Origin: Bacillota bacterium
Lineage (GTDB): Bacteria > Bacillota > Clostridia > Ch29
Direction: 5' to 3'
Assembly: GCA_013540605.1 (NCBI GenBank)
Contig: JABVCK010000027.1
Location: 124,001 to 188,000 of the forward strand
Length of the DNA: 64,000 bases
Part shown: positions 1-64,000 of the stretch, piece after piece
Layout: every line of letters begins with the position of its first letter
Position numbering within the stretch: the first letter of the stretch is position 1
Program-made: the position numbers and the translations under genes
The notes under the pieces: model-generated
Told to the model about the DNA's origin: nothing
Databases searched by the model: none
Seen by the model: only the letters and a program-made list of their open reading frames with translations

Positions 1-89
1 ACCCTAAATACTACGAGCATAGCAACGGTGAAGGTGATTCTCTTCCTTAAATCGGGAATTTTCCATGCGTTCTTTAAGGTTTCTAACAA
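1..89 (-). CDS. secY: Protein translocase subunit SecY, N-terminal fragment (cut by window edge)
   Basis: Only about 29 codons are present. They begin with a TTG two bases after the rplO stop and read LLETLKNAWKIPDLRKRI, followed by the start of the first membrane helix. This is the typical SecY N-terminus: a short cytoplasmic amphipathic segment before TM1 of the SecYEG channel. Position directly after rplO in the spc operon supports the call. The TTG start is inferred from the lack of a better start codon and from the GAGGTG-like site inside the rplO end. The rest of the gene lies outside the window. Confidence 0.85.
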   Translation of the reverse strand, partial: MLETLKNAWKIPDLRKRITFTVAMLVVFR

Positions 90-90
90 C

Positions 91-531
91 TTATATCACC
101 TCAACCTTTCCTCCTGCAGCCTCAATCTTTTCAACTGCTGATTTGCTGAATTTATGGGCTTTGACTGTAAGGTTCTTCTCTATATCTCCCGAGCCAAGGA
201 TTTTAACCTGGCCATCGGCCTTCTTTATTAATCCTGCCTCAATTAGAAGTTCCGGTGTTACTTCAGTACCGTTTTCGAATATATTAAGCCTATCAAGGTT
301 CACTATAGCGAATTCTTTCCTGAATATATTGGTAAAACCTCTTTTAGGCAGCCTTCTTTGCAGGGGCATTTGACCGCCTTCGAAACCGGGACGTACTCCT
401 CCGCCGGAACGGGCTTTCTGGCCCTTGTGTCCCCTGGTTGAAGTTTTCCCGTGACCTGAAGCGGTACCTCTACCCACACGCTTTGCGGATTTTTTTGCTC
501 CCTCAGCAGGTTTAAGTTCATGCAACTTCAT
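91..531 (-). CDS. rplO: 50S ribosomal protein L15
   Basis: The 146-residue protein has the L15 signature: a basic Gly-rich N-terminus ([21 protein letters not shown], here split in conserved blocks, followed by [16 protein letters not shown]) that threads into 23S rRNA. Length is normal for the family. It follows rpmD by 12 nt and is followed by secY after one base, the standard spc operon order. Nothing unusual is seen. Confidence 0.97.
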
Positions 532-543
532 GGTAACACCTCC

Positions 544-726
544 TTAGTTAACCTCTTCTACCTCTACTAGATGACTTACCTTATTTACCATACCCCGTAT
601 CTGCGGTGTGTCATCGTGTTCTACTTCCTGTCTTATCTTCCTAAGACCAAGGGCTTCGACCGTAGCCTTTTGGTCCTTCTTGCATCCGATAACGCTTTTC
701 ACCAGTTTAATTTTTAATTTTGCCAA
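544..726 (-). CDS. rpmD: 50S ribosomal protein L30
   Basis: A 60-residue L30: [21 protein letters not shown] at the start (written here as the conserved first strand) and a C-terminal valine-rich end. It binds 23S rRNA in the large subunit. Its place between rpsE and rplO is the canonical spc operon position, and the length is normal. Confidence 0.96.
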
Positions 727-741
727 GGTTAATCTCCCCCT

Positions 742-1251
742 CTAACCCAGTATCTCTTCTACTGATTTTCCTCTTAGCTTAGCTACCTGTTCAACGGTCT
801 TAAGCCTTGATAATCCTTCCATTGTAGCATTCGCCATGTTTCTGGGATTATTCGAGCCAAGGGATTTTGCCCTAATGTCTCTGATACCTGTACACTCCAA
901 AACTGCCCTTGTCGGACCGCCGGCAATGATTCCGGTACCTTCTTCGGCCGGCATGAGGATTACCCTGCCTGCGCCAAACCGCCCGACAACCTCATGGGGT
1001 ATTGTTGTTCCTACTATTGGTACTTCTACCATATTCTTTTTCGCATCTTCGATTGCTTTGCGGATAGCCTCGGGCACCTCGACCGCTTTGCCGGAACCGA
1101 TTCCTACTTTTCCGTTCCCGTCTCCTACTACCACCAGAGCGCTGAACCTGAAGTTCCTGCCGCCCTTAACAACTTTGGTAACCCTACCTATATAAACAAC
1201 CTTTTCAACCAGGTCTGACTTGGCTTCGTTGTTTCTTGGCTTGTTTTGCAT
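742..1251 (-). CDS. rpsE: 30S ribosomal protein S5
   Basis: 169 residues. The N-terminal dsRNA-binding-like domain (residues about 15-80) carries [19 protein letters not shown], the hallmark of S5, and the C-terminal domain has [14 protein letters not shown]5 sits at the mRNA entry side and affects decoding fidelity. It follows rplR with a normal 17-nt gap and has an RBS of the GGAGGGAG type just upstream. Confidence 0.97.
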
Positions 1252-1268
1252 TTATCTCCCTCCTTCTC

Positions 1269-1637
1269 CTAGAAGTTTAGACCAGCCTCTCTAGCTGCAT
1301 CTGCCAGGGCTTTAACTCTTCCATGATACTTATATCCGCTTCTGTCAAAAACAACATTGGTGATGCCTTTGTCCAGCGCTCTTTTTGCTACGACTTCCCC
1401 TACAACCTTTGCAGCATCAGTGTTGAAGGTTTTTTCAAGCCTGTTTTTCACTTCTTCATCAAGGGTAGAAGCTGAAAGCAGTGTTACTCCTGCTTTATCA
1501 TCGATGACTTGTGCATAAATATGGTTCAAGCTTCTATATACATTGAGGCGGGGCCTCTCAGTTGTGCCCTGGATTTTTGTCCTTACCCGCAGGTGCCTTT
1601 TCTTCCTTGCCTCATTCTTTACCGGTTTGTTAAACAA
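1269..1637 (-). CDS. rplR: 50S ribosomal protein L18
   Basis: 122 residues with the L18 motifs [20 protein letters not shown] near the N-terminus and a C-terminal [20 protein letters not shown] block. L18 carries 5S rRNA into the large subunit together with L5. Standard position between rplF and rpsE. Confidence 0.97.
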
Positions 1638-1657
1638 AGCTCTTCACTCCCTTCCAC

Positions 1658-2197
1658 CTATTTACCCGTTTTCCCTTCCTTACGCCTGATACGCTCGAAG
1701 TCATATTTAATACCTTTTCCTTTATATGGCTCAGGCTCTCTTACACTCCTGATCTTTGCGGCATAATTTCCTACCTGCTGTTTATTTATGCCCTTAACAA
1801 CAACTTTGTTGTTTCCTTCAACCTCTACCATAATACCTTCAGGGTCCTCCATCTCAACCGGATGGGAATACCCAACGTTTAGAACCAGTTTTTTCCCTTG
1901 CTTCTGCGCTCTATACCCGACACCGTTGATTTCCAACACCCTCTGGTAACCCTTGGTCACGCCTTCCACCATATTGGCGATAAGCGACCGGGTCAAACCG
2001 TGGAGTGACCTGTGGAATTTCTCGTCAGACGGCCTGGTAACAAGGATATTGCTGCCGTCCTTTGTTATTGTAATAGCTTTGTGCATTTTCTGCTCAAGCA
2101 TTCCGAGCGGTCCCTTAACAGTCACCACATTGTTTTCATCTATTACTACTTCAACGCCCTTAGGTATTTCAATGGGCAGCTTACCTATCCTGGACAT
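1658..2197 (-). CDS. rplF: 50S ribosomal protein L6
   Basis: 179 residues. The start [17 protein letters not shown] and the C-terminal [14 protein letters not shown] segment identify L6, a two-domain protein near the sarcin-ricin loop and factor-binding site. Length and operon position (after rpsH) are normal. A GGAGGTGT ribosome binding site precedes the ATG. Confidence 0.97.
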
Positions 2198-2215
2198 TGT
2201 AACACCTCCTATAAA

Positions 2216-2614
2216 CTACCAAATGTAGCAGAGAACTTCTCCTCCCACGTTTTCCTGTCTTGCTTTCTTATCGGTCATCAATCCCTTGGATGTTGATATT
2301 ACGGCTATTCCGAGACCTCCCAAAACCTTGGGCACCTCGTCTTTTTTTACATAAACCCTAAGCCCTGGTTTGGAAATTCTCTTAAGTCCGCTTATTACCT
2401 TTTCCTGCCCCGGACCGTATTTCAGTTCTATTTTGATGATCCCTTGTTTCCCATCATCAATTACGTCATATCCTTTGATCAACCCTTCTTCCAGCAAAAT
2501 CTGGGCAATCGCTTTCTTCATATTTGATGCCGGTATTTCAACCTGGCTGTGCCTTACTGTATTAGCATTCCTGATGCGAGTAAGCATATCAGCAATGGGA
2601 TCAGTCATAACCAT
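2216..2614 (-). CDS. rpsH: 30S ribosomal protein S8
   Basis: 132 residues. [16 protein letters not shown] at the N-terminus and the C-terminal [13 protein letters not shown] block are S8 signatures. S8 is a primary 16S rRNA binder and, in other bacteria, the translational repressor of the spc operon. The ORF may start at the first or at the third codon, since MV precedes the usual MTDPI. Confidence 0.96.
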
Positions 2615-2645
2615 ATATCTCTACCTCCTCCCGTTATAACGCGCC

Positions 2646-2831
2646 TTACCAGCTAGCTTTTTTTACACCGGGAATTTCACCTTTATAGGCCAGTTCCCTA
2701 AAACAAATACGACATATCCCAAACTTCCTGAGATAAGCATGCGGTCTTCCACACAACTTACATCTATTGTAAGCCCTTGTACTGTGCTTAGGCTCTCTTT
2801 GCTGTTTTGCAATCATTGATTTTTTTGCCAC
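2646..2831 (-). CDS. rpsN: 30S ribosomal protein S14, zinc-binding (type Z)
   Basis: A short 61-residue S14 with four cysteines in the pattern [20 protein letters not shown], which marks the zinc-containing form (the zinc-free form is longer and lacks these cysteines). It lies between rplE and rpsH as in most Bacillota. Because this copy needs zinc, a zinc-independent paralogue might exist elsewhere, but none is in the window. Confidence 0.96.
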
Positions 2832-2854
2832 TAATCATTTCCCTCCCCCTACCT

Positions 2855-3394
2855 TTATTTTCTATATGGCATACCCATAAGCCTTAACAGTTCGCGAGCC
2901 TCTTCGTCGGTCTTGCCCGAAGTTACGATGATTATATCCATACCTCTTATCTTCTCGATTTTGTCGTAATCTATCTCGGGGAAAATAAGCTGCTCCTTAA
3001 TGCCAAGAGCATAATTCCCTCTCCCGTCAAAGGCGTTGGGCGAAACTCCCCTGAAGTCCCTGACCCTGGGCAGTGCTATGTTGAAAAGTTTATCAAGAAA
3101 TTCATACATCCTTTCGCCTCTCAATGTAACCTTGCACCCAATCGGCATACCGGTACGGATTTTAAATGCGGCAACGGACTTCTTTGCCCTTGTTATTACC
3201 GGCTTCTGCCCTGCAATGACTGAAAGATCGTTCACCGCAGCCTCCAGGGCTTTTTGGTTTTCCTTTGCTTCTCCTACTCTCATATTGATTATTACTTTCT
3301 CTATTTTGGGTACCTCCATTATATTCTGGTACCCGAATTTTTCCATAAGAGCAGGCACAGCTTCGTTGTTATACCTCTCCTTAAGCCTTGCCAT
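2855..3394 (-). CDS. rplE: 50S ribosomal protein L5
   Basis: 179 residues, normal length. Conserved stretches include [17 protein letters not shown] and [21 protein letters not shown]5 binds 5S rRNA at the central protuberance and contacts P-site tRNA. It follows rplX with 25 nt between. Confidence 0.97.
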
Positions 3395-3419
3395 TCTTGC
3401 TACCTCCTTCCCCTACTCT

Positions 3420-3749
3420 CTATTTATCAAGGGTTTCTCCGCAGGATTTGCAGTACCTAACCTTGGTTCCATCCTTAAGAAATTTTTTGCCTACCCTTCT
3501 GCCCCCTTTGCATTTTGGACAGTATAGCAAAACGTTGGAAGCATGGACAGGGCCTTCCTGGTGGACAATACCCCCCTGCTGCAGCTGTCTGGTAGGCTTC
3601 ACATGCTTGGTCAGCATGTTAACTCCTTCCACTATAACCCGGTTTTCCTTAGGAAAGGCTGTTAATACTTTCCCCTTCTTGCCCTTGTCTTTTCCGGAAA
3701 TAACTTCTACGGTATCACCCTTTTTAACATGCATCTTTCCTTTATACAT
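3420..3749 (-). CDS. rplX: 50S ribosomal protein L24
   Basis: 109 residues with an N-terminal KOW motif ([20 protein letters not shown]). The C-terminal half carries two cysteine pairs, CPKC and CKSC, about 24 residues apart, which could hold a zinc ion; this is seen in many Gram-positive L24 proteins. L24 is an assembly initiator near the exit tunnel. Canonical place between rplN and rplE. Confidence 0.96.
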
Positions 3750-3769
3750 TTAAACAGCCACCTCCTCTG

Positions 3770-4138
3770 TTACAAAACTTCGGGCGCAAGAGAAACTATT
3801 TTCATAAAGTCCTTTTCTCTAAGCTCCCTAGCTACTGGTCCAAATATCCTCGTTCCCTTTGGTTGCTTATCTTCCTTTATTATCACGGCCGCATTCTCGT
3901 CAAACTTTATTGTACTTCCATCAATCCTTTTAACACCCCTTGTGGTTCTCACAACTACTGCCTTCACCACGTCTCCCTTTTTAACAACACCACCGGGTGT
4001 TGCATCTTTAACAGCAGCAACTATAATATCGCCGATATTAGCATACTTCCTTTTGGAGCCGCCCAATACCCTTATGCACAAGAGTTCCTTGGCTCCGGAA
4101 TTATCAGCTACGTTTAGGCGGGATTCAGCTTGTATCAT
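3770..4138 (-). CDS. rplN: 50S ribosomal protein L14
   Basis: 122 residues; [20 protein letters not shown] is the L14 start and the [15 protein letters not shown] block follows. L14 forms an intersubunit bridge with 16S rRNA. Operon position after rpsQ is standard. Confidence 0.97.
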
Positions 4139-4171
4139 CCGGATAACCTCCTTCCAGCAAACAAATATTGG

Positions 4172-4426
4172 TTATTTTGCCTTTTCAACTATTTCTACCA
4201 GTCTCCATCTTTTTTCTTTGCTCAGGGGCCTGGTTTCCATAATTTTCACTTTATCACCTACAACGCACTCGTTGTTTTCGTCATGGGCTTTAAACTTGGT
4301 AGTCCTTTTTATAGATTTCCCGTACAACGGGTGTCTTACAATGGTTTCAACAGCTACTACAATAGTTTTTTCCATTTTATCGCTAACAACTCTACCTATT
4401 CTTACTTTTCTATTGCCTCGTGTCAT
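4172..4426 (-). CDS. rpsQ: 30S ribosomal protein S17
   Basis: 84 residues with the S17 block [17 protein letters not shown] and [22 protein letters not shown] (an OB-fold 16S rRNA binder, motif shortened here). Length is normal and the neighbours rpmC and rplN fit. Confidence 0.96.
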
Positions 4427-4453
4427 GCACCATATACCTCCTTCCCCAAGGCC

Positions 4454-4654
4454 CTATTGCCTGATTTGTAATTCTCGCTCTCGCTGAATTGTCTTCGCCC
4501 TTGCAATCGATTTCTTTACCTGTTTTATCCTTAAAGGATTATCCAGCTGTCCCGTAGCAAGTTGAAATCTCAGATTAAAGAGTTCCCCTTTAAGGTCCTG
4601 CAACTTTTTCTCAAGTTCCTGGGGTGTCATTTCTCTTATCTCTTTAGCTTTCAT
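4454..4654 (-). CDS. rpmC: 50S ribosomal protein L29
   Basis: 66 residues from the ATG at 4654 ([18 protein letters not shown]), a two-helix protein at the tunnel exit where SRP and trigger factor dock. A start four codons earlier is possible, but the chosen ATG gives the usual length. It overlaps the end of rplP by 11 nt, and its RBS (GGGTGGTGA) lies inside rplP, which suggests translational coupling. Confidence 0.95.
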
Positions 4655-5078
4655 TTGCTTCACCACCCACTTCTTCGCGTTTTACAAATTTGCATTTAAT
4701 AGGCAGCTTATGCATCGCAAGCCTCATAGCCTCCCTGGCTATTTCCTCGCTTACCCCCGATATCTCAAACATAACTCTACCTGGCTTTACTACCGCCACC
4801 CAATACTCGGGAGAACCTTTACCTGAACCCATCCTTGTCTCAGCCGGTTTCTGGGTGATGGGCTTATCAGGGAATATTTTTATCCAAACCTTTCCGCCCC
4901 TCTTAATATATCGTGTCATAGCGATCCTGGCAGCTTCTATCTGGTTGGATGTTATCCAGCCAGGCTCGATAGCTTGAAGGCCAAACTGTCCGTATGTTAT
5001 AGCATTACCGCGGGTCGCTTTTCCTTTCATTCTGCCTCTCTGAACCTTTCGGCGTTTAACCCTTTTAGGCATCAACAT
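4644..5078 (-). CDS. rplP: 50S ribosomal protein L16
   Basis: 144 residues. [17 protein letters not shown] and [15 protein letters not shown]-like blocks are diagnostic of L16, which lies at the A-site/peptidyl transferase entrance. The ATG at 5078 is eight bases after AGAGGAGG, so the protein begins MLMPKR rather than at the second ATG. The end overlaps rpmC. Confidence 0.96.
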
Positions 5079-5102
5079 TTGGTCTTCCTCCTCTCTTACC
5101 GG

Positions 5103-5753
5103 TTACTGATTTTCGGTCTTTGCCTTAGACAATATTTCTCCTTTATAAATCCATACCTTTACGCCTATTTTTCCATACGTGGTGTCTGCTTCCGCGAAGC
5201 CGTATTCAATATCTGCTCTTAGGGTTTGCAGGGGTATCGTTCCTTCACTGTAGCGTTCGCTTCTTGCTATCTCAGCACCGCCAAGCCGACCGGAAACCAT
5301 TGTTTTAATACCCTTTGCCCCCGAACGCATGGTGCGCTGTATAGACTGTTTCATCGCTCTCCTGAATGAGACCCTTCTTTCAAGCTGTGATGCTATGTTT
5401 TCAGCCACCAGCTGTGCATCCAGTTCCGGAACCTTTACTTCAATAATATTCACAAACACGTTCTTACCGGTCATGTTTTCCAGCTCTGTTTTCAGTTCTT
5501 CGACCCCTGAACCGCCTTTGCCTATTACCATACCGGGTTTAGCCGTATAAATACTGACTTTTACTCTGTTGGCTGCTCTTTCTATCTCAGTCTTAGCTAT
5601 TCCGGACGTATAGAATTTATCTTTAATATAATCTCTGATTTTGTTATCTTCGATCAATAGATCCGCGAACTCTTTCTTATTTGAATACCATTTTGAACTC
5701 CAGTCCTTTATTATCCCGACCCTGAGTCCATGAGGATTAACCTTTTGGCCCAC
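5103..5753 (-). CDS. rpsC: 30S ribosomal protein S3
   Basis: 216 residues. [20 protein letters not shown] is the S3 N-terminus; a KH domain with [15 protein letters not shown] follows at about 75-95, and the C-terminal S3 domain contains [19 protein letters not shown]3 helps form the mRNA entry channel. Position after rplV is canonical. Confidence 0.97.
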
Positions 5754-5771
5754 TAACTTCCCCTCCTTCTA

Positions 5772-6104
5772 CTATTTTTCTTTTAGTACCACCGATACAT
5801 GGGATGTTCTCTTCCTGATTAGATTAGCCCGACCCTGAGCCCTGGCCTTAAATCTTTTCAACGTCGGTCCCTGGTTTGCATAAGCCTGGGCCACATATAA
5901 GTTATCCCTGACCATATCATGGTTGTTCTCTGCGTTTGCGGCAGCTGAAACTACTACTTTTTCCACAATTCTGGCTGCTTTTTGGGGTAAATATCTCAAT
6001 ACCGCTATGGCCTCATCAAGTTTCTTCCCTCTTATCAAATCCAAAACAATTTCCAGTTTTCTATGTGATATTCTAACATACCTGGCATGCGCTTTTGCTT
6101 CCAA
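5772..6104 (-). CDS. rplV: 50S ribosomal protein L22 (TTG start)
   Basis: 110 residues from the TTG at 6104 (MEAKAHARYVRISHRKLE), preceded by GGAAGGAGGG. The open frame continues further upstream into rpsS, but that extension has no homology to L22 and would overlap rpsS by 70 nt, so the TTG is preferred. L22 lines the polypeptide exit tunnel. The C-terminal KRFKARAQGRANLIRKRTSH hook is present. Confidence 0.94.
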   Translation of the reverse strand: MEAKAHARYVRISHRKLEIVLDLIRGKKLDEAIAVLRYLPQKAARIVEKVVVSAAANAENNHDMVRDNLYVAQAYANQGPTLKRFKARAQGRANLIRKRTSHVSVVLKEK

Positions 6105-6123
6105 CTCAAACCCTCCTTCCGGT

Positions 6124-6408
6124 CTACTTAAGTGCCGTTGATCTTTCAGTATGAGAGCCGTGTCCTCTGAATGTCCTTGTCGGTGCAAATTCACCTAATT
6201 TGTGACCAACCATCTCTTCTGTTATATAAACGGGTACATGTTTTCTGCCATCATGAACCGCAATGGTATGCCCTACCATCTGCGGGAATATGGTTGACGC
6301 CCTTGACCATGTCTTTAAAACCTTCTTTTCGTTTTTCTTGTTCATATCTTCAATTCTTTTCAACAGTTTAGGCTCAACAAAAGGTCCCTTTTTCAACGAC
6401 CTGCTCAT
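6124..6408 (-). CDS. rpsS: 30S ribosomal protein S19
   Basis: 94 residues: [20 protein letters not shown] at the start and [19 protein letters not shown] near the end, both S19 signatures. S19 binds the 30S head near the A-site tRNA. It lies between rplB and rplV as expected. Confidence 0.97.
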
Positions 6409-6432
6409 GTAATGTACCTCCTCCCTTAGTTC

Positions 6433-7263
6433 CTACTTCTTACGACGCTTAACGATAAACTTGTCGCTGGCTTTGTTCTTCTTCCTGGTTTTATACCCGA
6501 GGGTGGGCTTACCCCAAGGAGTTACAGGTGAAGGACGTCCGATAGGCGCTCTTCCTTCTCCACCACCATGAGGGTGGTCAACCGGGTTCATAGCGGAGCC
6601 CCTGACGGTGGGCCTGATACCCATATTTCTGTTTCTACCGGCTTTTCCTATTGTAATATTCTCGTATTCCAGATTGCCAACCTGCCCAACCGTAGCCTTG
6701 CATTCCAACCTTACAAGCCTGACTTCGCCTGAAGGAAGTTTTATCTGGGCATAATCGCCTTCCTTTGCCATAAGCTGAGCGGCATTACCTGCAGCCCTCA
6801 CCATCTGGCCTCCCTTACCCGGTTTCAATTCTATATTGTGAATAATTGTACCCACAGGGATGCTTGAAAGCGGCAGCGCATTCCCGGACTTAATGTCCGC
6901 ATCTGCTCCGGAGATAACAGTATCTCCTACGCCCAGTCCCAGAGGAGCTATTATATATCTCTTTTCTCCATCGGCATAGTTGAGCAATGCAATATTGGCG
7001 CTTCTATTCGGGTCATACTCGATGCTGGCAACCTTCGCCGGTATGCCGTCCTTATCTCTTTTAAAGTCAATTATTCTATACTTTCTTTTATGCCCGCCGC
7101 CCCTATGGCGAACTGTTATCCTGCCGTAAACGTTTCTTCCGCCGGACTTTTTCAAATCTGCCAGTAAGGACTTCTCCGGCTTATCGGTGGTAATCTCCGA
7201 AAAGTCCAAAACAGTCATATGTCTGATAGCCGGCGAAGTCGGCCTGAATTTCTTAACTGCCAT
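6433..7263 (-). CDS. rplB: 50S ribosomal protein L2
   Basis: 276 residues, normal for L2. The C-terminal block with [19 protein letters not shown] carries the conserved histidine region near the peptidyl transferase centre, and the N-terminal [19 protein letters not shown] is also conserved. L2 is needed for subunit association. It follows rplW. Confidence 0.98.
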
Positions 7264-7283
7264 CGTTTTTCCCTCCTTACGGT

Positions 7284-7574
7284 TTACATTCCTTCAAAGA
7301 ACTCGATTCTCTTGCTGCCTTCCTTCAGCTTGACAAAGGCTTTCTTCCAGCTAGCCTTTCTGCCAACGTTTCTACCCATTCTTCTGACCTTTCCCGTATA
7401 GTTGATAACGTTCACCTGCTCCACTTTGACGTTGAACAGCTCTTCTACCGCCTTCTTAATCTCAATCTTGTTAGCTGATTTTTCGACAACAAAGGTGTAC
7501 TTGTTCTCTTCCATGTCTTTCATGCTCTTTTCCGTTATTATCGGGCGAACTATTATATCCTGGGGTGCTTTCAT
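7284..7574 (-). CDS. rplW: 50S ribosomal protein L23
   Basis: 96 residues with [13 protein letters not shown] and [20 protein letters not shown], the L23 core. L23 sits at the exit tunnel and is the trigger factor dock. Its ATG shares one base with the rplD stop (TAATG), so translation is probably coupled. Confidence 0.97.
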
Positions 7575-8197
7575 TATGCGTACACCTCCTCAACAGCTTC
7601 TACGGCCTCTCTGGTTATAACGAAGGTATCATACTTCAAAATGTCATAAACATTGAGTGTGTTTACCAAAGTGGTCTTTACACCTTCAATATTATTTGCC
7701 GACCTTTCCACAACTTCGTCTTTCCCTTTTAAAACTATCAAGGCTTTCCTTCCTGCGTTTAGTTTCTTCAGCATATCGGCAATAAATTTTGTCTTAGGCG
7801 TTTCCATTGTGATGCTGTCTAAAACAATAATCTCGTTATTCTCCACTTTGGAACTCAGGGCTGAAACCATTGCCAGCCTTCGCATTTTTTTGGGAAGTTT
7901 CTGCGAGTAATCCCTTGGTTTCGGTGCAAACACTACTCCTCCACCTGTCCACTGGGGTGAACGGATGCTTCCCTGCCTGGCTCTTCCCGTTCCTTTCTGC
8001 CTCCAGGGTTTTCTTCCTCCTCCACGTACTTCGGCCCTGGTCTTTGCTGACTGGGTGCCCTGTCTTTGATTAGCAAGATATACCTGCACAGCCTGGTGCA
8101 ATACAGGCTCATTGATCTTCGCACCAAATATATTTTCATTAAGCTCCATTTCTCCTACTTGCTGACCCTCTGTGTTGAACACTGCAACTTTAGGCAT
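7574..8197 (-). CDS. rplD: 50S ribosomal protein L4
   Basis: 207 residues. The tunnel-reaching loop with [19 protein letters not shown] is clear at about residues 60-80. In Gammaproteobacteria L4 also represses the S10 operon; whether it does here cannot be seen. Standard position between rplC and rplW. Confidence 0.97.
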
Positions 8198-8226
8198 GGC
8201 CTTTCCTCCTTTCTATAAACCGTATA

Positions 8227-8856
8227 TTACGCCTTAACGGAATCTCTAACCAGTACTAAACCGCCCTTAGGTCCTGGTACTGCTCCCTTAACCAGCAGCA
8301 TGTTATGTTCGGGATCCACCTTGACAACTTCCAGGTTCAGGATGGTCACCCTTTCTCCTCCCATCCTTCCGGGAAGCTTCTTCCCCTTAAATGTCCTTGA
8401 CGGTGCACTTGATCCACCCATAGAACCCACGCCCCTGTGATATTTAGAACCGTGTGTCATGGGTCCGCGGTTTTGGTTCCAGCGCTTGATTACGCCTTGA
8501 AAACCTTTACCTTTGGATATTCCTACCACATCTACTTTCTCTCCGGATTCGAAAACATCAACTTTTAGCTCCTGTCCTACTTCGTATCCGTCTACGTTTT
8601 CTATACGGAGCTCTCTTAAATACTTTTTAGTGCCGACTCCGGCCTTTTCAAAATGTCCCTTCAGCGGTTTTGTCGCTTTGTGCGGTTTTTCATCCTGATA
8701 ACCAACCTGTATAGCATTATATCCATCCTTATCGGCGGTTTTTTTCTGAACAACTTTTACAGGGCCGGCTTCTATAACTGTAACCGGAATTATGTTTCCG
8801 TCTGCATCAAAAACCTGGGTCATTCCAAGTTTTTTACCTAATATACCTTTCTCCAT
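8227..8856 (-). CDS. rplC: 50S ribosomal protein L3
   Basis: 209 residues. [20 protein letters not shown] and [19 protein letters not shown] are L3 signatures; L3 is one of the first proteins to assemble on 23S rRNA and reaches the peptidyl transferase centre. It follows rpsJ by about 60 nt. Confidence 0.97.
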
Positions 8857-8918
8857 TCATTACACCTCCTGAACTTATTAGCGGATTACCTCCCCTGTGA
8901 AGGCAATCATAACTAAGC

Positions 8919-9227
8919 TTACAGCTTTATCTCAATATCCACTCCGGCCGGCAGGTCCAGCCTCATCAGCGCATCCACAGTTTTTGGCGTCGGGTTGTGA
9001 ATATCAATCAGCCTTTTATGGGTTCTGATTTCAAACTGCTCCCTCGAATCCTTGTACTTATGGGGAGCTCTCAAAATTGTAATCACATCCTTCTCGGTTG
9101 GAAGCGGTATTGGTCCGGATACCTTTGCTCCGGTTTTCTTTGCTGTATCCACGATCTTGCTTGCAGATTGATCCAGCGCCGAGTGGTCAAAAGCTTTTAG
9201 CCTGATACGGATTTTTTGTTTTGCCAT
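8919..9227 (-). CDS. rpsJ: 30S ribosomal protein S10 (NusE)
   Basis: 102 residues from the ATG at 9227 ([20 protein letters not shown]), which has GGAGGGAAATCTT upstream; an in-frame ATG 14 codons earlier would add an unrelated extension and is rejected. S10 is also the NusE antitermination factor. First gene of the S10 cluster; a separate promoter lies about 210 nt upstream. Confidence 0.97.
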
Positions 9228-9436
9228 AAGATTTCCCTCCTTATAAATCGTACGTTTTGCCAGACGCACGACCCGGTTCCATATACACTCATCCAGGCGT
9301 TCACATTTTTTTTAAAATAGCACCTTTCTTCGCAGGAACCCAGTCGCCCCATTCACGATGTAGACCTACTCCACGGAAATTACCCGGTATTACCCGGCAA
9401 CCTTCCGTTTCATCGCATGCATGTCAGAACTCTTAT
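9228..9436 (-). promoter_or_regulatory. Long 5' untranslated leader of the S10 operon
   Basis: About 200 nt of non-coding, GC-richer transcript lie between the proposed promoter and rpsJ. It holds short inverted repeats (for example a GCCGGGTAATACCGGGTAA direct/inverted pattern near 9380) and an A/T-rich patch near 9310. This is enough for a structured leader, but I cannot match it to a known S10 leader family. Confidence 0.35.
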
Positions 9437-9465
9437 ATTTTATAATAATAACAGAATAATATCAA
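9437..9465 (-). promoter_or_regulatory. Probable sigma-A promoter of the S10/spc operon
   Basis: On the minus strand TTGATA (9460-9465) and TAAAAT (9437-9442) are separated by 17 bases. They lie just downstream of the tuf hairpin and before the long rpsJ leader, so the large ribosomal protein operon can be started independently of tuf. Confidence 0.5.
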
Positions 9466-9496
9466 TACTAATTCTATTTATTTTGACATACATCCA

Positions 9497-9540
9497 GGTC
9501 TTGTCCACCGGCATCTACCGTGCCGGAGGACAAGACCTTT
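9497..9540 (-). terminator. Long hairpin downstream of tuf (likely terminator)
   Basis: A strong stem (AGGTCTTGTCC and CCGGCAC arms, six-base loop) starts about 12 bases after the tuf stop. The run after it is not a clean T tract, so termination may be partial and could allow read-through from the str operon into the S10 operon. Confidence 0.5.
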
Positions 9541-9550
9541 CATCAAACGG

Positions 9551-10741
9551 TTACTCCAGAACCTTGGATACTACTCCGGATCCTACAGTCCTTCCGCCTT
9601 CCCTTATTGCAAAGCGCAGGCCTTCCTCTGCAGCTATGGGAGTTATCAGGTTGATTGTCATCGTTATATTATCTCCAGGCATGCACATTTCTACTCCCTC
9701 GGGTAAACCTATGCTTCCTGTTACGTCTGTTGTCCTGAAGTAAAACTGCGGCCTGTATCCGTTGAAGAAGGGTGTGTGCCTTCCGCCTTCTTCCTTGGTC
9801 AGTACGTATACTTCTGCTTCAAACTTTGTATGGGGCTTTATGCTACCCGGCTTGGCCAGTACCTGTCCCCTCTCTATTTCGTTACGCTGTACTCCCCTCA
9901 GAAGCGCTCCTATGTTGTCTCCAGCCACCGCCTGGTCAAGCAGCTTCCTGAACATCTCTACTCCTGTTACTACTACTGTCCTTGTCTCTTCGGTCAACCC
10001 TACTATCTCTACCTGATCCTGTACCTTCAGGGTCCCCCTTTCTACCCTTCCTGTTGCCACTGTTCCCCTGCCGGTTATGCTGAATACGTCCTCCACAGGC
10101 ATCAGGAACGGTTTGTCGGTCTCCCTTTGGGGGGTCGGAATGTATTCGTCTACTGCTTTCATCAGCTCTACTACTGAATTCGCCCATTCGCTGTTCGGGT
10201 CTTCCAGCGCTTTTAGGGCTGAACCTCTGATTACGGGCACCTCATCTCCCGGAAATTCGTATTCGTTCAACAGGTCCCTTACTTCCATCTCTACCAGCTC
10301 TATCAGCTCTTCGTCATCCACCATGTCGCATTTGTTCAGGTATACCACTATGTATGGTACGTTAACCTGTCGCGCCAGTAGTATGTGTTCCCTTGTCTGC
10401 GGCATCGGACCGTCTGCCGCCGATACTACCAGGATGGCTCCGTCCATCTGTGCCGCCCCCGTTATCATGTTCTTTACGTAGTCGGCGTGTCCGGGACAGT
10501 CTACGTGGGCGTAGTGCCTGTTCTTTGTCTCGTATTCTACGTGCGCTGTGGAGATGGTTATACCCCTTTCTTTCTCTTCCGGTGCCTTGTCTATCTGGTC
10601 GTATGCGGTTGCTACTGCTCCGCCTTCCTGCGCCAGTTTAAAGGTTATTGCCGCTGTCAGCGTAGTCTTGCCATGGTCAATATGACCTATCGTTCCAACG
10701 TTTACGTGCGGTTTATTCCTCTCAAATTTTGCCTTTCCCAT
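9551..10741 (-). CDS. tuf: Elongation factor Tu (copy 1)
   Basis: 396 residues. G1 GHIDHGKT, G3 DCPGHADYV and G4 NKCD are all present, and the three EF-Tu domains are complete. EF-Tu delivers aminoacyl-tRNA to the ribosome as a GTP complex. It is the last gene of rpsL-rpsG-fusA-tuf, 37 nt after fusA. The protein is identical to that of the second copy at 25352-26542, and the two genes differ at one visible base (silent). Confidence 0.98.
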
Positions 10742-10769
10742 CGTTTCTTTTTCCTCCTTTATTTAAGGT
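9551..10769. repeat. Near-identical 1,219-bp tuf repeat, copy 1
   Basis: This stretch matches 25352-26570 in the same orientation, with a single difference noticed (T versus C around 10688/26489). Identity starts exactly at the stop codon and runs 28 bases upstream of the ATG, including the ribosome binding site, then ends abruptly on both sides. This fits gene conversion between the two tuf genes. Confidence 0.92.
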
Positions 10770-10778
10770 ATCAGATAT

Positions 10779-12842
10779 TTATTTTAAAATTTGCTCTCCG
10801 ATACTTTTAGGCACCATCTCATAGTGGCTGAAGTGCATGGTGTACGTTCCGCGGCCCTGGGTCTTTGATCTCAGGTCGGTGGCGTAACCGAACATCTCGG
10901 CCAACGGTACATGCCCCCTAATAACCTGGGCTCCTGCCCGTGGCTCCATCCCTTCAATCCTTCCCCTGCGACTGTTAATATCTCCCATTACGTCGCCCAT
11001 ATACTCTTCCGGCACAAAAACTTCGATTTTCATTATAGGTTCAAGCAGCACCGGGCTTGCCTTTTTCAGGCCTTCTTTCAGCGCGATGGACCCTGCAATC
11101 TTAAAGGCCATTTCCGAAGAATCCACTTCATGATAAGAACCATCAACCAGGGTAGCCTTAACGTCCAGAACCTTATAGCCTCCCAGAACACCATTCTCCA
11201 TCGATTCGCGGATACCGGCATCGACAGCGGGTATATACTCTTTGGGTATAACCCCTCCAACAATTTTGTTTTCAAACTCGTAACCTGCACCGGGTTCCAG
11301 AGGTTCAAGCTCAATGACAGCATGGCCATACTGGCCCCTGCCGCCGCTTTGTCGGATGAACTTACCCTCGGCCTTAACCTTTTTGGTAATTGTCTCTTTG
11401 TAGGATACCTGGGGTTTACCTACGTTGGCTTCAACCTTGAATTCCCTCATAAGCCTATCCACTATAATCTCAAGGTGCAGCTCGCCCATACCCTGTATTA
11501 TAGTCTGACCGGTTTCCACATCCGTATAGGTCTTGAAGGTTGGATCCTCTTCCGATAGTTTTTGCAAAGATACGCTCATCTTTTCCTGGCCGGCTTTGGT
11601 CTTTGGTTCGATAGCCACAGAAATTACGGGTTCGGGAAATTGCATTGACTCAAGAATAATAGGATGGTTATCGTCACACAGCGTATCCCCGGTGGTAGTT
11701 TCTTTCAATCCTACAGCCGCTGCAATATCGCCTGCACAAACCTCCGGCACTTCTTCCCGGTTATTAGCATGCATCATCAGTATCCTGCCTATTCTCTCTC
11801 TTTTGCCCTTTGTGGAATTATATATATACGAACCGGTCTTAAGGGTTCCCGAATATACCCTGAAGAATGTCAGCTTTCCCACATACGGATCAACCATTAT
11901 TTTAAAGGCAAGGGCAGAAAACGGTTCGTCATCGGAAGGCCATCTTTCAACCTCCTCATGACTATCGGGCTGTACACCTTTGACTGCCTGGATATCAACC
12001 GGGGAAGGCATAAGATTTACTATTGCGTCCAGGAGCAGCTGCACGCCTTTGTTTTTGTACGAAGACCCGCAGAGCACAGGTATTATATCAACGTTTATCG
12101 TCGCTTTCCTTAGAGCTTTGATAATATCCTGTGCGGGAATCTCGTTCCCTTCCAGGTAGCTCACCATGAGGTCCTCATCGTAGTCAGCTATGGCCTCCAG
12201 CATGCGCGTCCTGTATTCCGATGCCAGGCCGGCCATATCCCCTGGTATATCCTGTTCTTCGCTCCTCGTTCCCAGGTCATCCAGGTAGTACACCGCTTTC
12301 ATCCTAATCAGGTCGATGATACCATCGAAGTTGTCTTCCTTGCCTATGGGCAACTGTATGGCGATAGGATTCGCTCCTAGCCTTTTCCTCATCATTTCCA
12401 TCACGTTAAAGAAGTCAGCTCCTGTGATATCCATCTTGTTAACATAGGCTATTCTGGGAACATGATATTTGTCAGCCTGGCGCCACACCGTTTCTGACTG
12501 CGGTTCAACGCCTCCCTTTGCACAAAAAACCGCTACTGAACCATCGAGAACACGTAAAGACCTTTCAACTTCCACAGTAAAATCCACGTGCCCTGGCGTA
12601 TCTATAATATTTATCCTGTGCTCTTTCCAGTGCGCAGTGGTGGCGGCAGAGGTAATTGTTATACCCCTCTCCTGCTCCTGCTCCATCCAATCCATAGTAG
12701 CGGCCCCATCATGCACTTCTCCCATTTTATGAAGTCTTCCTGTATAGAACAGGATACGTTCTGTCGTAGTGGTCTTGCCCGCATCTATGTGCGCCATTAT
12801 TCCAATATTTCTCGTTTTCTCAATCGGATATTGCCTAGGCAC
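10779..12842 (-). CDS. fusA: Elongation factor G (GTG start)
   Basis: 687 residues from the GTG at 12842, which gives the usual [20 protein letters not shown] start and has AAAGGAG eight bases upstream. An ATG 33 bases earlier is in frame but adds residues not seen in EF-G. P-loop [17 protein letters not shown] and NKMD are present, followed by domains II-V. It catalyses translocation and, with RRF, ribosome recycling. A divergent second EF-G-like gene is at 44752-46821. Confidence 0.97.
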
Positions 12843-12902
12843 GGCTAATACTCCTTTCATGTATAAATCTGACATAGTTCTCCGATAAAATTCAGCAAAA
12901 TC

Positions 12903-13373
12903 TTACCATCTATAATGTGCAAAAGCCTTATTGGCTTCGGCCATCTTATGGGTATCCTCTTTCTTTTTAATGCTGGCGCCCGTGTTGTTCAACGCATCCA
13001 GTATCTCGCCGGCAAGCCTTTCCTTCATTGTCTTTTCTCCTCTGTTCCTCGAATAGTTAACAAGCCATCTTAAGCCTAATGCGAGCCTCCTGTCCGATCT
13101 TACTTCCACCGGCACCTGGTAAGTGGCTCCACCAACCCTTCTGGCCTTGACTTCGAGTACAGGCATAATGTTATTCAGGGCTTCCCTGAAAGCTTCAAGG
13201 GGGTCTTTTCCGGTTTTATTCTTTACTATGTCAAAGGCATCGTAAACCAGTTTTTGCGCTACTCCCCTTTTACCGTCCAACATAACATAGTTGATAAGCT
13301 TGGTTACTACCTTGTCCTTGTATATCGGATCGGGTAGTAATTCCCTTTTAGGAACACTTCCTTTTCTTGGCAC
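12903..13373 (-). CDS. rpsG: 30S ribosomal protein S7
   Basis: 156 residues beginning [20 protein letters not shown], the S7 start, with the conserved [17 protein letters not shown] block. S7 nucleates assembly of the 30S head. It lies between rpsL and fusA as in the str operon. Confidence 0.97.
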
Positions 13374-13482
13374 ACTGCTTCCCTCCTCAATAATAGAAAT
13401 TATTCATCGGTACTCGACGGCTTCCGCCGCCGTTGTGCACTGCACTCTATATAAAATGCACAGCGGCACAATAATTATTCAG

Positions 13483-13860
13483 CTATTTCTTCTTAGGCCT
13501 CTTGGCACCATACTTGGACCTACCTTGCCTCCTGTTCTCAACGCCGGCAGCATCCAGGGTACCCCTGATAATGTGGTATCTAACACCGGGAAGGTCTTTA
13601 ACCCTTCCTCCCCTGATCAGTACAACCGAGTGCTCCTGAAGGTTGTGTCCGATACCGGGAATGTATCCTGTTACCTCTATGCCGTTTGTAAGCCTTACCC
13701 TGGCAATCTTTCTCAGAGCCGAATTAGGCTTTTTGGGGGTCGTGGTCTTAACCGTAGTACAAACCCCACGTTTTTGAGGATTGTCCTTTAGAGCAGGAGC
13801 TGAGGATTTATACTCCGATTTTTCCCTGCCTCTTCGCACAAGTTGGTTAATTGTTGGCAT
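13483..13860 (-). CDS. rpsL: 30S ribosomal protein S12
   Basis: 125 residues. [14 protein letters not shown] and the [16 protein letters not shown] and [13 protein letters not shown] blocks, which contain the lysines where streptomycin-resistance mutations occur, are intact and wild type in form. S12 controls decoding accuracy. A 110-nt gap separates it from rpsG. Confidence 0.98.
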
Positions 13861-13932
13861 TTTTCCACCTCCTTATTGTTTTCTTCTATCGCAAAAACAA
13901 CCCTTCCAGACTCGAAAGGGCTGTCGCTGCTT

Positions 13933-14181
13933 CTATACAATTTTAATCACAACAGCGGACGCTGCTCCAACATCAATACCGCATGCTTCACCCAATTCTT
14001 TCATTGAGTTTACTCTTATTACTTCTATGGACTTTTCAATACAAAGGTTTTCCAGCTGTTGAGTAACATGGCGGTCAGCATCCTCTGCTATATATGCCAC
14101 TAAAGCATTACCGTCCTTAACTACCCGAGTAGACTGCTTTATGCCTACTACTTTCGGGGCAGTTTTTAGTCTCTCCAGCAT
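13933..14181 (-). CDS. L7Ae-family K-turn-binding protein (YbxF-like)
   Basis: 82 residues. The L7Ae/L30e fold shows as an N-terminal GIKQSTRVVKDG block, then AYIAEDADRHVTQQL and the C-terminal GEACGIDVGAASAVVI. Members of this family (YbxF in Bacillus) bind kink-turn RNAs, but their role is unsettled. It sits between rpoC and rpsL, the family's usual place in Bacillota. Confidence 0.93.
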   Translation of the reverse strand: MLERLKTAPKVVGIKQSTRVVKDGNALVAYIAEDADRHVTQQLENLCIEKSIEVIRVNSMKELGEACGIDVGAASAVVIKIV

Positions 14182-14254
14182 GCTGAAACCTCCCTTTTTC
14201 CTGATTGCAACGTTATATATTTTATCACCTGTTTTCAGTTATGTCAACATATTA

Positions 14255-17200
14255 TTAGTGTTCCGTGTTCTCTAGCTTCGGTTCTTCCGGATCCAGGCCT
14301 TCATCATCTTCCAGGCTTACATAGATGTTTCTATACCTGCTCATACCCGTACCCGCAGGAACAAGCTTACCGATTATAACGTTCTCCTTAAGCCCAACAA
14401 GAGGATCAACTTTACCCTTGATAGCCGCTTCGGTAAGCACCCTTGTCGTTTCCTGGAAAGATGCCGCCGAGAGGAAGGAATCGGTTGCCAGGGATGCTTT
14501 GGTTATACCGAGCAGCGCCCTCCTGCCCACCGCAGGTTTGCCACCTTGTGCAGCAACTATCTGGTTTTCCTCTTCAAACCTGAATATATCGACGAGGCCG
14601 CCCGGAAGAAGATCAGTATCTCCGGAATCCTCAACCTTGACCTTTCTAAGCATCTGGCGGATTATCACTTCTATGTGTTTATCATTTATATCAACACCCT
14701 GAAGCCTGTACACTTTCTGTACTTCTTGCAGTAAATAGGTTTGTACGCCTTTAACTCCCTTAATCTTGAGTATATCATGGGGGTTGACGGAACCTTCGGT
14801 AATTTCGTCTCCCGCTTCTATGACATCTCCATCCTTAACCTTTACCCACGCGCCATAGGGTATCAGATAATTCTTTGCCTCGCCCTCATCTGTTACGACT
14901 ATGACCTCTCGTTTTTTGCGGCTCTCGTTAACCCTTACCGTACCGCTCATCTCGGAGATTACTGCGAGCCCCTTTGGCTTCCTTGCTTCAAATAATTCCT
15001 CAACCCTTGGAAGACCCTGGGTTATATCGTCCCCTGCCACACCACCGGTATGGAAGGTACGCATCGTCAGCTGGGTACCGGGTTCGCCGATCGACTGGGC
15101 GGCTATTATTCCCACCGCTTCACCTACATTGACCGGATCTCCGGTTGCCAGGTTGACACCGTAGCACTTGGCACATACACCGTATTCCGAGCGGCATGTC
15201 AGCACAGACCTTATCGGGACTTTTTTCAAACCCGCCTTGATTACCTTGTCGGCATAATAATCGTCTATAAGCGTATCCGCGGGAACTATAACCTCTCCTG
15301 TCTCAGGATGCAGTATGTCGTGTAGCGAGTACCTTCCCCATATCCTATCGACCAAGTGTTCTATAACATCGTTTCCATCCAGTATGCTTGCAACTTCCAG
15401 CGTCTGATTCGTATTGCAGTCCTCTTCCCTTACTATGACATCCTGACTTACGTCTACAAGACGCCTTGTCAGGTATCCGGAGTCTGCGGTCCTCAGGGCA
15501 GTATCGGCAAGACCCTTCCTGGCGCCGTGTGTCGATATGAAAAATTCAAGAACCGTCAGCCCTTCCCTGAAGTTTGCACGTATAGGAAGCTCTATTATTC
15601 TTCCGGATGGGTTTGCCATCAGTCCTCTCATACCGGCCAGCTGTCTGATCTGGTTCTTGCTTCCCCTTGCGCCTGAATTGGCCATCATGAATATGGGGTT
15701 CATCGGGTCAAGGGACTGCATCAGAGCCTCAGTCACATCCTCCGTGGTCCTGGTCCAGGTCTCTATTACCTTTTCATACCTCTCGTCCTCGGAAATGAGA
15801 CCCCTTCTATACTGTTTCTCGATAATGTCCACTTCTTCATCGGCTTTGGACAGGAGACCGGCTTTCTCGCTTGGAATAATCATATCGGATACTGAAATGG
15901 TTATCGCACCCTTAGTGGAAAACTTGAAGCCTAATTCCTTAACCCTGTCAAGCACGATTGCCGTTTCTGTATTGCCGTACTTCCTGTAACACCTGTCAAT
16001 AATTATTCCTATCATCTTCTTGTCAACCAGTCTGTCTATTTCCAGCTTTCCGGCATTCTCAGGGTTACTCCTGTCTACAAAACCGAGGTCCTGTGGTACC
16101 GCTTCATTGAATATAAATCTGCCTACCGTACTTTCCACAAGATTGGTTATTTTTTCGCCGTTAACCTCAGTGGTTCTTCTTACTTTAACCTTTGCATGCA
16201 GGCCAATCTCGCCTGTATCATAAGCCATATACATCTCATCATAATCCTTGAATATTTTGCCTTCTCCCGCTTCGCCGGGAACATAGGCGGTCAGGTAATA
16301 TATGCCTAAAACCATATCCTGTGTAGGACTGACCACTGGCTTACCATCGGTAGGCTTAAGTATATTATTTGTCGATAGCATTAAAAACCTTGCTTCAGCC
16401 TGGGCCTCTGCTGAAAGTGGCACGTGTACAGCCATCTGGTCCCCGTCAAAGTCGGCGTTGTACGCTGTACAAACCAAAGGATGAATCTTCAGCGCCTTGC
16501 CCTCCACCAATACGGGCTCAAAGGCTTGAATCCCCAGCCTGTGCAAGGTAGGCGCCCTGTTAAGGAGTACTGGATGCTCCCTGATAACCTCTTCCAGAAC
16601 ATCCCAGACCTCAGGCTTAACTCTTTCCACCATTCGCTTTGCACTCTTTATATTATGAGCGTAATTCTCATTAACCAATTTTTTCATAACAAAGGGCTTA
16701 AACAGTTCAAGGGCCATCTCCTTAGGTAATCCGCACTGGTACATTTTCAGTTCAGGACCGACGACTATTACTGAACGTCCTGAATAGTCCACCCTTTTAC
16801 CCAGCAGGTTTTGTCTGAAACGGCCCTGCTTGCCCTTGAGCATATCCGACAGCGATTTCAAAGGCCTGTTCCCTGGCCCGGTCACGGGTCTTCCCCTGCG
16901 GCCGTTGTCTATCAGGGCATCAACGGCTTCCTGAAGCATCCTCTTTTCATTTCTTACAATAATATCCGGTGCTCCAAGGTCAAGAAGCCTTTTTAAACGG
17001 TTGTTCCTATTTATAACCCTCCGGTACAGGTCATTCAGGTCCGAAGTGGCAAACCTTCCGCCATCCAACTGCACCATTGGCCGGAGCTCCGGGGGTATAA
17101 CCGGTATAACATCCAAAATCATCCACTCGGGCTTATTTCCGGATTTTCTGAAGGCTTCAACTACCTCCAGACGCCTGACTGTACGAACTTTTTTCTGTCC

Positions 17201-17797
17201 GGTGCTTTCCTTCAGCTGAGCTTTTAGCTCCTTTGCCAGTTCATCCAGATTTATCTTTTGGAGCAACTCCTTAATGGCTTCTGCTCCCATCCCGTAACGG
17301 AATTTGCTGCCGTATTTTTCAACGGCTTCCCTGTATTCCTTTTCGGAAAGAAGCTGTTTTTCCGACAGCCCTGTTGTCCCGGGGTCTATAACTATATAGG
17401 ATGCGAAGTACAGCACTTTTTCAAGAGATCTTGGAGACATGTCCAGCAATAGACCCATACGGCTGGGTATGCCCTTAAAATACCAGATATGCGATACCGG
17501 TGCCGCAAGCTCAATATGTCCCATTCTTTCCCTTCTAACCTTTGACCTTGTTACTTCAACACCGCACCGGTCGCAAACTATACCTTTGTACCTTACCCTT
17601 TTATACTTCCCGCAGTGGCATTCCCAGTCCTTCTGTGGTCCAAAAATCTTCTCGCAGAACAATCCTTCCTTTTCGGGTTTTAGCGTCCTGTAGTTAATTG
17701 TCTCAGGCTTCTTTACCTCTCCCCGTGACCATTCACGGATTTTTTCCGGTGACGCCAGGCCGATTCTTATGGAATCGAAAAAGTTAAGTTCGAACAA
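14255..17797 (-). CDS. rpoC: DNA-directed RNA polymerase subunit beta'
   Basis: 1,180 residues. The N-terminal zinc ribbon cysteines ([20 protein letters not shown]), the Mg-binding NADFDGDQM and a C-terminal zinc site ([13 protein letters not shown]) are all present. This is the shorter Gram-positive form without large insertions. It starts 18 nt after rpoB and forms the catalytic core with it. Confidence 0.98.
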
Positions 17798-17815
17798 GGA
17801 GTTTCTCTCCCTTCA

Positions 17816-20800
17816 TTAATAATCTAAATCATCGTCATCATCATCATAATCTTCTTCGAATACTGTTTCGTCTATCTGTATATCATCTGTATCAATTTCA
17901 TCAAGGTCATCCAGTAGTAAATCTTCATCAAGGTCCTCATCTTCTCCGGCCATTTCATCATAGGACATGTCGCCCGGTTCGTCTTCCCTGCCTTCTATGT
18001 TTACCGAGAGCTCTTCCACATCATCGTCATCTTCATCCAGTTCCCTGATGGCGATCTCCTCATTTTCTTCGGACAGCACCTTCACATCAAGGGACAGGCT
18101 TTGAAGCTCCTTTATGAGAACTTTGAAGGACTCCGGCACACCGGGCTCCGGTATGTTCTCGCCTTTCACAATAGATTCGTAGGTCTTAACCCTTCCTACC
18201 ACATCATCCGATTTTACGGTCAGTATCTCCTGGAGCGTATGGGAAGCGCCGTAAGCTTCAAGGGCCCACACCTCCATCTCCCCGAACCTCTGGCCGCCGA
18301 ACTGCGCTTTACCGCCCAGAGGCTGCTGGGTAACAAGGGAGTAAGGTCCTGTCGAGCGCGCATGTATCTTATCATCGACCAGGTGAGCAAGCTTCATAAT
18401 ATACATGTACCCGACAGTCACGGGGTTATCAAAGGGCTCCCCGGTCCTGCCGTCGTATAGGGTCAGCTTGCCACCCTCTGGCAGCCCGGCCTGTCTGAGG
18501 ATTTCTATGATGTCTTCCTCGGTTGCACCGTCGAATACCGGTGTGGCTATCTCCCATCCAAGGGTTTTTGCAGCTATCCCAAGATGCACTTCAAGAACCT
18601 GGCCTATATTCATCCTTGAAGGAACCCCGAGGGGGTTAAGAACTATCTCAAGGGGTGTACCGTCCGGGAGGAAAGGCATATCCTCTTCGGGGAGTATTCT
18701 CGATATAACCCCTTTGTTTCCATGCCTCCCTGCCATTTTATCACCAACAGATATCTTTCTTTTCTGCGCTACATAAACCCTTACAAGCTGGTTTACCCCG
18801 GGCGGCAGTTCATCTCCGTTATCCCTCATAAACACCTTAACGTCTACTATTATGCCTGCCTCTCCGTGGGGTACCCTTAAGGATGTATCCCTGACTTCTC
18901 TGGCTTTTTCTCCGAATATTGCCCTCAACAGCCTTTCTTCGGCTGTCAGTTCCGTTTCTCCTTTGGGTGTAACCTTTCCGACCAGTATATCCCCTGCCCT
19001 GACCTCTGCGCCTATCCTTATGATGCCTCTTTCGTCAAGGTCCTTTAATGCGTCTTCCCCTACATTGGGGATATCTCTAGTTATCTCCTCCGGGCCAAGT
19101 TTTGTGTCCCTGGCTTCGGCTTCGTATTCTTCTATATGGATTGAAGTGTAAACATCTTCCTTTACCAGCTTTTCGCTTATCAGAATGGCATCCTCGTAGT
19201 TGTAGCCTTCCCAGGTCATAAACCCTACAAGCACGTCTTTCCCCAGGGATATCTCTCCATCCTTGGTAGACGGGCCATCGCCTATCACCTGTCCTTTTTC
19301 AACCCTTTCGCCTGTCGAAACGATGGGTTTTTGGTTAATGCAGGTACCCTGGTTTGAGCGCTTAAATTTAATCATTTTATAAATATCGACCTTACCATCC
19401 TTATCCCGGCGTATCCTGATTTCTTCTGCCGTAACTCTCTCTACAACTCCGGAATTATTTGCTATAATCACAACTCCGGAATCCTTGGCAGCCTTATATT
19501 CCATCCCGGTCCCAACCACCGGCGAATCCGGTTTAAGCAGCGGGACGGCCTGCCTCTGCATATTAGCTCCCATCAATGCCCTATTGGCATCATCGTTTTC
19601 CAGGAATGGAATCATCGATGTTGCAACGGATACGACCTGTTTCGGTGAAACGTCCATGAAATCTACTTCTGAAGACGGTACAACCACAATTTCCCTTTTT
19701 GCCCCTGCCCTTGAGGTAATTCGCTTATCGATAAACCTGCCCTCCTCATCCAGAGGATCGTTCGCCTGCGCTATTACGTATTCACCCTCCTCATCGGCAG
19801 TCATATATATAATCTCGTTGGTAACAACTCCTCTTTCCTTATCAACCTTTCTGTACGGAGCTTCTATAAAACCATAGTCGTTTATTCTGGCATAGGTGCT
19901 CAAAGAGCCTATAAGTCCTATATTGGGACCCTCCGGCGTCTCTATCGGACAGATTCTGCCGTAGTGGGAATTATGAACGTCCCTTACTTCAAAACCGGCC
20001 CTTTCCCTGCTGAGACCACCGGGACCTAAGGCAGAAAGCCTGCGTTTATGGGTAAGCTCCGCAAGGGGGTTGGTCTGATCCATAAACTGTGACAGCTGAC
20101 TGCTTCCAAAGAACTCCTTAATCGAAGCAACAACCGGCCTTATATTGATCAGGGCCTGGGGTGTCACAACGTCCATATCCTGAATCGTCATTCGTTCTTT
20201 TACTACCCTTTCCATCCTGGAAAGACCTATTCTGAACTGATTTTGAAGCAGTTCACCAACACACCTGAGCCTCCTGTTTCCAAGATGGTCTATATCGTCC
20301 ACGTCGCCAATATCATTTGCAAGGCCAAAAACATAATTCACCGAAGCAATAATATCATCTATGATTATATGTTTGGGGGATAGTTCCCCTGCCCTTTCCC
20401 GAAGGGTTTCCCTCAATTCTTCCTCGTTTGCAGCACTTGCGATTATTTCTTTCAGAACCGGATAATACAGCATCTTACTAAGTTTTAGCTGGTCGATTTC
20501 CGTTATATCAAAGGGAAGCTTCACCGCTGTAGCGCTTACAAAATTATTGCCTACAACTTTAATTTCCTTATCTTCTACCTTTATTAATACAGAGTTTATT
20601 CCGGCATCCTGAATTCTCTTTGCCTGCTCTTTTAAAATCTTTTGGCCACTTTCTACAATAATCTCGCCTGTCGCCGGGTCCACTATATCCTTAGCGCTTA
20701 TTTTTCCCCATATCCTGTTCCACAGAGCAAGTTTCTTATTGAATTTATATCTTCCTACCTTGGCCAAATCATATCTCTTAGGATCGAAAAACAGCGTGTT

Positions 20801-21565
20801 TATCAGAGATTGAGCGCTTTCAACGGTTGGAGGCTCGCCCGGCCTGAGCCTCTTGTATATCTCCAGGAGAGCCTCTTCTGAATTCTTGGTCCCATCCTTC
20901 TCCAGTGTGGCAAGCATTCTTTCACTCTCGCCAAGCAGGTCGATAATCTCTGAATTTGTCCCGTATCCTAACGCCCTGACGAGTATGGTTATAGGCAACT
21001 TCCTGGTTCTATCTACCCTCACGTAAACTATATCGTTTGAATCGGTTTCGTATTCCAGCCACGCGCCCCTGTTCGGAATCACCGTTGATGAAAATAGCCG
21101 TTTCCCGGCCTTATCTATTTCTTCTGCGTAGTAAACCCCGGGAGATCTTACCAGCTGGCTTACAATTACCCTTTCAGCACCGTTTATAATAAACGTTCCC
21201 TTTTCAGTCATGAGAGGGAAATCCCCCATGAACACTTCCTGTTCCTTAACTTCTCCGGTTTCCCTGTTTATAAGCCTTACCCTTACCTTTAGGGGTGCTG
21301 AGTATGTAACATCTCTTTCTTTACATTCTTCGACCGAATACTTTGAATTTTCCTCCAGATAATAATCAAGAAACTCAAGAACGAGGTTTCCAGTATAGTC
21401 CTGAATTGGCGATATATCTTCGAACACTTCCCTTAGCCCTTCTTCCAGGAACCACCTATAGGAGTTCTTTTGAACCTCGATTAGATTCGGCATGTCTAAG
21501 ACTTCATCAATCTTTGAATAACTCATTCTAATTTTTTTGCCCATTTGAACAGGATGCACCATCAT
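17816..21565 (-). CDS. rpoB: DNA-directed RNA polymerase subunit beta, with long acidic C-terminal tail
   Basis: 1,249 residues. The rifampicin region ([20 protein letters not shown] with [10 protein letters not shown]) looks wild type. The conserved body ends near residue 1175, after which about 70 residues are mostly Asp and Glu, including runs such as [20 protein letters not shown]. The start ATG at 21565 has GAGGTG five bases upstream. Gram-positive beta subunits often have acidic C-termini, but this one is long and includes a final DDDDDD run. Confidence 0.98.
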
Positions 21566-21868
21566 TGCTCACCTCGTAAAATAAAAGTAAAATAGCGACA
21601 GCGTCGCTTACGCCAGGGAATCACCACCAACCTTTACATTAATCCGGTATTAAATCCCCGAAATAAATCAATTCAACTTATTATAATATTTAAGCCTAAT
21701 AGTAAAATAGCCGAATATTAGGCTAAACGGATCTGATTAATGACGCAATCCAACTATTATACTGTTTCCAAATAGTATTTATTTTATACTTTAATCGCAA
21801 ATATATCCTTTTAAGGTAGTTATATCAATGCAATTTATAATATTAACACAACAATATATCCTTGTCAA
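21566..21868 (-). promoter_or_regulatory. rplL-rpoB intergenic region with probable rpoBC promoter
   Basis: No gene is seen in this A/T-rich stretch of about 300 bases. On the minus strand TTGACA (21863-21868) and TAATAT (21840-21845) are 17 bases apart and could start rpoBC transcription separately, leaving a leader of about 265 nt. A second TATAAT-like box near 21680 lacks a convincing -35. The small inverted repeat TAGCCTAATA/TATTAGGC near 21692-21723 may fold in the leader. Confidence 0.45.
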
Positions 21869-21898
21869 CTATTTGTTAGCGGCCCTTTCTTATGTAAT

Positions 21899-21929
21899 AA
21901 AAAAGAGGGCTTGTTCCATCCCTCTTTTT
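21899..21929 (-). terminator. Intrinsic terminator after rplL
   Basis: Stem AAAGAGGG/CCCTCTTT with a ten-base loop, followed on the minus strand by a run of T. It lies ten bases after the rplL stop and should separate rplJL from rpoBC at least in part. Confidence 0.8.
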
Positions 21930-21938
21930 AGCTTTAGA

Positions 21939-22328
21939 CTATTTTACTTCAACGGTTGCTCCAACTTCTTCAAGTTTGCCCTTCAGTGTCTGAGCTTCTT
22001 CTTTGCTTATACCTTCTTTAACAGGTTTCGGAGCTCCGTCTACCAGGTCTTTTGCTTCTTTCAATCCAAGGCCTGTGATCTCCCTGACAACTTTTATTAC
22101 TTTGATCTTTTCCTGCCCTGCACTTGCAAGGATTACGTCAAACTCGGTTTTTTCTTCTTCGACAGCGGCAGGAGCAGCTCCACCAACGGCAGGTCCCGCA
22201 GCCATGGCTACGGGAGCAGCTGCAGTAACTCCGAATTCTTCCTCAAGAGCTTTTACCAGTTCGGAAAGCTCCAGTACAGTTAGATTTTTAACTTCTTCAA
22301 CAAGTTTTTGAACTTTTTCGCTTGCCAT
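21939..22328 (-). CDS. rplL: 50S ribosomal protein L7/L12
   Basis: 129 residues: N-terminal dimerisation helix pair, an Ala/Gly-rich hinge (about 40-58), and the C-terminal factor-binding domain with [20 protein letters not shown]. It forms the ribosomal stalk on L10. It follows rplJ by 30 nt. Confidence 0.97.
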
Positions 22329-22358
22329 TTTAATTATCCCTCCAAAATATTTTCTTTG

Positions 22359-22883
22359 TTATGCAGACTGTTTTTCTTTGATAGCGTCCAGAGTATAAAC
22401 AAGGTTTCTGATATTTGCCTGCAATACGTTTACAAACCCTGTAATAGGGGCGTTCAGACCACCAAGTACCTGGGCAACAAGAACTTCTTTTGACGGCAGG
22501 TCTGCAAGAGCTTTAACATCTTCCAGGCTCAAGACCTTATTCTCTATCATCCCTACCTTGATATCCAGCTTGTCATGGACTTTGGCAAAGTCAGATATAA
22601 TCTTCGCCGGCGTTACCGGGTCCCCGAACCCAAGGGCTATTGCATTGGGTCCTGTCAGATAGTCTTCAAAACCTTTTATACCGAGCTCGTTAAATGCCCT
22701 TGTCATCAGGGTGTTTTTGTAGACCTTGTATTCCACTCCTGCTTCCCTGGATTTTTTTCGCAGTTCGGTGACTTCTTCAACGTTAAGCCCCCTATAGTCA
22801 ACCAGCACCATGGATACTGCTTTTTGAAGCTTTTCTTTGATCTCATTCACTAACTGTTCCTTAGCCAGCCTGTTGTTGGACAA
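22359..22883 (-). CDS. rplJ: 50S ribosomal protein L10 (TTG start)
   Basis: 174 residues starting at TTG 22883 after GGAGGTG. It shows VLVDYRGLNVEEVTELRKK and YKVYKNTLMTRAF, the rRNA-binding half, and a C-terminal helix for L12 dimers. In Bacillota the L10(L12)4 complex represses its own operon through the leader found upstream here. Confidence 0.96.
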   Translation of the reverse strand: MSNNRLAKEQLVNEIKEKLQKAVSMVLVDYRGLNVEEVTELRKKSREAGVEYKVYKNTLMTRAFNELGIKGFEDYLTGPNAIALGFGDPVTPAKIISDFAKVHDKLDIKVGMIENKVLSLEDVKALADLPSKEVLVAQVLGGLNAPITGFVNVLQANIRNLVYTLDAIKEKQSA

Positions 22884-22925
22884 ATGCTATTACACCTCCT
22901 TCTGAAACCAGTTATCAGTTGACAG

Positions 22926-23062
22926 ACAAAATTAAAACCTCTACCCTAAGACAGGTAGAGGTAATAGTCATATCAGTAGTCAGATTTATCTAACTTCGTC
23001 ATTTACCTCGGTAGGAATATTTAAGCCGGCGGCTCCTACTGTCTTAGGTAGATATTTAATTT
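22926..23062 (-). ncRNA. L10 leader (rplJL autoregulatory element) with attenuator hairpin
   Basis: The minus strand carries the L10-leader core (CTAAGACAGTAGG ... GGCTTAAAT ... CCTACCGAGGT) at about 22990-23060. It ends in a hairpin with ACCTCTACC/GGTAGAGGT arms (22937-22962) followed by TTTTAATTTT. This matches the known arrangement where binding of L10(L12)4 to a kink-turn favours the terminator. It sits directly before rplJ, as expected. Confidence 0.85.
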
Positions 23063-23098
23063 GTGGTTTCCCTATAAAATATACCCGTAATCAAGTGA

Positions 23099-23797
23099 TT
23101 ATTCAAGAACCTTTGCCGGATTTATTTTTACTCCGGGACCCATAGTGCTCGAAACAACCACACTCTTTAGGTATTGCCCCTTCGAAGCAGCGGGTTTAGC
23201 CTTTATTATTGCTTCCATGAGAGTTTTATAGTTGTCTAAAAGCTTCTCAACACCAAATGATACTTTACCAATCGGTGCATGGGCTATACTGGTCTTGTCA
23301 ACCCTGTACTCTATCTTACCTGCTTTAATTTCATTTATTGCCTTGCCTACCTCAAAGGTTACTGTGCCTGATTTGGGATTGGGCATCAGTCCCTTGGGAC
23401 CAAGAACTCTACCCAATCTACCCACTACGTTCATTACATCGGGGGTCGCCACCACGACATCAAAGTCAAACCAGTTCTCTTTCTGGATTTTTTCCACGTA
23501 ATCTTCAAGACCTACATGGTCGGCTCCCGCTTCTTCCGCTTCCCTAACTTTCTCCCCCTTGGTAAGAACAAGAACCCTTCTAGTTTTTCCTGTTCCATGG
23601 GGCAACACTATCGCACCCCTCACCTGCTGGTCGGCATGTCTGGGGTCAACCCCCAGTTTAATTGATATTTCCACAGTTTCGTCAAAATTAGCCTTTGCTG
23701 TTTTAGTGACCAGATCCATTGCTTCTGCAGGATCGTATAACTTTTCCCTGTCGACAAGCTTTGCACTGTCTTGATATTTTTTACCTCGTTTTGGCAT
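23099..23797 (-). CDS. rplA: 50S ribosomal protein L1
   Basis: 232 residues, normal for L1. Conserved parts include [20 protein letters not shown] and [15 protein letters not shown]1 forms the mobile stalk at the E site and represses rplKA in some bacteria. It follows rplK by 63 nt. Confidence 0.97.
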
Positions 23798-23860
23798 TTC
23801 TATAAACCTCCTTTGTGGTATGAACGGTAATGCTACCTCCCACTATTCAAACCGGTCAAT

Positions 23861-24286
23861 CTATTCTTCCACTACTAATCCCATACTTCTGGCTGTTCCT
23901 TCAATCATGCTCATTGCAGTTTCAATGCTTCCGGCGTTAAGATCGGGCATCTTCAGTTCAGCAATCTCTCTAATCTTCGCCTTGGAAACCTTCCCTACCT
24001 TCACTCTATTGGGTTCACCAGAACCGCTCTCTATCCCTGCTGCCTTCTTTAACAGTACAGGAGCAGGAGGTGTCTTGGTTATGAAGGTAAATGACCTGTC
24101 CTGATATATAGTGATTACAACAGGAATGACAAGACCTACTTCTTTTGCAGTCCTCTCGTTGAACTCCTTACAGAACCCCATAATATTGACGCCATGAGGT
24201 CCCAACGCTGTACCTACAGGTGGTGCCGGAGTCGCTTTTCCTGCTGGTATTTGCAATTTCACCATTCCAACAACCTTTTTTGCCAT
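23861..24286 (-). CDS. rplK: 50S ribosomal protein L11
   Basis: 141 residues. The N-terminal [20 protein letters not shown] and [15 protein letters not shown] blocks are diagnostic. L11 binds the GTPase-associated rRNA region and is needed for RelA activation and thiostrepton action. It follows nusG by 30 nt. Confidence 0.97.
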
Positions 24287-24316
24287 GATGCTACACCTCC
24301 TTCACGAATTCTTTAA

Positions 24317-24844
24317 CTACCTGATTTTTTCGATTTGTGAGAAGTCCAGCTCAACGGGTGTTTCTCTACCGAACATTGATATAAGAACCTTGACCTTGTG
24401 TTTGTCAAGGTTGATTTCTTCAATAGCACCGATAAAATTCTCAAAGGGTCCGCTAACAACTTTGACGGAATCCTTGACTTTAAAGTCAACGACAATGTTT
24501 ATTTCTTCCACACCAAGGTTCCTAATCTCTTCATCGGTTAGTGGAACGGGCTTTGACCCAGGACCAACAAATCCGGTAACGCCGCGGGTATTACGTACGA
24601 CATACCATGATTCATCGTTCATGGCCATCTTAACCAACACATACCCGGGAAATACCTTTTTTAGGGTCTTTTTTAACTTCCCATTTTTTCTTTCATAATG
24701 CTCTTCCATGGGAACCTGAACCTCTTGAATGACGTCCTGCATGCCCCGGTTCTCTACTGCCTTTTCAAGGTTGGCCTTTACCTTATTCTCATAACCAGAA
24801 TAAGTATGTATAACATACCACTTTGCTTGTTGTAATTCAGGCAT
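24317..24844 (-). CDS. nusG: Transcription antitermination/pausing factor NusG
   Basis: 175 residues. The NGN domain (WYVIHTYSGYENKVKANLEK, then FPGYVLVKM and NTRGVTGFVG) is followed by a KOW domain near the C-terminus (KVVSGPFENFIGAIEEI). It links RNA polymerase with the ribosome or Rho. It lies between secE and rplK as usual. Confidence 0.97.
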   Translation of the reverse strand: MPELQQAKWYVIHTYSGYENKVKANLEKAVENRGMQDVIQEVQVPMEEHYERKNGKLKKTLKKVFPGYVLVKMAMNDESWYVVRNTRGVTGFVGPGSKPVPLTDEEIRNLGVEEINIVVDFKVKDSVKVVSGPFENFIGAIEEINLDKHKVKVLISMFGRETPVELDFSQIEKIR

Positions 24845-24877
24845 AAACTTAAGGGCCTTAGCGGCCCTTCCCTCCTT

Positions 24878-25084
24878 TTATCTGATTATTAAGCCCAGAA
24901 TATTACCGAAGGCAATGTCGACTATCCAGATTAAAAGAGCTGCTAGTGCAACGGAAACGAATACCACCGATGTATAGGACACCAGTTCTTTTCTATTCGG
25001 CCACGTAACCTTTTTCAGTTCGGACCTCGTATCTTTAGTAAATTTGGTTAGTTTTCCAAAAGCACTCGTCTTTTCGTTCGCCAC
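24878..25084 (-). CDS. secE: Protein translocase subunit SecE
   Basis: 68 residues with an amphipathic N-terminal half (ELKKVTWPNRKELVSYTSVV, the SecE signature) and one membrane helix. It is the single-helix Gram-positive form that clamps SecY. It follows rpmG by 19 nt. Confidence 0.96.
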   Translation of the reverse strand: MANEKTSAFGKLTKFTKDTRSELKKVTWPNRKELVSYTSVVFVSVALAALLIWIVDIAFGNILGLIIR

Positions 25085-25103
25085 TTCTTCTCACACCTTC
25101 AAA

Positions 25104-25253
25104 TTATTTTGTTTCCCTGTGAAGAGTATGCTTGCTGCAGAATTTGCAGTATTTGTTCATCTCGATTCTTTCCGGGTTGTTCTTCTTATTCTTTAATGTG
25201 TTGTAGTTTCTCTGTTTGCACTCCGTACACGCCAGGGTTACTTTAACTCGCAT
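25104..25253 (-). CDS. rpmG: 50S ribosomal protein L33, zinc-binding form
   Basis: A 49-residue ORF starting [19 protein letters not shown] with cysteine pairs CTEC and CKFC, the zinc-carrying L33 form. AGGAGGTGTGGTT precedes the ATG. It lies between tuf and secE, its normal place in Bacillota. Confidence 0.95.
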
Positions 25254-25263
25254 AACCACACCT

Positions 25264-25285
25264 CCTGAACCACTGAGCTATCCCT
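25264..25285 (-). other. Possible tRNA 5'-half remnant in front of rpmG
   Basis: The minus strand reads AGGGATAGCTCAGTGGTTCA directly before the rpmG ribosome binding site. This is the acceptor 5' strand plus D-arm pattern of a bacterial tRNA, but no anticodon or T arm follows. In many Clostridia a tRNA-Trp gene lies in this neighbourhood. It could be a relic or a coincidence. Confidence 0.3.
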
Positions 25286-25351
25286 CGTTATGCACTGTAG
25301 GATTACCAATAGAATTTACCATAGTTTTATTTTGTTGTCAATAACTAAAGC

Positions 25352-26542
25352 TTACTCCAGAACCTTGGATACTACTCCGGATCCTACAGTCCTTCCGCCT
25401 TCCCTTATTGCAAAGCGCAGGCCTTCCTCTGCAGCTATGGGAGTTATCAGGTTGATTGTCATCGTTATATTATCTCCAGGCATGCACATTTCTACTCCCT
25501 CGGGTAAACCTATGCTTCCTGTTACGTCTGTTGTCCTGAAGTAAAACTGCGGCCTGTATCCGTTGAAGAAGGGTGTGTGCCTTCCGCCTTCTTCCTTGGT
25601 CAGTACGTATACTTCTGCTTCAAACTTTGTATGGGGCTTTATGCTACCCGGCTTGGCCAGTACCTGTCCCCTCTCTATTTCGTTACGCTGTACTCCCCTC
25701 AGAAGCGCTCCTATGTTGTCTCCAGCCACCGCCTGGTCAAGCAGCTTCCTGAACATCTCTACTCCTGTTACTACTACTGTCCTTGTCTCTTCGGTCAACC
25801 CTACTATCTCTACCTGATCCTGTACCTTCAGGGTCCCCCTTTCTACCCTTCCTGTTGCCACTGTTCCCCTGCCGGTTATGCTGAATACGTCCTCCACAGG
25901 CATCAGGAACGGTTTGTCGGTCTCCCTTTGGGGGGTCGGAATGTATTCGTCTACTGCTTTCATCAGCTCTACTACTGAATTCGCCCATTCGCTGTTCGGG
26001 TCTTCCAGCGCTTTTAGGGCTGAACCTCTGATTACGGGCACCTCATCTCCCGGAAATTCGTATTCGTTCAACAGGTCCCTTACTTCCATCTCTACCAGCT
26101 CTATCAGCTCTTCGTCATCCACCATGTCGCATTTGTTCAGGTATACCACTATGTATGGTACGTTAACCTGTCGCGCCAGTAGTATGTGTTCCCTTGTCTG
26201 CGGCATCGGACCGTCTGCCGCCGATACTACCAGGATGGCTCCGTCCATCTGTGCCGCCCCCGTTATCATGTTCTTTACGTAGTCGGCGTGTCCGGGACAG
26301 TCTACGTGGGCGTAGTGCCTGTTCTTTGTCTCGTATTCTACGTGCGCTGTGGAGATGGTTATACCCCTTTCTTTCTCTTCCGGTGCCTTGTCTATCTGGT
26401 CGTATGCGGTTGCTACTGCTCCGCCTTCCTGCGCCAGTTTAAAGGTTATTGCCGCTGTCAGCGTAGTCTTGCCATGGTCAATATGACCTATCGTCCCAAC
26501 GTTTACGTGCGGTTTATTCCTCTCAAATTTTGCCTTTCCCAT
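25352..26542 (-). CDS. tuf: Elongation factor Tu (copy 2)
   Basis: Encodes the same 396-residue EF-Tu as 9551-10741, with all GTP-binding motifs. Two tuf genes are common in Clostridia. This one lies alone between tRNA-Thr and rpmG and is not preceded by fusA, so it must use a promoter near the tRNA or upstream of it. Confidence 0.98.
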
Positions 26543-26570
26543 CGTTTCTTTTTCCTCCTTTATTTAAGGT
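25352..26570. repeat. Near-identical 1,219-bp tuf repeat, copy 2
   Basis: Direct copy of 9551-10769, with one base difference noticed. Flanking sequences differ fully on both sides: the base before the stop is C instead of G, and after AAGGT the copies diverge. The pair could recombine and delete or invert nothing but delete the 15.8 kb between them, since they are in direct orientation. Confidence 0.92.
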
Positions 26571-26635
26571 GTCCCCAATTAATAGTAAAATACCGCTCAG
26601 AAAACCGTTCCTGGCGTTTCATAATAGAATAAATA

Positions 26636-26711
26636 TGGAGCCCACGGCCGGACTTGAACCGGTGACCTCCGCCTTACCAAGGCGACGCTCTACCTGCTGA
26701 GCTACGTGGGC
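26636..26711 (-). tRNA. tRNA-Thr (anticodon GGT)
   Basis: The minus strand gives GCCCACG as acceptor 5' strand, TAGCTCAG D-arm, an anticodon stem with loop TTGGTAA (anticodon GGT), a GGTTCAAGT T loop, matching CGTGGGC and an encoded CCA. All stems pair. It lies upstream of the second tuf gene, in the same direction. Confidence 0.95.
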
Positions 26712-26811
26712 AAAGATTTATGCTAGATTTTATTCATTTCGACCCGCCAGTATACCATTTTACTATATGTTACCCTACGGTGTCAAGAAATATTATTCTG
26801 AAAAATCTGCC

Positions 26812-27462
26812 TTATTCCCTGGTATTTAAGTACCTTTCCAGCTTCCTCTTAACCCTCTGCAGAGCGTTGTCGATAGATTTAACGTGGCGGTCCAGATCGC
26901 ATGCAATTTCCTGGTAGGATTTACCCTGTAGGTAGGACATCAGAACCTCCCATTCCAGATCGCTTAGAATCTCGCCTATTTTATTTTCAATGTTAACAAA
27001 CTCTTCCCTGCTGATAATCAGTTCCTCTGGGTCGGTAACACGGGACCCCGACAGAATATCCAGCAGTGTCCTGTCTGATTCTTCGTCATACAACGGCTTA
27101 TTCAGTGAAACGTAGGAATTCAAGGGAATGTGCTTCTGCCTTGTGGCTGTCTTGATAGCAGTTATTATCTGGCGTGTAATACACAACTCCGCAAATGCCC
27201 TGAAAGAAGAGAGTTTATCCTGTCTGAAATCTCTGATTGCCTTGTAAAGCCCTATCATACCTTCCTGAACAATATCTTCGCGGTCTGCACCGATTAGAAA
27301 ATATGACCTTGCCTTTGCCCGCACAAAGTTTTTATACTTGTTTATCAGGTATTCGGCAGCTTTACAATTTCCCTCCTTTGCTTGTTGTACAATTTCCTCA
27401 TCGAGCATCATTTCATAGTGCTTATAAGCTAAATCATCACGGCCTCTTGCTCCCACAAGCAT
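26812..27462 (-). CDS. sigH: Stage 0 sporulation sigma factor SigH
   Basis: 216 residues from the ATG at 27462. Region 2 holds YLINKYKNFVRAKARSYF and DREDIVQEGMIGLYKAIRDF, and a region 4 HTH follows (SYQEIACDLDRHVKSIDNAL). SigH drives early sporulation and competence genes. GGAGG lies just before this ATG. In-frame starts at 27498 and 27534 would lie at or upstream of the expected transcription start and are less likely. The position between yacP and the tuf/rpmG/secE group is that of Bacillus sigH. Confidence 0.95.
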   Translation of the reverse strand: MLVGARGRDDLAYKHYEMMLDEEIVQQAKEGNCKAAEYLINKYKNFVRAKARSYFLIGADREDIVQEGMIGLYKAIRDFRQDKLSSFRAFAELCITRQIITAIKTATRQKHIPLNSYVSLNKPLYDEESDRTLLDILSGSRVTDPEELIISREEFVNIENKIGEILSDLEWEVLMSYLQGKSYQEIACDLDRHVKSIDNALQRVKRKLERYLNTRE

Positions 27463-27504
27463 CGCCTCCAGCAAAGGTTTTTTGCCCCGTTGAACCATAC
27501 AATT

Positions 27505-27534
27505 ATTATATATTAATTTTTTTTTATTAGTCAA
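27505..27534 (-). promoter_or_regulatory. Probable sigma-A promoter of sigH
   Basis: On the minus strand TTGACT (27529-27534) and TATAAT (27505-27510) are 18 bases apart, in a very A/T-rich segment right after the yacP stop. Start of transcription would fall near 27498, which supports the downstream ATG at 27462 as the true start. Confidence 0.55.
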
Positions 27535-27540
27535 GCCAAG

Positions 27541-28053
27541 CTATCTCTCTTTCCGCCATTTTTGCAATCTACTCGCGACATCCGGCGATAAATTGCTGTC
27601 AACGGTATTAATCCTATCTTTGCCTTTATCCAAAAACTTACGTTTAATGTCCTTATCGAATACTTGGACCAACCCCCGCAGTTCGCTCGCAGATATTCTT
27701 ATCCCACCCATTGCCATAATCACCTGCTGTTCTGTCCAGTCGGAAGTTGCTACCCGCACCAGCCCCTTTTTCGACATGGCCTTAATGCTCTTTTCTATGT
27801 AACTATCGGCGGTTTCATGCTCTCTGGTATAGATAACCTGTACGCCATCCACCGTTTCGAGCGTCCCAGTATTTCCCTTGACAAGGTGCCCGTCAAAAAC
27901 GACAATCACCTTAATACCTTTATATGCTTGAAAGCCCGCCATTATTTCTATTAGTTTGTCCCGGGCGGCTTCAATATTATCCCTGAATAGGCTTCTTAAC
28001 TCCGGCCAGGCATTTATTATGTTGTACCCGTCTACAATCAAATATTCCTTCAT
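27541..28053 (-). CDS. NYN-domain ribonuclease, YacP/Rae1 family
   Basis: 170 residues. YLIVDGYNIINAWPEL and VIVVFDGH supply the first acidic residues of the NYN (PIN-like) fold, and ATSDWTEQQVIMAMGG supplies the later Asp and the conserved region. In Bacillus the homologue Rae1 cleaves mRNA in the ribosomal A site. It follows rlmB by 14 nt and precedes sigH, the conserved order. Confidence 0.9.
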   Translation of the reverse strand: MKEYLIVDGYNIINAWPELRSLFRDNIEAARDKLIEIMAGFQAYKGIKVIVVFDGHLVKGNTGTLETVDGVQVIYTREHETADSYIEKSIKAMSKKGLVRVATSDWTEQQVIMAMGGIRISASELRGLVQVFDKDIKRKFLDKGKDRINTVDSNLSPDVASRLQKWRKER

Positions 28054-28067
28054 AGTCCCTTCACCCG

Positions 28068-28829
28068 TTATTTACTTTGAAGCCTATGTCTCAATATTTC
28101 ATACATCAGAACCCCGGCTGCTACGGAAGCGTTCAGGGATGATATCTCTCCCTTCATAGGTATGCTTACAATAAAATCGCATTTTTCCTTAACCAGGCGG
28201 CTGATGCCCTTGCCTTCGCTCCCTATGACCAAACCTAGGGCGCCTTTTAAGTCTGCATTGTACATTGATTCGCCTTCCATATCCGCCCCTGCAATCCACA
28301 GACCCATACCCTTCAACTCTTCAATCGCCCGAACCAGGTTGGTTACCTGCACAACCGGAATATGCTCCACGGCTCCTGCGGAGGCTTTGATAACCGTTGA
28401 ATTGACCCCTGCGGAATTTCTCCTGGGAATTATCACTGCGTGGGCGCCGCAGCAGTTGGCCGTCCTGATTATCGCGCCCAGGTTATGGGGATCGGTAATC
28501 TTATCAAGAATGATAACAAGCGGCGCTTCACCCTTTTCCCTTGCACCGTTTATTATACCTTCCAAATCCTCGGAATACCGGAATTTTGACACCTCCGCAA
28601 TAATTCCCTGGTGCGAGCCGGTAACAGAAATGCTGTCCAGCATTCCCCTGTCTGAATACTCTACTCTCACACCCATATCCAGCGCCTGCTCTATTATCCT
28701 CTTACCCGCTCCCTGCAAGCCTTTTGCGGCATATATCCTTTCAACTTCTCTTCCGGATTTCAGAACCTCCATAACCGGGTTCCTGCCTTCCACCAAATCG
28801 AACTCCCCATTATTCCCTGTTAAAACCAT
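28068..28829 (-). CDS. rlmB: 23S rRNA (guanosine-2'-O-)-methyltransferase, TrmH/SpoU family (RlmB-like)
   Basis: 253 residues from the ATG at 28829 (MVLTGNNGEFDLVEGRNPVM), with GTGGAGGG upstream. The longer open frame overlaps thyX and is rejected. The SpoU domain shows DKITDPHNLGAIIRTANCCG, LVIGSEGKGIS and IPMKGEISSLNASVAAGV, the three knot motifs that bind SAM. It probably methylates 23S rRNA, though tRNA targets cannot be excluded from sequence. Confidence 0.92.
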   Translation of the reverse strand: MVLTGNNGEFDLVEGRNPVMEVLKSGREVERIYAAKGLQGAGKRIIEQALDMGVRVEYSDRGMLDSISVTGSHQGIIAEVSKFRYSEDLEGIINGAREKGEAPLVIILDKITDPHNLGAIIRTANCCGAHAVIIPRRNSAGVNSTVIKASAGAVEHIPVVQVTNLVRAIEELKGMGLWIAGADMEGESMYNADLKGALGLVIGSEGKGISRLVKEKCDFIVSIPMKGEISSLNASVAAGVLMYEILRHRLQSK

Positions 28830-28852
28830 GGGCTTTGCCCTCCACTCGCTTT

Positions 28853-29623
28853 TTATAAATTCCGGAACATATCCCGGACTCCTTCTGCTTTTCCGCAGGT
28901 CATCCTGCCTTCCGGACAGGGTCCCTTGAGACATTCGGGTCCGGCGTTCTTAAACAGTATAGGAGCTGCTTTTCTTACCTGTCTCAGCATCTCAACTGCA
29001 AGGTCCCTGATTTCCCACTGGGCTCTGTTGCAGCACCGCAGGCTGAAAAAATTGAATAAAGACCTCGCGTTCATAGTAAATAGTATCTTTGTTTCACACG
29101 CATTCGGAAACACATACCGGGCGTCCTCGATGGCTTTTTTCTCTGCGGCCTGCTGCGCTGCCTTTTCATTCAGCCCTTCTCCGCGGACTAATTCATCATA
29201 GTGTCTCTTATATAGAATTTCCACCAGGCTGTTATAATAATCCTGGTCTTCGCGCATCGCCCTTTCAAATATCTCCTTTGCCTCGGGGATTTTTTCTATG
29301 TCGGGCGGGATTACGTAGTCGAACTGGTCCAGCTTCACATATCTCTGGGACTGCTGGGAATAGCTGGCTATCCTATGCCTGACCAGCTGATGGGTCAACA
29401 CCCTGCTGACACCTTCCACAGCAAAGGTAAAGGATGCATGCTCGATGGGGGATTGATGCCCCATTTCCATCAATATATTGAGAAACCTGCTTACCCCTTC
29501 GTCCGTGAAATTCTCCATAATCTCCTCCACACCGACCCTTGAATAGCACAGCCTGGCAGCTGCAGAAACCAGCTTGTCCGGTTCCGGAGTATGTTGGACC
29601 AGCTTTACCCTTAGTTTTGTCAT
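28853..29623 (-). CDS. thyX: FAD-dependent thymidylate synthase ThyX
   Basis: 256 residues from the ATG at 29623 (AGGGGGTCGG upstream). The ThyX motif [14 protein letters not shown] is present, along with [12 protein letters not shown] and a C-terminal CNRAQWEIR block. It makes dTMP from dUMP using FAD and methylene-tetrahydrofolate, independent of ThyA. Placement between mrnC and rlmB is common in Clostridia. Confidence 0.96.
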
Positions 29624-29644
29624 TTTCCGACCCCCTGTTCGCAT

Positions 29645-30091
29645 TTACATATCCATATCAAATCCAACCTGATTATACGACATGTCCAGGATTTCCATCA
29701 GCCTGTCATTTGAGCCCGCCAGCAGCAAATACCCCACCAGCGCTTCAAAGCCCGTAGCATACCTGTACTGTGTAATATCGGCATTCTTCGGTGATGTCCC
29801 GGATTTTGCATTTCTCCCCTTCTTAACAACAGCCCTTTCCTCTTCGCTCAGGTCATCCCAGATACCATGCACGATATCGCTCTGGGACGAAGCCCTTACA
29901 AAGCCCACGGTCAGGCGATGGAGCTTATCCGGCGGCAGCTGGCTGTTATCCTTGACTATCCTGCTTCTTATATACAGCTCGAAGCAGGCATCCCCCAGGT
30001 ACGCAAGTACAAGGGGGGACAGCATCTTTACATCGGCGCCACAAAACCTGTCCGACAGCTGGTTAGCGTATTCTTTCATCACCTGCACCAT
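29645..30091 (-). CDS. mrnC: Mini-ribonuclease III
   Basis: 148 residues. An RNase III catalytic domain without the dsRNA-binding domain: LVLAYLGDACFELYIRSRIV carries the acidic metal ligand, and TGFEALVGYLLLAG the second one. In Bacillus it matures 23S rRNA. It follows cysS. The start is uncertain between 30091 and 30079. Confidence 0.94.
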   Translation of the reverse strand: MVQVMKEYANQLSDRFCGADVKMLSPLVLAYLGDACFELYIRSRIVKDNSQLPPDKLHRLTVGFVRASSQSDIVHGIWDDLSEEERAVVKKGRNAKSGTSPKNADITQYRYATGFEALVGYLLLAGSNDRLMEILDMSYNQVGFDMDM

Positions 30092-30139
30092 CCTAAGTCA
30101 AGTTTTGTCCGAGGGTATTTCCCCGGGCAAAAGCAATCC

Positions 30140-31534
30140 CTATATCCTTTTCCATTTTACCCCCTGGGGCGTATCCTCGAGGACTATTCCCTTTGCCTTC
30201 AGTTGGTCCCTGATACTGTCGGCAACGGACCAGTTCTTTTCCTTTCTTGCCCGTTCCCTCTTTTGCACCAGTTCTTCAATTTCCTTATCAAGCCCATCGT
30301 CCTCTCGGGTCAGCAGGCCCAAAACCCCGGTAAGGCTGAGCAAAATATCAAGGGCCCCTTTTGCAAACCACGCCGAAACATCCTCTTTTACGATTACGTT
30401 TATTTCCTTCACCATCTCAAATATAGCTGCAATTGCGTCCGCAGTATTCAGGTCGTCTTCCATAGCCGCCTCGAATTTTGCCCTGAAATCCTCCAGAGCC
30501 TTCAGCTTTTGCTCCTCCCACCGAGCCGGCTCGGTGCTTGGCGCGTTTCTGGCTATATGCTCCAGGTTGCCCTTTGTGTTATACAGCCTCTCCAAGCCGC
30601 TCTTGGCCTGGTCCATCATTTCCCTGCTGAAATTTACGGGATTCCTGTAGTGGGCCGAGAGCATGAAGAACCTTACAGCCTCCAGGTCGTATTCCTTGCT
30701 GATGTCCCTAACGGTAAAAAAGTTGCCGAGGGATTTTGACATTTTTTCATTATCCACATTGATGTATCCGTTATGCAGCCAGTACCTTGCAAAGGGCTTT
30801 CCCGAAGCGCCCTCCGACTGGGCTATCTCGTTCTCATGATGTGGGAAAATCAGGTCCTGGCCGCCGGCGTGAATGTCTATGGTCTCCCCGAGGTATTTGG
30901 TTGCCATTGCCGAGCATTCTATGTGCCATCCGGGCCTCCCTTTGCCCCATGGGCTGTCCCAGGCAGGCTCCCCGGGCTTTTGCTTCTTCCAGAGAGCAAA
31001 GTCCGCGGGATTTTCCTTGGCCTCGTTTACCTCTATCCTGGCACCGGCGTTCAGTTCATCCAGGCTCTGCCCGGACAGCTTTCCGTATCCCGAAAATTTC
31101 TGGGCGCTGAAGTACACATCCCCGTCCGCTTCATAGGCCAGTCCTTTTTGCTCCAGTTTTTCTATGATCTCGATTATCTCCCCTATGTGGCAGGTGGCCC
31201 TGGGATGAACGGTGGCCCGCCTGATGCCCAGGCCGTCCGCATCGATAAAATACTCATGGATAAACCTCTCGGCCAGTTCTTCTACCGTAATGTTTTCTTC
31301 CGCTGCCCTGTTTATCATTTTATCGTCAATATCCGTGAAGTTCTGAACGAATATAACCTCATACCCCTTGTATTCCAGATATCTTCTCAGAACATCAAAG
31401 ATAATGAAAGGCCTGGCGTTGCCTATATGAAAGTAGTTGTAAACAGTCGGGCCGCACACGTACATCCTTACCTTACCCTTCTCAAGAGGCACAAATTCTT
31501 CCTTCTTCCTGGTGAGGGTGTTATAGAGTTTCAT
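30140..31534 (-). CDS. cysS: Cysteinyl-tRNA synthetase
   Basis: 464 residues, class I synthetase. HIGN sits at about residue 37 after [14 protein letters not shown], the zinc ligand HIEC follows mid-protein, and KMSKS is at about 265 ([14 protein letters not shown]). It is separated from gltX by only five bases and from mrnC by 48. Confidence 0.97.
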
Positions 31535-31539
31535 GGCCC

Positions 31540-33015
31540 TTACTCCTTTCCCTGGACATAGTTATCCAGCATATATCCGATTCTCGCTATCAGCCTGTCT
31601 TTGCCAAGAATTAAAAGGGTTTTCATCAGGTCAGGACCGTGGCACTGGCCTGTTGCTGCCACCCGCACCGGCATGAACAGGCTTTTCCCTTTTATCCCGG
31701 TTTCCTTCTGGATGGCTTTGAAAATCCCTGAGCAGATTTCTTCATCAACTTCCTCCACGCCCTCCAGCTTTGCCTTGAACAGCTGCAGAAGCCCCTTTAC
31801 ATGCTCTCCCCGCAGAACTTCCATCGCCTCATCGTCTTTCGGAGACGGGCTGTTTTCGAAGAAAATCCTCGCTCTATCGGTTATATCCGAAACCTTAACA
31901 AGGCTTTCCTGGACCGCTTCCACCACCAATTTAACCCACTCCCGCCTTTCCCGGGCTTCTTCCCCGGTCATCAGCCCGCTTTCTATAAGATGCGGAATAG
32001 CCAGTTCAACAATTCTCTCCGCCGGAGACTGCCTGATATAGTGGGAATTGATCCAGTTCAGCTTGTCTATGTCGAATACAGGATTAGCCTTGTTAACCTT
32101 GTCAATCCTAAACTGCTGTATTATCTCTTCCTTGGTGAGAAGCTCTCTCTCACCGTCGGGGGACCAGCTGAGCAGCGCAAGATAATTGAACATCGCCTCC
32201 GGAAGGTAGCCTTCATCCCTATACTGCCCTATGTAGGTATTCCCGTGTCTCTTGCTCAATTTTGTCCTGTCCGGGCCCAGTATGAGCGGTGCATGGGCAA
32301 ACAGGGGCTTCTCCCACCCCAAGGCTTCATATAGGAGGATCTGTTTCGGCGTGTTGGAAAGGTGGTCCTCTCCCCTGATGACATGGGTTATTCCCATAAG
32401 ATGGTCGTCTATCACTACGGCAAAATTGTACGTAGGCATTCCATCCGACTTCAGAATGACAAGATCTCCACCCAGCGTATCCGAATTGATTTCTATTCTT
32501 CCCTTGATCATATCATCAAAAATAACCGGCTTGTTTACGGGCAGTTTAAATCGCACAGTTGCAGGCCTGCCTTCCCTTATATACCGTTCTATCTCCTCCG
32601 GGGCAAGTCTGCTGCACCTACCGGAATACTTTGGAATATCTCCTTCTTCAAGGGCTTTTTTCTTGTCCTCCTCAAGCTCCTCCGGAGTACAGAAACAATA
32701 GTATGCCTTGCCTTCCTCTATCAAACTCTCTATGTACTTCCTATATGTTTCCAGCCTTTCGCTCTGCCGGTAAGGACCGTGGTGTCCTCCTCTGTCGGGG
32801 CCTTCGTCCCATTCTATTCCCAGCCACTTGAGTTCGTTGAATATAAGCTTCTCATACTCTCCCGATGACCTCTGGACGTCTGTATCTTCTATCCTCAACA
32901 CCATCGTGTTGCCGCTGCCGCTGCTTCGTACAAACAGGTAGTTGAAAAGGGCCGTTCTGATATTTCCTATATGTATTGGTCCCGTTGGGCTTGGTGCAAA
33001 TCTCGCTCTTGCCAT
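31540..33015 (-). CDS. gltX: Glutamyl-tRNA synthetase
   Basis: 491 residues. [20 protein letters not shown] holds the HIGH-like site and KLSKRHG the KMSKS-like site. A C-terminal anticodon domain follows. In most Bacillota it is non-discriminating and also charges tRNA-Gln; the sequence read here does not settle that. Part of the ispD-ispF-gltX-cysS group. Confidence 0.97.
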
Positions 33016-33051
33016 TGCTTTTGCCTCCCCAATATATTTAATTATGCTATA

Positions 33052-33567
33052 TTATAACATTGCGTCTCCTTTTTCTTCAAGCGTGCTGTGTTGCCTCTCA
33101 CTAAGCAGAACAACGGCCTGCGCTCCGATGCCCTCTTTCCTTCCTTCAAAGCCCATTCCCTCGGTCGTGGTAGCCTTCACATTGACACGGGCAGGGTGCA
33201 GCCCCACGGTATCTGCTATATTTGCCTTCATTTTTCCGATATACGGGCTCATCCTGGGTTCCTGGGCAACGATAATACCGTCAATATTCACCGCATCAAA
33301 GCCGGCTTCCCGGATGATTCCCGCGACCTCCTTCAGAAGTTTTAAGCTGCTTATGCCCTTATAGGCTGGATCGCTATCCGGAAAATGAGTTCCTAAATCC
33401 CCCATCCCTGCTGCTCCCAGCATCGCATCCATGATTGCATGTATCAGGACGTCCGCATCGGAATGCCCCTCCAGCCCACGACTATAATCTATTGCAACAC
33501 CTCCGATTACAAGCTTCCTTCCCGGTATAAACCTATGGGCGTCATACCCAATGCCTACCCTGTTCAT
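33052..33567 (-). CDS. ispF: 2-C-methyl-D-erythritol 2,4-cyclodiphosphate synthase
   Basis: 171 residues from the ATG at 33567 (MNRVGIGYDAHRF). Metal and substrate residues are in GYDAHRF and EGHSDADVLIHAIMDAML; the C-terminal KATTTEGMGFEGRKEGIGA is typical. Fifth step of the MEP isoprenoid route. Its ATG overlaps the ispD stop (ATGA), so the two are translationally coupled. The last residues (about 160-171) are a non-conserved tail. Confidence 0.96.
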   Translation of the reverse strand: MNRVGIGYDAHRFIPGRKLVIGGVAIDYSRGLEGHSDADVLIHAIMDAMLGAAGMGDLGTHFPDSDPAYKGISSLKLLKEVAGIIREAGFDAVNIDGIIVAQEPRMSPYIGKMKANIADTVGLHPARVNVKATTTEGMGFEGRKEGIGAQAVVLLSERQHSTLEEKGDAML

Positions 33568-34277
33568 GTCAAGTCCCCCCAATTTAGAAACGCCTTTGCT
33601 ATAATCATGTCTTCCGGCGTCGTGATTTTGATGTTCCTATTGCTTCCGGGATAAAGCACAACCCTGCCTCCGAATTCTTCAAGCAGCGTTGAATCGTCGG
33701 TGGCTTCTCTCCCTTCCCGTTCCGCCATCCTATACGCTTCCAGAATTTTAGAATACCGGAAGCACTGAGGCGTTTGTACTGCCTGCAGCTTTGACCTGTC
33801 CAGGGTCGCAGCAGCCTCCCCGTTTTCGCCAACAACCTTTACCGTATCCTTCAGCGGAACAGCGCACACCGCTCCATCTCCTCTGCCCTCAACTATTATC
33901 CTGACACCCTGCTCGATTAGCTCACATGAATAAAAGGGCCTTACTCCGTCATGCAATACGACTATATCCGTATCAGGGTGGACTGTGTTTAGCCCGTTTG
34001 CCATCGACCGCTGCCTGGTTGCTCCTCCGGCAACCACATCCCGCACCTTGGAGAAACCATATGGATTTATTATATGCTCATAACAGTACTCAATCTCATC
34101 CTTGGCCGCCACTACAATGACCTCGTCGACAACGCTGCATCCCTGCAAAACCCGGAGGGTATGGGCCAGTATAGGCTTGTCTCCCAGCATAAGGAACTGC
34201 TTATTGATTGTTCCGTTCATCCTGCTTCCTTTGCCAGCTGCAGCCACCACTGCAGCTATTCTCTTTTTTCTATACAT
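33564..34277 (-). CDS. ispD: 2-C-methyl-D-erythritol 4-phosphate cytidylyltransferase
   Basis: 237 residues. The CTP-binding loop AVVAAAGKGSRMNG is near the N-terminus, and VLHDGVRPF is conserved further on. Third step of the MEP route. The gene overlaps ispF by four bases. With no mevalonate genes in sight, isoprenoids here would come from the MEP route. Confidence 0.96.
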   Translation of the reverse strand: MYRKKRIAAVVAAAGKGSRMNGTINKQFLMLGDKPILAHTLRVLQGCSVVDEVIVVAAKDEIEYCYEHIINPYGFSKVRDVVAGGATRQRSMANGLNTVHPDTDIVVLHDGVRPFYSCELIEQGVRIIVEGRGDGAVCAVPLKDTVKVVGENGEAAATLDRSKLQAVQTPQCFRYSKILEAYRMAEREGREATDDSTLLEEFGGRVVLYPGSNRNIKITTPEDMIIAKAFLNWGDLT

Positions 34278-34340
34278 AATATGTCACCTCTGGCACAAAC
34301 AATTCGTCATTAAAGCCGCGATTCCTCCAAAAAGTATACA

Positions 34341-34371
34341 GGAAAAACCTCCACCCTTGCGTGGGTGGAGG
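34341..34371 (-). terminator. Intrinsic terminator after yacL
   Basis: CCTCCACCC/GGGTGGAGG stem with a six-base loop and TTTTT on the minus strand. It lies just past the end of the PIN/TRAM gene and separates it from ispD. Confidence 0.85.
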
Positions 34372-34379
34372 CTGCGTTT

Positions 34380-35495
34380 CTATCCTGCCTTGTTATCCAT
34401 AATATTTTTAGGTTTTGCAAATATCATCCTGCCTGCAGCTGTCTGGAGGACACTGGTTACCATTACTCCTATAGATTCACCTATATGCTTTTTGCCGCCA
34501 TCCACGACAATCATGGTTCCATCGTCGAGATAAGCCACACCTTGTCCGGTCTCTTTACCGTCCTTTATGACCTGAACTACCATCTCTTCACCGGGTAAAA
34601 CCACCGGCTTAACTGCATTAGCCAGCTCATTTATATTTAGGACAGGAACACCCTGAAACTCAGCCACCTTATTCAGATTGAAATCGTTTGTAACAACCTT
34701 ACCCTTCAGCTGCTGTGCCAGTTTCAGCAGCCTGGTGTCAACCTCAAGGGTGTCGTCAAAGGGTTTATCGTATATCTGAACCGGTATATCAAGTTCCTTC
34801 TGTATTTTATTCAATATATCCAGTCCCCGTCTGCCCCTGTTTCTTTTTAAGGTATCGGAGGAATCAGCGATGTGCCTGAGTTCTTCCAAGACAAACCCCG
34901 GTATGATAAGCGGGCCTTCTATAAAACCTGTCTTGCATATGTCCGCTATCCTACCGTCAATTATTACGCTTGTGTCAAGAATCTTCGGTTTTGCCGAATA
35001 CTCTGATTTTATGTTCTTATCCTTTGTCCCCAGCTTCTTCAGCGAGTAAATCACCCCGCCAAGGTCTTGTCCTTTCCTCGTTGCCACCCTTATGCCGAGA
35101 TAGCCAAGGGCAATATTGGCAAGCACCATGGCAATGCTGCCGAGCCAAGGAATAGGAATTATGGCTAAAGGTCTTATCAGAAGATTAGCTATAACAAGCC
35201 CAAAAATCAGCCCCACAGTTCCAAGTATAATATCGTTTGTCGGCACGCTTTGCAGTGCCCCTTCAATTATATCCGTAGTTTTCCATCCCAGTTTTATGAG
35301 CCACGGCGATATAAGGAAAAATATGAGACCGAAAACAATTGCTCCTATAGCATAAATAATAATCTGAGTTGTTCCGTTAAGTGTAAATCCAAAAATCTCA
35401 CCAATATCCATGATATTTGCCAGCACAAGAGTTAATTGGTATCCAATTACAACTCCCGCTGCAGTTAACAGTCCCCGAATCAACTTATTTACCAT
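34380..35495 (-). CDS. PIN/TRAM-domain membrane protein (YacL family)
   Basis: 371 residues. Four membrane helices lie in residues about 5-150. A PIN domain follows ([21 protein letters not shown], with [13 protein letters not shown] and [12 protein letters not shown]), then a TRAM domain at the C-terminus. All four PIN acidic residues seem to be present, so it is likely a membrane-anchored ribonuclease. Its exact role is unknown. It lies between carD and ispD, as in Bacillus. Confidence 0.92.
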
Positions 35496-35596
35496 TAATT
35501 TTAATCACCTCCTTCATCTGATTATCACCATTATATATTTATTTTATAACCTATTTTGTTATTGCTCAACATTCAAACGTAAAAAGTCCGTCTATT

Positions 35597-35605
35597 ATTA
35601 TACCA
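35597..35605 (-). promoter_or_regulatory. Extended -10 promoter element upstream of yacL
   Basis: The minus strand reads TGGTATAAT (TATAAT at 35597-35602), an extended -10 box, about 100 bases before the yacL start. No good -35 hexamer lies at the right distance, which is acceptable for an extended -10 promoter. Confidence 0.4.
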
Positions 35606-35654
35606 TTTTTATTGCATAGGAAAGTATTCTTTCTTATGCAATAAAAAAACAAAA

Positions 35655-35677
35655 ATATAGCGTCGAATACGACGCTT
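35655..35677 (-). terminator. Intrinsic terminator after carD
   Basis: AGCGTCG/CGACGCT stem (35658-35675) with a four-base loop. The minus strand then runs ATATTTTTGTTTTTTT. The stem overlaps the final codons or stop of carD. Confidence 0.75.
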
Positions 35678-36153
35678 TATCCGATAATATCTTCTATCAT
35701 GCTTTCTATCTCGTTCTCATCCATGTTGTTTACCAGCACCAACTCGCTAACAAGTATTTGTTTGGCGTTATTCAGCATTTTTCTTTCACCTGTAGACAGC
35801 CCTTTCTCCCTATCTCTCAGCATAAGGTTTCTGACTACGTCGGCAACTTCTAAAATGTCTCCGCTTTTAATCTTATCCATATTTACCCTGTATCTTCTAT
35901 TCCAGTTGCTGGGCATGTTTGTTTTGCACCCACCCAGTACTTCAACAACAGTGTTTACTTTTTCCTTGTCGATGACTTCCCGAAGGCCTATATCCTGAAC
36001 GCTTTCAAGCGGTATCATGACTTTCATGTTTCCTATAGGCATCCTCATTATATAATACTTCTGTTTGTTTCCTAAAATCTCTTTTTCTTCTATTGATTCA
36101 ATGATTCCTGCACCATGCATCGGATACACTACTTTATCTCCTATATTAAACAT
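35677..36153 (-). CDS. carD: CarD/CdnL-type RNA polymerase-binding regulator
   Basis: 158 residues. The N-terminal RNAP-interaction domain starts MFNIGDKVVYPMHGAGIIES, and the C-terminal helical domain ends with the LVNNMDENEIESMIEDII region. The family stabilises open complexes at rRNA and other promoters. It stands alone between terminators. Confidence 0.93.
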   Translation of the reverse strand: MFNIGDKVVYPMHGAGIIESIEEKEILGNKQKYYIMRMPIGNMKVMIPLESVQDIGLREVIDKEKVNTVVEVLGGCKTNMPSNWNRRYRVNMDKIKSGDILEVADVVRNLMLRDREKGLSTGERKMLNNAKQILVSELVLVNNMDENEIESMIEDIIG

Positions 36154-36326
36154 CCATATACCTCCAATAACACCTACGTCATTAATTTAATTCTACTATA
36201 TAAGGGCTTGCATGTCAATGAAACAAATATTTTAACACATATATTAGATATATGTCAACTATTACTTGAACTCATAACTATTCATCTGTTTTGACTGGTG
36301 AAACCGCTTAAAACCCAATAAACACA

Positions 36327-36355
36327 TTGCAAATAACCGTTAATGCCATTATAAT
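36327..36355 (+). promoter_or_regulatory. Sigma-A promoter of the DUF1573-like gene
   Basis: TTGCAA and TATAAT lie 17 bases apart, about 35 bases upstream of the ATG at 36391. GGGAGTGATTGT serves as the RBS region. This is the only rightward promoter in the housekeeping block. Confidence 0.6.
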
Positions 36356-36390
36356 AGTATTAGCCCCAAAACGGTCAAGGGAGTGATTGT

Positions 36391-36786
36391 ATGGAAGATA
36401 TCCTTTTTGATGATTTCCAGGATTCAGTGTCCCAACTGCTTGTTAGGCATAAAAGCGTTTTGGATGTTATGACAAAGTTTCAGGAATCTAACGCAAGGGT
36501 TAACAGGGCGATTATTAAGGCTGTTACCAGCTGTGGATGTTTAAAAGTTGAAGCTCAAAGGCAGACTACTCCCTCAGACGCTTCATTGAAAGAACTCAGC
36601 GAGTATCTGGATACCCATATAAGAGGAAGTCTGTGTGAAAGCTGCCGGGAAGCTATTGAAAAGGAACTCGGCGCAAACCTTTTCTACTTAGCGGCAATAT
36701 GCAATGTATTGGACATGAGCCTCTATGATACCGCATTAAACGAGCATAAAAAGCTGAAAACCCTTGGGATTTTCAATTTGCTGTAA
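36391..36786 (+). CDS. DUF1573-like conserved protein
   Basis: 131 residues without membrane segments. It has the form of small Clostridia-specific proteins annotated as DUF1573-containing: FQDSVSQLLVRHKSVLDVMT at the start, a CGC pair (AVTSCGCLKVEA) and a CESC pair (GSLCESCREAIEKEL). The four cysteines may bind a metal. It is the only rightward gene between carD and disA. No function is known to me. Confidence 0.75.
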   Translation: MEDILFDDFQDSVSQLLVRHKSVLDVMTKFQESNARVNRAIIKAVTSCGCLKVEAQRQTTPSDASLKELSEYLDTHIRGSLCESCREAIEKELGANLFYLAAICNVLDMSLYDTALNEHKKLKTLGIFNLL

Positions 36787-36795
36787 TGCATACAG

Positions 36796-36822
36796 CCTGC
36801 CCTCCGGCAGGTTTTAATTTTT
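36796..36822 (+). terminator. Terminator between the convergent DUF1573-like gene and disA
   Basis: CCTGCC/GGCAGG stem with a four-base loop, followed by TTTTAATTTTT on the plus strand. It ends one base before the disA stop codon, so it probably serves the rightward gene. Confidence 0.75.
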
Positions 36823-37902
36823 CTAGATAATCCTATCCAGCAATACCTGCTCCTGAAGCCTTTTTAAGCCCTCCTTGATTATATGCGCCCGCACTTCACC
36901 AATTCCCTCGACCTCGTCAAGGTCGTGTATTGATGCCGTCATTATGTTATTTAACCCTTCGAATTCCTTTACCAGGTTTTCAATAACAACGGCAGGCAGC
37001 CTGGGGATTTTACTCAGCAACCTGTAGCCCTTCGGAGAAACGGGTGTCTCGAGGGAATTCAAATCCCCTTCATAGCCCAGCAGCCTGCATATCTGAGCAA
37101 GGTCAAGCAGTTCTTCCGACGAAAGGTTTCTGATAGCCCTACCCGTCGCGTTATAATTCTCATCATCCTGCACCCGGCTGTAATCCCTTATGATATTTGT
37201 GCCGTCTTCCCTGACGTTGGCAACCAGTTCCTCCATCTGCATACTTATAAGCCTGCCTTCGTTCCCCAACTCGATAAGATATTTTTCAATTTCATGTGAA
37301 ATTCTCAAGACCATCTCCGTCCTCTGGATTACCGTAGCTACATCCAGTATAGTAACCAGGTCTTCGTATTCAAGGGAGGTAAGGTTTACCTTAGCCCTGT
37401 CAAGAACAGCCTTGTATTTTTCCAGCGTTTGGATAGCCTGGTTTGCTTTGGACAGAATAGAGCTGGAATCCTTCACGATATACTTTGAATATCCTTTATA
37501 CAGGGTGATGATGTTCCTTCTCTGGGATATTGAAATCACCATTTCACCTGTCTGCCTGGCAACCCTCTCTGCGGTTCTATGCCTGATTCCTGTTTCAGAA
37601 GAGGGGATGGAAGGGTCAGGTATAAACTGGGTATTTGCGTACAATATCTTTTTTGTATCATAGCTAAGAATGATGCCGCCGTCCATCTTTGCAAGCTCAT
37701 ACAAGTGAGCAGGAGTGAACTCGCTGTTGATAAAAAAACCTCCATCCACCAATGCCATTATTTCCGGATTATCTCCTACCGCTATAAGAGCTCCGGTCTT
37801 CGCCCTCAAAATGTTGTCCAGTCCTTCCCTCAGGGGAGTCCCTGGAGCAATCATTCTGATCGAGTTTAGGATTCCATCATCTCTCTGTCTTATTTCAGCC
37901 AT
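36823..37902 (-). CDS. disA: Diadenylate cyclase DisA (DNA integrity scanning protein)
   Basis: 359 residues. The DAC domain (about 10-150) has MDGGIILSYD and TGIRHRTAERVARQTG, the DGA-type and RHR motifs needed to make c-di-AMP. The middle is helical, and the C-terminus has an HhH DNA-binding domain (DLDEVEGIGEVRAHIIKEGL). It directly follows radA (three-base gap), its known inhibitor and partner in Bacillus. Confidence 0.96.
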   Translation of the reverse strand: MAEIRQRDDGILNSIRMIAPGTPLREGLDNILRAKTGALIAVGDNPEIMALVDGGFFINSEFTPAHLYELAKMDGGIILSYDTKKILYANTQFIPDPSIPSSETGIRHRTAERVARQTGEMVISISQRRNIITLYKGYSKYIVKDSSSILSKANQAIQTLEKYKAVLDRAKVNLTSLEYEDLVTILDVATVIQRTEMVLRISHEIEKYLIELGNEGRLISMQMEELVANVREDGTNIIRDYSRVQDDENYNATGRAIRNLSSEELLDLAQICRLLGYEGDLNSLETPVSPKGYRLLSKIPRLPAVVIENLVKEFEGLNNIMTASIHDLDEVEGIGEVRAHIIKEGLKRLQEQVLLDRII

Positions 37903-37905
37903 CTA

Positions 37906-39261
37906 CTATCCTCCCAATACTACTTCTATAGCCTCCGCCAGATTCCTCACACCAATAACATCTATTTGAGAATGGTTTATCTGCTTCATATTGTCTATTG
38001 GTATTATACATTTGGAAAACCCCAGCTTTTGGGCTTCCTTTACCCTTTTTTCTATGGAGTTTACCGCTCTTATTTCGCCGGTAAGGCCAATTTCACCCAT
38101 TATTACACTGTCTTCATTTACGTACCTATTTCGGAAGCTTGAGGCTACCGCCACTGCAATACCAAGGTCCGCCGCCGGTTCATCCACCTTCAGTCCTCCA
38201 ATAACGTTGACATATGCGTCCTGTCCCTGCAGCTGCATGCCCAGCCTCTTTTCCATCACCGCCATCAGCATAGACAGTCTGTTGTAATCAATGCCCGAGG
38301 CCATTCTCCGGGGCATTCCCAGGTTAGATAAGCTTACAAGGGCCTGAAGCTCCACCAGCATAGGCCGGGTCCCTTCCATGCTGCATATTACGGCGGTGCC
38401 CGGCACGCCTACCGGTCTTCCCTCCAGCATCAGTTCAGAGGGGTTCGGAACCTCTTTCAATCCTATGTCTTTCATCTCAAAAACTCCTATTTCATTTGTT
38501 GAGCCAAATCTGTTCTTGACCGCCCTTATGATTCTGTAGCTCTGGTACCTTTCTCCTTCAAAATAAAGCACGGTGTCTACCATATGCTCAAGGATTTTGG
38601 GGCCGGCAATGGCTCCCTGTTTGGTCACATGACCTACAATGAACGTTGGAATCCCCGTGTGTTTTGCCATTCTGAGCAGTTTGCCCGTGGTCTCCCGCAC
38701 CTGACTAACACTCCCGGGAGCTGAAGAAATTTCATTTGTATAAACGGTCTGAATCGAATCGACTATTAGTACATCAGGTGCAAGTCTATCTACCTGTTCA
38801 ATGACCATATCTATATCGGTTTCCCCAAGAACAAAGAGATTCTCGCTGTTAACTTCAAGCCGCTCTCCCCTTATTTTTATCTGCTTAACGGATTCCTCGC
38901 CTGAAACATACAGGACTCTATACTTGGGTGCCAGGTTCCCTCCAAGCTGCAGCAACAGCGTTGACTTGCCGATGCCGGGGTCACCGCCTACCAGGGTTAC
39001 GGAACCTTTAACGATGCCCCCTCCCAGCACCCGGTCCAGTTCATTGATACCCGTATGCTGCCTCGGCTCCTGGGTAAGGTCGATCTGGTCTATAGGTATA
39101 GGCTTTGAGTTGCCGGTTCTCCAGTCTTTTTCCGCGGACTTCTTATTTTGTATTTCTTCTACCATTGTATTCCACTCATGGCATCCAGGACACTTGCCCA
39201 TCCATTTTGGATTCTCATATCCACAGTTCTGGCATATATATATACTTTTTACCTTCACCAT
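37906..39261 (-). CDS. radA: DNA repair protein RadA
   Basis: 451 residues. N-terminal zinc finger CQNCGYENPKWMGKCPGC, Walker A GGDPGIGKST, the RadA motif KNRFGSTNEIG, and a C-terminal Lon-like domain. RadA helps branch migration in recombination. It lies between clpC and disA as in Bacillus. Confidence 0.97.
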   Translation of the reverse strand: MVKVKSIYICQNCGYENPKWMGKCPGCHEWNTMVEEIQNKKSAEKDWRTGNSKPIPIDQIDLTQEPRQHTGINELDRVLGGGIVKGSVTLVGGDPGIGKSTLLLQLGGNLAPKYRVLYVSGEESVKQIKIRGERLEVNSENLFVLGETDIDMVIEQVDRLAPDVLIVDSIQTVYTNEISSAPGSVSQVRETTGKLLRMAKHTGIPTFIVGHVTKQGAIAGPKILEHMVDTVLYFEGERYQSYRIIRAVKNRFGSTNEIGVFEMKDIGLKEVPNPSELMLEGRPVGVPGTAVICSMEGTRPMLVELQALVSLSNLGMPRRMASGIDYNRLSMLMAVMEKRLGMQLQGQDAYVNVIGGLKVDEPAADLGIAVAVASSFRNRYVNEDSVIMGEIGLTGEIRAVNSIEKRVKEAQKLGFSKCIIPIDNMKQINHSQIDVIGVRNLAEAIEVVLGG

Positions 39262-39369
39262 AAAAGTCTCCTTTACTTTTTGTTTATTAAATTATATCCC
39301 AACAGTGACCTCTGTTAAATCTATTATTTGCCAATGTTTCAATATTTATAAATATAGCGGCATAGAATT

Positions 39370-39394
39370 AAGGGGGTGCCGCAGCACCACCCTA
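39370..39394 (-). terminator. Weak hairpin after clpC
   Basis: GGGTGGTGC/GCACCCCC arms with a short loop, followed on the minus strand by a weak T-rich run (TTAATTCT). Read-through to radA is likely, so the six genes may still form one operon. Confidence 0.4.
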
Positions 39395-39397
39395 TGA

Positions 39398-41833
39398 TCA
39401 ATTACTACTTATGGCAATTTTCCCATCCTTCACGTCTATAACAACCCTGTCGCCTTCCTTGACTTTTCCTCCCAACATCTCTTCAGACAGTTGGTCCTCA
39501 ATCATATTCTGTATCGCTCTGCGTAAAGGCCTTGCCCCATAGGTCAGGTCAAACCCTTCCTTGGCTATATGCTTCTTCGCGTCCTCGGTAACTTCAATCT
39601 CAATTCCCATGTCACGCAGCCTGTCCGACAGACTTCTCAGCATAAGGTCTACAATGCTTATCAGATGCTCCTCCTCAAGCTGGTGGAATACGATAATTTC
39701 ATCAACCCTGTTGAGAAACTCAGGGCGGAACGTCTTACGGAGTTCGTCCATAATCTTGTCCTTCATCTTTTGATACTCATCCTTCTTGCTATCGTCGGTA
39801 ACACCTGCAAAGCCAAGGCTTCTTTGCTTTCTGATGGTATGCGCGCCCACATTCGAAGTCATTATAGCAACCGTATTTTTAAAATCCACTGTTCTACCCT
39901 TGGAATCGGTCAGACGCCCATCCTCCAATATTTGCAGGAGAATGTTGAATACATCGGGGTGCGCTTTCTCTATCTCATCAAACAAAATCACTGAATAGGG
40001 GCGTCTTCTGACTTTCTCAGTGAGCTGTCCGCCCTCTTCATACCCCACATATCCCGGAGGCGACCCAACCAGCCGTGAAACAGAGTGTTTTTCCATATAC
40101 TCCGACATGTCTATCCTAATCATAGCATCCTCATCGCCAAACAGCGCTTCCGCAAGAGCCCGCGAGAGCTCCGTTTTACCTACTCCCGTCGGTCCCAGGA
40201 ATATGAACGACCCGATCGGCCTTTTCGGGTCCTTGAGACCGACCCTTGCTCTCCTCACAGCCTTGGCAACGGCTTTGACGGCTTCCTCCTGTCCGATGAC
40301 CCTTCGGTGGAGAACCTCCTCCAGTTTCAGCAGACGATGTGTCTCTTCTTCCGCAAGCTTGGTTACGGGTATACCGGTCCAGTCGGATACGATCCTTGCT
40401 ATACCTTCCTCATCCACTATTGCGGTTGATTTTTGTCTGTCTTTTTCCCAGTTCTCCTTTAATCCGGCCATCTCCTGTCTCAGCTTCTGCTCTTCATCCC
40501 GCAATGCGGCCGCTTTTTCAAACTCTTGATGGCTAATGGCCTCTTCCTTTTCCTTCTTGATTTCGTTGATTTTTTCTTCCAGGCTTTTTAGTTCCGGCGG
40601 AGCCGTAATACTCTTAATCCTTACCCTGGAAGCTGCTTCATCAATAAGGTCAATGGCCTTGTCGGGAAGGAATCTATCCGAAATGTACCTATCTGACAGA
40701 TTAGCCGCTGCCTTAATCGCCTCATCGGTTATCTTAACCCTGTGATGGGATTCATACCTGTCCCTTAAGCCCCGCAGTATTCCTATTGTTTCTTCCACCG
40801 TAGGTTCTCCTACCATAATCGGTTGGAATCTCCTTTCAAGGGCAGGGTCTTTTTCCACATGCTTTCTGTATTCGTCAAGGGTGGTTGCTCCAATTGCCTG
40901 TATTTCCCCCCTAGCCAGAGCCGGCTTTAGAATATTGGATGCGTCAATTGCCCCCTCGGCTGCACCGGCACCGATTATCGTATGCATTTCATCGATGAAC
41001 AGGATTACGTTCCCTGCCTGCTGCAGTTCTCCCATAACCTTTTTCAGCCTGTCTTCAAATTCTCCCCTGTACTTTGCACCTGCCACCATTGATGCAAGAT
41101 CAAGGGTTACAACACGTTTCTCTTTTAAAATCTCAGGGACTTCCCCTTCTATTATCCTTTGGGCAAGCCCTTCCGCTATGGCGGTCTTGCCAACACCCGG
41201 CTCACCGATGAGCACGGGGTTATTCTTGGTACGCCTGCTCAACACCTGAATAACCCTCTCTATTTCTTTAATCCTGCCTATAACCGGGTCCAGTTTGCCC
41301 TCCCTTGCTGTCTGTGTAAGGTCTCTTCCGAACTGGTCAAGGGTGGGAGTGTCATTTTTGGCGGTAGCCATGCCCGACGAATTTGGCGCCTGCGTGCTCA
41401 ACATTTTCAGCGTTTCTTCCCTGGCTTTATTCAAATCAACATTGAGGTCTTTGAGCACCTTTGCGGCTATGCCTTCCCCTTCCCTAATCAGTCCAAGCAA
41501 TATATGCTCTGTGCCTACGTAATTGTGATTCATCCTTCTCGCTTCCATATAGCTGAGATCCAGTACCCTTTTGGATCTTGGTGTAAGGTCCATTACCTGC
41601 CCCTGAAAGCTATCGTCACCCCTGCCGGTGTATTCTTCAATCTTTTCTACAACCTTTGCGGAGTCAACTCCTAACCCCTTCAGCACCTGCGCGGCTATTC
41701 CTCCGCCTTCCTTGATAAGGCCAAGCAGCAGATGTTCGGTACCCACATAGGGATGATTCATAGATGCTGCCTCCTGCTGTGAAATCAAAATAACCCTTTG
41801 TGCCCTTTCTGTAAATCTTCCGTATATATCCAT
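39398..41833 (-). CDS. clpC: ATP-dependent Clp protease ATPase subunit ClpC
   Basis: 811 residues. Two Clp N repeats (about 1-145), AAA1 with GEPGVGKTA, a UVR-containing middle region (about 420-460) and AAA2 with GPTGVGKTE and the ClpP-docking region. It unfolds proteins, in Bacillota often tagged by arginine phosphorylation through McsB. Last of the ctsR-mcsA-mcsB-clpC group; control by CtsR is expected. Confidence 0.97.
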
Positions 41834-41845
41834 ATTTATCCCTCC

Positions 41846-42868
41846 CTATTTCATTTTCCTTCTAATCAATTGTGCCCTGAAAACGTCCCTTTCACTATCG
41901 TTAAGCTGTGCTCCCGCTATACTCTGGAGAAAAGCCGGCTGGGATTCCAGCATCAGCTCATTCAATACCGCTCTATCAATACCCTTTAATATCCCCGTAT
42001 CAACGCCCAGCCTAACATCGGACAGCAGCTCCATAAACTCCTTTGAGGATATTATCCTGGCTTCGGTTAATATACCGTAAGCTCTGCATATCTTGTCCTC
42101 CAGTGCAATCCTGCTATTTTTCAGCATTGCTTCCCTGGCCTGATTTTCCTTGTTTATTATCTCTCCCGTCACACCTTTAAGGCTTTTTATTATGTGTTGT
42201 TCGGACTGGCCCAGGGTCAGCTGGTTAGAAATCTGAACCATATTGCCCACAATATCGGTTCCTTCTCCATATAAGCCCCTGACAGCAAGCCCGAGCTGCC
42301 CCAGCGCTTGAAACACCCTCTTGAGCTGATTTGTAAGCGCCAAAGCCGGAAGATGTACCATGACCGATGCCCTCATGCCTGTACCCGTATTGGTCGGACA
42401 TGCTGTAAGGTATCCATATCTCTCGTCATAGGCGAAATCTATCGTTTCTTCCAGGACATCGTCTATTTTATTTGCAAGGTCCCATGCATTATCCAGTTGA
42501 AGGCCGGGCAGGAGAACCTGTATCCTGATATGATCCTCTTCATTCACCATTATGCTCATCTGCCGGTTCTTGCTGATAAAAACCGCTCCCTGGTCATGTC
42601 TTTCGGCAAGGGCCGGGCTGATCAGGTGTTTTTCCACCAATATTCTTGTTTCAAGGGGTGTCATCCCTTTCAGGATATTTAAATCAAAATCCTTAAACAG
42701 CACAGGATTACGTTTAATGGCTTTCTCAACCGTAGTGATCAGCCTTTGGGCACCCTGCTCATTAAGTCTGTCCGGAAAGGGCAGACCGGCGATATTTCTT
42801 GCCAGCCGCACCCGTGAACTTATTACTATCTCACTGTGAGGTCCTTCTCCCTTTATCCAATCATCCAT
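41846..42868 (-). CDS. mcsB: Protein arginine kinase McsB
   Basis: 340 residues of the phosphagen kinase fold. IVISSRVRLARNIAGLPFP is the family start and LTACPTNTGTGMRASVMVHLP is the active-site region. In Bacillus McsB phosphorylates arginines on CtsR and on misfolded proteins for ClpCP. It follows mcsA by 15 nt and clpC follows it by 12. Confidence 0.96.
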   Translation of the reverse strand: MDDWIKGEGPHSEIVISSRVRLARNIAGLPFPDRLNEQGAQRLITTVEKAIKRNPVLFKDFDLNILKGMTPLETRILVEKHLISPALAERHDQGAVFISKNRQMSIMVNEEDHIRIQVLLPGLQLDNAWDLANKIDDVLEETIDFAYDERYGYLTACPTNTGTGMRASVMVHLPALALTNQLKRVFQALGQLGLAVRGLYGEGTDIVGNMVQISNQLTLGQSEQHIIKSLKGVTGEIINKENQAREAMLKNSRIALEDKICRAYGILTEARIISSKEFMELLSDVRLGVDTGILKGIDRAVLNELMLESQPAFLQSIAGAQLNDSERDVFRAQLIRRKMK

Positions 42869-42883
42869 AATATCTCCCCCCTG

Positions 42884-43384
42884 TTACGCCGTTCCGGTAA
42901 GATTCTTGATCCTGTCCCGGATCTCGGCAGCCTTCTCATATTCCTCAGCTTTGACCGCTTTTTCCAGTTCAGTCTTCAAATTATCGACTTCCCGCCTTAT
43001 TCTGAGGGAGCTTCCGACCCTCTTTGGAATTTTGCCGGAATGCTGGTTGTTTCCATGTATGCTCTTAAGCAAAGAGGCCAGCCTGTCTTTATAAGTTGTA
43101 TAGCATTGATCGCACCCCAACCGCCCTGTTGTACGGAATTCCCCAAAACTCTGTCCGCATGCACCGCATTTTATGGTTTCCATCTTTTCAACCTTAATCG
43201 GAGTGTCTATTCCCATGTTAAGCAGGGAAGACAGCAGCGCATTAATGGAAAATGCGTCGTCCATAAATGTATTGGCTTCCTCCCTTGCACACTCCTCGCA
43301 CAGATGTACCTCTTGCTTGCTTCCGCCGACATTCGTGATCCTGTGTATTACCGCGGGTTTCTTCCCGCATTTTTGGCACAGCAT
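42884..43384 (-). CDS. mcsA: McsA, activator of the arginine kinase
   Basis: 166 residues. Four CxxC pairs (MLCQKCG, LCEEC, KCGAC, GCDQC) build zinc sites in the N-terminal half; the C-terminal UVR motif (ELEKAVKAEEYEKAAEIRDR) binds ClpC. It lies between ctsR and mcsB. Confidence 0.95.
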   Translation of the reverse strand: MLCQKCGKKPAVIHRITNVGGSKQEVHLCEECAREEANTFMDDAFSINALLSSLLNMGIDTPIKVEKMETIKCGACGQSFGEFRTTGRLGCDQCYTTYKDRLASLLKSIHGNNQHSGKIPKRVGSSLRIRREVDNLKTELEKAVKAEEYEKAAEIRDRIKNLTGTA

Positions 43385-43401
43385 GCAATCTCCTCCTTTT
43401 C

Positions 43402-43863
43402 TTACTCCCTTATAAGGGTTGAGAGCATTGATTTCATGATGTTCGCCCTGACTGCATCCTTTGGAGGCGAGAATACGTTTATGCTTTTGTCGTTAACCGC
43501 CGCTTCCATAATAGCCCTTTCCCTGGAACTGATAATGTTCTTTTCCTCCAGATTTTTCAGAACCCTTAGAGCATCCATTTGGGTTAGACTGTCGCCTATA
43601 TGCTCAAATATCAAATGGCTCAAATAGGGCTTTCTTGCTATCTCAAGCTTTTGTATCCTGATGTATCCCCCTCCCCCTCTTCTGCTTTCGATATAGTATC
43701 CTTTATCGATTGAAAACCGGGTGGAAAGCACGTAGTTTATCTGGGATGGCGCACAGTTAAAATGCTCAGCCAGTTCATTTCTCTGGATTTCAAGTGTATC
43801 GGCCCCTGTTCCCCTCATCAGCTCTTTAATAAATTCTTCAATGATATCGCTTAACCGGAACAC
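43402..43863 (-). CDS. ctsR: Class III stress gene repressor CtsR (GTG start)
   Basis: 153 residues from GTG, with GAGGTGATGAA in front. MFRLSDIIEEFIKEL is the typical start; the winged helix includes RNELAEHFNCAPSQINYVLS and the glycine-rich wing RRGGGGYIRI, which acts as heat sensor in Bacillus. The operon is very probably autoregulated through the operator directly upstream. Confidence 0.96.
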   Translation of the reverse strand: MFRLSDIIEEFIKELMRGTGADTLEIQRNELAEHFNCAPSQINYVLSTRFSIDKGYYIESRRGGGGYIRIQKLEIARKPYLSHLIFEHIGDSLTQMDALRVLKNLEEKNIISSRERAIMEAAVNDKSINVFSPPKDAVRANIMKSMLSTLIRE

Positions 43864-43874
43864 TTCATCACCTC

Positions 43875-43926
43875 TTTGACTTTCTTTGACTATTAATATT
43901 ATAGTAAAATTTCAAAATATTTTCAA
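43875..43926 (-). promoter_or_regulatory. ctsR promoter with overlapping CtsR operator
   Basis: Minus strand: TTGAAA (43921-43926), 17 bases, TATAAT (43898-43903), then AGTCAAAGAAAGTCAAA (43875-43891). The last is a perfect heptad repeat AGTCAAA-GAA-AGTCAAA and fits the CtsR consensus. It covers the start of transcription, so repression by blocking RNA polymerase is expected. Confidence 0.88.
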
Positions 43927-43979
43927 TAGCATATTTATATTTATTCCCTATCTTATTATTTTTAAATCAGGAATCAAAA

Positions 43980-44147
43980 GGGGACATTCCTAAGTCGAAA
44001 GGGGACATTCCTAAGTCGAAAGGGGACATTCCTAAGTCGAAAGGGGACATTCCTTTGCAAAAGGTGTGTCCCCTGTCATCTAAAGGTGTGTCCCCTGTCA
44101 TCTAAAGGTGTGTCCCCTGTCATCTAAAGGTGTGTCCCCTGTCTTTT
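43980..44147. repeat. Tandem array: 4 x 21 bp and 4 x 22 bp facing repeats with GGGGAC/GTCCCC core
   Basis: Four copies starting GGGGACATTCCT (at 43980, 44001, 44022 and 44043, period 21) are followed by four copies of a unit with AAAGGTGTGTCCCCTGTCAT (at 44060, 44082, 44104 and 44126, period 22). The two halves face each other, because GGGGACA and TGTCCCC are complementary, so the transcript could fold into a long imperfect hairpin. The units have no spacers, so this is not a CRISPR array. Related sequences recur elsewhere in the window. Confidence 0.9.
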
Positions 44148-44196
44148 TAATCTTAATTGCCAAGAAGTCTCCCACCTTTTTAGATGACGAGATGAA

Positions 44197-44225
44197 TTGG
44201 CAAACATTTGTTTCTATGGTACAAT
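44197..44225 (+). promoter_or_regulatory. Sigma-A-type promoter of the structured RNA
   Basis: TTGGCA (44197-44202) and TACAAT (44220-44225) are separated by 17 bases. The start of transcription would be near 44232, exactly where the base-paired region begins. Confidence 0.55.
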
Positions 44226-44231
44226 AAAGTT

Positions 44232-44462
44232 ATCAACGTTCTTTGACAACTGGATATATGAGGTTGCATGGAGAACTCGAAAAACTCTGAATGCGAAAAC
44301 CAAGCGATGAGTTAGCCTTCCATGCGTAAAATATCCAAGGCACTAAAGAATCCGTACAACGGACATCTAGGGCAGGGACTGCCCGAAGTAAAGCCTGTGG
44401 AGAACTACAGTTGGTTCTAGGAAACAGGAAGCCAACCACTTCTATAAGTGGCGGTAGTTCAC
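44232..44462 (+). ncRNA. Orphan TnpB-associated omegaRNA candidate ending in an IS605-type right end
   Basis: No protein-coding frame is convincing. The plus-strand transcript can form nested stems: GGATAT/ATATCC, GCATGGA/TCCATGC, GGGCAG/CTGCCC, TCCGT/ACGGA, CTGT/ACAG, GGTT/AACC and a final CCACTT/AAGTGG hairpin. It ends in GGTAGTTCAC, the same end found behind the broken tnpB at 59227 (on the other strand). In IS200/IS605 elements the RNA guide of TnpB ends at this hairpin and takes its guide from the flanking DNA. There is no tnpB here. The Rfam-type IS605-orfB motifs are the likely match; an unrelated structured RNA is the alternative. Confidence 0.55.
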
Positions 44463-44650
44463 TCCTTTGTTATCCTGACTATATGTTTGGCCTTTTTGTT
44501 TTGTTCCTCAAAACTTACCCAACCGTGAAATGTTGACACAAATTCACCGTAAGCAGTTTTATCAATAAGGGCATCCTCTTCTTCAGAATCCCTTTGATGC
44601 ATTTCTACCTTATTTCCTCTTCTGTTCTCTTTATTTTCCAGGTTTTTCAC
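44459..44650 (-). CDS. Small hypothetical protein, 3' end truncated by the IS605-type end
   Basis: 63 codons, charged (EEEDALIDKTAYGEFVSTFH in the middle), with no recognised domain. The stop TGA is made by the last bases of the transposon right end, so the original gene continued. A GTG at 44650 and an ATG further in (44602) are possible starts; GGGGAGG lies directly in front of the GTG. It may be a host gene fragment and not a functional gene. Confidence 0.35.
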   Translation of the reverse strand: MKNLENKENRRGNKVEMHQRDSEEEDALIDKTAYGEFVSTFHGWVSFEEQNKKAKHIVRITKE

Positions 44651-44704
44651 CTCCCCGAAGCGTACCAGTATCTAGTATTATTCTTTGTATCCACAGGCCG
44701 TTTA

Positions 44705-44742
44705 TTCTAAAAAAAGAACCGGGATTTTCCGGTTCTTTTTAG
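44705..44742 (-). terminator. Terminator after the EF-G-like gene
   Basis: AAAAAGAACCGG/CCGGTTCTTTTT stem with a short loop. T runs occur on both sides, so it can work in both directions. It lies ten bases past the stop at 44752. Confidence 0.85.
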
Positions 44743-44751
44743 CATCTATAA

Positions 44752-46821
44752 TTATTCTTCTTTTTGGGCATCTGCGATAACCTTTTCTGTTACCATCGGC
44801 GGAGCCTCTTCATACCTTTCAAATTTCATCGTGAAGCTGCCCCTTGCCTGGGTCATAGACCTCAGGTCCGTAGCATATTTGAACATCTCTCCCAGCGGCG
44901 CTTCTGCAATTACCAGCTGTTTACCATCCTTGGGTTCCATCCCGAGTATTCTTCCCCTCTTTTTGTTGATATCACCTATTACATCACCCATGTACTCCTC
45001 GGGTACTACTATCTCAAGCCTCATTATGGGCTCAAGCAGTACGGGGTTTGATTCCTTCATTCCTTTTTTGTAGGAAAGGTTTGCTGCAATCTTGAATGAC
45101 ATTTCATCCGAGTCCACTGTATGGAATGAACCGTCATACAGCGTCGCCCTAATACCTACAACCGGGTATCCGGCAAGTACGCCCTCTTTTATGGCTTCCC
45201 TAAGACCCTTTTCCACTGCGGGAATAAACTGTCTTGGAACAACGCCGCCGACAATCTTGTCGACAAATTCCATGTCTACGCTTAAATCGTAGGTTGGTTC
45301 AAATTCAATCCACACGTGTCCGTACTGTCCCCGGCCGCCGGATTGTTTCTTATGCTTGCCTTCCGCCTTTGCCTTTCCCTTTATAGTTTCTCTATAGGGC
45401 AGCCTGGGGTCCTTAAGCTCAACGTCTACTCCAAACTTGCTGGCCAGTTTCTTTGTAATTACCTCGATATGAACCTCACCCTGCCCGGATACCAGCAGGT
45501 CCCCGGTTTCACTATTCTTCTCAACCATAAAGGTCGGGTCTTCCTCAAGCAGCCTGTGAAGACCGCCGCTTATCTTTTCTTCGTCCCCCTTTGCTTTGGG
45601 AACTATAGCCATTGAAATACAGGGTTCCGGCAGCTGAATTGCCGAATATACGAAGTTTGTCTTGCCTTCCGAGAGGGTATCCCCTGTAACGGTATGCTGG
45701 AGTTTTGCAACCGCTGCTATGTCGCCGGCAACAACCTTATCCACGTTGATCTGTTTTTTGCCTCTCACCAGGAATATGTTGCCGAATTTCTCCTTTTCAT
45801 CCTTACTTACGTTGTAAAGCGCCGTCTCGGGTGTAAAGACGCCTGTTAGAACCTTGAAAATAGAAATCTTCCCTACGTAGGGGTCTGCTACGGTCTTAAA
45901 CACCAGCGCTGAGAACGGACCATCAGCGCTCAGCTTTTTGTCCACCGGGTTTCCGTTTGCATCCTCAGCTTTCAAATCAGCGGCATCCTTAGGCGATGGC
46001 AGGTAGTCGACCATCATATCAACCAGGGTTTCAACGCCTATATTCATATCCGCCGCGCCGCAGAGTACCGGCACTATTTTCCCGTTTAACACACCTTTCC
46101 TTAAACCGTTTCTGATTTCCTCTTCGGTAAATGGCTCACCATCAAAGAATTTCATCATAAGCTCGTCGTCGGTCTCGGCGACTGCCTCCATAACCATTTC
46201 CCTTATCGGTTTAATCCTGTCTTCATATCCTGCCGGGATTTCAACGTCCTTGCAGGCCTTTCCTATATACTCCCTGGCCTTCATATCCACCACGTTTATT
46301 ATTCCATTGAAGTTCTCCCCTGAGCCCATCGGAATCTGGAAGGGGGCTATGCTAACTCCGAACATCTCCCTCAGCTGATCTACTACCTTAAAAAAGTCAG
46401 CATTTTCCCTGTTCATCTTGTTAACAAAAATTATCCTGGGCATATCCCTTTTGCTGGTGTATTCCCAGCCCTTTTCGGTACCTACTTCCACCCCGGAAGA
46501 AGCATCCACTACCAATATAGCCCCTTCTGCGACCCTAAGGCTCGCAATCACTTCTCCAACAAAATCGAAATACCCCGGCGTATCCAATATATTAACCTTT
46601 TTATCGTTCCACTCAAAGGGCAATACAGCGGAGCTTATAGAGATTTGCCTTTTGGTTTCTTCAGGGTCAAAATCCGCTGCAGTAGTACCCTCTTCAACCT
46701 TGCCCATCCTTTCGATAGCCTTGGCATTGTAAAGCATTGCTTCGGCCAGGGTAGTTTTCCCGCTGCCACCATGGCCTATAAGAGCAACGTTCCTTATTTT
46801 ATCCGTTTGATAAACTTTCAT
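44752..46821 (-). CDS. Elongation factor G-like GTPase (second, divergent EF-G)
   Basis: 689 residues. GHGGSGKTT replaces the AHIDAGKTT of the true EF-G, while DTPGYFDF and NKMN give G3 and G4. Domains II-V are recognisable ([18 protein letters not shown] in domain IV). The protein is clearly a paralogue of fusA (10779-12842) of the EF-G-like class found in many Clostridia, whose role is not firmly known. The resistance-type TetM/O class is less likely. It is monocistronic and diverges from hisC. Confidence 0.9.
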   Translation of the reverse strand: MKVYQTDKIRNVALIGHGGSGKTTLAEAMLYNAKAIERMGKVEEGTTAADFDPEETKRQISISSAVLPFEWNDKKVNILDTPGYFDFVGEVIASLRVAEGAILVVDASSGVEVGTEKGWEYTSKRDMPRIIFVNKMNRENADFFKVVDQLREMFGVSIAPFQIPMGSGENFNGIINVVDMKAREYIGKACKDVEIPAGYEDRIKPIREMVMEAVAETDDELMMKFFDGEPFTEEEIRNGLRKGVLNGKIVPVLCGAADMNIGVETLVDMMVDYLPSPKDAADLKAEDANGNPVDKKLSADGPFSALVFKTVADPYVGKISIFKVLTGVFTPETALYNVSKDEKEKFGNIFLVRGKKQINVDKVVAGDIAAVAKLQHTVTGDTLSEGKTNFVYSAIQLPEPCISMAIVPKAKGDEEKISGGLHRLLEEDPTFMVEKNSETGDLLVSGQGEVHIEVITKKLASKFGVDVELKDPRLPYRETIKGKAKAEGKHKKQSGGRGQYGHVWIEFEPTYDLSVDMEFVDKIVGGVVPRQFIPAVEKGLREAIKEGVLAGYPVVGIRATLYDGSFHTVDSDEMSFKIAANLSYKKGMKESNPVLLEPIMRLEIVVPEEYMGDVIGDINKKRGRILGMEPKDGKQLVIAEAPLGEMFKYATDLRSMTQARGSFTMKFERYEEAPPMVTEKVIADAQKEE

Positions 46822-47050
46822 TAATTCTCCCCCTTGCTTCTACTATTGTTTTAACATATTAATATTCTATTAATACAGTTAAAATCCTTTTAGATTCTAT
46901 CATAATTTTGCTTATAATCAAACTTTGGCATATCACTAATATTCTTCCTTTTTATGCTATTTATATTCTATGTATTTTAAAAAAACAACGAATCGCATAT
47001 ATTTGTATGATATAATATTACAAAATAGACTACATTGGAGGGATAGAAAA

Positions 47051-48133
47051 ATGAAACTGCCCTTTAGAAAAGAACTGGAAGTTATTAAGCCATACGTGCC
47101 GGGCAAGCCCATAGAAGACGTTCAAAAAGAATACGGCCTGCAGCATGTTGATAAGCTTGCTTCCAATGAAAACCCGCTTAACTGCTCCCCCCAGGCAATA
47201 GAAGCCGTCAGGAAGGAAGCAGAAAACCTGGCGATATATCCTGATGGTAATGCTACGGAGTTAAAAAAGGCTATTGCTGAGTTCTATGGAGTAAAGACAA
47301 CCGAAGTGATGCCCACAAACGGTTCGGATGAGATGGTAAGCCTCATTGCAGAGACCTTCCTGAATGCTGGTGATGAAGCAATACAGGCGGATATTACCTT
47401 CACAAGTTACATAATAGCCGTGAATATGATGGGTGCCACCCCGGTTGTGGTCCCCTTGAAGGATTTCAAACTGGACCTTGATGGCATGGCCAACGCGATA
47501 ACCGAGAAAACAAAGGTTATATGGCTGTGCAACCCCAATAATCCGACTGGTACAATGTTCAATGAGCAAGAGCTTCACGATTTCATGAAAAAAGTCCCTG
47601 ATAATATAGTTGTTGTCTATGATGAAGCCTATAACGAATTCGTTACCGACCCGTCTTATCCCAGCGAAAGTTATAAGCTGTATCAAAAATACCCCAATAT
47701 GATAGTTATGAGGACCTTCTCAAAAATATACGGATTGGCGGCTTTAAGGGTGGGGTATAGCCTTGCCCAGGAAGAAATCCTCCAGGAGATCAACAAGATA
47801 AGAAAAGCTTTTAACGTAAACAGACTTGCTCAGGTTGCAGCCATAGCTGCCCTGAAGGACCAGGCTTTTGTGAAAAAAGTATATGAATTGAATAAAGAGG
47901 GAAAAGAATTTTTCTACAAAGCCTTTGACGAAATGGGTGTTTCCTATGTCCCAACCGAAGCAAACCACATATACGTGGATGTCCAAAGGGACTGCAATGA
48001 AGTATTTGTCGAGCTCCAGAAGCGTGGAATGATTATAAGGCCTATAAACAAAACCTTTATAAGGATTACAATAGGCACAATGGAACAGAATGAAAGAGTT
48101 ATTGCTTTGTTAAAGGAAGTCCTTGGAAAATAA
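47051..48133 (+). CDS. hisC: Histidinol-phosphate aminotransferase (HisC-like)
   Basis: 360 residues from the ATG at 47051 (GGAGGG upstream). ASNENPLNCSP, NPNNPTGT and FSKIYGLAALRVGYS are the class II aminotransferase motifs, the last holding the PLP lysine. No other his gene is near, so it could serve other aromatic or acidic substrates. It is separated from the convergent HAD gene by a REP-like hairpin. Confidence 0.88.
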   Translation: MKLPFRKELEVIKPYVPGKPIEDVQKEYGLQHVDKLASNENPLNCSPQAIEAVRKEAENLAIYPDGNATELKKAIAEFYGVKTTEVMPTNGSDEMVSLIAETFLNAGDEAIQADITFTSYIIAVNMMGATPVVVPLKDFKLDLDGMANAITEKTKVIWLCNPNNPTGTMFNEQELHDFMKKVPDNIVVVYDEAYNEFVTDPSYPSESYKLYQKYPNMIVMRTFSKIYGLAALRVGYSLAQEEILQEINKIRKAFNVNRLAQVAAIAALKDQAFVKKVYELNKEGKEFFYKAFDEMGVSYVPTEANHIYVDVQRDCNEVFVELQKRGMIIRPINKTFIRITIGTMEQNERVIALLKEVLGK

Positions 48134-48187
48134 TATATCAAGGGGACGGTTCTTCTGATATATCAAAAAACTGTCCCCTTAATATAT
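48134..48187. repeat. REP-like palindrome between hisC and the HAD phosphatase
   Basis: Arms TATATCAAGGGGACGGTT and AACTGTCCCCTTAATATA face each other around about 17 bases that include a second TGATATATCA palindrome. It begins at the hisC stop and ends inside the HAD gene, encoding the last residues of that protein (IKGTVF). It may act as a bidirectional terminator. The same core occurs at 49718-49797. Confidence 0.8.
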
Positions 48188-48825
48188 TCCATAAAATCTT
48201 CAATGCTATCAAAACTCATATCGGGTTCTACATCAAAACTGAAACCGGCGGGCCTGAACCATTTAACCCCTGCCGTAATCACTCCCGCCTGCTTACCGGC
48301 CTTTATATCCACGTTGCTGTCCCCTACAAACACCGTTCTCTCTACTGATGTGTTCATCCTTTTTACAGCTATCAGTATGCCCTGCGGGTCCGGTTTCGGA
48401 TTTACTACATCATCAGCGGTAATTACCACATCGAAATAGGGCAGCATCTCCAGTTCTCTCAAGGATATCTCTGCACTCCTTTTGCCCTTACCGGTTACCA
48501 CACCGAGACTGATTCCCCTTGCCCTAAGCATCTGCAGCATCCGGTAGATGCCCGGAGAACTTTTGGCAAGCTCACGGTGCTTGTTCTTGTAAATGTAGTA
48601 GTACCTTTCTATAGCCGGTTCCACACAGCTATACTTTGAAATATGTTTCCTGAAAATCTCGTTTTCCCCCGGCCCGAACATTCCTATGATTTCGTCGGCC
48701 GTAAAATCCTTGCCCTCATATTCGGAGAACACCCTCCTGAATGAATATATGATTATGGGAAATGTATCCGCCAAAGTACCGTCAAAGTCGAATAATACTG
48801 TGTTTATTTTCATCCTAACCTCCAT
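48163..48825 (-). CDS. HAD-family phosphatase (PpaX/Gph-like)
   Basis: 220 residues. DFDGTLADT is motif I, VTGKGKRSA motif II, KPDPQG motif III and VFVGDSNVDIKAG motif IV, so all catalytic residues are present. A helical cap lies between motifs I and II. Likely substrates are phosphoglycolate or pyrophosphate, which sequence cannot decide. The C-terminus (about five residues) is encoded by the REP-like repeat. Confidence 0.88.
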   Translation of the reverse strand: MEVRMKINTVLFDFDGTLADTFPIIIYSFRRVFSEYEGKDFTADEIIGMFGPGENEIFRKHISKYSCVEPAIERYYYIYKNKHRELAKSSPGIYRMLQMLRARGISLGVVTGKGKRSAEISLRELEMLPYFDVVITADDVVNPKPDPQGILIAVKRMNTSVERTVFVGDSNVDIKAGKQAGVITAGVKWFRPAGFSFDVEPDMSFDSIEDFMEYIKGTVF

Positions 48826-48840
48826 TATATCTCTTCAGCA

Positions 48841-49293
48841 TTACCTCAATGCCCTAATTAGACTAATAATAACCATAATTATTATAGGAACAGCAAGTAT
48901 CTTATATATAATATAAAACCTGGCTGCCTTTCTTCTAAATGGCTCGGCAGGCTGTTCTTCTTCACTAACCCCGGAATCCATATGTCCAACTAGTTTGCGT
49001 GCTTTCTCCAGCCTGTCCCGTGGTACATACAGGTCCACATCTATGACGGTACCGGTGTATACCTTCAGAAAGGTACCCATTCCCTTGTACCTTATAACCG
49101 CAGGTATACCCTCGGCTTCCAGCATACCCTTCACAATTTCTGCCTCCGTATCGTTGTACACGTTCATCAGGAAAGCCCACTCCTCGGTATCCTCCACATC
49201 GTTATTTCCCATGCGGTCGACGCCTCTGCTGCAAATTGGACACCCTTCGGGACCCTCTTGATACTTGGACCCGCATTTTGGACATAAAATCAT
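48841..49293 (-). CDS. Zinc-ribbon / DUF2007 membrane protein
   Basis: 150 residues. N-terminal CPKCGSKYQEGPEGCPIC zinc ribbon; then a DUF2007-type domain (about 38-105) with NDTEAEIVKGMLEAEGIPAV and VDLYVPRDRLEKARKLV; then one C-terminal membrane helix. DUF2007 proteins have been proposed as signalling proteins without proof. It lies 15 nt upstream of the HAD gene and may be in one operon with it. Confidence 0.8.
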   Translation of the reverse strand: MILCPKCGSKYQEGPEGCPICSRGVDRMGNNDVEDTEEWAFLMNVYNDTEAEIVKGMLEAEGIPAVIRYKGMGTFLKVYTGTVIDVDLYVPRDRLEKARKLVGHMDSGVSEEEQPAEPFRRKAARFYIIYKILAVPIIIMVIISLIRALR

Positions 49294-49478
49294 GCTAATC
49301 CCTCCTTTGCCCGGAAATATAACTGGATTTGCTTTTGTTATCGTTTCATCTCGTATAATTCTATCATATATACGAGTTTACAACCTATTATATCTGATAT
49401 CTGTACCCGTTTGAAACCGAATATATTTTTCTTTTTTATAAATACTACTATCAAAGAATTTAGCGAGGAGGTGTTTCC

Positions 49479-49676
49479 ATGCAGTTGGAGAGAGTATACG
49501 AAATTCTCAAATCTCCGGATAGCATAGAGGTGCTTTACAATAACATCCCTGTGTGGATTGACGACGTTGATGAGGCCAGAAAAACCGCAAGCGTTAGGCT
49601 GCTAACATCGGATGAAAAAATAGATGTGCCGATTAATTCTCTTATAGAAACGGGAAATGATATGACATTTCAATAA
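49479..49676 (+). CDS. sspH: H-type small acid-soluble spore protein
   Basis: 65 residues: MQLERVYEILKSPDSIEVLY and IPVWIDDVDEARKTASV, then VPINSLIE, the pattern of SspH family proteins packed in the forespore. GAGGAGGTG lies in front of the ATG. Expression from a forespore sigma factor is expected, but I do not see a clear promoter. It shows that the organism forms spores. Confidence 0.9.
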   Translation: MQLERVYEILKSPDSIEVLYNNIPVWIDDVDEARKTASVRLLTSDEKIDVPINSLIETGNDMTFQ

Positions 49677-49687
49677 TTGTAATAGCA

Positions 49688-49717
49688 AACATCGCCTTCT
49701 TACGGGCGATGTTTTTT
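49688..49717 (+). terminator. Terminator after sspH
   Basis: AACATCGCC/GGGCGATGTT stem with a short loop and a following TTTTTT run, twelve bases past the stop. Confidence 0.85.
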
Positions 49718-49797
49718 ATATATCAAGAGAACCGTCCCCTTGATATATCCCCTTGATATATCAAGAGAACCGTCCCCTTGATATACCCTTGATATAC
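49718..49797. repeat. Two tandem REP-like units (AGAACCGTCCCCTTGATATA type)
   Basis: TATATCAAGAGAACCGTCCC is present twice (about 49718 and 49758), each followed by CTTGATATA, so each unit is bounded by the palindrome TATATCAAG/CTTGATATA. Partial TTGATATA copies lie around them. The unit is the reverse complement of the one at 48134-48187. Confidence 0.85.
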
Positions 49798-49818
49798 AGC
49801 AGCAATACTCGATTAAAT

Positions 49819-50547
49819 TTAGAGCATTTCCAGAAGCATAACAAAAAGCGTCCCTATAATGAATGGGAATATAGTTCCGTGGTTGGTGACCTTCCGCGAT
49901 GAAGTAGGTATTAGTTCATCCACGCATATAAAAATCATAATCCCTGCCGTAAATGCGATGAGATACCCGATGAGAACCATGGATATATTTTTGAAGATGT
50001 AATAGGCAGCAATAAATCCCAATAGTATCGGTACGGCCGTAACCGAAGAGACAAGGAAGGACTTCAACCGGTCTCCCGTACAGTGATAATACGGAGCGGA
50101 CGTACAAATGCCCTCCGGTATATTATGTATTGCAATTGCTAAGGCGATAATCAAACTGATCTTGGTTTGTGACACCGTTCCTATGGCTATTGCCATCCCT
50201 TCGGGGAAATTGTGCAAAAATATCCCGAAAATCAGATATATAGAAGTTTTTTTCAGGCTGCACTCTTGGCTGTGGTCGCAGAATTCCGGATGGGTATGGG
50301 GGATCAAGCGGTCCACCGCATACATAACCAGAGAGCCTGAAATAATACCGAGTATGCTGACCAACTCACTGGAATAATTTATGCTCTCGGGAATCAGTTC
50401 AAGGAAGGATATTGCCATCATAACTCCCGCCGCAAAGGATAACATGGTGAACATAAAGCCTTCCGAGGGTTTTTTAAGAACTCCGATAAGGGAGCCAATA
50501 ATAGGTGCAGCCGCAGAAATCATTACTATGGTTACGATAGTATCCAC
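49819..50547 (-). CDS. ZIP-family metal transporter, probably iron-regulated
   Basis: 242 residues, about eight membrane helices. The ZIP signature motifs HNFPEG and HNIPEG lie in helices IV and V and hold the metal-binding histidines and glutamates; a His-rich cytoplasmic loop (PHTHPEFCDHSQ) follows helix III. It starts with GTG, with AAGGAG upstream. A Fur-box-like operator behind its promoter points to ferrous iron, or zinc or manganese, as substrate. Confidence 0.9.
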   Translation of the reverse strand: MDTIVTIVMISAAAPIIGSLIGVLKKPSEGFMFTMLSFAAGVMMAISFLELIPESINYSSELVSILGIISGSLVMYAVDRLIPHTHPEFCDHSQECSLKKTSIYLIFGIFLHNFPEGMAIAIGTVSQTKISLIIALAIAIHNIPEGICTSAPYYHCTGDRLKSFLVSSVTAVPILLGFIAAYYIFKNISMVLIGYLIAFTAGIMIFICVDELIPTSSRKVTNHGTIFPFIIGTLFVMLLEML

Positions 50548-50581
50548 AACACCAGCTCCTTATATGTACAGTTGTTCAAAT

Positions 50582-50600
50582 GATAATGATACCTATTATC
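50582..50600 (-). promoter_or_regulatory. Fur-box-like operator of the ZIP gene
   Basis: GATAATGATACCTATTATC has the inverted repeat GATAAT/ATTATC and matches 16 of the 19 bases of the classical Fur box GATAATGATAATCATTATC. It starts about five bases downstream of the expected transcription start, a good position for repression. A related regulator of the Fur family (Zur, PerR) is possible. Confidence 0.65.
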
Positions 50601-50611
50601 ACTACATATAC

Positions 50612-50653
50612 ATTATATATGTACCGCCTTCGAATGTCAAAACCCTCCTGCTC
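50612..50653. repeat. 42-bp direct repeat, left copy, containing the ZIP promoter
   Basis: Identical to 52606-52647. On the minus strand it carries TTGACA (50635-50640), 17 bases, TATAAT (50612-50617), both perfect sigma-A hexamers. It directly borders the IS1634-like element and is best explained as its target-site duplication. This copy still drives the ZIP gene. Confidence 0.92.
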
Positions 50654-50689
50654 GGGAGTTTGACAGTTAAGTGAATAAAAAAAGCATAT

Positions 50690-50717
50690 AAGCCTTGAAA
50701 TGGCTTTATTTTTTTGT
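50690..50717 (+). terminator. Terminator at the left IS end
   Basis: AAGCC/GGCTT stem with a seven-base loop and a TATTTTTTT run. It lies between the IS end and the transposase and would block transcription entering from outside, a common way for an IS to limit impinging transcription. Confidence 0.65.
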
Positions 50718-50793
50718 CAAATTTTCAAAATTTATGTTGCACAATGTTTAACAATGCGTTATAATAACTATATATTGCGGAAGAGGTGATGCC

Positions 50794-52512
50794 ATGAGAC
50801 TCCAAATATCCCGAACGAAAAATGCTGCTTCCTTTTATGTGGTCAAGTCCGTTTATGCAAACGGCAAACGCACTAACAAGATCCATGAAAAGCTTGGAAC
50901 CTACGAAGAACTTAAGGCTAAGCTTGGTGACAGGGATCCCTACGAATGGGCTGAAGAATATGTTGCAGAACTGAACCGTCTTGAAAAAGAAGGCAGAGAA
51001 CCTGTAGTAATTGCAAAGTATTCACCCTCTAGACTGATTAATAAGGGTGAGCAGCGCAGCTTTAATGGGGGATACCTGTTTCTGCAGAAAATCTATCACG
51101 AGATGGGGATTAATAGGATCTGCAGAGAAATCTCTGACAAATACAAATTTGAATATAATTTGGACTCCATTCTCTCGAGACTGCTTTACGGCAGAATCCT
51201 CTTTCCCTCTTCAAAGCTGTCCACTTATGAGCTTTCATCCGAGTTGCTTGAACCGCCAGATTTCGAACTTCATCATATCTACCGCGCGCTTGAGGTCATA
51301 GCAAAAGAAACGGATTTCATTCAGTCATCCCTGTACCAGAACAGCCTATCCCTTTCCAAGCGGAATACCGGCATTCTCTACTATGACTGTACCAACTATT
51401 TTTTTGAAATTGAACATGATGAAGGTTTGAAGCAATACGGATTTGCAAAAGATCACAAACCAAATCCTGTAGTCCAGATGGGCCTATTTATGGATGGAGA
51501 CGGCATACCTCTCGCTTTTAGTATTACAGAAGGGAACAAAAACGAACAACTTACACTCAAACCCCTGGAAAAGAAGATTTTATCCGATTTCAAGCTCTCA
51601 AAGTTTGTTGTATGCACAGATGCAGGACTTGCCTCGATTAGCAACCGGAAATTCAACGATAAAGGAGGCAGGGCCTTCATTACTACCCAATCGATTAAAA
51701 AGCTAAAAGCTCACTTAAAAGAATGGGCACTTGATCCCGAAGGCTGGCATTTAGACGGTATTGCAAAAACCTACAATATTCTTGAATTGGATGAAAAGAA
51801 AGACAGAGAGAAAATATTCTACAAAGAACGTTGGATCAAAGAGGATGGGCTGGAGCAGAAACTAATTGTCACCTATTCCATTAAATACAGAGAATACAAT
51901 ATTAAAATCCGCAATTCACAGATTGATCGCGCCCTTAAGGCTCTCGATACAAATCCTTCGAAGATTATAAAACACCGTCAGAATGACTACAAACGCTTTA
52001 TTGAAAAAACTACTTGCACCGCCGACGGAGAAGTTGCTGAAAATGAAATCTACAGTCTCAACACCACCCTGATTGAAAGTGAAGCAGCCTATGATGGCTT
52101 TTACGCTGTATGCACGAACCTGGACGAAGACGCCACTGAAATTGCAAAGATCAACAGACGGCGTTGGGAAATTGAAGAATGCTTCCGAATCCTAAAAAGT
52201 GAATTCAAAGCAAGACCCGTATATCTGAAAAGAGATGACAGAATCATAGCGCATTTTACAACTTGCTTCATTGCGTTGATTATTTACAGGATTCTGGAAA
52301 AGAAGTTAAATGAGCAGTTCACATGTGACACCATTATCCGAAGTTTACGAAAAATGAACTTTAAGGAATTAAAGGGAGAAGGCTATGAGCCGATATATAC
52401 CAGAACCGACTTTACCGATGCCTTGCACGAAGCATTCGGGTTCCGTACAGATTACGAAATCGTTACATTAAAACAGATGAAAAAAATTTTTAAGGCAACA
52501 AAAGGCAGATAA
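50794..52512 (+). CDS. IS1634-family (IS4 superfamily) DDE transposase
   Basis: 572 residues. The DDE triad is visible as YYDCTNYFFE (first Asp), VVCTDAGLAS (second Asp), and RRWEIEECFRILKSEFKARP (Glu in the Y-(2)-R-(3)-E-like signature). The N-terminal 150 residues are the DNA-binding part. No frameshift or stop is seen, so the enzyme should be active. GAAGAGGTGATGCC places an RBS before the ATG. Confidence 0.92.
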   Translation: MRLQISRTKNAASFYVVKSVYANGKRTNKIHEKLGTYEELKAKLGDRDPYEWAEEYVAELNRLEKEGREPVVIAKYSPSRLINKGEQRSFNGGYLFLQKIYHEMGINRICREISDKYKFEYNLDSILSRLLYGRILFPSSKLSTYELSSELLEPPDFELHHIYRALEVIAKETDFIQSSLYQNSLSLSKRNTGILYYDCTNYFFEIEHDEGLKQYGFAKDHKPNPVVQMGLFMDGDGIPLAFSITEGNKNEQLTLKPLEKKILSDFKLSKFVVCTDAGLASISNRKFNDKGGRAFITTQSIKKLKAHLKEWALDPEGWHLDGIAKTYNILELDEKKDREKIFYKERWIKEDGLEQKLIVTYSIKYREYNIKIRNSQIDRALKALDTNPSKIIKHRQNDYKRFIEKTTCTADGEVAENEIYSLNTTLIESEAAYDGFYAVCTNLDEDATEIAKINRRRWEIEECFRILKSEFKARPVYLKRDDRIIAHFTTCFIALIIYRILEKKLNEQFTCDTIIRSLRKMNFKELKGEGYEPIYTRTDFTDALHEAFGFRTDYEIVTLKQMKKIFKATKGR

Positions 52513-52540
52513 CATTGTGCACTTTTTTAAAATTTACAAA

Positions 52541-52580
52541 AGCCTGAAATCCAATGGTTTCAATGGATATCAGGCTTTTT
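52541..52580 (+). terminator. Terminator after the transposase
   Basis: AGCCTGA and TCAGGCT arms with further pairing inside (ATCCAATGG/ AATGGAT region), then TTTTT. It lies inside the right IS end. The opposite strand also has a moderate T run, so it may also stop antisense transcripts. Confidence 0.75.
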
Positions 52581-52605
52581 ATTATCTGCAACTGTCAAAC
52601 ATGGG

Positions 52606-52647
52606 ATTATATATGTACCGCCTTCGAATGTCAAAACCCTCCTGCTC
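52606..52647. repeat. 42-bp direct repeat, right copy, with a second complete promoter
   Basis: Same sequence as 50612-50653. Its TTGACA (52629-52634) and TATAAT (52606-52611) boxes on the minus strand point leftward into the right end of the IS, antisense to the transposase. It lies without the Fur-box-like operator, which was not duplicated. Confidence 0.9.
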
Positions 52648-52722
52648 TGATTTACGGCGACCTTTCTATCCCTTCCTATTATCGTACATAGGCACTATAC
52701 TATTTCAATCTCAGTATGCAGG

Positions 52723-53461
52723 TTATATAATTCAGTCAATACTTTTGATAAATTTTCTATAAAATACCCATATATATACAAGGTGGACCGCTGTACCCAG
52801 CAATATAAATAACCAGTATGCCCCTTTTCCCAGTACCAGGTTTGTCTATGCCGTAACCGGCCAGAAGAACGGTATTACACCCAAAAGGGTTTCCCATCGA
52901 CACTCGGTAAAATATGCTATTACCGGCGCTATCATAAAAATCCCCAGTCCCTTTGACAGTGCCAGGCCTTCCACCTTATTGCCGGCAAAGGTTGCCAGAA
53001 ACAGAGCTGTTATCGGAACCTCCATGGCAGCCACCAAAGCAATGGGGGCTACCAGCCTAAGCGCCACTCCCATGAAGTTTATCATCGGGAATACTGCTGC
53101 GGCATAAATAAGCCCAAGTGCTGCGGTAACAAGCATCCTATACTTTATATACCCTGATCTCCCTATGGGGGTAACCGCAACAGTGGTCAATATACGGTCA
53201 TCCCTTTCGTCCAGCAGGAGAAATCCTGTGACCATGCCAACCATAAGAGAAGGTAGAAGCAGTAGAAAACCTGTAATCAACGGATAATATTCCTCAATGT
53301 CAATATAACCCTTCAGTTTAAGCGTAAGGAACGGAATTATGAATCTTACTGCTGTAAAAGCGAGGACAGGACCAAGGGATATACAAGGGATATAATAGCA
53401 AGCATGGATTCCCTGGTTATATTTCTAAAATCGTTTTTAGCTAGAAAATAGTACCTTTTCA
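52723..53461 (-). pseudogene. ABC-2 exporter permease, broken by a frameshift and a stop codon
   Basis: The frame starts with ATG at 53461 (MKRYYFLAKNDFRNITRESM), but a frameshift near 53385 moves it to the frame that continues FTAVRFIIPFLTLKLKGYID and then the membrane region DERDDRILTTVAVTPIGRSG. A TAG at 52846-52848 then interrupts the last helix; the same frame continues to 52723. Together they give a permease of about 240 residues, of the fluoroquinolone-export type. Sequencing error could explain one lesion, but hardly both. Confidence 0.8.
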
Positions 53462-53463
53462 TT

Positions 53464-54033
53464 TTATCTCTCCCCCTCCTTTAATACGATAAACCTGTAA
53501 AATGCCCTGTAAGCAAAGGGGAAGGCCGCAGCTATACAGATAATCAAATAGCTAATAGAATATAAGATCAGCCAGGCTGCCGGCAATTCGAAGGCTCCCC
53601 GGATAAGAACCAGGGATGCCTGCGTGGGGAGCAGGTAGAAAACCCAGCTGCGGTATAGACCAAAATAATCCAGAATAGGGAGACAAAAAACTGAAATATA
53701 CAATAGTGAGGTCAACATGTATTCATTAACCGTCCTGAACCGTGCAACTGCCATAAACCCTATCAGAATGAACAGCACCGATGTAAGCGCTATACCGGTT
53801 ACCAACAGCGGCACATTGAACCCGGATAACGGCGACATGGCACTGATAGCTGTTCCTGTCAACAGCGCTAGGGAAGTCAGGGTAATTACCTTTGAAATCA
53901 GGTACTCTCTTATCCTCAGCGGGGTAATTATTATATAGTCCAGGGTGGATTCTCCCCTTTCCAGCAATACAAGGCCTCCAATAAAGTAAAATCCTAAAAA
54001 GGATGGGTCTGAAAAGACGAGCAGCGGAACCAA
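53464..54033 (-). pseudogene. ABC-2 exporter permease, N-terminus lost at the group II intron junction
   Basis: 189 codons with membrane helices: LGFYFIGGLVLLERGESTLD near the start, and PLRIREYLISKVITLTSL, are typical of fluoroquinolone-type ABC permeases, whose full length is about 240. Some 50 N-terminal residues are missing. The first codon in frame (TTG) uses the last base of the intron. It lies two bases upstream of the second permease, so both belonged to one operon whose ATPase gene is no longer there. Confidence 0.75.
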
Positions 54034-55683
54034 TCGAGTAGGAGGGGGTGATTAACCCCCGTCCTCTCAGTCGAGTAGCCCGAAGGAGTTTCACCTGCAG
54101 GCTCTCACAGAACCGTACGTGAACCTCTCGATTCATACGGCGGTTCGAAAAGATATTAATGGACTAATGAATATCTCTCGGATATCGACTTTAGGCCTAA
54201 ACTTTTAATGCTTATGTTCAGCTTGTATATCCTGTATTCCATGCTCATCGCATTACTCCTTGAGGTTATCTCCTTTAGCTTGGCCCTAAACCTTGCCAGT
54301 GACTTCGGGTGTACCCTTATCCCTATACCAGTATCTTTGCGGTAAAAGGAAAACCCCAAAAATTTCAGCCGCCATGGCCTGTCAACAGCACTCTTTTCCC
54401 GGTTTACCTTAAGCTTTAACTCGCCTTCAATAAACCGTGTGATACTGGCCATTACCCTATCCGCTGCCTTTTTGCTTTTGACATAGATATTTACATCATC
54501 GGCATATTCTGCAGAATTTAAGTCCCCTTTTCTCCAGTTCCTTATCCAGTTCGTTTAGCATGATATTGGATAGTAGCGGACTTAAAGGTTATCTGGAGGA
54601 ATTTGCGGATAAGGGATATCACTCCCTTATCCTTGATGGTTTTATGGATTAGGCCCATCAGCTTGTCATGGTTTACGGTGTCAAAGTATTTGGCAAGGTC
54701 AATATCAACAGTCCAGTCTAACCTGCCTCTATGTATTCCTTGCATTTTAACACAGCCTGTTTTGCATCCCTTCCTGGCCTAAATCCATAGCTTCCTTCTG
54801 AAAACTGCTTCTCAAAGATGGGACTTAATACCTGGGCTACTGCCTGCTGTACCACTCTGTCCACTACTGTTGGTATGCCAAGTAGTCTTTTGCCTCCGCC
54901 CGGCTTTGGTATTTCTACCCGCCGCACAGGTTTTGGCTTATACGTACCCTCCCGGATAGACTGCCTGATTTGGTCACCATTTTCTTTTAGGTACTGTAGA
55001 AGTTCATCCACTGTCATCCCATCAATTCCATGGCTGCCTTTGTTTGACTTAACCCTCTCGTATGCCCTGTTCATGTTGTTTCGGTCAAGTATTTTATCAA
55101 GCAGACTTCCGGCATATTCACTGCCATCGTTTTGGTCTTTGGAAGACGTAAACGAAATACTCTGCACTCCTGCGCTGCCTTCGGGTTCCACCCTATTCTC
55201 ACACAGGTAGTCTTCAATATGAAGTTGGCTGCACTCATTGCATTCCGTAGTGTACCTCAAAATCCCAAAACCATCCTTTCGTTCGGTCCTTCCCATGCCG
55301 TATATATCCGGTACGGTACTATGACCTCTGCTGACTTCTGACAGTTCAGCCATACATCACTGCATGGGTTGTCATGGGGAAAATTCATTCCCTGCCTGAC
55401 GTACCTGCCAGACCTCCCCGATTAAGAGCAGCAACTTTCATCCCATGTCACCGCTGCATTTACACCGTGGAATTCGGGTAGTGTTGGACTTCGTTTTGTT
55501 CAGCAAACTCGTCCGTTCCACATATGCCTTGTATGCAGTTCCTGTCCGTCGGTGCGGGACTTTGCCTGCAGCTTCCTTCAGATTTCACCTCACGGTGAAC
55601 ACCCTTGCTGTTTAGCTAATGGTTCCCACTACCAAGCCCATAGCGGACTTTCACCGCCTAGTTGCTGCCCATGTCGGGCGAAC
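54033..55683 (-). mobile_element. Degenerate group IIC intron (about 1.65 kb)
   Basis: The 5' end reads GTTCGCCCGACATGGGCAGC with GGTGAAAGTCCGCTATGGGC following, typical of bacterial class C introns (consensus GTGCG, here GTTCG). The 3' end has a domain V-like hairpin (GAACCG ... CGGTTC, near 54105-54145), a domain VI hairpin with a bulged A (about 54041-54060) and CTACTCGAT. The ORF inside is broken. It lies right behind the ATPase terminator, as class C introns do. Confidence 0.8.
54156..55353 (-). pseudogene. Group II intron reverse transcriptase/maturase (LtrA-like), broken
   Basis: Pieces in different frames: 55353-54718 has the start of the RT (GSHGIDGMTVDELLQYLKEN, then GGGKRLLGIPTVVDRVVQQA and GSYGFRPGRDA); 54745-54542 continues with DIDLAKYFDTVNHDKLM; a short frame holds SPLLSNIMLNELDKELEKRG; the catalytic YADD lies near 54495-54507 in a further frame; 54452-54156 has FLGFSFYRKDTGIGIRVHP. 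The GTPQGG region and about 100 residues of domain X are missing. It cannot make an active protein. Confidence 0.85.
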
Positions 55684-55716
55684 TGAAGGAAAAGCAGGGC
55701 AAAAGCCCTGCTTGCT
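55684..55716 (-). terminator. Terminator of the P-type ATPase and landing site of the intron
   Basis: AGCAGGGC/GCCCTGCT stem (55693-55712) with an AAAA loop (TTTT on the transcript), followed by TTTTCCTTCA. The intron begins ten bases after the stem. Class C introns are known to insert directly behind intrinsic terminators. Confidence 0.85.
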
Positions 55717-58377
55717 CTATACGCTATGCTCTTCGCTTGTGGTATTCAGCTTCAGCAGTTTTACAGTCTCCACAACAGCTATAGGAGTCAGCGCCAGCAA
55801 ACCTACGGCCGTCCACTCGTTGGAGTGCAGTGCAACAAGCTTAAACACCGATGAGAGAAAAGGCACCTCAAGTACTATGAATACCAGCAGAGCGGATATT
55901 CCCACAGCCCCTAACAGGTATTTGTTTGATGCAAGTCCTACCTTGAACACAGACTGCTTGTTAGAGCGCATATTGAACGAATGGGTAAGCTGGCTCAGGG
56001 CCAATACTGTAAAGGCCATTGTTCTGCCTGCTTCCAGGCTCCTTTGACTCCCTATTATGAAGGCTGCAAGGGTCAAAACTCCCACCATTATACCCTGATA
56101 TGCGATTCTCCTTATCATTCCTTTGTCAAAAATATTCTGTTTAGGATCCCTCGGTTTCCTGTCCATTATATTCTTCTCCGCCGGGTCCACGCCAAGGGCC
56201 AGGGCAGGCAGGCTGTCGGTCACAAGGTTAACCCAGAGTATATGAATGGGAAGCAGCGGCTCATCCCAGTTGAGCATGGTTGCTATGAAAAGTGTCAGTA
56301 TCTCTCCCACATTACATGAAAGCAGGAACTGTATTGCTTTGAGTATATTGGCAAAGATTGTCCTGCCCTCCTCAACCGCTGCAACTACGGTCGCGAAATT
56401 ATCATCGGTCAGAACCATATCCGAGGCCTCCTTTGCCACATCGGTACCCACAACACCCATAGCTGCTCCAATATCGGCAATCTTCAGCGCAGGGGCATCG
56501 TTAACCCCATCCCCGGTCATTGCCACTATTTGGCCCTGGGACTGCCAGGCTTTCACTATCCTTACTTTGTGCTCCGGGGAAACCCTGGCATATACCGAGA
56601 ATTGCCATACTTTCTGTTCAAGCTCTTCATCGCTCATATCCTCTAACTGTGCCCCGGTTATCGCCTCCTCATCCTTCTCTAATATACCCAGGTCCCGGGC
56701 GATGGCAACAGCTGTAATCCTATGGTCACCGGTTATCATAACCGGTTTAATCCCTGCCCTTTTGCACAGCTTTACTGCCTCCCGGGCCTCCGGCCTTGGG
56801 GGGTCTATCATCCCCACCATTCCTATAAATATGAGGTCCCCTTCATATACTTCTCCCTTGTTGTACCGGGAAATTTCATTAATATCTTTATAGGCCATGC
56901 CAAGTACCCTCAGGGCATCCGCTGCCATAGCTTCATTTGTTTCCAATATCTTGGCCCTGTGGTGATCATCCAGCTTTATGGCACGTCCATCCAGCAGAAC
57001 CCTGCTGGATCTTCTCAATAATTCCTCCACTGCACCCTTTGCATATACACGGTAGCCGTTTTCAGTCCTGTGTACGGTGGTCATGAGTTTTCGTTTTGAA
57101 TCAAAGGGGATCTCATCCACCCTTGGCTCATTTGCATCCAGTACATCCTTGCTTATGTCGGCTTTTATACTCAAATCAAGAAGCGCTGTTTCGGTCGGGT
57201 CCCCAAAAGTCTTGACCTCTCCATCTGTTAGTCGGAGCTTTGCATCATTACACAATACCCCCGCCATAACAAGTAATTCGAATTGTTTGTGATTTTGCAC
57301 GTCACCAATCCCCTGGTCAACGTCATAAAGCCTGTTCTCGTAAAACACCTTTTCCACTGTCATTCTGTTCTGTGTCAGGGTTCCGGTCTTGTCAGAACAT
57401 ATGACAGTCGCGCTTCCGAGGGTTTCCACCGAGGGCAGTTTTCTTATAATAGCATTCCGCTTTACCATTCTTTGTACCCCTATAGCGAGGACTATGGTGG
57501 CAATTGCGGGCAACCCTTCGGGTATGGCAGCCACAGCCAAGCTCACCGCTGTAAGAAACATTTCAAATATCTCTTTTCCATATAGTATCCCAACAATAAA
57601 GATAACCGCACAAATAGCAAGAGCTCCGATACCAAGGGTTTTCCCCAGCGCCTGCAGCCTTCTTTTAAGGGGTGTCTCCACTTCTTCGGCAGATTGTATC
57701 ATCTCCGCTATTCTCCCAACCTCCGTATTCATGCCTGTTCCTACTACAATACCTTTACCTCGCCCATAGGTTACTATGCTTCCCGAATACCCCATATTCA
57801 CACGGTCTCCAATGGGAATATTCTTTTTATCAAGTGCCTTGCTGTTCTTTTCCACCGGAACCGACTCTCCGGTCAGTGCCGCTTCCTGGATTTTGAGATT
57901 CGAGGTGTCGAAGAGTCTAAGATCCGCCGGAACTAAATCACCGGTTTCGAGGATTACAATATCCCCTTGCACCAACTGCCTTGCGGGTATTACATCATGA
58001 CTCCCGCCCCTCAGCACCTTTGCGTGCGGCGCTGCCATCTTTTTCAATGCTGATAAAGATTCCTCGGCCTTGCTTTCCTGTACCACACCCATAACCGCGT
58101 TTAATATAACTATCAGCAGTATTACAATAGCGTCCGTCAGCTCTCCCAGCAAGCCTGAGATTATTGCAGCAACTATGAGTATTATTATCATAAAATCCTT
58201 GAACTGGTCAGCATACATCTGAAGAATTGATTTTCTATCCTTCTGCTGAATTTCGTTGTACCCATATTCCTCCAGCCTTTTCTCGGCCTCTCTTTCACTT
58301 AGTCCCTGAGTCAGTGACGTGGAAAGCTCTTTCGCTACAATCTCTTTTTCAACCGTATACCATTCCAGCTTTGCCAT
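55717..58377 (-). CDS. P-type cation ATPase (P2A/PMCA type), probable manganese or calcium exporter
   Basis: 886 residues. Order: actuator domain with LTGESVP, phosphorylation site DKTGTLT, hinge GDGVNDAPALK, and ten membrane helices. PEGLPA in helix 4 and the NLVTDSLPALALG region in helix 6 resemble SERCA-type Ca pumps. A yybP-ykoY riboswitch in its leader suggests manganese as the sensed, and perhaps exported, ion. In Lactococcus a Mn-exporting ATPase of this class has the same riboswitch. It ends at a strong terminator, followed by the intron. Confidence 0.92.
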   Translation of the reverse strand: MAKLEWYTVEKEIVAKELSTSLTQGLSEREAEKRLEEYGYNEIQQKDRKSILQMYADQFKDFMIIILIVAAIISGLLGELTDAIVILLIVILNAVMGVVQESKAEESLSALKKMAAPHAKVLRGGSHDVIPARQLVQGDIVILETGDLVPADLRLFDTSNLKIQEAALTGESVPVEKNSKALDKKNIPIGDRVNMGYSGSIVTYGRGKGIVVGTGMNTEVGRIAEMIQSAEEVETPLKRRLQALGKTLGIGALAICAVIFIVGILYGKEIFEMFLTAVSLAVAAIPEGLPAIATIVLAIGVQRMVKRNAIIRKLPSVETLGSATVICSDKTGTLTQNRMTVEKVFYENRLYDVDQGIGDVQNHKQFELLVMAGVLCNDAKLRLTDGEVKTFGDPTETALLDLSIKADISKDVLDANEPRVDEIPFDSKRKLMTTVHRTENGYRVYAKGAVEELLRRSSRVLLDGRAIKLDDHHRAKILETNEAMAADALRVLGMAYKDINEISRYNKGEVYEGDLIFIGMVGMIDPPRPEAREAVKLCKRAGIKPVMITGDHRITAVAIARDLGILEKDEEAITGAQLEDMSDEELEQKVWQFSVYARVSPEHKVRIVKAWQSQGQIVAMTGDGVNDAPALKIADIGAAMGVVGTDVAKEASDMVLTDDNFATVVAAVEEGRTIFANILKAIQFLLSCNVGEILTLFIATMLNWDEPLLPIHILWVNLVTDSLPALALGVDPAEKNIMDRKPRDPKQNIFDKGMIRRIAYQGIMVGVLTLAAFIIGSQRSLEAGRTMAFTVLALSQLTHSFNMRSNKQSVFKVGLASNKYLLGAVGISALLVFIVLEVPFLSSVFKLVALHSNEWTAVGLLALTPIAVVETVKLLKLNTTSEEHSV

Positions 58378-58424
58378 AAAACTTCCTCCTTTCCAAGAAG
58401 CAATTTAATTATTATCATCTTTGG

Positions 58425-58562
58425 TACAAAAAATACAAGACCTCTATCCAAAAACCATGGATAAAGGTCTTACTCTCATGTTCAGATTACCGCCCGGGTA
58501 CCTGGATACCGTGATGACGAACGGTAAAGCCATATAAAATGGCGAGTTACTCCCCTTTATTA
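58425..58562 (-). ncRNA. yybP-ykoY (manganese) riboswitch with terminator
   Basis: The minus strand carries AAAGGGGAGTAAC (58546-58558), GTCATCACGG (58509-58518), CCGGGCGG and GAGAGTAAGACCTTTATCC, in the order of the yybP-ykoY family. P1 pairs ATAAAGG with CCTTTAT. The 3' strand of P1 also pairs in a terminator hairpin (AAGACC...GGTCTT, 58437-58471) followed by a T run. P1 and the terminator exclude each other, so metal binding should allow read-through into the ATPase gene. Confidence 0.85.
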
Positions 58563-58565
58563 AGG

Positions 58566-58602
58566 CCAGGGGACACACTTATAAAGAATGTCCCCCATAT
58601 AT
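58566..58602. repeat. REP-like GGGGACA...TGTCCCC hairpin in the ATPase leader
   Basis: AGGGGACACACTT and AATGTCCCCC form facing arms around a short A/T-rich loop. It lies between the promoter candidate and the riboswitch and has the core of the array at 43980-44147. Confidence 0.65.
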
Positions 58603-58619
58603 TCAGTTTTATCTGTCTT

Positions 58620-58648
58620 AGTATAACACAATAGAGCGAATTGGTAAA
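58620..58648 (-). promoter_or_regulatory. Possible promoter of the P-type ATPase leader
   Basis: On the minus strand TTTACC (58643-58648) and TATACT (58620-58625) are 17 bases apart. Transcription would start near 58613 and include the REP-like hairpin and the riboswitch. Confidence 0.45.
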
Positions 58649-58705
58649 TACGTTATCCGCAAAATTCCTGCATATTTTGCTGTACACAATGTATCAATCC
58701 AGTTT

Positions 58706-58993
58706 CTATCTATTAACCGCACTCGGGAAACCGCAGCCCCGGCATACAACACATCCGCTTTCATGTTCGAGCCTGCTGCCGCATTCCGGACATACTGCCT
58801 CACTGCCAATACCCTGTTGTTCCTGGCTGCAGCAATAAGTATCGTTCTCTACCGTTAAATCAAGTCTGGTGTCCATCTTCATTACCCTTTCAAGGGCTTT
58901 GCCTATTGCGTCAGGGCAGGATAGAACCTTAACTCCGTTACCGTTGGCCTTCTGCCTAATAGTTGCGTGGCAGCGTATTCCCTTCAACTCGGC
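58706..58993 (-). pseudogene. C-terminal fragment of a B12-dependent ribonucleotide reductase (NrdJ)
   Basis: About 95 codons. AELKGIRCHATIRQKANGNG and VLSCPDAIGKALE, followed by CPECGSRLEHESGCVVCRGC, match the C-terminal cysteine-rich tail of class II ribonucleotide reductases. The catalytic barrel is missing: the frame upstream is full of stops. The very end (GFPSAVNR) differs from the usual GYSKCG. It could be a separate small protein, but there is no start with a good RBS. Confidence 0.6.
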
Positions 58994-59060
58994 TCACCTT
59001 CATGTCCAGTACCCGTTGAAAATTTTTCTATATCCCGCACAGCGTCATAGGACATATCCC

Positions 59061-59226
59061 CTATTCACTGCCAATATTTGCATCCGGCACACAACCGCCC
59101 TTATTATCTCCAGCGGCAAAAGCCATACCTTCCCCGGGCATAAAGTATGCCCTCGGCCATACAAGCAGCAGCGCATAAACCCCTGCAACAGAAACCAGGA
59201 AGAACACATAGGATGGAACCCTGCCG
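59061..59226 (-). pseudogene. Fragment of a membrane or exported protein cut by the TnpB element
   Basis: Directly next to the transposon end, the minus strand reads a 54-codon frame: VPSYVFFLVSVAGVYALLLV (a membrane helix) and then MPGEGMAFAAGDNKGG, up to a stop at 59061. It has no start of its own, because the right end of the TnpB element begins just upstream. Possibly the N-terminal anchor of a gene that was interrupted. I do not recognise the family. Confidence 0.4.
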
Positions 59227-60420
59227 GTGAACTACTCGCCACCTACGCTTTCGCTTAGAGGTGGGAACTTCAAAAGAAGTTTGATCTTCTAGACCCTTAT
59301 TCTTTTGGGCTGGTACACACAACCCCTATTGACTATTCCCTTTATGGACAATTCGCCTTTACATTTTCGCAAGATATTTAGAACTCCATTGACATCCGCA
59401 TTTATGATTTTTCCTGTTGAAGATAGGAACAGTCCTCGGCTTATTCTTTTACCTTTATAGTCTTCCTGCCTACCTATTTCTTCATATGCCAGGGCATCAC
59501 ATTTTGATGTATAGCTTTCTTCTTGGGTTATAACTTCTATTCCATACTTTTCTGCTTTATAGGTAATATAGTGTATCAGTTGGATATATGGTATGGATAC
59601 GAATTTTTGATTGGTTGCTTTACTCATTTTACTTTCGGTTTTCCATTCCACCCTTTATTATAGCCTATACATATGGTGTTAATATTGTTTTTTACTGCTT
59701 CATCAACGATGGTACAGGATATTTTATGCATTTTATCTCTCATATAGTTGTTTCTTTTTTCATAGAGGGATGCTATGTTTTTTGTCATATGCCGCCCATT
59801 GCATTTCATGACGGTTGATTTTTCCTTTGCCAGTTTCTTGTTAAACAGTCTGTTATAAGATTTTATTTCTCTACCATCTATGATGGTAGGCTGACTGAAT
59901 TTATCCGAAACTATTGTGCATAGGTTATCTATTCCTAAATCTATTGCCATAACAGCAGTATTTTTATCTACTGGACTGTGCTCCTTTGTATCTATGTATT
60001 TATATGCGATTTTAAATCATCCGTAATAGGGCTGTATTTGTACTTCTTTTACAGGCTGATCTATTATATGGGGCGGTATGGGAAAATACAGATATTTCAC
60101 GTTATATTTTATTTTTATTTGCTTCGGTAGGGATAATCGTATTTGGTTTTGAATAATTTTGAAATGTGCCGGTGTGAAAGTGATTTCTCTTACACCGTCT
60201 TTGGGAAGATAGTGAGGAATACTGGCTTTAGCTGTATATTGTCCTGAGCGCTTTTTGTGGATCAGCTCAAAGAAAGATTTGAATTCTTCATTTACGGATT
60301 TCATCACCTGCTGTGCTATCTGTGATGGCAAAAGCTTATAATTCTCATTATATTTCACGGTATGATAGGCTTTCTCATAAGCAAGATATTTTCCTGTTTC
60401 AAAGAAGTACTGTCTTACCG
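59227..60420 (-). mobile_element. Remnant of an IS200/IS605-type TnpB element
   Basis: Holds the broken tnpB and ends in the right-end hairpin CCACCT...AGGTGG with GTAGTTCAC (59227-59265). No tnpA and no left end are found; the other side joins a marR fragment. The right-end motif is the one also seen at 44462. The segment before the end probably once encoded the omegaRNA. Confidence 0.8.
59289..60420 (-). pseudogene. tnpB: TnpB (OrfB) RNA-guided nuclease gene, broken
   Basis: Three pieces: the N-terminal part (about 60420-60017, YFFETGKYLAYEKAYHTVKY) ends at a TGA; the same frame resumes with RuvC-I in MAIDLGIDNLCTIV (59950); then a frameshift near 59640 leads to the frame with SIPYIQLIHYITYKAEKYGI, ESYTSKCDALAYE and the last RuvC motif INADVNGVLNILRK, up to 59289. 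The acidic residues of RuvC are still recognisable, but the gene cannot give one protein. The first residues are lost at the junction with marR. Confidence 0.85.
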
Positions 60421-60421
60421 T

Positions 60422-60849
60422 ATATTAGGTAAATGCATATCCATTCTTTATCGTCAAGCCCAATCCTATATTGCAAGTCAACTGAAACCCTACAATGTAG
60501 GCAGCGGTCAATATACCTTTCTATTGGCTCTATATGAACGTGACGGAATTAGCCAGGAAGAATTGTCCGATCAGCTTATGATAGATAAGGGAACCACAGC
60601 AAGGGCATTATATAAGCTGGAGAAGGCCGGATATGTAATTTGGCAAACAGATCCTGAGGATCGAAGAGCCTACAACGTTTTTATTACGGATAAAGCCAGG
60701 GATATAAAACCTGCATTATACAACATATTGAGCTCATGGACTGATATTTTGGTAACCGACTTAAGCCAGGAAGAAAGAGGAATGTGGAAGTTATTCTAAA
60801 AAAAATGGTTAACAGTACAATGCTTTATATGAAAGAAAATGGGCAATAG
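60422..60849 (+). pseudogene. MarR-family regulator, 5' truncated and frameshifted
   Basis: Winged-helix protein: ISILYRQAQSYIASQLKPYN, GISQEELSDQLMIDKGTTAR (HTH) and QTDPEDRRAYNVFITDKA (wing) are MarR features. The start is lost at the tnpB junction, and a frameshift near 60795 separates the last helix (KKMVNSTMLYMKENG in the other frame). It preceded a MATE gene that it probably controlled. Confidence 0.75.
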
Positions 60850-60875
60850 AATCAAACTACAGAAAGAGGTAAAAT

Positions 60876-61360
60876 ATGAAGAATAGAGATTATATGCTTG
60901 AAAATGAAAAGATGACACCACTGCTGATAAATCTATCCTTGCCGGCCACGGTAGGGATGCTTGTGAATGCACTGTATAATATTGTAGATACAATCTTTAT
61001 CGGAAGAGGTATTGGTTATCTTGCCATAGGAGGATTGGCGATTGCGTTTCCTGTCCAGATGGTGATAATGGCCATTGCACAGATGATAGGAATTGGAGCA
61101 GCTTATTTTAAATGGTACCCATTATCGGAGTACAAGTTATTGGGGCAGCATTATTTCAATCGCTTGGCAAGGCAATGCCTTCACTATTATTAACTCTTTC
61201 GCGACAGGTTCTGTTTTTAATTCCATTTGTTCTAATTTTGCCAAGAATTTATGGACTTGGGTTATTAGGCATCTGGATTTCATTTCCACTGGCAGATTTT
61301 CTATCTACGATTATTACTGTCATGCTGCTGAAAAATGAAATAAAAATAATGGAGAGTTAA
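60876..61360 (+). pseudogene. MATE-family efflux pump with a large internal deletion
   Basis: The first part (60876 to about 61110) codes for LPATVGMLVNALYNIVDTIF and IGGLAIAFPVQMVIMAIAQM, helices 1-2 of a MATE pump. It then jumps, in another frame, to the C-terminal part (61112-61360: PIIGVQVIGAALFQSLGKAM and onward). Around 270 central residues are missing. AGAGG before the ATG shows that the start is original. Confidence 0.85.
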
Positions 61361-61393
61361 CCTCTTGTCAGAATACAGTTAATTATGCTAGTA

Positions 61394-61650
61394 TATAATA
61401 AATCAATAAATAGTTTTACGACTTTGAAGGAGCTTAGTAGCGCCCCGGGGTTACAACCCCAGAGAGCGGTCCGGCCGGTGTGAGGGCTGCAGTATCCGGG
61501 AGCTGCGAATTACACTCTGGAGTCCCGCAATGCGGCTGCCGCCCGTTAACGCGGCCATGAGGCATTTGATAATGCGAAGTAAGGTGGTACCACGGGTTCT
61601 CTCGTCCTTAGGCGAGGAACCTTTTATTTTGCTCACTAATATTGGGGTCA
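61394..61650 (+). promoter_or_regulatory. T-box riboswitch of tyrS with its promoter -10 box
   Basis: TATAAT at 61394-61399 may be the -10 box. The T-box core AAGGTGGTACCACG lies at 61581-61594, and the terminator GGTTCTCTCGTCC/GGCGAGGAACC with TTTTATTTT is at 61595-61630. In stem I, GAATTACAC (61508-61516) holds the specifier TAC for tyrosine, in agreement with the gene downstream. Uncharged tRNA-Tyr would stabilise the antiterminator. Confidence 0.9.
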
Positions 61651-61655
61651 TTCCT

Positions 61656-61808
61656 TCACAGGTGCTAGATCCTAGATCACAGTTCGCAGATCGCAGGTGT
61701 TAGATCACAGATCACAGTTCGCAGATCGCAGGTGTTAGATCACAGATCACAGGTACTAGGTCCTAGGTGCTAGGTGCTAGGTGCTAGTCACTGGTCACTG
61801 GTCACTGG
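61656..61808. repeat. Degenerate tandem repeats in the tyrS leader (35-bp and 7-bp units)
   Basis: A 35-bp unit around AGTTCGCAGATCGCAGGTGT occurs twice (61681 and 61716) with flanking part copies (TTAGATCACAGAT). It is followed by 7-bp runs AGGTGCT (about four) and TCACTGG (about three). They lie between the T-box terminator and the tyrS ribosome binding site, so they are part of the tyrS mRNA leader. No gene is seen in this stretch. Confidence 0.8.
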
Positions 61809-61854
61809 CAACTGATAGACGGTGTGTCCCCTTACCTTAAAGGAGGTTGATCGT

Positions 61855-63081
61855 ATGGTAAACGTATATGATGTTCTCCAGGAAAGGGGCTTTATCGAGC
61901 AGGCAACCCACGAGGAAGAAGTAAGGGAGCTGTTGGGGAAGGAATCGGTTACCTTTTACATCGGATTTGACCCTACCGCCGACAGTCTTCACGTAGGCCA
62001 TTTCCTGCAGATGATAACGATGTCCCATATGCAAAGGGCGGGGCATCGTCCTATAGTGCTTCTCGGAGGCGGTACGACTATGGTAGGAGACCCTTCAGGG
62101 AAGACCGAGATGAGAAAACTGCTTACACAGGAGCAGATACAGAGCAATGCGGAAAAATTCAAGGTTCAGTTTTCCAAGCTGATTGACTTTTCAGATGGTA
62201 AAGCCCTGATGGTTGACAACGCCGACTGGCTCCTGGGCCTTAATTACATTTCGTTCTTAAGGGATATCGGAAGGCACTTCTCAATAAACAGGATGCTTTC
62301 CGCGGAATGCTACAAGGGAAGGCTTGAAACCGGACTGACGTTCCTGGAATTCAACTACATGGTTATGCAGTCCTATGATTTCCTGGAGCTTTATAAGAGA
62401 TACAACTGCAAAATGCAGATGGGCGGAAACGACCAGTGGTCCAATATACTGGGTGGCGTTGACCTCATTAGAAAGGTGGAGGGAGGTTCTGCCTACGGCC
62501 TTACCTTTACTCTGCTGACTACGAGCGAAGGCAAGAAGATGGGCAAAACAGAATCCGGGGCAATCTGGCTTGACCCTGAAAAAACCCCTCCCTATGACTT
62601 CTATCAATACTGGCGTAATGTGGATGACCGGGATGTGGAGAAATGCCTATCCCTTCTTACGTTCCTTCCTATGGAGGAGGTCAGAAGGCTCAGTTCTCTT
62701 AAGGGGGCGGAAATCAACCATGCAAAAGAGGTTCTGGCCTATGAGGTGACAAAAATGGTCCACGGCAAGGAAGAAGCGGACAAGGCCCAGGCTGCCGCAA
62801 AGGCGCTGTTCGCAGGCGGTTCCGATATGGAAGCGGTTCCCACAACCGAAATACCCAGGTCACGAGTTAAAGACGGTATTGGCATCCTCGACCTGCTCAT
62901 TGATGTCGGCCTGACTTCCTCCAAGGGAGAAGGGAGAAGGCTTGTGCAGCAAGGCGGACTATATCTGGAAGAGGAACGGGTGGATGATATAGAGCTTATG
63001 TTATCGGAAAAGAACTTTACGGATGGTAAGCTGATGATAAGGAAGGGCAAAAAGGTATACCACCTGGTAAAATTGGTATAA
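61855..63081 (+). CDS. tyrS: Tyrosyl-tRNA synthetase
   Basis: 408 residues from the ATG at 61855 (AAAGGAGG upstream). [20 protein letters not shown] holds the HIGH-like site and KMGKTESG the KMSKS-like site; a C-terminal S4 RNA-binding domain follows. The KMGKT sequence and the S4 domain place it in the TyrZ/TyrS2-like branch or the main TyrS branch, which I cannot settle. Control by the T-box upstream. Confidence 0.96.
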
Positions 63082-63085
63082 GTGT

Positions 63086-63117
63086 GAGGCAGCCCTTAAA
63101 GGCTGCCTCGTGTTTCT
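63086..63117 (+). terminator. Terminator after tyrS
   Basis: GAGGCAGCC/GGCTGCCTC stem with a six-base loop, then GTGTTTCTTG. The T run is weak. It lies between convergent genes. Confidence 0.65.
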
Positions 63118-63147
63118 TGCCCTGAACCAGGGCCGATTTTATAGTTT

Positions 63148-63342
63148 TCACCCGCTGCAGGAAGGCCCATGGCTTTCGCTTCCCCTGCCGGCGCCTCCTC
63201 CAACCCCGAATACTGAAAATATCCTCTTCGTTTCCTTGCTACCGCATTCCGGGCATTCCATCTCCTCATCCCTGCTGCAGGTCTTTGTAAGCTTTTCAAA
63301 AACCTTACCGCACTTTTGACAGCTATACTCATATATTGGCAT
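63148..63342 (-). CDS. FmdB-family zinc ribbon protein
   Basis: 64 residues from the ATG at 63342 (AAAGGAGG upstream). MPIYEYSCQKCGKVFEKL and ECPECGSKETKRIFSVFG are the FmdB/CxxC-CxxC regulatory protein pattern, followed by a Gly/Ser-rich tail. The function of this family is not known. Convergent with tyrS. Confidence 0.88.
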   Translation of the reverse strand: MPIYEYSCQKCGKVFEKLTKTCSRDEEMECPECGSKETKRIFSVFGVGGGAGRGSESHGPSCSG

Positions 63343-63520
63343 GCAAAAACCTCCTTTACTCACAGACAACTTCGTATAGGGTAGGGGGGTATTTATAAAT
63401 ATTATACCACTCCCGGTTACAAAGTAAACACCTAAATAGTAAAATATTTTTAATAGATTTATTTATCTCACTTGCGCTATATTTATATAAATATATAGAA
63501 AGATAGACTGGAGGAATACT

Positions 63521-64000
63521 ATGCGGTTCCTTGATGCATTGAGATCCCGCAGAGTTTTGGTCGCAGACAGCGATATAAGGTCACAGCTTGCAGGAATTGA
63601 TGCCGTTCGGTGCAAATGCCCTGAAGCGGTTAATGTACTGGTGCCCGAGCTTATTATGAATATTCACAGAACAGAAATCAATTCCGGTGCTTCCATCATC
63701 ACATGCAATTCAATGGGATGCAGCCGGTATAATCTCTCAAAATACAGTTTGGAAGGCTGCCAGGAAGAAATTATTAAGTCTTCTATATTCAATGCAGCTA
63801 AAGCCAGCCAGGGGAATGCATATATTGCCTACAGCCTGGGCCCCACCGGCCGACCAGGGATGGATTTTAATTGGTATTACAATCAGTTCAGGGAACAAGT
63901 AGCCATACTTAACAGGTTTCCGGTAGACGTAGTATTCATAGAGGGATTTGCCTGCCTTCAGGAAGCAAGGGCTGCCCTCTTGGCAGTAAAGGAAACCTGC
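63521..64000 (+). CDS. Homocysteine S-methyltransferase-domain protein, N-terminal part (cut by window end)
   Basis: 160 codons from an ATG with GGAGG in front, open to the window edge. CPEAVNVLVPELIMNIHRTE, INSGASIITCNSMGCSR, AYSLGPTGRPGM and DVVFIEGFACLQEARAALLA follow the strands of the homocysteine methyltransferase (MetH N-terminal, BhmT-like) barrel. The usual DGAMGT near the start is replaced by DSDIRS. The zinc cysteines would lie beyond the window. It might be a methyltransferase for another thiol. Confidence 0.75.
   Translation, partial: MRFLDALRSRRVLVADSDIRSQLAGIDAVRCKCPEAVNVLVPELIMNIHRTEINSGASIITCNSMGCSRYNLSKYSLEGCQEEIIKSSIFNAAKASQGNAYIAYSLGPTGRPGMDFNWYYNQFREQVAILNRFPVDVVFIEGFACLQEARAALLAVKETC

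Follow-up and report, generated by a model that had tools for sequence, protein, structure and literature searches.

The analysed stretch of 64,000 nucleotides, hereafter the window, carries an element without a protein gene between the ctsR operon and an elongation-factor-G gene. Judged by its sequence, the interval 44151-44462 is a complete non-autonomous IS200/IS605-type element with its own promoter and a predicted omegaRNA, starting directly after TTTAA (44146-44150) and ending at 44462. The sequence-only reading had proposed a stand-alone omegaRNA-like transcript here, and the promoter, the folded RNA of about 230 nt and the IS605-type right-end hairpin that it described were all recovered. 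It had missed the TTTAA motif and the left end, which make the locus a whole mobile element, as well as the boxA at 44238-44251. The following features were assigned.

44146-44150, + strand: target motif TTTAA (TAM), insertion point of the element (motif statistics and comparison of copies)
44159-44201, + strand: left-end hairpin, outer stem GCCAA...TTGGC, inner stem partly decayed (alignment with the left ends of other copies)
44197-44225, + strand: promoter TTGGCA-17-TACAAT with an extended -10 (TG), TGGTACAAT
44238-44251, + strand: boxA-like RNA start GTTCTTTGACAACT (match to GNNCNTTGANAACT; likeness to rRNA boxA)
44238-44356, + strand: conserved 5′ RNA domain with helices P1-P3 and a proposed pseudoknot (97.4 bits with model R1; covariation)
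44238-44244/44345-44351, + strand: P1
44251-44257/44331-44337, + strand: P2
44266-44273/44318-44325, + strand: P3
44262-44265 (GGUU) with 44298-44301 (AACC), + strand: proposed pseudoknot
44370-44462, + strand: predicted omegaRNA scaffold, ending in TTCAC (aligns with the post-tnpB scaffolds of L011, L021, L023 and L031)
44370-44384, + strand: scaffold hairpin 1
44394-44398/44424-44428, + strand: scaffold stem CCTGT/ACAGG
44436-44451, + strand: right-end hairpin CCACTT-AAGTGG
44463-44482, + strand: flank, the would-be guide TCCTTTGTTATCCTGACTAT, starting at the first base after TTCAC

The outer stem of the left end overlaps the -35 box of the promoter, and the DNA fold of this end reached -3.8 kcal/mol in the window copy compared with about -10 kcal/mol in intact copies. 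The promoter, boxA, all helices and the right end are intact. The RNA at 44232-44463 folded better than shuffled sequences (z -2.67, with 4 of 200 shuffles equally good), and since it finishes at the right end of the element, the flank would become the guide. The right end GTAGTTCAC, which finishes at 44462, has the same nine letters as the end behind the broken tnpB near 59228, as had been noted. No trace of tnpB was found near the element itself, again as first read, and its ends, TTTAA, own promoter and lack of tnpB support the earlier option of a stand-alone non-autonomous element. It is present as a single copy in its own 3.35-Mb genome.

Several other identities were considered. A short frame (NPYNGHLGQ...) in 44349-44420 was rejected as a fossil of the TnpB C terminus, because tnpB of the relatives stops at or before that point. 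A group I or II intron or a known riboswitch was rejected after no Rfam match was obtained for the window locus and eight relatives, and the bcr repeats of Bacillus cereus, considered from the literature, were set aside. The covariance-model search proposed in the sequence-only reading returned no relevant family for the window element in Rfam (release 15).

Just upstream of the element, at 43974-44147, lie two adjoining short tandem arrays, with units of about 21 nt (AAAGGGGACATTCCTAAGTCG) and of 22 nt (AAAGGTGTGTCCCCTGTCATCT) in roughly opposite orientation, and a similar GGGGACA motif occurs near 58570. On the minus strand, the window also holds pieces of a group II intron (54070-55599, Rfam) and the broken tnpB (59228-60380), which has the right end GTAGTTCAC but lacks the scaffold seen in the element at 44 kb.

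Relatives and mobility of the family

A search through the family yielded a single homologue that shares the 5′ half (L003), and BLAST of phage and plasmid collections gave L010 (Thermus phage, 3′ half) and L009 (full copy). Degenerate patterns built from these first relatives picked up three copies of Bacillus type and one further copy in viral contigs, along with 52 stretches from contigs of genomes. Sixty-two loci with the 5′ domain were found, plus further model matches, in Bacilli and Clostridia; carriers include Anoxybacillus, Geobacillus, Aneurinibacillus, Virgibacillus, Aliibacillus, Paenibacillus, Clostridium, Maledivibacter and Lachnospiraceae, among others. Many of these genomes show conservation and covariation of stems, promoter and ends, which establishes the anatomy at family level and places the element far beyond chance. 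No TnpB-like reading frame was found at the 62 loci, up to 8 kb, or, with a larger reference set, at 74 loci, and at the level of sequence we regard the absence of tnpB from the family as demonstrated.

The covariance model of the 5′ domain, run against 86 sources (mostly tnpB- or tnpA-type loci), found only the window element and, weakly, the truncated copy L017. In the class, 7 of 391 genomes carry the domain. By these comparisons the 5′ domain is a new RNA with covariation that is confined to gene-less elements and has no entry in Rfam release 15; in annotated plasmid records, matches spanning most of the element bear no annotation. The most fitting description of the family is that of IS605-type elements that consist of a guide RNA only and whose 5′ domain is led by boxA.

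Variants of this plan were also seen. In Thermus phage TMA (L010, 2428-2599) an intergenic gap holds a left end, a promoter (TTGAAA-16-TATAAT) and the scaffold, without the boxA domain and without tnpB. L009 (CP079755.1, Klebsiella grimontii pNY3A) contains a 92% copy of the Bacillus-type element among Firmicutes-like genes, which suggests that this record is misassembled or contaminated. Six longer elements (L030, L024, L017, L254, L256 and L258) have an additional large structured segment between the extended -10 promoter and the boxA domain, and no Rfam match was found in L017, L024 and L030. In L263 and L264 (G098) the conserved GAGCGAAAACCAAGC motif is found outside P3, in a hairpin of its own downstream of the 5′ domain, as though it formed an independent module.

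Mobility of the family is documented by near-identical copies with different flanks within single genomes, at least 10 in V. chiguensis, 7 in A. rupiensis, and 3 each in Maledivibacter and Aliibacillus. Copies in one genome diverge up to TTTAA. Of the 35 elements whose left end could be read, 32 have this motif no more than 30 nt upstream of the left-end stem. As in other non-autonomous IS200/IS605 elements, end hairpins go with a fixed 5′ target motif and no target duplication, with the weakened left end and single copy of the window element to be kept in mind. The flank-derived guides were distinct in 46 of 50 cases, and guides that differ at nearly every site are expected from transposition and not from a fixed regulatory target. 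The genome check for guide targets found no TTTAA-flanked match elsewhere in the element's own genome with up to three mismatches, and no empty insertion site was found among the family's relatives, where near-matches were unrelated chance sites.

Y1 transposase genes occurred in 8 of the 9 genomes searched. Left ends matching the gene-less elements were found in four genomes (G391, G393, G396 and G401). Among autonomous tnpA-tnpB elements, such left ends are present in those of A. rupiensis, Lentibacillus, C. tepidiprofundi and Maledivibacter. In L016, a CRISPR spacer (G347:C1:718836-718864) matches an element-type right end in 29/29 bases (ACCACTTCTATAAGTGGCGGTAGTTCAC region), and the array thus seems to have acquired a spacer from such an insertion.

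RNA structure, promoter and boxA

Covariation in the 5′ domain was demonstrated with alignment A1 of 28 sequences, in which 92.3% of cells were paired and 62 two-sided changes were counted, compared with 14.5 in shuffles; the signal was gone when partners were slid by 1-3 columns. Support was best for P3 and P2, while P1 was supported in only part of A1 (76% of cells). The pseudoknot GGUU/AACC is proposed and not proven because it is nearly invariant. The 3′ half aligns with the scaffold that comes immediately behind the stop codon of tnpB in L011, L021, L023 and L031, and this shared scaffold gave 63 two-sided changes against 18.9 in shuffles. By this homology, the 3′ half is the omegaRNA scaffold of autonomous tnpB relatives. 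Other gene-less elements have different scaffold types behind the same 5′ domain, so the domain appears to act as a module.

The RNA starts with GTTCTTTGAYAACT, GTACATTGACAACT, GCACTTTGACAACT or GAACCTTGAAAACT in different carriers. The rRNA leader and spacer boxA reads GTTCTTTGAAAACT and GAACTTTGAAAACT in P. megaterium pBM400, GTACATTGAAAACT in an S. aureus record, GCACTTTGAAAACT in a C. difficile record and GTACCTTGAAAACT in Radiobacillus, and the pattern in the elements is the same as that of the rRNA leader and spacer boxA in five Firmicutes records. Plasmid-borne rRNA operons were used for this comparison because 16S ends sought in the carrier genomes gave no match, probably through masking. 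Near the RNA 5′ end, the strict boxA pattern was present in 25 of 38 unique sequences and a looser one in 34 of 38. In 31 of 39 unique elements an extended -10 (TGnTAnnnT) stood at most 25 nt ahead of boxA, in most cases at a distance of 10-14 nt, compared with 5% of shuffles.

The boxA of the element is the only plus-strand match to GNNCNTTGANAACT in the 64 kb of the window. A second boxA pattern in the window's genome (C11) sits in apparently protein-coding sequence and was dismissed as chance. In the window copy an imperfect inverted boxA copy, AGTTATCAACGTTC, precedes boxA (44228-44251), so that the extreme 5′ end could fold over it. BoxA binds NusB-S10 and renders polymerase resistant to termination (PMC10250234), and in a synthetic array it increased pre-crRNA roughly ten-fold (PMC7862264). 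By analogy, boxA may act in antitermination in the gene-less elements.

These features bear on another account, a plain miniature element of the PATE type in which only the ends matter, TnpA moves the element and the RNA is passive ancestral baggage. The copies in V. chiguensis, which multiplied with Y1 transposases and without TnpB, fit such an element, as does L032, where a left end is joined to the scaffold without promoter or 5′ domain. However, the RNA interior covaries and keeps invariant positions across Bacilli and Clostridia, and the promoter-boxA spacing is conserved; selection on the ends alone is insufficient to explain this, and we consider the account unlikely.

Candidate partner proteins and proposed mode of action

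Of 16 carrier genomes, 14 contain TnpB. The gene-less copy of C. tepidiprofundi resembles a resident tnpA-tnpB element in its scaffold (85% over 98 nt without gaps) and left end (86%), and the resident TnpB frame is intact (376 aa); this copy was read from G098, which is probably the same species, judging by its identical copies in L185 and L030. In Maledivibacter, the gene-less and resident tnpB elements agree in 76% of the scaffold and 86% of the left end and have a specific run of about 60 nt in common, though the examined copy of tnpB carries a frameshift. When elements of one of these two genomes were compared with those of the other, many gaps were required. No TnpB was found in the draft assembly of V. 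chiguensis with PF07282 and PF01385, and many Y1 genes are present there.

The genome of the window, checked for a TnpB of matching type, contains none that is intact and has the element's scaffold; its resident TnpBs have other scaffolds, as the best-preserved ones do, or are broken. No TnpA with matching ends was found among the four TnpA loci inspected, whose ends differ. The earlier idea of use in trans therefore gains support at the level of the family only, from one genome with an intact matching TnpB.

The explanation that we consider probable is a gene-less IS200/IS605-type element with a boxA-led RNA that is moved and loaded in trans and whose copies are retained. The family would then live as a hyperparasite on TnpA/TnpB transposons, providing its own omegaRNA in trans. 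A Y1 transposase from elsewhere would move the element. NusB-S10 bound to boxA would make RNA polymerase resistant to termination and allow it to traverse the structured RNA and right-end hairpin and reach the guide, with the 5′ domain standing in for the 3′ end of the tnpB message in autonomous elements. A TnpB from elsewhere would trim and load this RNA, and the loaded TnpB would cut insertion-free copies of the locus, by which each element copy would be kept.

For this explanation count the 62 TnpB-less loci, the near-identical copies with different flanks after TTTAA, the covariation of the 5′ domain and of the tnpB-shared scaffold, the extended -10 just before boxA together with the identity to rRNA boxA, the frequency of TnpB in carriers and the matches in C. 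tepidiprofundi and Maledivibacter. The finding that about 116 nt ahead of the guide suffice for the ISDra2 omegaRNA (PMC10097598) and the boxA effect on pre-crRNA count on the same side. Against it count V. chiguensis, where two Pfam models detected no TnpB, the frameshift in Maledivibacter, the weakened left end of the window copy, the lack in its genome of an intact TnpB with this scaffold and, among the four TnpA loci inspected, of matching ends, and P1, which would pair boxA and could block it.

An RNA working without TnpB was also weighed, in which the boxA/pseudoknot domain recruits Nus factors or S10, for example for read-through into, or regulation of, flanking genes. The boxA-like RNA start, the presence of the 5′ domain in genomes without TnpB and its junction to several scaffold types would suit this, but the scaffold is maintained and covaries as a TnpB scaffold and tracks the resident tnpB element in two genomes, and we judge such a role very unlikely.

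For the window copy alone, the chance that it is a dead relic, as the first reading allowed, comes close to even: it is single, its left-end fold is weakened and the resident TnpBs are broken or have other scaffolds, but its promoter, boxA, helices and right end are all preserved. These assessments overlap, as the relic concerns the window copy and the other alternatives the family. The family-level reading of loading in trans is stronger than any activity of the window copy, because the latter has a weakened left end and its genome holds no intact same-scaffold TnpB and, at the four TnpA loci inspected, other ends. Tentatively, and a little short of even confidence, we propose an unannotated, widespread class of guide-RNA-only mobile elements that captured the ribosomal boxA antitermination signal for expression of the RNA and reprograms the TnpB of other transposons, each copy protecting its own insertion.

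Comparison with known guide RNA systems

Stand-alone IscB omegaRNAs and HEARO RNAs are, like the elements described here, OMEGA guide RNA loci without a nuclease gene. The gene-less elements differ from them in a 3′ rather than 5′ guide, a TnpB-type scaffold and a boxA start, and no HEARO match was found for the window element in Rfam. TldR guides are characterised by a conserved guide to a host gene and an adjacent tldR. The earlier suggestion of a guide for a nuclease-dead TnpB-like repressor is not indicated, given the diversity of the guides and the lack of an adjacent TnpB-like gene.

The omegaRNA (reRNA) of IS200/IS605 TnpB elements has the same scaffold, right-end hairpin, flank guide and TTTAA-type target motif. 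However, the gene-less RNA has its own promoter instead of being processed from the tnpB message, and a boxA-containing 5′ domain replaces the 3′ end of tnpB. PATEs and miniature IS605 elements likewise have left and right ends and no protein gene and are mobilised in trans, as is probable for the gene-less elements too, which have in addition a promoter and a full-length, conserved guide RNA. BoxA also precedes a long untranslated guide RNA in the leaders of natural CRISPR arrays, as PMC7862264 relates, citing Stringer 2020; the gene-less element differs in being a single mobile guide with boxA embedded in a structured domain. The boxA link offers a directly testable account of how transcription of an untranslated guide RNA could pass the RNA's own terminal hairpin and enter an arbitrary flank. 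The family suggests that free-standing guide RNAs, each with a dedicated promoter, allow the RNA-guided nucleases of transposons to be shared and parasitised, which parallels the separation of tracrRNA and arrays from the effector gene in CRISPR systems.
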